A DNA stretch of 28,066 bases, from positions 1 to 28,066 of the IMG/VR virus record IMGVR_UViG_3300030329_004783. One strand, given 5' to 3'. Under the pieces are notes generated by a model. It saw nothing but the letters and a program-made list of their open reading frames with translations, made no database searches and was not told the origin of the DNA. The position numbers and the translations under genes were made by a program. Positions 1-28,066 of the stretch are shown one piece after another. How positions within the stretch are numbered: the first letter of the stretch is position 1; the number at the start of each line of letters is the position of its first letter. Origin of the DNA: a virus.

Positions 1-17
1 TAATATAAACTGGATGT

Positions 18-242
18 TTAGGATTCATCAACGTACCGCTTGTCAGCATATCTCCTCTTCTTCCATTCAGGATACCAGAGACTTGGAGCCTTGGTTATTT
101 TTTGACCAATGAGTTCAGCAAACTTGTCAATATCTTCTTGATTCCTAAAGTGAACTATAATCTTTCTAAAAGAACTTAGATCTTCCATTTCAAATTCTGG
201 CATATCTTGCCATTCTTTCTTCCATTCTTCATTGTTTTTCAT
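18..242 (-). CDS. Conserved small phage protein, function unknown
   Basis: A 74-residue acidic/basic mixed protein with no signal peptide or membrane segment. It has a recognisable core, IVHFRNQEDIDKFAELIGQ followed by a WYPE motif near residues 57-60, that I associate with small proteins recurring in marine phage genomes; no function is known to me. The ATG at 242 lies 14 bases inside the preceding gene (229-474), so the two are probably translated from one message. It is the last complete gene at the left edge; the remaining 17 bases hold nothing I can call. That it is a gene is well supported by the conserved-looking core and the overlap; any function would be a guess. Confidence 0.8.
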   Translation of the reverse strand: MKNNEEWKKEWQDMPEFEMEDLSSFRKIIVHFRNQEDIDKFAELIGQKITKAPSLWYPEWKKRRYADKRYVDES

Positions 243-474
243 TGTATTCCTCTAATCCACACTTCATACACTTACCAAAAGTTGGTTGATGAATAGTATT
301 ATCTTTACATCGAGTACAAAAAATAAAGTCTCCTTCTTCCTGAAAGTTTACACTTCCATTGTATCTTTTCTTATCACGTTCTTTCTGTCCAAAAATTTCT
401 TCCCACCTTTCACGATAGGTATCATTAGATACACGAGATTTGCCATCCCATTTAGGTTTGTCTTTCTCATTCAT
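229..474 (-). CDS. Small zinc-ribbon protein
   Basis: 81 residues, highly charged, with a C-terminal CxxC-x13-CxxC pair (CTRC ... CMKC) that should bind one zinc ion. The N-terminal half is rich in Lys, Glu and Arg and has no recognisable fold. The start codon overlaps the stop of the homing endonuclease gene as ATGA (474-471), indicating translational coupling. It could bind nucleic acid or act as a transcription adaptor, but nothing in the sequence decides this. Zinc binding is inferred from cysteine spacing only. Confidence 0.75.
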   Translation of the reverse strand: MNEKDKPKWDGKSRVSNDTYRERWEEIFGQKERDKKRYNGSVNFQEEGDFIFCTRCKDNTIHQPTFGKCMKCGLEEYNEKQ

Positions 475-884
475 TCTAAATTCATCGTTTCTTTGTATTG
501 TTGTAGACTCACTACTTTGTCATTCATTAAATAATCTGGTGTGTAGTGATCTATAATTTGTTCTATCTTATGCAATTTTGTTTGTGTAAAAGGCCACAAT
601 ACTTTTGCAACATAGTAAGCATCTCTGTGACTACATCGCCAACGCCATTGTGTTTTTTTACCAGTCCAAGATTTAGTTGGTTTGCGAATAGTTACAGTTC
701 CCACTTTTAATACATCATGAACATATCTAATAGTTGATTCATCAGTCATAGATATTTCCATTCTAATATTCCAAGTTCTATAATCTTTCTTTTTACCTTT
801 CCTCTTCTTAGGTGTTTTAGAATAAGTTACACATCCTTCACCATCAAAAAGTCCAGCGATATAAGCTGCAGCACTAACTTCCAT
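471..884 (-). CDS. LAGLIDADG-family homing endonuclease
   Basis: 137 residues with one LAGLIDADG motif near the N terminus (IAGLFDGEG, residues 9-17), whose acidic residue contributes to the metal-dependent DNA cleavage site. After it come a basic stretch (KKRKGKKK) and the beta-rich DNA-binding saddle expected of this family. A single motif and this length fit a homodimer-forming enzyme. The gene is free-standing; I see no intron or intein interrupted by it. It overlaps the preceding lipoprotein gene by 11 bases and the following gene by ATGA, so it sits inside an operon rather than between operons. It may be a selfish element, or domesticated for DNA repair or recombination. Confidence 0.85.
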   Translation of the reverse strand: MEVSAAAYIAGLFDGEGCVTYSKTPKKRKGKKKDYRTWNIRMEISMTDESTIRYVHDVLKVGTVTIRKPTKSWTGKKTQWRWRCSHRDAYYVAKVLWPFTQTKLHKIEQIIDHYTPDYLMNDKVVSLQQYKETMNLE

Positions 885-1014
885 TTTTTACCATCACTCT
901 CACTACTGTTGTCCAGGGATTCAAATCAAACTCTGCTTTAGTGCAAGAACTTGTCAGTATTACGATCATCGTTATCAACATCATCATGTTCAGATACTTT
1001 GGATTCATAAACAT
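874..1014 (-). CDS. Small lipoprotein (46 residues)
   Basis: The frame is open from 1065, but the start at 1014 is favoured because a strong AAGGAG ribosome-binding site lies four bases upstream of it. The product starts with a hydrophobic signal (NMMMLITMIVIL) ending in a lipobox-like LTSSC, so it should be lipid-modified on Cys and anchored to the bacterial membrane. Only about 20 residues remain after processing. It overlaps the 3' end of the zinc-finger gene (938-1159) in another frame and the start of the homing endonuclease gene by 11 bases. Small phage lipoproteins can act in superinfection exclusion or as outer-membrane spanin subunits; neither is shown here. Confidence 0.65.
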   Translation of the reverse strand: MFMNPKYLNMMMLITMIVILTSSCTKAEFDLNPWTTVVRVMVKNGS

Positions 1015-1159
1015 AAAATTCTCCTTCCGAGTCACATTCCCAACACTGGTGAATGTTAATCTCATTTGGGTCTTCCCTATCTGTTATTTTAATAAAGCCA
1101 TTGCCATTACAAACATTACAGATGGCTTTGTGTACTCTATACTTTTTTAATTTTACCAT
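938..1159 (-). CDS. DnaJ-type zinc-finger small protein
   Basis: 73 residues carrying two half-sites, CNVCNGNG (residues 14-21) and CWECDSEG (39-46), matching the CxxCxGxG repeats of the DnaJ cysteine-rich domain. The two half-sites would bind one zinc ion. There is no J domain, so it is not a co-chaperone in the usual sense; stand-alone CxxCxGxG proteins are common in phages, with unknown roles. The C-terminal 20 residues are acidic and lie over the 5' end of the lipoprotein gene. The gene begins inside the end of the RHH-like gene (1137-1310), consistent with one operon driven by the promoter at 1337-1365. Confidence 0.78.
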   Translation of the reverse strand: MVKLKKYRVHKAICNVCNGNGFIKITDREDPNEINIHQCWECDSEGEFYVYESKVSEHDDVDNDDRNTDKFLH

Positions 1160-1310
1160 TTAACTTCTTCGCTTTCTCATTTGCTAGTGATTCAATTGTT
1201 TTACTTATAGATAGTTTTGCATCTGGTAATAAAACCTTCGACAAAGCAATTAAAACCTTATATGTATCATGAGTTAGAGAAACATTACGGTATTTTGTTA
1301 TATCAGTCAT
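1137..1310 (-). CDS. Ribbon-helix-helix-like small protein
   Basis: I place the start at 1310 rather than the longer ATG at 1322, because an AAAGGA ribosome-binding site lies just upstream of 1310. The 57-residue product has a strand (RNVSLTHDTYKVL) followed by a helix and a second helix (SISKTIESLANEKAKKL), the order seen in Arc/CopG ribbon-helix-helix DNA-binding proteins. The basic C terminus fits DNA binding. It is the first gene downstream of a consensus promoter at 1337-1365 and could regulate that promoter or the divergent gene at 1367. The fold assignment is by eye and moderate. Confidence 0.65.
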   Translation of the reverse strand: MTDITKYRNVSLTHDTYKVLIALSKVLLPDAKLSISKTIESLANEKAKKLNGKIKKV

Positions 1311-1336
1311 ATGTCCTTTCATTTATTTATTATGAC

Positions 1337-1365
1337 TATATAGGATTTCTGTGGGAGATTGTCAA
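1337..1365 (-). promoter_or_regulatory. Sigma70-type promoter, leftward
   Basis: On the minus strand, TTGACA (1365-1360) is followed after exactly 17 bases by TATATA (1342-1337). Transcription should start near 1330, about 20 bases before the AUG at 1310. It shares TTGACAAT and the 11-mer ATCCTATATAG with the promoter at 3799-3827. The -35 box lies directly beside the ATG (1367) of the divergent plus-strand gene. Confidence 0.75.
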
Positions 1366-1366
1366 G

Positions 1367-1585
1367 ATGAAATTTATATTAGGTTTAATAATTTGTTCTT
1401 CAGTGTATCAAACTTGCTTAGAGCCATACGAATGGCCAGATAAGTTTAATAGTCACTACGAATGTATGATATTTGGTTATGAAGAGTCTATTAGAAAAGC
1501 AAAAGAGATAGGACCAAAAGATATAAATCAATTTGGTACTATTATTAAATTTTATTGTTATCAACCACCTGAAACTGAAACATAA
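1367..1585 (+). CDS. Small secreted protein, plus strand
   Basis: 72 residues from the ATG at 1367; the longer open frame from 1217 is rejected because it runs antisense through the RHH-like gene. The N terminus (MKFILGLIICSSVYQTC) is a short signal peptide or lipoprotein-like leader. The mature part has three cysteines (in QTC, YEC and FYC) and a WPDKFNS motif. I associate this pattern with small exported proteins that recur in marine phages; their function is unknown. It is one of only two plus-strand genes. The ribosome-binding site is poor (GGGAG, 11 bases away), and no good promoter of its own is seen. It ends facing the peptide deformylase gene, with hairpins between. Confidence 0.72.
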   Translation: MKFILGLIICSSVYQTCLEPYEWPDKFNSHYECMIFGYEESIRKAKEIGPKDINQFGTIIKFYCYQPPETET

Positions 1586-1607
1586 TTGACAATATGGTAG
1601 AATTGTG

Positions 1608-1664
1608 TTAAAGGAAGTTTCTTACCTTTAATACCTATCCTATCACTCTCTCTTTAGGATAGGT
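1608..1664. terminator. Two hairpins between convergent genes
   Basis: Two inverted repeats lie between the plus-strand secreted gene (ends 1585) and the minus-strand deformylase gene (ends 1654). The first is TTAAAGG (1608-1614) with CCTTTAA (1625-1631). The second is a perfect 10-base stem, ACCTATCCTA (1633-1642) with TAGGATAGGT (1655-1664), with a 12-base loop. The second includes the deformylase stop codon. Position fits a two-way terminator, but neither stem is followed by a long T run. Confidence 0.5.
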
Positions 1665-2094
1665 CTGTAATTAATTTCCCATCTAAATGATCCATTTCAT
1701 GTTGTACTATTCTGGCTGGTAAATGATAAAAAGTTTTATATTGTTCTTTTCCATGCTCACAAAACCAAGATAATGCAACATAAATAGGCCTTCTAACCTG
1801 TATTAAATCTCCAGGACAAGACAGACACCCTTCTTCTTCTGCTAATTTTTCTTTAGCTCGTTTTTCAATTTTTGGGTTGATAAATATTTGAGGTTTATTT
1901 CTTTCATTAGAACTGTCTATGACAAAAATTCTTCTATTATATCCAACTTGGTTTGCAGCAAGTCCTACACCATTACTTTGGTACATAATATTAATCATAT
2001 TACCTATAATAATTTTATTTTCATCGCTTAAAGGTATTTCTACATTTTGTGTAGGTCCTTTTAAAAAGACATCGGGTTTTTTTAATATTTTCAT
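1654..2094 (-). CDS. def: Peptide deformylase
   Basis: Removes the formyl group from the N-terminal Met of nascent proteins, using a metal ion. All three family motifs are present in the 146-residue product: GVGLAANQ (42-49), EGCLS (88-92, metal ligand Cys90) and HEMDH (132-136, two His ligands and catalytic Glu133). The protein stops only ten residues after HEMDH, so it lacks the C-terminal helix of bacterial enzymes. This shortening is known from phage deformylases such as that of Vibrio phage Vp16. I chose ATG 2094 over the in-frame GTG at 2106, because 2094 forms an ATGA overlap with the upstream 37-codon ORF. Phage versions are thought to supply deformylase activity during infection. Confidence 0.95.
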   Translation of the reverse strand: MKILKKPDVFLKGPTQNVEIPLSDENKIIIGNMINIMYQSNGVGLAANQVGYNRRIFVIDSSNERNKPQIFINPKIEKRAKEKLAEEEGCLSCPGDLIQVRRPIYVALSWFCEHGKEQYKTFYHLPARIVQHEMDHLDGKLITDLS

Positions 2095-2204
2095 ACTAAC
2101 CCCCACAGTTTCCGTGCACGTACTCCTGCAGGAGCAAAGGCTCCGAGGCTACCCCTACCATAACGGGGGTCACAGCTTGACGTACAGGGAATAGCGCGAG
2201 GCAT
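2091..2204 (-). CDS. 37-codon ORF coupled to deformylase
   Basis: Starts at ATG 2204 and ends in TGA 2093-2091, overlapping the deformylase ATG as ATGA. The predicted peptide begins MPRAIPCTSSCDPRYGRG and ends VRARKLWGLV: basic, Gly/Arg/Pro-rich, two cysteines. By my count the 114 bases are about 57% GC, far above the surroundings. An AAAAGGA site lies upstream but about 14 bases away, with a GGAC/GTCC hairpin in the gap that could bring it closer. The open frame, the ATGA junction and the upstream purine box favour a real gene. The alternative is that the bases are conserved for RNA structure (see the overlapping entry). Confidence 0.6.
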   Translation of the reverse strand: MPRAIPCTSSCDPRYGRGSLGAFAPAGVRARKLWGLV

Positions 2205-2222
2205 TATTTGGACGCCGGTCCT
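2115..2222 (-). promoter_or_regulatory. GC-rich, hairpin-dense leader of deformylase
   Basis: Read on the minus strand, this stretch can form several stems in a row: GGAC/GTCC just before ATG 2204, GTCA/TGAC, ACCCC/GGGGT, GGAGC-CTTT-GCTCC (2144-2131), and the palindrome CTCCTGCAGGAG (2134-2123). The last two share GGAG/CTCC segments and so are mutually exclusive, as in attenuators. Base composition is unlike the rest of the window. It may be a structured mRNA leader, a small RNA, or coding sequence that happens to fold. I recognise no known RNA family. Confidence 0.4.
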
Positions 2223-2230
2223 TTTCAATT

Positions 2231-2437
2231 CTATTTGCATATACACCCAAAAAAATCACCACTATTGTTATTCATCACGTGAGCGTTAAGAACTTCAGAA
2301 TATATTGTCAACTTTAATCTCAAAATATCACACAGTTCAAAACAATTTACTTTAGCAGTCAGTATTATGCCTTCCATCATCTGTTTCGTCACTGGAACTA
2401 GATGATACATTCCATCGTTTAGTATTATTAATTCCAT
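2231..2437 (-). CDS. Hypothetical small protein
   Basis: 68 residues starting MELIILNDGMYHLVPVTK and ending DFFGCICK, with a mid-region of alternating hydrophobic residues (LRLKLTIYSEVL). The start at 2437 has a good AAAGGA ribosome-binding site five bases away. It overlaps the last 86 bases of the preceding ORF (2352-2534) in another frame. The chemistry of both translations looks protein-like, so both may be expressed. No family is recognised. The deformylase leader begins 26 bases downstream of its stop. Confidence 0.5.
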   Translation of the reverse strand: MELIILNDGMYHLVPVTKQMMEGIILTAKVNCFELCDILRLKLTIYSEVLNAHVMNNNSGDFFGCICK

Positions 2438-2534
2438 TCCATTCCTTTATAAGTTTATACCAAAGCTCTTTATACTTAGGATCTTTCGTTTTATTCCAAT
2501 TATTTGCTGCTTCGTTTATCTTCTCTAGAATCAT
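2352..2534 (-). CDS. Hypothetical small charged protein
   Basis: 60 residues: an N-terminal helical, aromatic-rich part (INEAANNWNKTKDPKYKELW then YKLIKEWN) and a Ser/Asp-rich disordered tail (SSSSSDETDDGRHNTD). The start overlaps the end of the upstream gene by 35 bases. The helical part resembles small phage proteins I have seen in marine viromes, without a known role. The tail lies over the beginning of the 2231-2437 ORF, so the tail may be the less constrained of the two frames. Confidence 0.6.
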   Translation of the reverse strand: MILEKINEAANNWNKTKDPKYKELWYKLIKEWNGINNTKRWNVSSSSSDETDDGRHNTDC

Positions 2535-2694
2535 GTTTCTTTCTACCCCATGCTATTATTTTATTAAATCCTGGAACATTTATTTCTAAATTAGCATATG
2601 GTTTCCATTGCTCTTTTATCATATTTAATTCAATAATTAATACAGACCACTGTTTAGGACTTATGTTCTTACTTGTTATTGTTAGTTTTTTCAT
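2500..2694 (-). CDS. Hypothetical small basic protein
   Basis: 64 residues, basic, probably mixed alpha/beta, with a Trp-containing core (SPKQWSVLIIELNMIKEQWK) and a Lys/Arg-rich C terminus. The ATG at 2694 overlaps the stop of the 156-residue gene as ATGA and has an AAGGAG box directly upstream, so expression is well supported. No domain is recognised; a nucleic-acid-binding or host-takeover role is possible but unproven. Confidence 0.7.
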   Translation of the reverse strand: MKKLTITSKNISPKQWSVLIIELNMIKEQWKPYANLEINVPGFNKIIAWGRKKHDSREDKRSSK

Positions 2695-3161
2695 GTCTCC
2701 TTTCCTTGCATAAATTCTGGTGTTGTTCGATTAGTATATTTTGCAAAACGTTTCTTGTCGCCTACATAATAATTACGATAAGATTGTACGTAGTCGTTGG
2801 TTTTGTATTCGTCTGGCATACACTTTGGTGGTTCAGTTATCTGTGTGTGGTCTCCGTTGTCTAGCATAGCTAATTCTTTAATAACTTCGTGTGATTTGTG
2901 TACTCTATGATAACGTAATTGATATTCTGTACCTAGAGCAAGACCGTGTTTTATGGCCCATGAGTAATTATTTGGTGACTCACTAATCCATTTCGTCATA
3001 GGATGCTTTGGATAAGCTGACTTATAACCTAACTCAAAACCACGCTTACGCGCTGCAGTAGATAGCATCTGTGCTGTTTCTAGCACCATTTTAACTATAT
3101 GCTTATCACACTGCAACTGTGCAGCGATCTTTGGATCTTTATCTAGGAAGAAGATGTTCAT
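2691..3161 (-). CDS. Conserved phage protein, possible pyrimidine-dimer glycosylase-like
   Basis: 156 residues. The opening MNIFFLDKDPKIAAQLQCDK is followed by HIVKMVLETAQMLSTA and later W-x-SESPNNYSWA and RYHRVHKSHEV segments. This pattern recurs in T4-like cyanophages and marine podoviruses, where some copies are annotated as pyrimidine dimer DNA glycosylase-like. I cannot identify a catalytic site here, so the enzyme label is tentative. His- and Lys-rich conserved segments suggest an enzyme or nucleic-acid-binding protein. It is coupled to the preceding gene by ATGA (3161-3158) and may have its own promoter at 3186-3214. Confidence 0.75.
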   Translation of the reverse strand: MNIFFLDKDPKIAAQLQCDKHIVKMVLETAQMLSTAARKRGFELGYKSAYPKHPMTKWISESPNNYSWAIKHGLALGTEYQLRYHRVHKSHEVIKELAMLDNGDHTQITEPPKCMPDEYKTNDYVQSYRNYYVGDKKRFAKYTNRTTPEFMQGKET

Positions 3162-3457
3162 GTTATTCTTTCTATATCTAATAGAAATGTATGTGAGATA
3201 CAGTGTTGTGTCAACATACTTTCAGTAAATTTTTCCTTAGTATCAATATCAACTTTAGGATATTTACGTTCAGCTGACCACGCCATACCACCATATAGAC
3301 CAGCTTTTTTTAAAGCATCTCTATATATTTTCCATCTAGGCCATGATTCATCAATTGCTTTTTGACGCTTTGGAGTCATACGCTTAGGTTTTCTCCAAGT
3401 CGTATGCTTCATCATTATCTCGTACGCTTTTTCAGTACAATCTAGTTTATGAGCCAT
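3158..3457 (-). CDS. Hypothetical basic protein
   Basis: 99 residues, rich in Lys, Arg and Trp, with the segment TTWRKPKRMTPKRQKAIDES followed by W-P-R-W-K. Probably helical and nucleic-acid-binding by charge alone. No family is recognised. The start overlaps the stop of the preceding gene as TAATG (3457), and its own stop overlaps the next start as ATGA, so it sits in a tightly coupled three-gene unit downstream of the promoter at 3799-3827. Confidence 0.7.
   Translation of the reverse strand: MAHKLDCTEKAYEIMMKHTTWRKPKRMTPKRQKAIDESWPRWKIYRDALKKAGLYGGMAWSAERKYPKVDIDTKEKFTESMLTQHCISHTFLLDIERIT
3186..3214 (-). promoter_or_regulatory. Possible internal promoter, leftward
   Basis: On the minus strand TTGACA (3214-3209), a 17-base spacer, then TACATT (3191-3186). 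Predicted start near 3179, about 20 bases before ATG 3161. It lies inside the coding region of 3158-3457, so the match could be chance; the exact 17-base spacing repeats that of the two better promoters. Confidence 0.4.
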
Positions 3458-3765
3458 TAGTTTAACTGCGCTTCCTCTCTGTCTATTTTAGCATGAATAT
3501 ATCTATGGTTTGCTTCCTCTTCTAAAGCAGTTTGAAAAGTATCTTTTACCTTTTCAGTAGTACCATAATAGTCAGCCATATTAGTTGCAATATGTTTTAC
3601 TATCTGTGAAGATAGTGCATGAATACTACATCCTAAACCCATTGTTCCAAGTTCTTTAGACGCTTTATTCATTAGTCTATCAAACTTACTCATGTGTCTA
3701 TCAATAAAATCAATTATTATTTGATCCTTGATTTTTTTAGTTTGTCTCTTTGTTAGTTTTTTCAT
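3457..3765 (-). CDS. Hypothetical helical protein, first gene of early operon
   Basis: 102 residues from ATG 3765. This start has an AAAGGA box nine bases upstream; the in-frame ATG at 3792 would coincide with the predicted transcription start and lacks a ribosome-binding site. The protein is mostly helical, with a very basic N terminus (MKKLTKRQTKKIKDQ), a Gly-rich turn (GTMGLGCSIHALSSQ), and an acidic C-terminal helix. No domain is recognised. It is the first gene behind the consensus promoter at 3799-3827, so it is probably strongly and early transcribed. Confidence 0.72.
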   Translation of the reverse strand: MKKLTKRQTKKIKDQIIIDFIDRHMSKFDRLMNKASKELGTMGLGCSIHALSSQIVKHIATNMADYYGTTEKVKDTFQTALEEEANHRYIHAKIDREEAQLN

Positions 3766-3798
3766 TTTCTTTTTTCCTTTCTTTGCTTTCATGTATTC

Positions 3799-3827
3799 TA
3801 TATAGGATATAGAAGGATTATTGTCAA
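3799..3827 (-). promoter_or_regulatory. Consensus sigma70-type promoter, leftward
   Basis: Minus strand TTGACA (3827-3822), a 17-base spacer, and TATATA (3804-3799) followed by GAAT. Transcription should begin around 3792 and leave a leader of about 25 bases to ATG 3765, including its AAAGGA box. It shares TTGACAAT and the 11-mer ATCCTATATAG with the promoter at 1337-1365, suggesting duplicated or co-regulated promoters read by host RNA polymerase. Confidence 0.8.
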
Positions 3828-3840
3828 CCCCTAAAATAAA

Positions 3841-3984
3841 TTATCTTCCTTTTCTGCCTTTTCCACGATATTTTCCCATTCTTTTTTCGTGCTTATTTCT
3901 ACGTTTTTTATGTCTTCCAGGTCTTTTTCTAGGTTTATCGCGTTTAGGTTTAGTAATTACGCCAAATTTAGCCCTTTTACCCAT
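3841..3984 (-). CDS. Very basic 47-residue protein
   Basis: The peptide has about half its residues as Lys or Arg, with the ordered core KPRKRPGRHKKRRNKHEKR. The frame is fully open from ATG 3984 to TAA 3843-3841 and the start overlaps the end of the zinc-ribbon gene by 8 bases. Similar short Lys/Arg/His proteins with a GRHKK...NKHEKR core recur in marine phage genomes in my experience. It could bind DNA, RNA or ribosomes, or be a minor virion component; nothing here decides. It is the last gene of the run that starts near 8790 and is followed by the next operon's promoter. Confidence 0.75.
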   Translation of the reverse strand: MGKRAKFGVITKPKRDKPRKRPGRHKKRRNKHEKRMGKYRGKGRKGR

Positions 3985-4192
3985 TAGTAGAAGTTATTTC
4001 TAATTTTATATCTTTTGCGCTGTTTACGTGTGGAATGTATGAAATCTTACCATTAATATGTTGTTTTAAATCAGTGCCACAAGTTATGCATCTAAATAAT
4101 TCTGGTGTAAGAGATACTAAAATAGTTTCTGAAGAACAAGTGGGACAAGTTCCATTAACTAATTCTGCTCTTATATTTAAACCTTTGTACAT
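3977..4192 (-). CDS. Zinc-ribbon protein
   Basis: 71 residues with CPTC (16-19) and CITC (35-38), a classic two-knuckle zinc ribbon with a beta-rich spacer (SSETILVSLTPELFR). The C-terminal part (NGKISYIPHV) is probably a further strand. Similar short zinc ribbons are frequent in marine phages; they often bind nucleic acid or RNA polymerase, but no partner can be named. Start and the preceding lipoprotein stop overlap as TAATG (4194-4190). Confidence 0.75.
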   Translation of the reverse strand: MYKGLNIRAELVNGTCPTCSSETILVSLTPELFRCITCGTDLKQHINGKISYIPHVNSAKDIKLEITSTNG

Positions 4193-4347
4193 TAATTACA
4201 ATTCATTTTATCCAGGTCAACTGGTTTATCTTTATAAAACCATAACCAAGACTCAATTCTTGTTCCTTCTTGTGTATATGTGCATTTAGGACCAATTGCA
4301 CATGAACTTAAAGCGAATAACGCTATTATAAAAAATAATTTTTTCAT
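4192..4347 (-). CDS. Small lipoprotein (51 residues)
   Basis: Opens with MKKLFFIIALFALSSC, a textbook lipoprotein signal with Cys at position 16, followed by about 35 residues that include two more cysteines (KC, NC) and a W-L-W-F-Y cluster. It should be anchored in the membrane, exposed to the periplasm. The gene begins one base after the stop of the membrane coiled-coil gene (4349-4666) and lacks its own ribosome-binding site, so it depends on coupling. Being next to a membrane-anchored coiled-coil protein is reminiscent of inner/outer spanin pairs, but the order and sizes do not prove it. Confidence 0.72.
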   Translation of the reverse strand: MKKLFFIIALFALSSCAIGPKCTYTQEGTRIESWLWFYKDKPVDLDKMNCN

Positions 4348-4348
4348 A

Positions 4349-4666
4349 TTATTGAGATAGTGGATTAGATGTAGATACCTTAATTTCGTCTATTTGTACT
4401 TGAAGTAATTCTATTTGTTTTTCATTAATTAATGTTTTAGTATGAGAATGTTCAACTGGATGTTCGTGTGAAGTATCAACGTTTTCTAATGCAGCTACTT
4501 TTTCTTCTAGTACTGCTATTTGAGCAGAATAATCTGTAGATGATCTACCTTCTATTTCAGCTAATTTAGTTGTAATTTCTCCATACTTAACAAAGCCACC
4601 ACCTATTGCAACGATTGCTGCAATTAAAGCTGCTATTCCTGCAAGTTGGTCTTTAAGATTTTTCAT
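4349..4666 (-). CDS. Membrane-anchored coiled-coil protein
   Basis: 105 residues. An N-terminal membrane segment (AGIAALIAAIVAIGGGFVKYG, about residues 9-29) is followed by heptad-like coiled coil (TTKLAEIEGR, AVLEEKVAALE), a His-rich linker (SHEHPVEHSH) and a second coil (KQIELLQVQIDEI). The His cluster could bind metal. It has the plan of inner-membrane spanins and of several small phage membrane proteins near 19239-20317. It overlaps the end of the Glu-rich gene by 14 bases and is followed at once by a lipoprotein. Function unknown. Confidence 0.75.
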   Translation of the reverse strand: MKNLKDQLAGIAALIAAIVAIGGGFVKYGEITTKLAEIEGRSSTDYSAQIAVLEEKVAALENVDTSHEHPVEHSHTKTLINEKQIELLQVQIDEIKVSTSNPLSQ

Positions 4667-6404
4667 TTTTTAATGCCTCCAGTTCCATTAAAAGCCGTTG
4701 CTTCTTAATATTTATCTCTTGAAGTTTTCTAGCTTTGATTTCCATCTTATCACTTTGGATATAACTTGCAAGATTAGTATTTGGGTATATTTGCCTAAAA
4801 TCAAAGATATTTAATTGGTCTAAATATATGTCTTTTGGCTTATAAAACGCTGTATTTGCGTATGCATTTAATGATGCTTGTTCACTTGTCATAGCTTCCA
4901 TTTTTATGATATTCTTTACGGCTAAATTTTTAGAAATATCTTTAATATCTTTGTCAACTTTATCCATTATTCTGTCAAGATTTTTGACGATAGCTTTTTT
5001 CTGTTGTATCTTTTTTTGTTTGGCAAGCTTCTTAGTCTGAACAGCGGACTTCTTAGGAGTCTCGCTAGTAGATTTCTCTTCTTTAACTTCTTCTTTTTTT
5101 TCTTCATTAGTTTCTTCTACCATTTTAGTAGGTTCTTTTTCAACAGCTTCCTCCTCAGCCATTTCAGTAGTTTCTTCTTCCATTACTTCTTCTTCAACCA
5201 TTTCTTCTGATTCTTCTTCTATCATTTCTTCTTCCATTATTTCTTCTTCTTGTGGAAAACTATGAGACATGGTCTTTGGTTCTTTTTCCATTATTTCTTC
5301 TTCCATTACAGTTTCTTCTTTCATCATTGGTTTTTCTTCAATAATTTCTTCTTCCTCCATAACCATTTCTTCTTCTTGAGATACCATCGGTAAGAAGCTT
5401 GCAATGATTTCCTCTGTTTCTTCATATATTTCCTCCTCTTGTGGCATTATCATTGTAAAAAAAGAAGTGCTTATTTCTTCTTCCATAGGCATTTCTTCCA
5501 TTTCCATAACTATTTCTTCCTCAAATATTTCTTCTTCCATAGGAATTTCTTCCATAATTATAAGCATTGGTTCAAAGGTCATTTCTTCAAATTCTTCTTC
5601 CATAATTTCTTCCATAGGGGGTGCTATAAGTGTAAACTCTTCAAACATTTCTTCAATATATTCAAATGTAAACTCTTCAAATATTTCTTCTTGTAATTCT
5701 TCAAATATTTCACTTATTTCTTCAATAATTTCATTTTCTATAACTGTATTGTCATAAGTCATTGTCAATTTAGCACCTAACAAATTAGGTCCACCTAAAT
5801 TAACTGGAGTAGAATCACCATCTATACCAGTCCAGGTCCAGTCAAATTTATTAGATCCACTACCATTGTATATAACTTGATCTGTGTATTTATGCGCGTT
5901 TGCATAATATCCTGAGTCTGTATTTCTTATTTGGTCCACTTGAGATAATACTTCACCATCAGAGTCTAGTATTTTAACAGTAGTTTTAAATGTATCTCTG
6001 CCTGATTGAGCTTGACCACATGCGCTAGATGATCCAGACCATTCACAGTTTTGAATAACAGTTGTAGAATCTAATGTAACACCATTGTCTAACATTGCCT
6101 GGGTACTGGTTTCATCACCAGTTGTAATATTAACTAATGATCCTTGATAGTTTAACGTTCCCGTACCTGATGATGTACTACCTACTTCTACTTCTTGATA
6201 GTTCCAATTTGAGTTTGTGCATGTAGTATTGACAGATGTAAAAGATGAACAACTTGACTGTACGTTTGGTATTGTAGTGTCTACTGATTGTAGATTAGAC
6301 GCAGAACCAGTGCCATTTGGCAATAAATTACCTGTTGTTATTTCTTCTGCTAAAGTTGTAAGGGTTAACATCGTCAGCAAACTTATTAATACGATAAACC
6401 GCAT
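4653..6404 (-). CDS. Secreted protein with giant Glu-rich region
   Basis: 583 residues. A cleavable signal peptide (MRFIVLISLLTMLTLTTLA) is followed by a Ser/Thr/Gly-rich, probably beta-structured domain (about 20-215) with several cysteines. Next come about 230 residues (216-446) dominated by Glu with regularly spaced Met, Ile and Phe (repeats like EEEIMEEE), then a Lys-rich coiled-coil C-terminal domain (about 450-583) containing a Tyr/Asn/Asp-rich island. An AGGAG box seven bases before ATG 6404 supports the start. The acidic middle could bind cations, mimic nucleic acid, or act as an extended spacer. The upstream partner (6560-7297) is also secreted. No known family; it could be a virion appendage or a periplasmic effector. 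Confidence 0.8.
   Translation of the reverse strand: MRFIVLISLLTMLTLTTLAEEITTGNLLPNGTGSASNLQSVDTTIPNVQSSCSSFTSVNTTCTNSNWNYQEVEVGSTSSGTGTLNYQGSLVNITTGDETSTQAMLDNGVTLDSTTVIQNCEWSGSSSACGQAQSGRDTFKTTVKILDSDGEVLSQVDQIRNTDSGYYANAHKYTDQVIYNGSGSNKFDWTWTGIDGDSTPVNLGGPNLLGAKLTMTYDNTVIENEIIEEISEIFEELQEEIFEEFTFEYIEEMFEEFTLIAPPMEEIMEEEFEEMTFEPMLIIMEEIPMEEEIFEEEIVMEMEEMPMEEEISTSFFTMIMPQEEEIYEETEEIIASFLPMVSQEEEMVMEEEEIIEEKPMMKEETVMEEEIMEKEPKTMSHSFPQEEEIMEEEMIEEESEEMVEEEVMEEETTEMAEEEAVEKEPTKMVEETNEEKKEEVKEEKSTSETPKKSAVQTKKLAKQKKIQQKKAIVKNLDRIMDKVDKDIKDISKNLAVKNIIKMEAMTSEQASLNAYANTAFYKPKDIYLDQLNIFDFRQIYPNTNLASYIQSDKMEIKARKLQEINIKKQRLLMELEALKNEKS
5065..5757 (-). repeat. Low-complexity GAA-rich repeat tract
   Basis: About 690 bases in which the minus strand is a run of GAA/GAG codons broken by ATG, ATT, TTT and CCT. 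It encodes the Glu-rich middle of the 583-residue protein. The plus strand is correspondingly TTC-rich and gives false Ser/Phe-rich open frames. Such tracts expand and contract by slippage, so length differences between related genomes are expected. Confidence 0.8.
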
Positions 6405-6441
6405 ATCCCGCTCCTATCATCATTATTGTTAACCAAATCAT
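6328..6441 (-). CDS. 37-residue single-pass membrane peptide
   Basis: Starts MIWLTIMMIGAGYAVYR, a likely membrane helix, with a polar tail ending FSRRNNNR. ATG 6441 overlaps the stop of the preceding 40-residue gene as ATGA, and the last 77 bases lie over the signal-peptide region of the Glu-rich gene in another frame. The coupling and hydrophobic start argue for a real gene; the overlap argues for caution. The same bases carry the ribosome-binding site of the 583-residue gene, so translation through this ORF could control that gene. Confidence 0.5.
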   Translation of the reverse strand: MIWLTIMMIGAGYAVYRINKFADDVNPYNFSRRNNNR

Positions 6442-6560
6442 TTTTTCCTTTTCATATAATGTTCTGATGGTTCATAATCCCATTTTTTTCCATGATGACC
6501 ACGAACATCTGCCCACCACATTCTTAATCTAACTATCCACTTTCGAACTGGTCTAGGCAT
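6438..6560 (-). CDS. 40-residue basic Trp/His-rich protein
   Basis: The peptide begins MPRPVRKWIVRLRMWWADVR and continues with GHHGKKWDYEPSEHYM and a KRKK end. It is bounded by TAATG at its start (6562-6558) and ATGA at its end, so it is locked between two coupled neighbours. The WADVRGHHGKKWDYEPSEHYM-type core is one I recall from other marine phages, always unassigned. It may be an amphipathic membrane-surface peptide. Confidence that it is a gene is good; function unknown. Confidence 0.75.
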   Translation of the reverse strand: MPRPVRKWIVRLRMWWADVRGHHGKKWDYEPSEHYMKRKK

Positions 6561-7297
6561 TATTTAGGATTACTCCATTCTATTTTCTTTTTAATTTTTT
6601 CTTGTACTTTTTTATCAAAAGTAGTGTTTAGTTCTATTGCTTCAAATTCTTTAGTTATTTTTTCTTGTTCTTTTTCTTGTTCTTTAGCTATTTTTCTAGC
6701 TATTTCTTTTTCTTTTTTCTCTCGCTCCTTCATACGTTTTATATAGATATCGTAATCAGGTCTTTCATGATCATATTTAGACCACAATGCTTTAGCTTCT
6801 TTACCAATTTTACCATCAATTGGACAAGGAGTCCCAGCTTGTATCATTGCCTCAAAAACACGCTCATCTTGGCAGAGAATTGCAACTGCTGCTACTTTCA
6901 TACCAAAGTCTTGAAGTATTCTAGCTAGTTTTAATCTTTCACAATTTTTATCAATAAAATGTTTTCCACCGCTAATACCTAAACCAAATGTTTGTACACC
7001 TAATGATCCACCTACTGCACAAACGTCTTGTGTCATAGAATTATATGAAGGAGCTCCTGCTGTTGGTGGGGAAGATCTTATATCTGAATTTGTAGTATTG
7101 TTAGTTGTAGTTGTAGATTCTGATCCAGATTGATATGTAGTTGTAGCAGTTGATGTGTATCCACCCTCAATTGCTGTATTAGATCCAGAAGTATTTGTTT
7201 GTGTAGAACCTGCGTGTGCTGGTCCTCCACAGAAAGCCAGCAAACATAATAATATAATTAATATCCCTGTTATATGATAATTCATAAATCTATCCAT
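6560..7297 (-). CDS. Secreted conserved phage protein with Thr/Ser-rich leader
   Basis: 245 residues from ATG 7297; the longer frame to 7309 would need a TTG start. A signal peptide ends near GGPAHA, then follow a Ser/Thr/Asn/Gly-rich disordered stretch (about 32-80), a globular core containing GVQTFGLGISGGKHF, DKNCERLKLARILQDFGMK and AVAILCQDERVFEAMIQAGT with several cysteines, and a long Lys/Glu helix at the C terminus. The Thr/Ser-tract plus NCERLKLA core recurs in marine podoviruses and cyanophages as an unassigned protein in my recollection. It heads a set of coupled genes leading into the Glu-rich secreted protein, so the two may work together at the envelope or in the virion. Confidence 0.8.
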   Translation of the reverse strand: MDRFMNYHITGILIILLCLLAFCGGPAHAGSTQTNTSGSNTAIEGGYTSTATTTYQSGSESTTTTNNTTNSDIRSSPPTAGAPSYNSMTQDVCAVGGSLGVQTFGLGISGGKHFIDKNCERLKLARILQDFGMKVAAVAILCQDERVFEAMIQAGTPCPIDGKIGKEAKALWSKYDHERPDYDIYIKRMKEREKKEKEIARKIAKEQEKEQEKITKEFEAIELNTTFDKKVQEKIKKKIEWSNPK

Positions 7298-7299
7298 GA

Positions 7300-7521
7300 T
7301 TACTGACAACTTTCACATTCCCCAGTGTCATCAATAACAAGACCACCATTATTTTCATAAGACATATCAGTGGCCCATTCTTTATGATTTTTGTAAGTTC
7401 TTTTACTATTACACTTACAATTATCACATACACATGCTCCACCTTTATCTAAATTATCTTCAGGTAAATGCATTCCACTATCACAGTGACAATCACACTG
7501 ACAATTTTTACATTTAGCCAT
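7300..7521 (-). CDS. Cys-rich metallothionein-like protein
   Basis: 73 residues from ATG 7521, chosen because a GAGGGG box precedes it; the longer frame to 7578 runs inside the preceding gene. Eleven cysteines are arranged as CKNCQCDCHC (residues 4-13), CVCDNCKC (30-37) and CESC (69-72). CxC and CxxC clusters of this density are typical of metallothioneins and multi-zinc binders. There is no signal peptide, so it is likely cytoplasmic. Its gene overlaps the preceding zinc-motif gene by 8 bases and ends two bases before the secreted-protein start. It may store zinc or copper or compete for host metals; metal binding is inferred from cysteine spacing. Confidence 0.75.
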   Translation of the reverse strand: MAKCKNCQCDCHCDSGMHLPEDNLDKGGACVCDNCKCNSKRTYKNHKEWATDMSYENNGGLVIDDTGECESCQ

Positions 7522-7696
7522 TCGCAGCCCCTCTGCAAGAAGGACATGTTTTTTTATAAGTGTCTGGATGTTTTTCACAAACTACTTTTATTTCTGGCTT
7601 AGGAACATCTTCGTATAATTCCAAATGTGTATCTTTTTCTTCTTTTTGCCAACTAAAAAGCCAACTAACAAGTTTGTCCCATAAATTTTTAATCAT
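7514..7696 (-). CDS. Small Cys/His zinc-motif protein
   Basis: 60 residues from ATG 7696, which has a GAGGAG box seven bases upstream; the frame is open to 7807 but inside the neighbour. The N-terminal part (MIKNLWDKLVSWLFSWQKEE) is amphipathic and could sit on the membrane. The C-terminal part has Cys40, His43 and CPSC (51-54), enough for one zinc ion. Followed directly by the metallothionein-like gene. No known family. Confidence 0.7.
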   Translation of the reverse strand: MIKNLWDKLVSWLFSWQKEEKDTHLELYEDVPKPEIKVVCEKHPDTYKKTCPSCRGAANG

Positions 7697-8339
7697 GTTT
7701 TTTCTCCTCAATTTCGTAAAAGAATCTATCCGTGTCTTCCGTTTTCCATTTACGAGTGTCTTCAACATTCCATTCACTCGTTTGCACTTTCCAGTCAGGA
7801 ATTTCATCCTTAACCGTGAATGATGGTATGTCCCAAATTAATCTATTGTTTGGCTGTGCCGCATAATTGCCGTCATCTAACGCAAGTATGTGTGCGCACT
7901 TATGTTCGTGCGGTATTTCTGAATGATCAGTATCTACTATATTACTCTCTGGGTGCGCCCAGTCAACAGTAAATAAGTATGCTCCAGGATATATTTTTTT
8001 ATCTTTTCCAAAATATTTACCTGATTGTCCGTCTAAAATATCGTAAGAAGTAATAGCAGGATAATAACTAAAACAATTCCATAGCTCCAGCTCATCAAGT
8101 CTACGTTTAGGTACTTCTTTTGGTTTAAAACCTCTTTGAATGAACGCAGATATTGGCAAACGGTAAAAGACTGCACCATTTTCCATAATTGCATGAAAGA
8201 GTATAGGACGCCCTGTAATTGATGTAATACCAAAAATAATACAGTCTTCCACTTCTCCATGATGTTTTTTAAGATCATATAAATATTCTCTTCTTATTTG
8301 AGCATAAGTTACTGGTATGTTTGCATTTAAGTAAGCCAT
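7689..8339 (-). CDS. Conserved phage protein, function unknown
   Basis: 216 residues starting MAYLNANIPVTYAQIRREYL. Recognisable conserved segments are GEVEDCIIFGITSITGRPIL, ENGAVFYRLPISAF, LELWNCFSYYPAIT, GAYLFTVDWAHPESNI and EHKCAHILALDDGNYAAQPN. This family is widespread in cyanophages and marine podoviruses and is unassigned. It appears to be a soluble, mixed alpha/beta protein, with an acidic Trp-rich C terminus (DWKVQTSEWNVEDTRKW). It overlaps the SET gene by 13 bases and the next gene by 8. Confidence 0.85.
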   Translation of the reverse strand: MAYLNANIPVTYAQIRREYLYDLKKHHGEVEDCIIFGITSITGRPILFHAIMENGAVFYRLPISAFIQRGFKPKEVPKRRLDELELWNCFSYYPAITSYDILDGQSGKYFGKDKKIYPGAYLFTVDWAHPESNIVDTDHSEIPHEHKCAHILALDDGNYAAQPNNRLIWDIPSFTVKDEIPDWKVQTSEWNVEDTRKWKTEDTDRFFYEIEEKKHD

Positions 8340-8692
8340 GCCTTTATACTATCATCAAAGTCTTTATAATCCATAACTATTTCGTCACCAATATTAATAT
8401 CTTTAATTGCAAACCCATCATCATTTAAATTAGGATTTTTACTGTGATTTACGTATTTTGAATTATCTATTTGCATAATTAACGTGTCTGGATTTAAATA
8501 TTTTTGATAAGAATGTGTTTGAATAAAATTTGCAAAAGATAGAGGCATTGATGGTAAATTATTTCTATCAAATTCCATTTGAAATTCAGATCTTTCTTCT
8601 TGTATTCTTTGTCCTTTTTTTACGTTTTCTTTTGAAAAGACACCCACTCCATGTATTTTACTTTTATCTAGGTAGGTGTCTATTAAAAACAT
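8327..8692 (-). CDS. SET-domain protein lysine methyltransferase
   Basis: 121 residues, essentially a bare SET domain. Motifs in order: HGVGVFSKENVKKGQ (14-28, SAM-binding N-terminal part), YVNHSKNPNL (80-89; the NHS core of SET enzymes) and GDEIVMDY (102-109, ending in the catalytic-site Tyr). Such enzymes transfer methyl groups from SAM to lysine side chains. There are no pre- or post-SET cysteine clusters. SET proteins of this size are found in bacteria and in phages, with unknown targets; host histone-like or ribosomal proteins and phage virion proteins are all possible. The start overlaps the preceding micro-gene as TAATG. Confidence 0.88.
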   Translation of the reverse strand: MFLIDTYLDKSKIHGVGVFSKENVKKGQRIQEERSEFQMEFDRNNLPSMPLSFANFIQTHSYQKYLNPDTLIMQIDNSKYVNHSKNPNLNDDGFAIKDINIGDEIVMDYKDFDDSIKAWLT

Positions 8693-8790
8693 TACACTAA
8701 AATTATAATGATAACGATAGCAACAGCTACACCGATCTGTACTTTTCTGTCGGATTTAACTTTTGCAATTATTTTGTTTACTATTTCCAT
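8692..8790 (-). CDS. 32-residue single-pass membrane peptide
   Basis: The peptide is MEIVNKIIAKVKSDRK followed by a hydrophobic helix (VQIGVAVAIVIIIILV) running to the last residue. ATG 8790 has a GGAGG box six bases upstream, and the stop overlaps the SET start as TAATG. The gene fills the whole gap between the polymerase and SET genes. A basic N terminus and a hydrophobic C terminus fit a tail-anchored membrane peptide; role unknown. Confidence 0.72.
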   Translation of the reverse strand: MEIVNKIIAKVKSDRKVQIGVAVAIVIIIILV

Positions 8791-8804
8791 AGTTCCCTCC
8801 ATTT

Positions 8805-10649
8805 TTATTTTATTATACCCCAGTTCGGCCCAGATTCATAGTCTACTTTATTAGGAATTTCAAGAGAAACTGCATGTTCCATTATCTCTTTTATCCTATC
8901 TGCATTATTATTAACTGATATATCTAATTCATCATGGACTTGTATGTGTGGAATAATTCCTTCTTTGTGTAAATCTATCATAGACTTCTTTGTCATATCT
9001 GCAGCTGATCCTTGTATCAATCTATTCAAAGCTTTGTATGTGTAAGCACGCTTAATCCCTGGTCCGTGTTCCATGAGTGCTTGATCGTGAGGCAATGCCT
9101 TATGAATACCAAATTGATTGGGTTCCCATAAATGAAACCTGCAAAGTCTACCCAGCAACGTTCTAATCTTACCAGAGTCCTGTGCTCTTCTCATTACAGC
9201 ATCCATAAGTTGTTTAACAAATGGAACTTTGCCATGATACTGTTTAAATAATTCTTCCGCTTTGTCTTTAGATACACCGAGTTCAGCTTGTAATTTATTT
9301 TTACCCATACCATAGAACAGACCAAGGTTTATAGTCTTGGCCTGACTTCTAGGTATCTCTGCCATGTCTGCCACGATGTCGTGAAAATCTGCGTCTCCCT
9401 CATGATACGCATTCAATACTTCGTCCACTCCATAGAGATTCTGTAAAGTTGCATAATGCACTACCAGCCTAGGCTCTTGTTGAGAATAGTCAAAACAACC
9501 CCATGTATGGCCTTCCTCGGGTATAAATAATGACCTAATCCGTGGTCCAAGTTCCTTGTTGCGTGCTGGTATTTGCTGTAAATTTGGATTTGAATAACTA
9601 AATCTTCCAGTTACTGTTCCTCCATTATCTCCTCTTAGTTGGTTAATTTCTGCATGAATTCTACCTTTGAAACTATGTTTTAATATGGTATCAATAAATG
9701 TGGTATGGGCCTTATTTATTTCTCTGGCTCGGGCGATTCTTTTCACTAGTGGGTGGGGGTGATTTTGAAGAAAGTTTTTTGTAAATGATGGAGAATTTGT
9801 TTTTTCGGTTGAGTCATATGGTAGGTTCAGTTTTTGAAAAACTTGCGCGATGGATCTCGCTGCCCATATTTGAACATCTACTTGTGTTTCTTTTTTTACT
9901 AATTGTAATAATTCTTTTTCTTCTTTATTTAGCTCTTCTTTTAATTTTTGAGCTTGTTCTACGTCTACACGAACTCCTAAAAAACGCATATCAACAAGGC
10001 AAGGAAATAATTCAGTCTCTAAATCAAAAATAGATTGTATATCTTGGTGTAAAATTTCTTTTTTAAGTTCTTGCCAAAGTTCTAGTGTAAGTTCAGCGTC
10101 TTTTTCTGCATATGCGCCAACATAAATGGCAGGTAGTTTATACATTTCTGCCTTGGCGTCAACTCCCCAATCACGTGCTGCTGCATATAAATCTGTTTCA
10201 TTCTTTGTCTTTCCAGTGTATCTTTTAGAGCAGTTGTTTAAGTCATAACGCATTTGATTCTCATCAACTAAGGCCGATGCAATCATCGTGTCCACTATTT
10301 TACCGTTAATACTTAAACCTAGGGCCCTAATCCAACAAACGTCATACATGGCGTTGTGAAATATTTTTGTTGCTGGTGTAGATAATACACCTTGAAACCA
10401 TTTCAAGACTTTTTTACGATCCATGTTACCACCACCTTCGTGAGCGATTGGATAATAACCTGACCATCCTTTAACAGCTACAGCTACTCCAGTTATATCT
10501 CCTCGTTTAGTAACTGAACCTGAACCCATTTTTATTAAATCTGGGTCTTTTGTTTCTAAGTCAATTGCTATTTCATCGTGCTTTGATAAATCTGGAAATT
10601 CTGTTGGTGGTAGCCATTCGGTTTGTGGTTTAAAAAGAGGAATTTGCAT
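8805..10649 (-). CDS. polA: Family A DNA polymerase (T7-type)
   Basis: 614 residues; replicates the phage genome. The N-terminal 3'-5' exonuclease has Exo I DLET (30-33), Exo II HNAMYDVCWI and Exo III YAEKDAEL. The polymerase domain has motif A DYSQQEPR (Asp387), motif B RSQAKTINLGLFYG with Leu442 at the position equal to E. coli Phe762, and motif C VHDE (572-574). There is no 5'-nuclease domain, and the size is near that of T7 gp5. I do not see a separable thioredoxin-binding insert without alignment. Leu at the 762 position slows synthesis and raises fidelity in related enzymes. The start overlaps the DUF3310 stop as TAATG. Confidence 0.97.
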   Translation of the reverse strand: MQIPLFKPQTEWLPPTEFPDLSKHDEIAIDLETKDPDLIKMGSGSVTKRGDITGVAVAVKGWSGYYPIAHEGGGNMDRKKVLKWFQGVLSTPATKIFHNAMYDVCWIRALGLSINGKIVDTMIASALVDENQMRYDLNNCSKRYTGKTKNETDLYAAARDWGVDAKAEMYKLPAIYVGAYAEKDAELTLELWQELKKEILHQDIQSIFDLETELFPCLVDMRFLGVRVDVEQAQKLKEELNKEEKELLQLVKKETQVDVQIWAARSIAQVFQKLNLPYDSTEKTNSPSFTKNFLQNHPHPLVKRIARAREINKAHTTFIDTILKHSFKGRIHAEINQLRGDNGGTVTGRFSYSNPNLQQIPARNKELGPRIRSLFIPEEGHTWGCFDYSQQEPRLVVHYATLQNLYGVDEVLNAYHEGDADFHDIVADMAEIPRSQAKTINLGLFYGMGKNKLQAELGVSKDKAEELFKQYHGKVPFVKQLMDAVMRRAQDSGKIRTLLGRLCRFHLWEPNQFGIHKALPHDQALMEHGPGIKRAYTYKALNRLIQGSAADMTKKSMIDLHKEGIIPHIQVHDELDISVNNNADRIKEIMEHAVSLEIPNKVDYESGPNWGIIK

Positions 10650-10915
10650 TACTTAACTATACCCCATGAATTTTTATTTTCTTTTTTTATCTCTTTCACT
10701 TCTTCAGGATAGTCTCTATCGATGGCCATGTCAATATAATGTTTAGCTTTTAATAAATCTTCTTTTTGATTTTTCTGTTTGTGACGACATAAATATTTTA
10801 TAGCATTGCCCTCTGCAAAAGGAATATTATTCCTGTTAATAAATTCTGAAGGCTGAATCGCCATAGATTTATAGTGATCACCACCTACCTGCTTTTTATA
10901 TATTTCATCTTTCAT
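10649..10915 (-). CDS. DUF3310 protein (annotated elsewhere as nucleotide kinase)
   Basis: 88 residues from ATG 10915 (an in-frame GTG at 10921 is possible). The core QVGGDHYKSMAIQPSEFI, then GNAIKYLCRHKQK and DLLKAKHYIDM, is diagnostic of DUF3310. It is a common phage family that is sometimes labelled nucleotide kinase, although no P-loop is present. It is usually found near replication and nucleotide genes, as here beside DNA polymerase. The start overlaps the small basic gene by 11 bases and its stop overlaps the polymerase start. Biochemical role unproven. Confidence 0.9.
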   Translation of the reverse strand: MKDEIYKKQVGGDHYKSMAIQPSEFINRNNIPFAEGNAIKYLCRHKQKNQKEDLLKAKHYIDMAIDRDYPEEVKEIKKENKNSWGIVK

Positions 10916-11072
10916 TAGCACATTCCTTAATTAATTTTTTAATATAATATTCATGTCTTCTTATTTTAACTTCTGGTCTTTGACCATATGCTTTGTCCCA
11001 TGCTTTACCTTTAGGACTTTGTCTCCATTTTTTTCTTGCTCGTTTTCTACTTTCTGCATAAGGATGTGTCAT
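10905..11072 (-). CDS. 55-residue basic protein with QRPEVK motif
   Basis: Starts MTHPYAESRKRARKKW and contains the motif YGQRPEVKIRRHEYYIKK. QRPEVKxRxxEY units are known to me as tandem or single repeats in small phage proteins. Strongly basic, likely helical and nucleic-acid-binding. ATG 11072 overlaps the helicase stop as ATGA. The gene sits exactly between helicase and DUF3310 genes and fills the gap. Function unknown. Confidence 0.75.
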   Translation of the reverse strand: MTHPYAESRKRARKKWRQSPKGKAWDKAYGQRPEVKIRRHEYYIKKLIKECANER

Positions 11073-12562
11073 ATATCCCCCATTGGAAATGCTTTGTTTT
11101 CATCTTTAGGTCTTACAACATGTAAATGCTCTTTTGCTCTAGTTGCACCCACATAAAATAATCTATTTTCATCATCCCGATTTCTTTCATAAGATTTTTG
11201 AGTATTCATAGTAAGGTCTGGTAATATAACTACATTATTCTCTTCTCCACCTTTAACACTATGAATAGTAGATAATTTAATTCGTGGCTCTCTGTTTAAT
11301 TCTTCTCCATTAGCTCTCATTTTCCTAATGTAAGTAATTCTTCTTGATCCAGCAATATCAAAACATTCGTACCAAGTACTTTTGGTATTAAGTCCATGTC
11401 CACTTGTTAGTTGGTCTATTCCATAGAATGATTCTTTAGATAAAGATTTTAATTTATTTTTTTCCCAATTAGCTGGACTCATATACTGAGATATATTCAT
11501 AATATCTTTATAGTGTAATAATTGTCCTTTTCTTAAATGCTCCCAGTTGAGAGCTGCTTCTTGAATATTCTTTTCATAAGATTTATTAAATCTATCTTGA
11601 AAATATAATCCTTTTTCTTTTAAAACTTCTTCCAAAGCTTTTAATTGATATCTTGTTCTAGTTAATACTAACCAGTTTCCTTTATTCATATTAATATCTT
11701 CAAAATTCCAATATTTACTAATTGCTCCTTCATGTGATTTTGGTTTCCATTCTTTATGTAATCGGTTGGAGACTCTTTTTATAATATTTATAGCGTAGTC
11801 ATGAATCTTTCTAGGTATTCTCATTGATTGAGTCAGGTTTAATATTTTTCCTTTCTGTGTAATAAAGGAATCCACATCCGCTCCTGCCCATCTAAATATT
11901 GCCTGATCATCATCCCCTGCAATAAAAGAATCTTGTGTATTAAAACTATCAACCATATCCCATTGCATACGAGATAAATCTTGTGCTTCATCTATAAATA
12001 CTACATCAAACTTTGGAGACTTATCAGATTTTACAAAGTCTAATATCATGTCATTATAATCTATTAAATTGTATAGTTTTTTATATCTATCTAATTCATT
12101 TGCTATAATAATAAGTTTATTATATTTTAATTCTTGAGTATGTTCTTTTAAATTAAATTGTTGGTCTAATGAAATGTTTCTTAATTTTGCAAGACTAATA
12201 ATTCTTAAGTAATCGCTTTTTGTAGTGAACAAACCAGTTTCTTCGTCATCCCAATCGTTATAATCTATAGGTATTTTAATCTTCTTTCCTAAATCTTCAT
12301 AATGTCTACGTTGCATAACGTTTTCTTTATTAATTCCTAAACGTCTAAATGCTAATGAGTGTAATGTTCTAAAATATGGAAGATCATCTTCTGTTAAATT
12401 AAATTTTTTAACAGCTCTATCTCTTGCTTCGTTTGCTGCTTTCTTTGTAAATGCAAAATAACCAACTTTATCTGGATCAGTTTCTTTTAAATAATCATCA
12501 ACTTTATTTAAAAGAGTATGAGTCTTTCCAGTTCCTGGTGGTCCTAATACTATTGTTTTCAA
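11069..12562 (-). CDS. UvrD/Rep-like superfamily 1 DNA helicase
   Basis: About 497 residues. ATP-dependent DNA unwinding is expected from Walker A GPPGTGKT (7-14), AFTKKAANEARDR (motif Ia), Walker B IDEAQD (Asp191-Glu192), motif III GDDDQAIFRWAGA, motif IV region LTQSMRIP, motif V STIHSVKGGE and motif VI LFYVGATRAKEHL. I prefer TTG 12562: it has an AAAGGGG box seven bases upstream and overlaps the nuclease stop as TTGA. The ATGs further upstream (12580, 12592, 12607) lack convincing boxes. It is shorter than bacterial UvrD. Following a PD-(D/E)XK nuclease, it may form a RecB-like helicase-nuclease pair or serve as the fork helicase. Confidence 0.93.
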   Translation of the reverse strand: MKTIVLGPPGTGKTHTLLNKVDDYLKETDPDKVGYFAFTKKAANEARDRAVKKFNLTEDDLPYFRTLHSLAFRRLGINKENVMQRRHYEDLGKKIKIPIDYNDWDDEETGLFTTKSDYLRIISLAKLRNISLDQQFNLKEHTQELKYNKLIIIANELDRYKKLYNLIDYNDMILDFVKSDKSPKFDVVFIDEAQDLSRMQWDMVDSFNTQDSFIAGDDDQAIFRWAGADVDSFITQKGKILNLTQSMRIPRKIHDYAINIIKRVSNRLHKEWKPKSHEGAISKYWNFEDINMNKGNWLVLTRTRYQLKALEEVLKEKGLYFQDRFNKSYEKNIQEAALNWEHLRKGQLLHYKDIMNISQYMSPANWEKNKLKSLSKESFYGIDQLTSGHGLNTKSTWYECFDIAGSRRITYIRKMRANGEELNREPRIKLSTIHSVKGGEENNVVILPDLTMNTQKSYERNRDDENRLFYVGATRAKEHLHVVRPKDENKAFPMGDI

Positions 12563-13227
12563 AAATCCACCCCTTTCCATTGAAGAGGAGACCATGCCCC
12601 ATTCCATGATTTTTCTATAAATTTTGAAGCTTTTATGTTTGTGCTGTCAGAAAAAAACTCCTCACAAAGATTGTGATCAATAACATCATAAAAACATTTT
12701 TCATCTCTTCTTGTTTTAATTAAATCATTTCTAGCATCATTCCAAGACTCTTTAAGTCCTATTCCTTCATAATCACCTTCTGGACAACCAGAAAAAGAAC
12801 ATAGGCTGTAATTTTTTCTTTTTTGATCATTGATTTCATTTTCCTTTAACATTTCAATAGCATACACATAAATTTTACCTTCATTATAATGACCCTGTAC
12901 ATCCCTCAATTTTAAGTTATCGCCTACTATTAACAAACTGTCTTTTTTAAGAATACCCGATCTATGAACTTTATCTCTAAAATTTTTGTAATCTTCTCTA
13001 TAAAACTCTGCTTGACTAGATATAGGTTTTACTTCAACATATATTTTATCGTGTCCATGACAATTTCCAGGTGTAATAATTGCAAAGTCTGGTTGATAAC
13101 CAAACACTCCCTCAACCTCTGGTTCATACTCAATATTCCATCCAAGATTTTTCATAAAAATGTAGTGTCTAGCTTCTAATTTACTTCTAAAATTTATTCC
13201 GTTATATGTTATTGGTATTGCTTTCAT
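12559..13227 (-). CDS. PD-(D/E)XK-type endonuclease
   Basis: 222 residues from ATG 13227, which overlaps the stop of a 19-codon ORF as ATGA. The N-terminal part has the layout of PD-(D/E)XK nucleases: Glu19 in FRSKLEARHY, then YQPDF with Asp47, then VEVK (64-67) giving the ExK pair. The remaining 150 residues are mixed, with four or more cysteines and no obvious second domain. Proteins opening with GINFRSKLEA are common phage endonuclease-like proteins in the replication block, possibly acting as a Holliday-junction, RecB-like or host-DNA-degrading nuclease. It directly precedes the SF1 helicase and overlaps its start. Confidence 0.8.
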   Translation of the reverse strand: MKAIPITYNGINFRSKLEARHYIFMKNLGWNIEYEPEVEGVFGYQPDFAIITPGNCHGHDKIYVEVKPISSQAEFYREDYKNFRDKVHRSGILKKDSLLIVGDNLKLRDVQGHYNEGKIYVYAIEMLKENEINDQKRKNYSLCSFSGCPEGDYEGIGLKESWNDARNDLIKTRRDEKCFYDVIDHNLCEEFFSDSTNIKASKFIEKSWNGAWSPLQWKGVDF

Positions 13228-13283
13228 AATACTAAAAATATCCACATACATGTTAGTATTGTTAAAAATAATAAATCACTCAT
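13224..13283 (-). CDS. 19-residue membrane micropeptide
   Basis: The predicted peptide is MSDLLFLTILTCMWIFLVL, one membrane helix with almost no flanks. An AGGAG box lies nine bases before ATG 13283, the start shares its A with the preceding TGA (TGATG), and the stop overlaps the nuclease ATG as ATGA. All three translation signals fit, and the ORF exactly bridges two real genes. It may be a true micropeptide or only a device that carries ribosomes to the nuclease start. Confidence 0.5.
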   Translation of the reverse strand: MSDLLFLTILTCMWIFLVL

Positions 13284-13483
13284 CACTTAATTCTCCTGAA
13301 AAAACTTCTCCATATTGATGATCTAATGATTGAAACTGCAGTAAATATTAATGCAATGTGAATACTGTCCCATATTGTTGGGTATAAGCCAAAAAATGGA
13401 AAAATGTATAATTGAATAAGAATAGCTAGTATTAATCCACTACCTACATCAATAAAACTTTCTATAAAACATCTCATTTTCAT
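13283..13483 (-). CDS. DUF7220-like two-helix membrane protein
   Basis: 66 residues with two membrane helices (about 12-32 and 41-58) and a basic C terminus (RSSIWRSFFRRIK). The order FIES-x-x-x-V-G-x-G, then PFFG and IFTAVSIIRS matches a small phage membrane family I know as DUF7220. Its role is unknown. It starts at TAATG on the end of the primase gene, so it belongs to the replication operon; a link between replication and membrane is possible but not shown. Confidence 0.82.
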   Translation of the reverse strand: MKMRCFIESFIDVGSGLILAILIQLYIFPFFGLYPTIWDSIHIALIFTAVSIIRSSIWRSFFRRIK

Positions 13484-14991
13484 TAAAATGAATCCTTCGG
13501 TTTAAGTTGTTTTTGTTGATACACTTTTTCTGGTTTTTCAAATGCATCCACTATCATTACACTTGGTCTTTTCTTACCAATATAAATTCTATCATCTTTA
13601 CAACCACAGTGTTGCATTAATAGATCTTGTGTAGTTTGATGTTTTTCTGGCCATTTTCTTCTTTGTAAATAACCATGAAAAAATTTATTAAATATAAAAT
13701 GATGTTTGCCTTCATGAGTCCATACGTTTCCTAAAAATATTTCTTCTTTATTTGTTGTCGCTGCTGAATCATTTAAGCAATATTCTTCTAGATGATCTTT
13801 TAATTGTTCAATTAATGATGATCCAATTGGTGCTTTTATAATTTCTACTCCTGCAAGTAGCATATCTGTATATTTTTCAAATTCTTTTATTGTAATTCTT
13901 GGTGGTTTTTTATTTATTTGTTTTGCAACAGTTCTTCTAAATAGTCTTTGTTCTAATAAAGAATCAATAGTATCTAATTTTATTCTTTCTCCATCTACAT
14001 TAACCCAGTAATATGGTTCGTCTAATTCTACTTTCTGTAAATCACTCAGAGTAGGAAATACTGATTCCCCACCTATTCCAAATTTTCTAGTCTTACATAA
14101 AGATTTATCACAATGGTTACACATTGGTTCTTCATTACATTTAAAACCTAAATCTTTTTTACTGTGAAATTTTATTTTATCTTGAATAACTTTATCTTCT
14201 AGTGGTTCTACAAAATGTGTGTAATTAAATTGATTTATCTTTTTAGGCCATTCTTCTGGCCATTTTCTTTTTGCGTATTGAATGAATTGATAAATAACTC
14301 TATCTCTTCCATCATTTAATTTAGTTTGTGTTAATGATTCTAAACAGGGAGGCCCATCAGAAAATTCTGATTGGGGCCTCTCTACTTTTATGGAACCAAC
14401 ATCTAGTTGTTTTACATTATTATAGATCCCATAAAATTCTTCTAAACTTGCTGCAGTGCCATCATCTTTAAATGCATATCTTGTTGTATCATCACCATTA
14501 AAATACGGTAAATTTAAAAAGTTTCCCGTATCATCTTTCGATTTTAATTCTATTTGTTTTGGAAAAACTTCTGCTCCTCCATAACCTAATATAGCACTAA
14601 TAGATAAAAGTTTATCTCTTACTATTTTTGCTTCTACTGGAACTTCTGTAAATAAAAATACATGAGCACCTCCCGATTTAGATCGGAATACTACCAATGG
14701 TAATTTTAAACTTTTAATTTTATTAATTAATTTTTTATGATCGAAACCTGCATATGAATCTATATCAATGCAGCCCCATCTACATTTATTATCATCGTTA
14801 ATTGGAATAATACCTAAACTTGGTTCTTTACCTTGTAAATGATTTAACCAAAGTTCTTCTGTAACTGGTTCACGTGCTACAAAAGACTTACCTTTTATCT
14901 TTTGCCCATCTGCACCTTTTTTGTCAACATAAGTGACACCACGTGCACGTTCTAATCCTTTAAATATATCTTTAAAATTTGCAACTGACAT
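13483..14991 (-). CDS. Archaeo-eukaryotic-type (AEP) primase
   Basis: 502 residues from ATG 14991 (an in-frame GTG at 15015 lies in a hairpin loop). The catalytic core shows RWGCIDIDSY with the DxD metal site (76-78), then FRSKSGGAHVFLF with the S-x-x-x-x-x-H motif (about 104-113), as in AEP/PrimPol enzymes of the TOTE/primase-S type. A Cys-rich knuckle near residues 285-305 (CNHC, then C) probably binds zinc. The C-terminal 180 residues may be a helical PriCT-like domain. It would lay down primers, and perhaps also copy DNA, for the PolA polymerase downstream. No helicase domain is fused. Confidence 0.85.
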   Translation of the reverse strand: MSVANFKDIFKGLERARGVTYVDKKGADGQKIKGKSFVAREPVTEELWLNHLQGKEPSLGIIPINDDNKCRWGCIDIDSYAGFDHKKLINKIKSLKLPLVVFRSKSGGAHVFLFTEVPVEAKIVRDKLLSISAILGYGGAEVFPKQIELKSKDDTGNFLNLPYFNGDDTTRYAFKDDGTAASLEEFYGIYNNVKQLDVGSIKVERPQSEFSDGPPCLESLTQTKLNDGRDRVIYQFIQYAKRKWPEEWPKKINQFNYTHFVEPLEDKVIQDKIKFHSKKDLGFKCNEEPMCNHCDKSLCKTRKFGIGGESVFPTLSDLQKVELDEPYYWVNVDGERIKLDTIDSLLEQRLFRRTVAKQINKKPPRITIKEFEKYTDMLLAGVEIIKAPIGSSLIEQLKDHLEEYCLNDSAATTNKEEIFLGNVWTHEGKHHFIFNKFFHGYLQRRKWPEKHQTTQDLLMQHCGCKDDRIYIGKKRPSVMIVDAFEKPEKVYQQKQLKPKDSF

Positions 14992-15000
14992 AACTTTCAA

Positions 15001-15034
15001 AGTGGGCGTTTCCACTCTCGCTTAGACGCCCACT
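15001..15034 (-). promoter_or_regulatory. Hairpin before the primase gene
   Basis: A perfect nine-base inverted repeat, AGTGGGCGT (15001-15009) and ACGCCCACT (15026-15034), with a 16-base loop. In the minus-strand message the stem ends nine bases before AUG 14991. There is no T run, so it may act on translation or message stability rather than as a strong terminator. An alternative GTG start (15015) sits in the loop. Confidence 0.6.
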
Positions 15035-15047
15035 ACCTAGGATTCGG

Positions 15048-15806
15048 TTAGTATGGTGTACTTGAAGTTTCTTCAGTTCCGTGTTTAACTTTAACCTTAC
15101 CTTTGCTGATTTGTGCAGCAAAATTTTTGGAAAGTTCATACACTTCTTTTTTTTCAACTGGGCCAACTTTAGTCACATCCCATCCAAACCATGTTCCTTT
15201 GTCATTAGACATCTGAACGGTTTTTAGATTATAAATATGGCTATATGTAGGCGGTGTAAATAAACCATTTTTACCTTGAAGTTTAATACCCATCATCATT
15301 GAATTCCATTTTCTACTCACTTTTAATTGAGTAGCTTTCATAGAAATCAAAGCTGAAGATGGACTACCATTCATAAAAATAACATAATGATTAGCTGTAT
15401 TTTCTAAATAGTTTCCATTAGGTAAACGATCTTTAAATGATTTATCTCTACTAGTGCTACTAACAATATCACTATCAGCATCATGAATAGCTACAGGAGA
15501 ACCTTGGCTCGCGCCTCTGTCTTGCCATTCCACGTATTTTCTTTCATAAAAAACTGGAATAACATCTACTCCTTTTTTACCATCAAAAAGTTGATTTGTG
15601 ACAGTGTTAAATATCATTCCTGGTTCTGCACCCTCAATGAATTTTTCATTCATCTTGTTTACTTCAGGAGATAACTGCCCCAAGACTTTCAAAAATGGTA
15701 ACGCAAGATCTTCCTGCGTCATATTTTGAGAGCCAGCATTTGCATCTGCTTCGAAAATATTCGTAGACAGCGCACCTGCATTTGTTTTAGTTGTTACATT
15801 GTTCAT
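15048..15806 (-). CDS. Conserved phage protein, candidate ssDNA-binding protein
   Basis: 252 residues. Conserved-looking core: QEDLALPFLKVLGQLSPEVN, then EPGMIFNTVTN, GVDVIPVFYERKYVEW, and a later beta-rich part (HYVIFMNGSP, SRKWNSMMMGIKL, PPTYSHIYNL). The C terminus is basic and flexible (KGKVKVKHGTEETSS). Families with this N-terminal pattern occur in podovirus replication modules next to the coiled-coil protein at 15809, and some are considered ssDNA-binding proteins from their position. I see no certain OB-fold motif. AAAAGGA lies upstream of ATG 15806. As the gene between the AEP primase and the first operon genes, a replication role is likely. Confidence 0.72.
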   Translation of the reverse strand: MNNVTTKTNAGALSTNIFEADANAGSQNMTQEDLALPFLKVLGQLSPEVNKMNEKFIEGAEPGMIFNTVTNQLFDGKKGVDVIPVFYERKYVEWQDRGASQGSPVAIHDADSDIVSSTSRDKSFKDRLPNGNYLENTANHYVIFMNGSPSSALISMKATQLKVSRKWNSMMMGIKLQGKNGLFTPPTYSHIYNLKTVQMSNDKGTWFGWDVTKVGPVEKKEVYELSKNFAAQISKGKVKVKHGTEETSSTPY

Positions 15807-15808
15807 GT

Positions 15809-16360
15809 TTATTGTTTCCTTTTTATTGTTGTTTTATTTCCAACAAATATGTTGAAAAGTTCCGTTGGCATGTCTTTACCTGCCTCAGTACGCTCACGGA
15901 CTAGCGCTTTAAGAGTCATGGGCTCAACCTTCATCTTTTGTGTTGGCTGAAACCCACGCTCTTGTGCAAGAGCAGCATAATCAGCTGCCTTGTTTTCTTC
16001 GTTGCGACCAAAGGACACGGATATCTCATTTTTGATTATGTCCCCTAATCCATTGTCACGAAGCCAGTTAAAAGCCTTCTCTTTATTAGCTACAGTAATA
16101 TTTGCGCTATAAAAAGGCTTAACATCTACTGAAGAACCATCCATAAGTTTAAGATGAGATAAACCCATCTCTGCCATCATGGTTGGAATAACCTCCCCAG
16201 ATAAATGTTCTAATTTCTTTTTTGAACTCTTCAAATTTTCTTCTTGGTTTTCTATACTTCTTTGAAGTTGTTCTAATCTTTCAACTTGATCAGCTAAAGA
16301 TTGTATGTTGTCAGTTTTTTTAATGACCTCCTGTTGGTCTTTTTCAAAATCAATTGTCAT
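15809..16360 (-). CDS. Coiled-coil phage protein (DUF7173-like)
   Basis: 183 residues from ATG 16360, which has a perfect AAAGGAG box; the ATG at 16378 is less likely. The first 65 residues form a long coiled coil (ADQVERLEQLQRSIENQEEN and on), then the segment PTMMAEMGLSHLKLMDGSSV, DVKPFYSANI, EKAFNWLRDNGLGDII, SVSFGRNEE and MTLKALVRERTEAG. This order belongs to a widespread podovirus replication-region family, which I believe is catalogued as DUF7173 (number from memory). Role unproven; the coiled coil suggests oligomerisation and its neighbour is the ssDNA-binding candidate. Confidence 0.82.
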   Translation of the reverse strand: MTIDFEKDQQEVIKKTDNIQSLADQVERLEQLQRSIENQEENLKSSKKKLEHLSGEVIPTMMAEMGLSHLKLMDGSSVDVKPFYSANITVANKEKAFNWLRDNGLGDIIKNEISVSFGRNEENKAADYAALAQERGFQPTQKMKVEPMTLKALVRERTEAGKDMPTELFNIFVGNKTTIKRKQ

Positions 16361-16712
16361 CGATTTCTCCTTTCTCATATAAGTTAATTGATATAGGATA
16401 ATATTTTCTTTCTTGTTTATCCCATTTTAATAGATTGTATTTTCCATTAGTGATGTCAGAAACTATAGAGCATGCAACACCAATTATCGCAGGATCACCT
16501 GTTAATAACAAATAATCTCCTTCTTTAAAATCCTTTAAACTTTTTCTTAGTTTAAAAATTAAAGGACCTGGAGAAAAAATTATTTGAGAAAATTCTGGTA
16601 GTAAAAATTTAAATTTTCCATACTGAGAAGCACCTATAATGTTAATCTTAGGGTTGCCCGCTTGTGTACCTGGAATTTCCTGAATTACATAAACTATATT
16701 TTCTTCTTTCAT
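16350..16712 (-). CDS. Conserved phage protein, first gene of replication operon
   Basis: 120 residues, predicted beta-rich: YVIQEIPGTQ, NPKINIIGASQYGKFKFLLP, SPGPLIFKLRKSLKDFKEGDY, LLLTGDPAIIGVACSIV. No known function. The segment 'GDYLLLTGDPAIIGVA' recalls phage proteins adjacent to SNF2 helicases in marine podoviruses. ATG 16712 lies at or next to the predicted transcription start of the leftward half of the two-way promoter (16716-16748), so the message would be leaderless or nearly so. Its end overlaps the next gene's ribosome-binding site. Confidence 0.75.
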   Translation of the reverse strand: MKEENIVYVIQEIPGTQAGNPKINIIGASQYGKFKFLLPEFSQIIFSPGPLIFKLRKSLKDFKEGDYLLLTGDPAIIGVACSIVSDITNGKYNLLKWDKQERKYYPISINLYEKGEIDDN

Positions 16713-16715
16713 GTC

Positions 16716-16748
16716 TTGACATATAGTTCATCATGGATTATATGTCAA
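16716..16748. promoter_or_regulatory. Palindromic two-way promoter
   Basis: TTGACATATA (16716-16725) and TATATGTCAA (16739-16748) form a perfect ten-base inverted repeat with 13 bases between. Read rightward: TTGACA, 17 bases, TATATG. Read leftward: TTGACA, 17 bases, TATATG. So each arm is the -35 of one promoter and the -10 of the other. Rightward transcription leads to the SNF2 gene at 16767; leftward to ATG 16712 with almost no leader. The two promoters cannot be occupied at once, and the palindrome could also be an operator for a dimeric repressor. Confidence 0.75.
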
Positions 16749-16766
16749 CCCATAGAAAGAAAAATT

Positions 16767-18197
16767 ATGAATTATAAATTTAAGACAAAGCCTTATAAGC
16801 ATCAATTGACTGCTTTAGAGAAGTCATGGAATAGAGAAACTTTTGCTTATTTTATGGAAATGGGTACGGGTAAAACTAAAGTATTAATAGACAACCTTGC
16901 TATGTTGTATGATAAGGGTAAAATAGATAGTGCTTTAATTATTGCACCTAAAGGTGTTATTAAAACATGGTATGAACAAGAAATACCAACTCATTTACCA
17001 AATCACATAGAAAATGTGACTGTATTGTGGCAATCAAATATTAATAAAAAACAAAAAGAAAAATTAGACACTTTATTTGAAACAAGTGGAGATCTTCATA
17101 TATTAATAATGAATGTGGAAGCATTTAGCACAGAAAAAGGAGTTAAATATGCTGAGAGTTTTTTAAACTCTCATCGATGTTTAATGGCGGTCGATGAATC
17201 AACAACTATTAAAACGCCAACGGCAAAAAGAACTAAAAACATCATTTCTATTGGAAGTAAGGCCAGATACAGAAGAATACTTACAGGTTCTCCTGTCACA
17301 AAAAACCCATTAGATTTATATAGTCAATGTGAATTTTTAAGTCCTTGGTTATTGGACTTTACTTCATACTACGCGTTTCGTAATAGATATGCAGAAATGA
17401 AAACTTTAAATATAAGAGGTAGATCAATACAAGTGGTAGATAAATTTAAAAATTTAAGTGAATTATCTGATCAATTAAAAGGATTTTCTTATAGAGTATT
17501 AAAAGAAGATTGTTTAGATTTACCAGAGAAGAATTGGACTAAAAGACAAATTACTTTATCTGCAGATCAAAGAAAAATATATACTCAAATGAAAGAAACA
17601 GCATTAGCACACTTAAATGGTAAAGTTACAAGCACCATGACCGTTTTAACTCAATTGATGAGATTACATCAAATTACATGTGGTCATTTTACAGCTGATG
17701 ATGGTACTACACAAGAAATAGCTAATAATAGAACTAATGAACTAATGAACGTTTTAGATGAATTAGAAGGAAAAGCAATTATATGGGCAAACTATCAACA
17801 TGACATTATAAACATTATTAAAGAAGTTGTTAAGGTCCATGGTCCAGGCTCCATTGTCGATTATTATGGGCTCACGCCACAATCAGAAAGACAAGAAAAT
17901 ATAAAAAGATTTCAAAATAACGATAAATGTAGGTTTTTAGTAGGAACTCCTCAAACAGGTGGCTACGGTATAACACTTACCGCAGCCAACACTGTAATCT
18001 ATTACTCTAATGGCTATGATTTAGAGAAAAGACTCCAATCAGAAGATAGAGCACACAGAATAGGTCAAAAGAAAAATGTCACGTACGTTGATATTATTGC
18101 AGAAGATACAGTTGATGAAAAAATTGTCAAAGCACTTCGCGATAAAGTCAATATTGCTTCTCAAGTACTAGGAGAAGACTTAAAAGCTTGGATATAG
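16767..18197 (+). CDS. SNF2-family (superfamily 2) DNA helicase/translocase
   Basis: 476 residues from ATG 16767; the frame extends upstream but across the promoter. Motifs: Q-like KPYKHQ, Walker A MGTGKTKV (32-39), APKGVIKTW (Ia), DEST (143-146; variant of DEAH), LTGSPVTK (III), ANYQHDI (IV), GGYGITLTAANTV (V) and SEDRAHRIGQ (VI, His430). This is a compact SNF2 ATPase that tracks on double-stranded DNA; phage versions are common in marine podoviruses and may drive branch migration, remodel protein-DNA complexes, or replace a fork helicase. It is the only large plus-strand gene, divergent from the replication operon through a shared promoter. Confidence 0.95.
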   Translation: MNYKFKTKPYKHQLTALEKSWNRETFAYFMEMGTGKTKVLIDNLAMLYDKGKIDSALIIAPKGVIKTWYEQEIPTHLPNHIENVTVLWQSNINKKQKEKLDTLFETSGDLHILIMNVEAFSTEKGVKYAESFLNSHRCLMAVDESTTIKTPTAKRTKNIISIGSKARYRRILTGSPVTKNPLDLYSQCEFLSPWLLDFTSYYAFRNRYAEMKTLNIRGRSIQVVDKFKNLSELSDQLKGFSYRVLKEDCLDLPEKNWTKRQITLSADQRKIYTQMKETALAHLNGKVTSTMTVLTQLMRLHQITCGHFTADDGTTQEIANNRTNELMNVLDELEGKAIIWANYQHDIINIIKEVVKVHGPGSIVDYYGLTPQSERQENIKRFQNNDKCRFLVGTPQTGGYGITLTAANTVIYYSNGYDLEKRLQSEDRAHRIGQKKNVTYVDIIAEDTVDEKIVKALRDKVNIASQVLGEDLKAWI

Positions 18198-18237
18198 TCC
18201 AGTAAAACGTAGGACTATACGCGTAGCGCGCGCAAAT
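18193..18237. terminator. Hairpins between convergent SNF2 and Hsp20 genes
   Basis: A perfect eight-base inverted repeat, TATAGTCC (18193-18200) and GGACTATA (18212-18219), includes the SNF2 stop codon. It is followed by a small CGCG-TAG-CGCG hairpin, a GC-rich patch (GCGCGCGC), then AAATTTT. The GC stem followed by T4 fits a rightward intrinsic terminator; the first repeat could serve the leftward direction. Confidence 0.55.
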
Positions 18238-18248
18238 TTTCAAATTGA

Positions 18249-18656
18249 CTATTTTACCGATATTTTTTTTGGCTTTTTGTTTTCTGGTGGATCGTATTTC
18301 AAATCCACTTTCAACATTCCATCTTCTAATTTAGCTCCAGTACATTCAACGTACTCTGATAACTGAAGTTGTTTTTTAAACGCACGTTTAGCTATACCTC
18401 TATGGACAAAATCCTCTTTATCTTCAGAAGATTTTCCTTCAATAGATAATACTCCATCTTGAACCTGGACATTAATGTCTGATTTTTTGTAACCAGCCAC
18501 TGCCATCTCTAAGATGTATTTATCTTCACCTGCTTTCATTATGTTATAATGTGGAAAGCCTGCGTTTATAGTTGGAAGTCGATGAAATCTATGGAAGAAA
18601 TTCTCGAAACCAATTGCGTTGTTTAGGAAATTATTTAAATTTATTAGATCAGTCAT
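18249..18656 (-). CDS. Hsp20 small heat-shock protein (IbpA-like)
   Basis: 135 residues of the alpha-crystallin family, which hold unfolding proteins without using ATP. The N terminus (about 1-34) is Phe/His-rich; the crystallin domain begins at FPHYNIMKAGEDKYILEMAV (34-53), with GYKKSDINV, VLSIEG, RGIAKRAFKKQLQL, and the family hallmark AKLEDGMLKVDL (108-119). The C terminus (KPKKISVK) supplies the I-x-V-type tail anchor. Class-A-like spacing resembles proteobacterial IbpA and cyanophage Hsp20. A perfect AAGGAGG box precedes ATG 18656. Phage Hsp20 may help capsid folding or host survival; it lies directly downstream of the lysis and virion genes. Confidence 0.95.
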   Translation of the reverse strand: MTDLINLNNFLNNAIGFENFFHRFHRLPTINAGFPHYNIMKAGEDKYILEMAVAGYKKSDINVQVQDGVLSIEGKSSEDKEDFVHRGIAKRAFKKQLQLSEYVECTGAKLEDGMLKVDLKYDPPENKKPKKISVK

Positions 18657-18685
18657 AGTAACCTCCTTGTTTAGACAGTTAATAA

Positions 18686-18744
18686 TTAAGAGCCTTCCTA
18701 AAGCACTCTTAAGACTTATATATACTATTTTGTGGTAATTACAA
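18686..18744 (-). promoter_or_regulatory. Possible promoter and leader hairpin of Hsp20
   Basis: Minus strand TTGTAA (18744-18739) lies 16-18 bases before TATATATA (18724-18717). Just after the predicted start is the inverted repeat TTAAGAG/CTCTTAA (18712-18706 with 18692-18686), leaving 30 bases to the AAGGAGG box. It may be the Hsp20 promoter with a structured leader, or a terminator for the endolysin message; the sequence does not decide. Confidence 0.4.
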
Positions 18745-18746
18745 CC

Positions 18747-19232
18747 TTATCCTATTACTTTTCCACCTTCCCATTTCATATCTGGGAGGCCATTTTCATA
18801 GGTTTTTCCGTCGTAAGTAAGAACTTGTTTTCTGTTAGCACCTGCTTCATTGTAGCTAACGTGAACCCAGCCACCTGCTGGATCATCTTTTTTATAAAAC
18901 TCGAGAATCAATTGATCGAAGTCTACGTTATTTTGTAGCCAGTAAGCCGTCTTAATATTTGGAACACCTGCTATTTCGAAGTCAACCGCCTGACCCTTAG
19001 CATGTTGGCTGGTTTTTTTTGAACCTATGGCCTCGCAAAGCGCTTCTGAACGATAGCCGGACGTTATTGTAATTGGTTTATCAAAATGTGCACGTAGAGG
19101 TTCTAGAATTTCATAGCATAGATTTTCTAGGTTTTTAATATCACCTGACCCTGGTGAGTTGTCAATACCTTTACGAGTAGCGGTCATTGATTTAGTAAAT
19201 TCTTCTAACTTAAAATGTTTCGATAGTTGCAT
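18747..19232 (-). CDS. Endolysin, M15-type D-Ala peptidase
   Basis: 161 residues of the peptidase M15 (M15A/C-like) zinc family, which cut peptidoglycan cross-bridges at lysis. Key residues: SGYRS (58-62), SQHAKGQAVDFEI with zinc ligands His77 and Asp84, and GWVHVSYN with His124. The first part, KHFKLEEFTKS, is the usual N-terminal helix of phage M15_3 proteins. No signal peptide, so a holin or pinholin should release it; candidates are the small membrane genes upstream (19239-20317). Confidence 0.93.
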   Translation of the reverse strand: MQLSKHFKLEEFTKSMTATRKGIDNSPGSGDIKNLENLCYEILEPLRAHFDKPITITSGYRSEALCEAIGSKKTSQHAKGQAVDFEIAGVPNIKTAYWLQNNVDFDQLILEFYKKDDPAGGWVHVSYNEAGANRKQVLTYDGKTYENGLPDMKWEGGKVIG

Positions 19233-19238
19233 GATTTT

Positions 19239-19430
19239 TTACCTTATTATTAAAGTGAATATAACATATGCCATACCTGTGATCAAGGCCCCTACAGACA
19301 CTAATAAAATACTTTCAATTCTATTGATTTGTTTTTCTAGCTTGTGAATTTTGTCGTAAGTTTGTTTTTGCATAATCCTACATAACTTTTCGTGTGAATC
19401 TATTCTTTGTAATGCGTTTTCTTTTTTCAT
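19239..19430 (-). CDS. XhlA-like membrane protein, holin-associated
   Basis: 63 residues: a coiled-coil N terminus (HEKLCRIMQKQTYDKIHKLE and QINRIES) and a C-terminal membrane helix (ILLVSVGALITGMAYVIFTLI). This layout is that of haemolysin XhlA-type proteins, which work with a holin or act as one. It directly precedes the endolysin gene, six bases apart. Function by position and topology only. Confidence 0.7.
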   Translation of the reverse strand: MKKENALQRIDSHEKLCRIMQKQTYDKIHKLEKQINRIESILLVSVGALITGMAYVIFTLIIR

Positions 19431-19432
19431 AA

Positions 19433-19642
19433 TTATTTAAGAATTAATTTAACAATGCTTTTTTCACCTAAATATATCTCTGTCTCAGCCAATGACTTGA
19501 TGCATTGATATTGTACACGTTCTTTCGAGTCCCTTTTAGCGATGCGAGCCCCTTTAAGGCATGTCGACATCGAGGGTTGAATACGATGTTCCTTGATTTC
19601 CTGGTTGACTATCATTAATAGGGCTATTACAATCTCTTCCAA
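19433..19642 (-). CDS. Small exported or membrane protein of lysis cassette
   Basis: 69 residues. The first 13 residues (MEEIVIALLMIVN) are hydrophobic and could act as a short anchor; the rest is basic with two cysteines: EHRIQPSMSTCLKGARIAKR and then VQYQCIKSLAE. Similar proteins with STCLKG...YQCxKS patterns recur next to endolysin genes in marine podoviruses in my memory. The two Cys may form a disulfide in the periplasm. It may be an accessory lysis protein; no function known. Confidence 0.7.
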   Translation of the reverse strand: MEEIVIALLMIVNQEIKEHRIQPSMSTCLKGARIAKRDSKERVQYQCIKSLAETEIYLGEKSIVKLILK

Positions 19643-19646
19643 AATT

Positions 19647-20066
19647 TTATCCTCCGTTACCGTTTTTATAATGTATTTCTCTATTAGAGTCTTTAAGTTT
19701 TTCTACATCTGATTGTAGTTTTTTTACTTGTTCATCTAAAAATCTTATCATAACTTCATTATGAATTCCAGCTTCTTGTTGTTCCTGTAATTTTTCCACT
19801 TGTTTATATAATTCTTCAATAAGCATAAATTGTTCTGAATCAGCCGGAAGACTTCCTAGCTGACCCCGAGGCCACTTGATTCTAAAATCTGTATTCTCAA
19901 TTAAATCTTTTGACATTAACTCTACTTGAGTTTGAAGTTTGTTTTGGGTCTCGATGATACCGAAATATGCCCAGGTACCAATCGCGACCATCGTGATCAA
20001 CGAGGCTACCGTTTTCATCGGCATCTGCACGGCTGCTTCTTCAGAGATTCTTAGTGGTTTGCTCAT
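19647..20066 (-). CDS. Membrane-anchored coiled-coil protein
   Basis: 139 residues: a cytoplasmic N terminus (MSKPLRISEEAAVQMPMK), a membrane segment (TVASLITMVAIGTWAYFGII, about 19-38), and a long coiled coil (about 80-130: LYKQVEKLQEQQEAG, FLDEQVKKLQSDVEKLK). A mid segment FRIKWPRGQLGSLPADSEQF lies between. N-in topology with a long external coil fits an inner spanin. It is coupled to the next gene upstream by TAATG (20066). Other marine phages carry a like gene in the same place; function unproven. Confidence 0.75.
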   Translation of the reverse strand: MSKPLRISEEAAVQMPMKTVASLITMVAIGTWAYFGIIETQNKLQTQVELMSKDLIENTDFRIKWPRGQLGSLPADSEQFMLIEELYKQVEKLQEQQEAGIHNEVMIRFLDEQVKKLQSDVEKLKDSNREIHYKNGNGG

Positions 20067-20317
20067 TAGTTATAACTATACCCCGTGTTTCCTTGTTCTA
20101 ATTTTTTAAATAATAATTCGTGTTGTTCCATAATCTCCTCATCTGAATCCATCATACGATCCATTTGATCTTGTAGTTTTTCTACATGTCTTTCAAGTTT
20201 TTCTACTTGATTTTCATGTACTGCTTGAATAGTTGAAAGTTCAAAAGTTCTAGATAGACTCCAGCCTCCTAGTGCTATTAGGAGTCCAACCAACATAGTT
20301 AATATTTTTTCCATCAT
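20066..20317 (-). CDS. Short membrane coiled-coil protein, spanin-like
   Basis: 83 residues: an N-terminal hydrophobic segment (KILTMLVGLLIALGGWSLS, about 4-22) followed by a continuous coiled coil (ENQVEKLERHVEKLQDQMDR and MDSDEEIMEQHELLFKKLE). It has the same overall plan as the 139-residue neighbour, and both repeat VEKLQ, so they may be paralogues or partners. ATG 20317 overlaps the stop of the 1445-residue gene as ATGA, so late translation of virion genes carries into lysis genes. Confidence 0.72.
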   Translation of the reverse strand: MMEKILTMLVGLLIALGGWSLSRTFELSTIQAVHENQVEKLERHVEKLQDQMDRMMDSDEEIMEQHELLFKKLEQGNTGYSYN

Positions 20318-23300
20318 GTTCTTCTAGCAATTACCTGTTCGCTTGGTGATAGTAACGCAGCCTCTGTCTGTGTCAACCCTGTTTGTTTGTTAATTTGTGG
20401 CATACTTGCTACTAATTTTTTATCTGGCATAGGTGTTTTAGGTAGTGGTTGTGCTCTACTTCTAAGATCTGCTGGTGCACCAGGAAAAATCATGTCTCTT
20501 ATTTTAGGAATTACTTTTTCTAATAAAGTAGGTTCCTTTTTAATTTTTCCTCTTTCATCATAAACAACTCTTCCTTTGTCATTGGTTATAGCACCTTCTA
20601 GTTCAGGTCTGTATCCTTCTGGAAAAAATTTTCTATCTTCCCATTTATCAAATACATTATCTAATTTATCTTCAGGGAAAACATAACTTTCTGAAATATT
20701 ATAAATAAAATTATCACTTTTCTTTGTTTTATGTTTTGCAAGATCTCTAACTGTATCAACTTTAGTTTCAAATCTTGGCTTAGAGTATTTAATTGGAGTA
20801 AAATATCCATCAATTAAATTACCAGCCATTTTTTTATTCATTCCAGATTCAATCATTATTTCTTCTATTTTATCTTTACTTAAATCCAACATTCTCAAAT
20901 CTTGAACGACCATATATAAATCTCTTTGTATTTTAAATGCTTCATCCTGCATGTTGTCATACTCTGCAACCATTACAGAAGGTGGACGATCAATAAATCC
21001 TTTTGCCTTATAAAATTTTTCTGTTTCATCGACTGCTCTTAAAAGTCTATTAGTGCTAGACGTTCTCCATTTTAAATCTTTTTTAACATCTATTCTTATA
21101 ATTCTAGTTCCAATAAAAAGAGCCTTAAGCTCATCTTCAATTCTCATAGGTTGTCCTGCGCCAGATACATCACCTTCAATCGCGCTTTTTAATTTCATTC
21201 CACTAGTAATCAAACCTGGACTAGCTCCTTTAACTATATGAGCAAAAGCTTTATTGAATTTAACATCTAGACTATCTGTTGGTGAATATATTTTAGATCC
21301 TTCAGCCGTTTGACCACCTCGACCACCCATTAAGAAGTTACCACCTACAACATCTTGCACTCTTTCATAACCAATTGCTGGTGAAAGAAAAGGCTGTAGT
21401 AATTCCATAATAGGTCCATCTTCAGCAAACATTAATGATAAAACATAGTTATCTATTTGATCTTCTGCTATGTCTTGTTTATGTGCCATGGATAAAGCTG
21501 CCTGAACAGGTCTTTCTAGTACGTCATAAGGACTAAAGTATGAGAAGTTAATAGCTGCTGATACTCCATTCTTCCAAGGTGTAATACCAATAAGATTAGA
21601 GTTTTTGTCCCACGGTGCAGCACCTGATCTCTTATACGCTTCCCATTGTTCCTGAGTATTACCAGTTACAAAGTTTGCAATAGCATGCGCTCCCTTACCT
21701 ATGCCTTTTAATGCAAGGTAAGCTCCTATTAAATTTTTGTATCCCATTTGACGAAGTGCAGCATTATTAGATCTAATATTTCTCAATGACATAGCAATCG
21801 ATGTTGCTCCAGTTCTTAACATTTCTGATGGAAACGATACAAAGTTACCAATAAGGGGAATGTTTCTTAATCCCTGTATCACTGGAGGTACTTTACTGTA
21901 TGTTGGGTATGTATTTCTTAACATAAAAGCTGCTGCTTCGTCCAAAGCTTCATCTAAACTTTTTACTTGTCCAGTAAAAACATCTTTTCTTGAGAAAGGA
22001 TGATTGTGTAATTTAAGATAAGCTGCTACGTCATCTACACTTTTTAAAGCTGCAGATAAATCTGATTTAAAGAATTCATAACCAAATTGTTTCCAAAGGT
22101 TATCACCACCAGCATATAGTCTTGCAACTTTATCTGTTGGAAGTCCTTTTATTAATCGTTCAAATAATTCATCATCAGTTTTAATAACTCCTTTTCTAAG
22201 GTTGGTCATCACCGCTCTTAATTCTTGAGCAACAATATTTTCATCCCAGATTCCAAGACGAACAAGTTTTTCTACGTACCTTGAGAATTCTACTTCATCA
22301 ATAGCTCCGCCTTTACCTGCTTTAAAAATATCTTTCATTACCATTCTCATTGCATCAATGACACTTGCGTTATGACCAATATGTCCATTCCACAATGCAA
22401 AGAATGATGCTGAAGTTACATTACGAACTTGTGTTTGTGGTGAGTATAAAGTTTTACCAGCTTGAACTGCAACTTTGAACTGAAGAAGCTGTCTGAACAC
22501 AGGTATTCTAGCAAGGTTATCTAAAGGTGCTCCCTGTGCTAATAGTGCTTGTTTTATTTCAGGAGATGTCCATAGATTTTCTAATGTACTTTTCATGCCT
22601 CCTAGTCTGTCAAGATCTGTTGCTTTTATTTGTTGCGCGTTTACAAATCTGGGTTTAGCTTCTGCAGCTGTGTTATATAACCATTTATTTTTTAATCCAA
22701 TTTGGGCTATCATATCAAAACCCTTCTTCTTAGCATTAGCAGCAATGGCATCAGATACTGTAAACAGAACTTGAGATTTTAAATCTTTTTCTTGACCTAG
22801 TAATTTTCTAATGGCTTGAGGAAGTTCTTCTCCTGTCTTAAGAAATTTAAACTTATCCATTCTTAATAAGTTTTCATCGCTTCCAATCTTTTGTAAAATT
22901 TTAACAGGATTAACTCCACCCGTTCTTCCAACTGCTAGAATATCATTAACTATATCGTCTGCATATTTTTCAATAGCATTTTTTCTTCCATAATTATCTA
23001 TGGCAGCTTCTCTTAAATCTCTATTTCGCATAACTACATTTTTAGCAATCCAATCTCTTGCATTCTTTCTAATAGTTTCATCAGGAGTATACTTGGGGTT
23101 AGTAAATATTGCAAAGGACTTAACAATATAGTTATCTATTTTACCAGTAAGTGCTTTTCTTAAATCTTTTAACACGGCATCTTTTGTACCTTGTGGTAAA
23201 TTATTACCAAATTCTTTTAAAACTTTATTGATATCATTTTTTAATTCAAAAGCTATTGGTCTAAGATTTTTCTCAACTACCCCTAATTTTGATCTTCCCT

Positions 23301-24651
23301 CCAAGAAATCTACCACATCATCTAACAGCATTTTTTCATATGATTTAGAAGTGTGATTAGTATTATATCTTTGCTCATATTTTTTAGCTAAATTATGAGC
23401 ACGCTTTTCTAAACCTTCTAAAAGTTTATCTATTTTTCTAGCTCTTCCTTTTATATGTAATATTACTTGTTCTGAAACTCCTTCAATATCTTTAGGTGTT
23501 TTACCAAATGATCTAAACCAGGATAAAACATTATCAACTTTTTTTAAATTTCTTTCAGTTCTACTAGGACTTGTTACTTGAAATAATCTCCATTGGTCAA
23601 AAGGAGGCAATCCTTTCACACCTAACTTTTGTGTTAGTGGAGAAACAATTTTTTTTACAGTATTGCCTGTGGATTTACTTAAACTTTTTACAATCTGAGA
23701 ATGAAGAGGTTTATCAGCTTGAGATAATAAATAAGCTGTTCCTTTAAATCCTGCTCCAACAGTGTTAAAACCCATTCTTACAAACGGTTCACCAACAGGT
23801 CTTGCGCCATATTTATAAACTTGTTGAACAGCTTTACCAACTAGAGGAAACATTCCTCCAACGATAGCTCCTTCTGCACCATATCTAAGTCTATTCAGAA
23901 ACATAGCTTTTGCTTTTTTTCTGCCAGATAATTTAGAAGTGTCTGTTGGCTGTACAAATAAAGTAGGTATTCTTCTTTTATCAGGTGATGCAACAAAGTC
24001 AGTTGCGCCTACAATTCCTGCTCCTGATGCAACTCTTTGAGCTATCTTGGATGCTTTGCTCGTGCCCATTTTTTCAATAGCATTTTTAACTACTTGAAGT
24101 TTTTTAGCACGTAACCCTAATTTAGTAATTAATGTTCCAGGAGCACCATACTGAACTAACAAAGATGTCAAATCTCCTCTCCATGTTTCAGGCTCATCTG
24201 GTTTTGATTTTGCCATCATCTTTTGAAAGTCATCTGCAAAGTTGGTGTTAGCTAAAAAATCTGTTCCCATGAATAATAATTCACCAATACTAGTAGCTAG
24301 TTCATGAGATCCTGTTTCTACTCCTTTAGCAAGTTCATCAAATCCATCAATGTAATCTCTTTCACTTATCTTTCCTTCCCTCATAATCTTAACGGGATCT
24401 TTTTTATTTTTTAATGCTATTGCAGTTCTTAAACTTGGATTAAAAACCAATGAAAGATTAAACATCCCTTCATTATCTTTTAAAAAATTCCAACGAACAG
24501 GTTTCTTTTGCTTTACATCATAAGTTTCTAGTCCTTTGATGAATGCTTTTTGATAATCGTCGAGTGTTGAGATGGGTTCTTCTTTTTTCTTCTTTGGATA
24601 AACTCTAAAGGGACCTCTAACTTTAGATAGTTCTTTATTATAGTCAGCCAT
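20314..24651 (-). CDS. Giant protein, probable internal virion protein
   Basis: 1445 residues, the largest gene. Mostly helical and basic, with Ala/Leu/Lys-rich stretches and short hydrophobic patches (for example AEGAIVGGMFPLVGK near residue 270). No enzyme motif is seen by eye. Segments around residues 900-1110 (RNIPLIGNFVSFPSEMLRTG, then SAAINFSYFSPYDVLERP) resemble the conserved C-terminal parts of large polyvalent phage proteins (LPD38-like), which are thought to travel in the virion and enter the host with DNA. T7 gp16 plays the equivalent role. Its placement after the other virion-type genes and before lysis genes supports this. No lytic transglycosylase domain is recognised. Confidence 0.75.
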   Translation of the reverse strand: MADYNKELSKVRGPFRVYPKKKKEEPISTLDDYQKAFIKGLETYDVKQKKPVRWNFLKDNEGMFNLSLVFNPSLRTAIALKNKKDPVKIMREGKISERDYIDGFDELAKGVETGSHELATSIGELLFMGTDFLANTNFADDFQKMMAKSKPDEPETWRGDLTSLLVQYGAPGTLITKLGLRAKKLQVVKNAIEKMGTSKASKIAQRVASGAGIVGATDFVASPDKRRIPTLFVQPTDTSKLSGRKKAKAMFLNRLRYGAEGAIVGGMFPLVGKAVQQVYKYGARPVGEPFVRMGFNTVGAGFKGTAYLLSQADKPLHSQIVKSLSKSTGNTVKKIVSPLTQKLGVKGLPPFDQWRLFQVTSPSRTERNLKKVDNVLSWFRSFGKTPKDIEGVSEQVILHIKGRARKIDKLLEGLEKRAHNLAKKYEQRYNTNHTSKSYEKMLLDDVVDFLEGRSKLGVVEKNLRPIAFELKNDINKVLKEFGNNLPQGTKDAVLKDLRKALTGKIDNYIVKSFAIFTNPKYTPDETIRKNARDWIAKNVVMRNRDLREAAIDNYGRKNAIEKYADDIVNDILAVGRTGGVNPVKILQKIGSDENLLRMDKFKFLKTGEELPQAIRKLLGQEKDLKSQVLFTVSDAIAANAKKKGFDMIAQIGLKNKWLYNTAAEAKPRFVNAQQIKATDLDRLGGMKSTLENLWTSPEIKQALLAQGAPLDNLARIPVFRQLLQFKVAVQAGKTLYSPQTQVRNVTSASFFALWNGHIGHNASVIDAMRMVMKDIFKAGKGGAIDEVEFSRYVEKLVRLGIWDENIVAQELRAVMTNLRKGVIKTDDELFERLIKGLPTDKVARLYAGGDNLWKQFGYEFFKSDLSAALKSVDDVAAYLKLHNHPFSRKDVFTGQVKSLDEALDEAAAFMLRNTYPTYSKVPPVIQGLRNIPLIGNFVSFPSEMLRTGATSIAMSLRNIRSNNAALRQMGYKNLIGAYLALKGIGKGAHAIANFVTGNTQEQWEAYKRSGAAPWDKNSNLIGITPWKNGVSAAINFSYFSPYDVLERPVQAALSMAHKQDIAEDQIDNYVLSLMFAEDGPIMELLQPFLSPAIGYERVQDVVGGNFLMGGRGGQTAEGSKIYSPTDSLDVKFNKAFAHIVKGASPGLITSGMKLKSAIEGDVSGAGQPMRIEDELKALFIGTRIIRIDVKKDLKWRTSSTNRLLRAVDETEKFYKAKGFIDRPPSVMVAEYDNMQDEAFKIQRDLYMVVQDLRMLDLSKDKIEEIMIESGMNKKMAGNLIDGYFTPIKYSKPRFETKVDTVRDLAKHKTKKSDNFIYNISESYVFPEDKLDNVFDKWEDRKFFPEGYRPELEGAITNDKGRVVYDERGKIKKEPTLLEKVIPKIRDMIFPGAPADLRSRAQPLPKTPMPDKKLVASMPQINKQTGLTQTEAALLSPSEQVIARRT
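20349..20376 (-). promoter_or_regulatory. Possible internal promoter for lysis cassette
   Basis: Minus strand TTGACA (20376-20371), a 16-base spacer, then TACTAT (20354-20349). Predicted start near 20342, about 25 bases before ATG 20317. It lies within the last codons of the 1445-residue gene, so it may be chance; the position upstream of the lysis cassette makes it worth noting. Confidence 0.35.
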
Positions 24652-24652
24652 T

Positions 24653-25774
24653 TTAGCCCTCCGATGGTAAGACTAAGTTGACACCGTATTTTTTATTGAA
24701 AATATTTATATCTTGTTCTGTTTGTATCATAGCAAAGTCTTCTAATGCCTCTGCGCTGTTAGCAAGAAGTCTTACTATATCATCAGTAACTTCTTGTGGA
24801 AGTCTTGCTCTTAATTCTTCATAAGTAATTCCAGCCGTGTCTTCTGGTGCAGTTCCTTGGTCCATGGGCCCTTGTCTCTGCCCCGCTACTCTTAATTCTT
24901 CATAACTTCGTTCTCCAGGTTGTGGTTCTTGTGTATCACCAGCACCCATTACGGATCCTGCAAGAGCATAACCAACTCTGCCGCCATCTGCTTTAAGTTC
25001 TTTTACATATTTTCTAAATGCTACAAAAGTATCTGCAATTAATTCTGGACTCTCTTCATTACCTTTATACTTTTCTCCGCCTGCTATATTATCTTCCTTC
25101 AAAAGATCTAATTTAGTTTTTTTAAATAATGCATTTGCTCCAACTTCTTTTCCTGGACCTAAGAACCATTCTACAGCTAGATCTGTTCCTTTAATTTTCT
25201 CTAATTTTGCTTCAGCTTTTGCTAATGCTAAATCTTGTTCCTTGGTTCTTTCCTTTATATCGTTTAAAGTTGCTATTTCATCCATTAAAATAGGAATTTG
25301 TTCTATTTCCCATTGTTTCTGCCATTCAGGGCCACCTTTTCCTTCTGCTTCAGCTGCAAGTACTTTTGCCTGTGCTCCTAACATTGTCTCAAATAAATCA
25401 GCTCCACTTGCATACTCTTGTTCCGCTGCTGAACCTTTACGTTGTATATATCTTGAATAAGGTTCTCTCATTGACGTACCAATATCTGACACAATATTTC
25501 CTGTTGTTGGCCTTGACATTAAATCTAAACCTATCTCCCCTATGTAATCCCAAACATTAGTTTTTGGTTTATATTGTTTTGACTTAACAAAGTCTTCTAT
25601 ATCACCCATAGTTGCAGTTTTTAAAAAATCACCCACATTCATCTTTGAATAATCATTTTGTTCTACAAGATTATTTTTGTTAGTGTTATAGCCTTGTCTT
25701 GGTTGTAGTCCTGAAGTAATTCCTTCAGCAGACCCACCTATTCTAAACATTGGTCTTCTTAAAGTTCTGTTCAT
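24653..25774 (-). CDS. Virion-type protein with GGRVGY motif
   Basis: 373 residues. Opens MNRTLRRPMFRIGGSAEGIT, then a Met/Gly-rich segment, a helical middle with a long Glu/Ala/Lys coil (about 160-200), a KADGGRVGYALAGS motif (about 263-276), and an acidic Pro/Glu-rich end with two near copies of YEELR (SYEELRVAG, TYEELRARL). The FRIGG start and GGRxGY motif are shared with other virion-region proteins here and in marine phages. Probably a structural or packaged protein. Coupled by TAATG to the preceding gene. Confidence 0.72.
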   Translation of the reverse strand: MNRTLRRPMFRIGGSAEGITSGLQPRQGYNTNKNNLVEQNDYSKMNVGDFLKTATMGDIEDFVKSKQYKPKTNVWDYIGEIGLDLMSRPTTGNIVSDIGTSMREPYSRYIQRKGSAAEQEYASGADLFETMLGAQAKVLAAEAEGKGGPEWQKQWEIEQIPILMDEIATLNDIKERTKEQDLALAKAEAKLEKIKGTDLAVEWFLGPGKEVGANALFKKTKLDLLKEDNIAGGEKYKGNEESPELIADTFVAFRKYVKELKADGGRVGYALAGSVMGAGDTQEPQPGERSYEELRVAGQRQGPMDQGTAPEDTAGITYEELRARLPQEVTDDIVRLLANSAEALEDFAMIQTEQDINIFNKKYGVNLVLPSEG

Positions 25775-27015
25775 TAGCTCGTTAAACCTTTGTATATGCT
25801 TGCACCACTAAGTCCCATTCCAAGAGCCTGTGCTAATGGGTTTGGATTTGGTGCTTGTTGGAATTGATATTGTGGACCCATTCCACCCATCAATCCAGTT
25901 AAGCCTTGACCTAACCAACCAAGTCTTTCCATTGGTTCGTATAGACCCATTCTTACTTTTTCTCTTTCAGCATCCCTAACAGCTTGTGCATAAGCTTGGT
26001 CCATTGCGCCCACTTGACCCGCTAATCCAACATCTCTTCCAATCATTGCTTGTTCTGCTTGACCTGCACCTAATTGTGCCTGTGCAAGTGCTGCTCTTTG
26101 ACCAGCCATACCTGCCTGTTGACCTGCAACACCAGCCATCATTTGTCCTGGTGCTAAGTATCCTTGTGCCAAAGCTCCTTGTTGTGCTGCTAATGCTTGT
26201 TGAGCACCACCTAAACCTAATTGTGCTTGTCCTAATCCAGCTAAACCTGAAGCATATTGTTGTTGTGCTCCACCTATTCCTAATCTAGATGCAAGATCTG
26301 CCTGTCTTGCAGCTTGAGCTTGAGTAAATCCTTGTTGTTGTAATTGTGCTTCTATCATAGCTCGATCTCTATCTGATTGAGTTTGGTATTCTGCTTGCAT
26401 AACACCTTCTCTACCACCACCATAGCCACCAACACCTATTGCTGCATCAGAGATAGCTTGTTGTCTCATTGCTGCTTGCTTATCGAATTCTGCAAGTGTC
26501 GTATCTATAACTTGTTGTTGGTACGGAGACATATACTCAGCAATTGATCCTGTTCCCGTTCCTGCTCCAGCACCAGTTAGTCCCGCAGCACCTGTGATGT
26601 ATGAAGAAACTGGAGTCATTGCAGTTCCTGCTCCAGCTAAACCTGTTCCTGCTGCGCCAATATATGGTTGAACTCCACCTAGTGTTTGTTGTGCTCCTGC
26701 TAAATCTTGAACTGTTTGCGCCGCGTATGGAGCTATGTTAGCTAATCCTGTTTGCGCTGCTGTAAGTTGTGTTGCAGCATCTCCTAATCCTGTTCCTGCT
26801 GCTGTAACATATGGTTGATATGCACCTAATCCTGCTGTTGCATCCGCTGTTGCTCGAAGTTGCAATGGTGTTTGTGGCGCAACTTGTGGAGCCATTGCAG
26901 TAATATCTGCTTCTGTAAATGGCTTTGCAGCCTGTGTGCCCATAGACTTAGCATATTGTTCTGCTAAAGATTCTATCTGTGGTGCAAATAATTGTCGTTG
27001 TTCAGTTACAGCCAT
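25774..27015 (-). CDS. Ala/Gln/Gly-rich internal virion-type protein
   Basis: 413 residues, strongly biased to Ala, Gln and Gly. The first third has degenerate repeats of a short unit (AGTGLGDA, GLANIAPYAAQT, AGTGLAGAGT). A conserved central segment YMSPYQQQVIDTTLAEFDKQ, then GYGGGREGVMQAEY, is shared with many podovirus virion proteins. The rest is repeated AQ-rich coil (QQGALAQGYLAPG, GQQAGMAGQRAALAQAQ). The C-terminal Met/Gly end resembles the terminal region of T7 gp14-like proteins. Likely an internal virion or DNA-ejection protein. No membrane helix is certain. Start and stop both overlap neighbours by TAATG. Confidence 0.75.
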   Translation of the reverse strand: MAVTEQRQLFAPQIESLAEQYAKSMGTQAAKPFTEADITAMAPQVAPQTPLQLRATADATAGLGAYQPYVTAAGTGLGDAATQLTAAQTGLANIAPYAAQTVQDLAGAQQTLGGVQPYIGAAGTGLAGAGTAMTPVSSYITGAAGLTGAGAGTGTGSIAEYMSPYQQQVIDTTLAEFDKQAAMRQQAISDAAIGVGGYGGGREGVMQAEYQTQSDRDRAMIEAQLQQQGFTQAQAARQADLASRLGIGGAQQQYASGLAGLGQAQLGLGGAQQALAAQQGALAQGYLAPGQMMAGVAGQQAGMAGQRAALAQAQLGAGQAEQAMIGRDVGLAGQVGAMDQAYAQAVRDAEREKVRMGLYEPMERLGWLGQGLTGLMGGMGPQYQFQQAPNPNPLAQALGMGLSGASIYKGLTS

Positions 27016-28066
27016 TATAATACTCCTTCTAATCTCTGTGATGTGGCAAACATATTTCTTGCTCCTTCTAATCCTTGAGATTCCTCGGATACTTTACCAC
27101 CTTGTTCTAAATTTTCCATTAAATTTTCCATAATTTCTGCGCCTTTGTCGATGTCTCCACCTCCAGCATTTCTTACAGCATCTGCTGTAAATACAAATTC
27201 ATTTTTACTTAATCTAGCTGGTACATCATCTGCTCGCTCTTGTCCACCTATTGGTACAAATCCACCTTCATTTCTGTAGTCTTTTTCCATACCACCCATA
27301 TCCATAAGCCCTCCTTCTTGAGCTTTTGTTCTGTACATAGCGGATAATGCAGCTGTTCTATGTGGTAAAACTTTTTTTCCTTCATCATACCCAATTCTTC
27401 CGCCTTGAGCTGCCATCTGTATACCTTGTGGTGCAATTTCTTTTCTACCTTGCATCAACTCTAGGTATTCATCAAACTCCATAGTTGGAGGAATAATTCC
27501 ATCTTTAATAGCTTTTTGATATGCCTCAAAAGATTCAGCCATCGCATCGTTATAATCATAAGAAGCCATCATAACATCTCCACCACTATCATACCCAATT
27601 CTTCCGCCATCAGCAGAGTATAAACGCATTCTTTTCCAGTTAGCTGGATCACCTACGGGTGCAAATGTTTGATCCCATCCTTGTTTTTGTGCTAGCCATT
27701 TTTTATATAAATCAGTGTCTGTAAAATCTTCATCTTCTTCTTTACCCATACTAGCAACTAAAGGATATGCTGACATTCCCATAATTCCTAGTTTCCATGG
27801 ACTGAATTTATCACCTTTCATTAAAAGGCCTTTTAAAAATTCATTAGAAGCTGCTCCTTTACGCATAAAACCCAAAGATCCTTGACTTAAAAGATTCATG
27901 GGATTCCAACCACCACCTCCTAAGCCTTTTAATCCCCAAGCACCTAAACCACCTAGTAAAGCCATTTTACCAATTGGACTTTTAAAAACTTTCTTAATTG
28001 GTCTTGTAATCTTCTTAACTAATTTTCCTAAAAAATATCCTTGTCTTAAATCTGCTATTCCACCAC
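27015..28066 (-). CDS. GGRIGY-motif virion-type protein (5' end outside window)
   Basis: At least 350 residues; the frame is open to the right edge, beyond the ATG at 27965, through GGIADLRQGYFLGKLVKK, so the true start is outside. Features: a Gly/Leu-rich hydrophobic segment (ALLGGLGAWGLKGLGGGG), SADGGRIGYDSGG and AAQGGRIGYDEGK motifs, and near the end GGFVPIGGQERADDVPARLS then KNEFVFTADAV. The latter matches the 'DDVPA-LS-EFV' element common in phage virion and tape-measure-like proteins. This suggests a structural protein, perhaps processed or carrying peptide docking sites. The role is unproven. Confidence 0.78.
   Translation of the reverse strand, partial: GGIADLRQGYFLGKLVKKITRPIKKVFKSPIGKMALLGGLGAWGLKGLGGGGWNPMNLLSQGSLGFMRKGAASNEFLKGLLMKGDKFSPWKLGIMGMSAYPLVASMGKEEDEDFTDTDLYKKWLAQKQGWDQTFAPVGDPANWKRMRLYSADGGRIGYDSGGDVMMASYDYNDAMAESFEAYQKAIKDGIIPPTMEFDEYLELMQGRKEIAPQGIQMAAQGGRIGYDEGKKVLPHRTAALSAMYRTKAQEGGLMDMGGMEKDYRNEGGFVPIGGQERADDVPARLSKNEFVFTADAVRNAGGGDIDKGAEIMENLMENLEQGGKVSEESQGLEGARNMFATSQRLEGVL
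27384..27608 (-). repeat. Identical 21-base direct repeats (GGRIGYD codons)
   Basis: The same 21 bases occur at 27384-27404 and 27588-27608, starting ATCATACCCAATTC on the plus strand; they encode the GGRIGYD motif in both places. Nucleotide identity, rather than only protein identity, suggests recent duplication or gene conversion. A diverged copy (GGRVGY) is near 24968-24990 in another gene. Confidence 0.75.

Follow-up and report, generated by a model that had tools for sequence, protein, structure and literature searches.

What does the GC-rich gap ahead of a peptide deformylase (PDF) gene encode in a viral DNA of 28,066 nucleotides (the whole stretch analysed, referred to as the window), and does it serve that gene? 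The island at positions 2091-2222 contained 56.8% GC against 33.7% window-wide, the maximum over all 132-nt stretches of the window, in agreement with an earlier note made from the letters alone. This note had proposed a leader peptide (with attenuator-like stems), a structured regulatory RNA or a recent import, and had pointed to a 37-codon ORF, which does exist on the minus strand: it starts with the ATG at 2204 and ends with the TGA at 2093-2091, which together with the overlapping PDF start reads ATGA. The folding energy of the island was ordinary in comparison with shuffles (z = -0.72) and gave no structure signal by itself; the evidence of structure beyond chance consisted of a match to Rfam (E 2.6e-9, calculated for the entire window) and covariation among relatives.

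Family, fold and strand of the element

A cmscan of the window yielded one Rfam family above threshold, Flavobacterium-1 RNA (RF02976), which Rfam classes as an sRNA and which the earlier note had not recognised. The score exceeded the curated gathering cut-off (60.5 versus 58.9 bits), and the consensus structure was covered at full length (model positions 1-121 of 121), with covariation in P1, P4 and P5; the structured RNA among the three proposals was borne out by this match and the covariation. Relatives scored 64-103 bits, and a few diverged ones 32-45 bits. A core pattern leaving the remainder of the RNA free was found in at least 119 IMG/VR contigs, and a variant pattern gave a further 46 stretches: 31 real and 15 due to chance (L134, L136, L139, L142, L144-L146, L149, L152, L168-L170, L174, L175, and L177). 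The relatives recovered comprised 139 distinct sequences, nearly all on marine phage contigs. When about 85,000 species genomes of bacteria and archaea were scanned with the first pattern, only two matches (L129 and L130) appeared, both by chance and within coding sequence; a search of 399 genomes from the phylum to which L129's genome belongs gave no match, but carries little weight, as its positive control was silent too. The phage collection returned no BLAST match to subtype A, a tRNA/tmRNA search found none, and a neighbouring match to snoZ5 was far under its cut-off and was discarded as chance. No paper naming the family was found in the literature searched, which did not include the original family paper.

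The cultured Pelagibacter phage HTVC027P (host, Ca. Pelagibacter HTCC1062) carries one unannotated copy of RF02976 (90.2 bits), while its relatives 023Pt_psg01 and HTVC023P carry none; each of the longer contigs checked (10/10) contained one copy. Since the DNA polymerase of the window was closest to those of 023Pt_psg01 (65%), HTVC027P (61%), and HTVC023P (54%), the window is a relative of the HTVC023P/HTVC027P-type pelagiphages, and by this relatedness its host would be of the SAR11 type. L198 (~1630-1790) and L244 (~1330-1490) contained a diverged form of the element, in which the P1 ends and the P5 hairpin are retained together with another core, and a LAGLIDADG ORF lies directly downstream; judging from these, the family looks wider than the Rfam model.

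In the alignment of the 49 subtype A and B sequences (A2; subtypes C and D were aligned separately as A3), the fold comprised 26 pairs with 98.2% of cells paired (Table 1). Double-sided changes were found in 180 cells versus 59.6 in shuffles, none of 500 shuffles reaching 180. When the partner was slid by 1-3 columns as a control, at most 42.9% of cells were paired and the score was 0.140 (versus 0.428). Several stems are indeed present in the island, and the fold is backed by both the Rfam match and covariation. Paired cells contained 203 G.U versus 10 A.C combinations, and therefore, the selected molecule is RNA read from the minus strand. At L207 (1705-1830), a P5 hairpin with AGUACGUGCACGGAA was attached to a different, shorter core, which suggests that P5 is an exchangeable module.

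Table 1. Positions of the element, its parts and its neighbours (window coordinates unless another sequence is named)
Feature	Position	Strand	Remarks
Flavobacterium-1 RNA (RF02976), whole element	2099-2224	-	cmscan match
P1, 5' strand	2216-2224	-	pairs with 2136-2145; double-sided changes in inner pairs
P1, 3' strand	2136-2145	-	pairs with 2216-2224; outer sequences differ between subtypes A and B, both fully paired
P2, 5' strand (GCGUCCA)	2209-2215	-	invariant pairs with 2180-2186; internal mismatch covaries C.U to A.G
P2, 3' strand (UGUACGU)	2180-2186	-	invariant pairs with 2209-2215; mismatch C.U to A.G
P3 hairpin (GC..GC), within P2	2194-2202	-	invariant in the alignment
P4 hairpin, variable length	2148-2176	-	G-C to C-G double-sided changes; length differences not multiples of three
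P5, 3' hairpin	2099-2135	-	stem 2126-2135 with 2099-2108; double-sided changes in 8 of 10 pairs; pairing in 98.4% of cells
Sarcin-ricin-like motif AGUA/GAA around loop	2110-2124	-	AGUAC..GGA invariant in subtypes A and B; rRNA sequence AGUACGAGAGGA
Apical loop GUGCAC	2114-2119	-	self-complementary hexamer in relatives (138/139)
37-codon ATG ORF	2091-2204	-	seen in window, frame not conserved; not considered a gene
PDF, slot cargo	1654-2094	-	PF01327, E 8.6e-42
Upstream gene c5, left slot border	2231-2437	-	68 aa; best 80 of 206 loci compared, with and without RNA
Hairpin ACCTATCC..GGATAGGT, right slot border	1633-1664	-	inverted repeat; directly after the c5 stop in RNA-less loci
X1-X3 array before Flavobacterium-1	L131 (HTVC027P) 4663-5147		also L007, L020, L042, L046, L051, L100, L132 and others

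The variable slot, its neighbours and the terminal ATG

A protein search with c5, blind to the RNA, was used to compare loci, and the best 80 of 206 were inspected. The RNA lay within 330 nt of c5 in 30 of these best 80 by automatic count and, with the missed copies in L201, L205, and L243, in at least 33 by eye; an obligatory linkage between c5 and the RNA was rejected. Among the same best 80 of 206 loci, the c5 stop was followed at once by the ACCTAYCC hairpin in 16 and by a short insert ahead of this hairpin in 10. Since PDF in the window ends within the hairpin, RNA and PDF together fill the space from the c5 stop to the hairpin. In L199, PDF occupies the slot without RNA. Given this clean presence or absence at c5 loci, the RNA is a cassette-like unit of a variable slot, discrete and lying between the c5 stop codon and the downstream hairpin, and the suggestion of an import held in this form. 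At least five genomic locations of the RNA were distinguished among relatives. In two of them, it comes after c5, which is preceded by an SNF2 helicase gene in one and represents the window class in the other; in HTVC027P, it stands behind a promoter-like site that diverges from gene c14; and two others are the interval separating c20 from the large terminase and the space following c10. The terminase-side site of HTVC027P was empty, its RNA being located elsewhere, and at one genomic position, a terminator-like T-run came right after the RNA. A LAGLIDADG endonuclease-like protein was encoded downstream of the slot in the window (471-884), and also near the slot in many related contigs. Our guess is that homing endonucleases of this type help to move the cassette, the window protein being a possible driver of the exchange.

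The RNA ends 4 nt ahead of the PDF start codon, several different ORFs of relatives begin at exactly that ATG, and the G-rich 3' strand of P5 could mask or serve as a ribosome site. These points favour a cis-acting 5' UTR element (riboswitch-like or ribosome-landing) for the gene at its ATGA, here deformylase, which we nevertheless consider rather unlikely: an ORF of at least 57 codons from the terminal ATG was present in only ~19 of 142 elements, and these ORFs encoded unrelated proteins (PDF, oxygenase-like, and others). The T-run described above also stands against it. Because ~87% of elements are without such an ORF and PDF was found in a slot without RNA, a dedicated PDF switch is unlikely. 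No association with one gene or pathway was found among relatives, and the RNA is not specific to deformylase. The terminal ATGA was kept even without a following gene, often as ATGAATTAA. Shorter ORFs at this ATG included hydrophobic peptides of 27-35 aa (for example, MIWSMLIIIGIYALIIGLLIMWDKE), which begin at the ATGA in L009, L014, L023, L039, L044, L050, and L058. In those relatives whose RNA ends in an ATGA that is also the start of a gene (PDF, oxygenase-like, small membrane ORF, or LAGLIDADG), the element may act in cis.

In HTVC027P and many contigs, the c14-c11 region contained a row of tandem elements that lies behind a TTGACA..TATATA-like site and has the RNA as its final member: X1 (CUGAUCCCUGAUC..GAUCUGGGAUCAG), X2 (CAGUCAUU..CGUAGCAUAGUGACUG), X3 (AUUAUUUGCUGGAC..GUCCUGCUAAUAAU), and then Flavobacterium-1. 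The outer stems of X1, X2, and X3 were constant (98.2, 99.6, and 97.6% of cells paired, with 6, 3, and 4 double-sided pairs, respectively, as raw, unshuffled counts), whereas the interiors varied widely. X1-X3 had no match in Rfam, and none of them was present in the window. A scan for X3 only gave 36 contigs, mostly with the X1-X2-X3 order, and Flavobacterium-1 was found in 17 of the 36. Near-identical interiors occurred in different scaffolds (X1 of L010 and X3 of L295; X1 of L151 and X3 of L017), as if interiors had been exchanged between X1 and X3. Expression of the two genes after the array of HTVC027P, gp33 and gp34, falls into a cluster of its own, with high levels at 6-9 h post infection (PMC12753301); since both have promoter-like sites of their own, this expression bears only indirectly on the array.

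The rigid-stem array of HTVC027P, together with the usual location of the RNA on the same strand just past an upstream gene (c5, c20, or c10), is what would be expected if the RNA, instead of acting in trans, were a boundary or 3' UTR structure for the protection or processing of upstream-gene transcripts. We judge this to be unlikely, as in HTVC027P and similar contigs a promoter-like site, and no upstream gene, precedes the RNA, and the conserved core and apical loop sequence exceed the needs of a stability stem. Discrete insertion between c5 and the hairpin, the several genomic positions, the TGA near the element start with ATGA at its end, and the palindromic loop would also fit a recombination site or mobile element working mainly at the DNA level, with the hairpins mattering in DNA; this is quite improbable in view of the excess of G.U over A.C, which reflects selection on a one-strand RNA, the single copy per contig tested, and a dedicated recombinase not having been identified.

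The least tenable reading, a leader peptide or attenuator controlling deformylase, which we regard as practically dismissed, was drawn from the 37-codon ORF and its ATGA overlap, and fails because this ORF is not conserved. In the frame whose stop overlaps the ATGA, an ORF of at least 51 codons was kept in 9 of 35 subtype A relatives, while a stop occurred three codons upstream in 12 and a start codon was absent in another 8; the remaining subtypes differed yet again. The length differences of the P4 hairpin among relatives were not multiples of three, the ATGA persisted without a downstream gene, and the downstream content varied among relatives with no consistent operon. The comparison of codon-level with stem-level conservation advised in the earlier note was thus decided in favour of the stems: the frame was broken in most of the closest relatives, an outcome that the note itself had named as speaking against the peptide, and the stems were maintained by compensatory changes.

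The tip of P5 and the proposed role of the RNA

The P5 tip of subtypes A and B was AGUAC-GUGCAC-GGAA or AGUAC-GUCGAC-GGAA, and the strands between the helices carried the sequence signature of the sarcin-ricin motif (AGUA/GAA), AGUA being invariant and GAA nearly so. In subtypes C and D, a short stem and a 7-nt loop with UGAUCA or UGGCCA were found instead. The loop hexamers (GUGCAC, 81; GUCGAC, 20; UGAUCA, 32; and UGGCCA, 5) are each their own reverse complement, and this self-complementarity, kept by compensatory change in 138 of 139 relatives, is a new feature of the family. The sole exception was L138 (550-700; family member, 80.6 bits), in which the 3' hairpin is larger and its loop, CCUGCAA, contains just a UGCA core. 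The patterns that recovered the relatives did not contain the P5 loop, and a scan of the collection with 8 of the 12 non-palindromic GUNNAC centres gave 15 hits, none of which was a family member. The probability by chance was estimated to be ~1e-5 to 1e-6 on the assumption that the loop arose independently in AB and in CD (1/64 each) and underwent a double change once in either group, a rough value because the independent events are few. The conservation of the hexamer leads to the prediction of kissing-loop dimers, in which two RNA copies would pair as a homodimer through P5.

These results identified a conserved structured RNA, with its strand and family, and a cassette-like distribution. 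The element is probably a Flavobacterium-1 non-coding RNA of a pelagiphage-like marine phage akin to HTVC027P and HTVC023P, carried as a cassette, trans-acting, and dimeric via the P5 loop, with PDF as independent cargo. The RNA would act in trans as a phage RNA, not as a switch for one adjacent gene; two copies would join through the self-complementary loop, and RNA cassettes would be exchanged by recombination. PDF shares the variable slot with the RNA. A trans-acting, possibly dimeric phage RNA is our best guess, supported by the unrelated downstream contents across relatives, the occurrence of empty and filled slots, and the five genomic positions. On the other hand, the loop changes represent few independent events, and L138 lacks the hexamer. 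More tentatively, with the odds somewhat against it, the arrays may belong to a modular phage RNA system, in which promoter-driven X1-X2-X3 scaffolds with exchangeable hypervariable interiors end in a dimerising Flavobacterium-1 RNA, and the pieces recombine among pelagiphages and may, in the course of infection, jointly target RNA or translation factors of the host.

An RNA family that has a name but no explanation is now placed in a cultured SAR11 phage, HTVC027P, and its function becomes testable because an infection transcriptome of this phage has been published. The conserved self-complementary loop offers a simple, falsifiable biochemical prediction, and the undescribed structured RNAs arrayed next to the element suggest that abundant marine phages possess a more extensive repertoire of modular RNAs.

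The window RNA shares with RF02976 the full-length match over the gathering score, the three-way core and the 3' hairpin. However, its subtype barely exceeds the cut-off, it resides in a phage rather than in a Flavobacterium chromosome, and neither its sarcin-ricin-like motif nor its palindromic loop is as strong in the Rfam consensus (loop ccggauacgg). AGUAC..GGA is found as in the sarcin-ricin sequence of 23S rRNA, AGUACGAGAGGA, but the GAGA tetraloop of the latter (PMC12737465) is replaced by GUGCAC or GUCGAC, and subtypes C and D are without the motif. The palindrome of the HIV-1 dimerization initiation site (DIS) is the identical self-complementary hexamer, GUGCAC, in an apical loop (PMC7357161); in the present RNA, a C-G pair closes the loop directly, without the flanking loop purines of DIS, and no kinship is implied. 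The Rfam models of GOLLD and ROOL had no match in the window or the related loci tested. Both are structured RNAs that are carried by phages, have no known function and form multimers by kissing-loop contacts (PMC12286853); they are much larger than Flavobacterium-1 RNA, which is likewise carried by phages and for which kissing loops are predicted.
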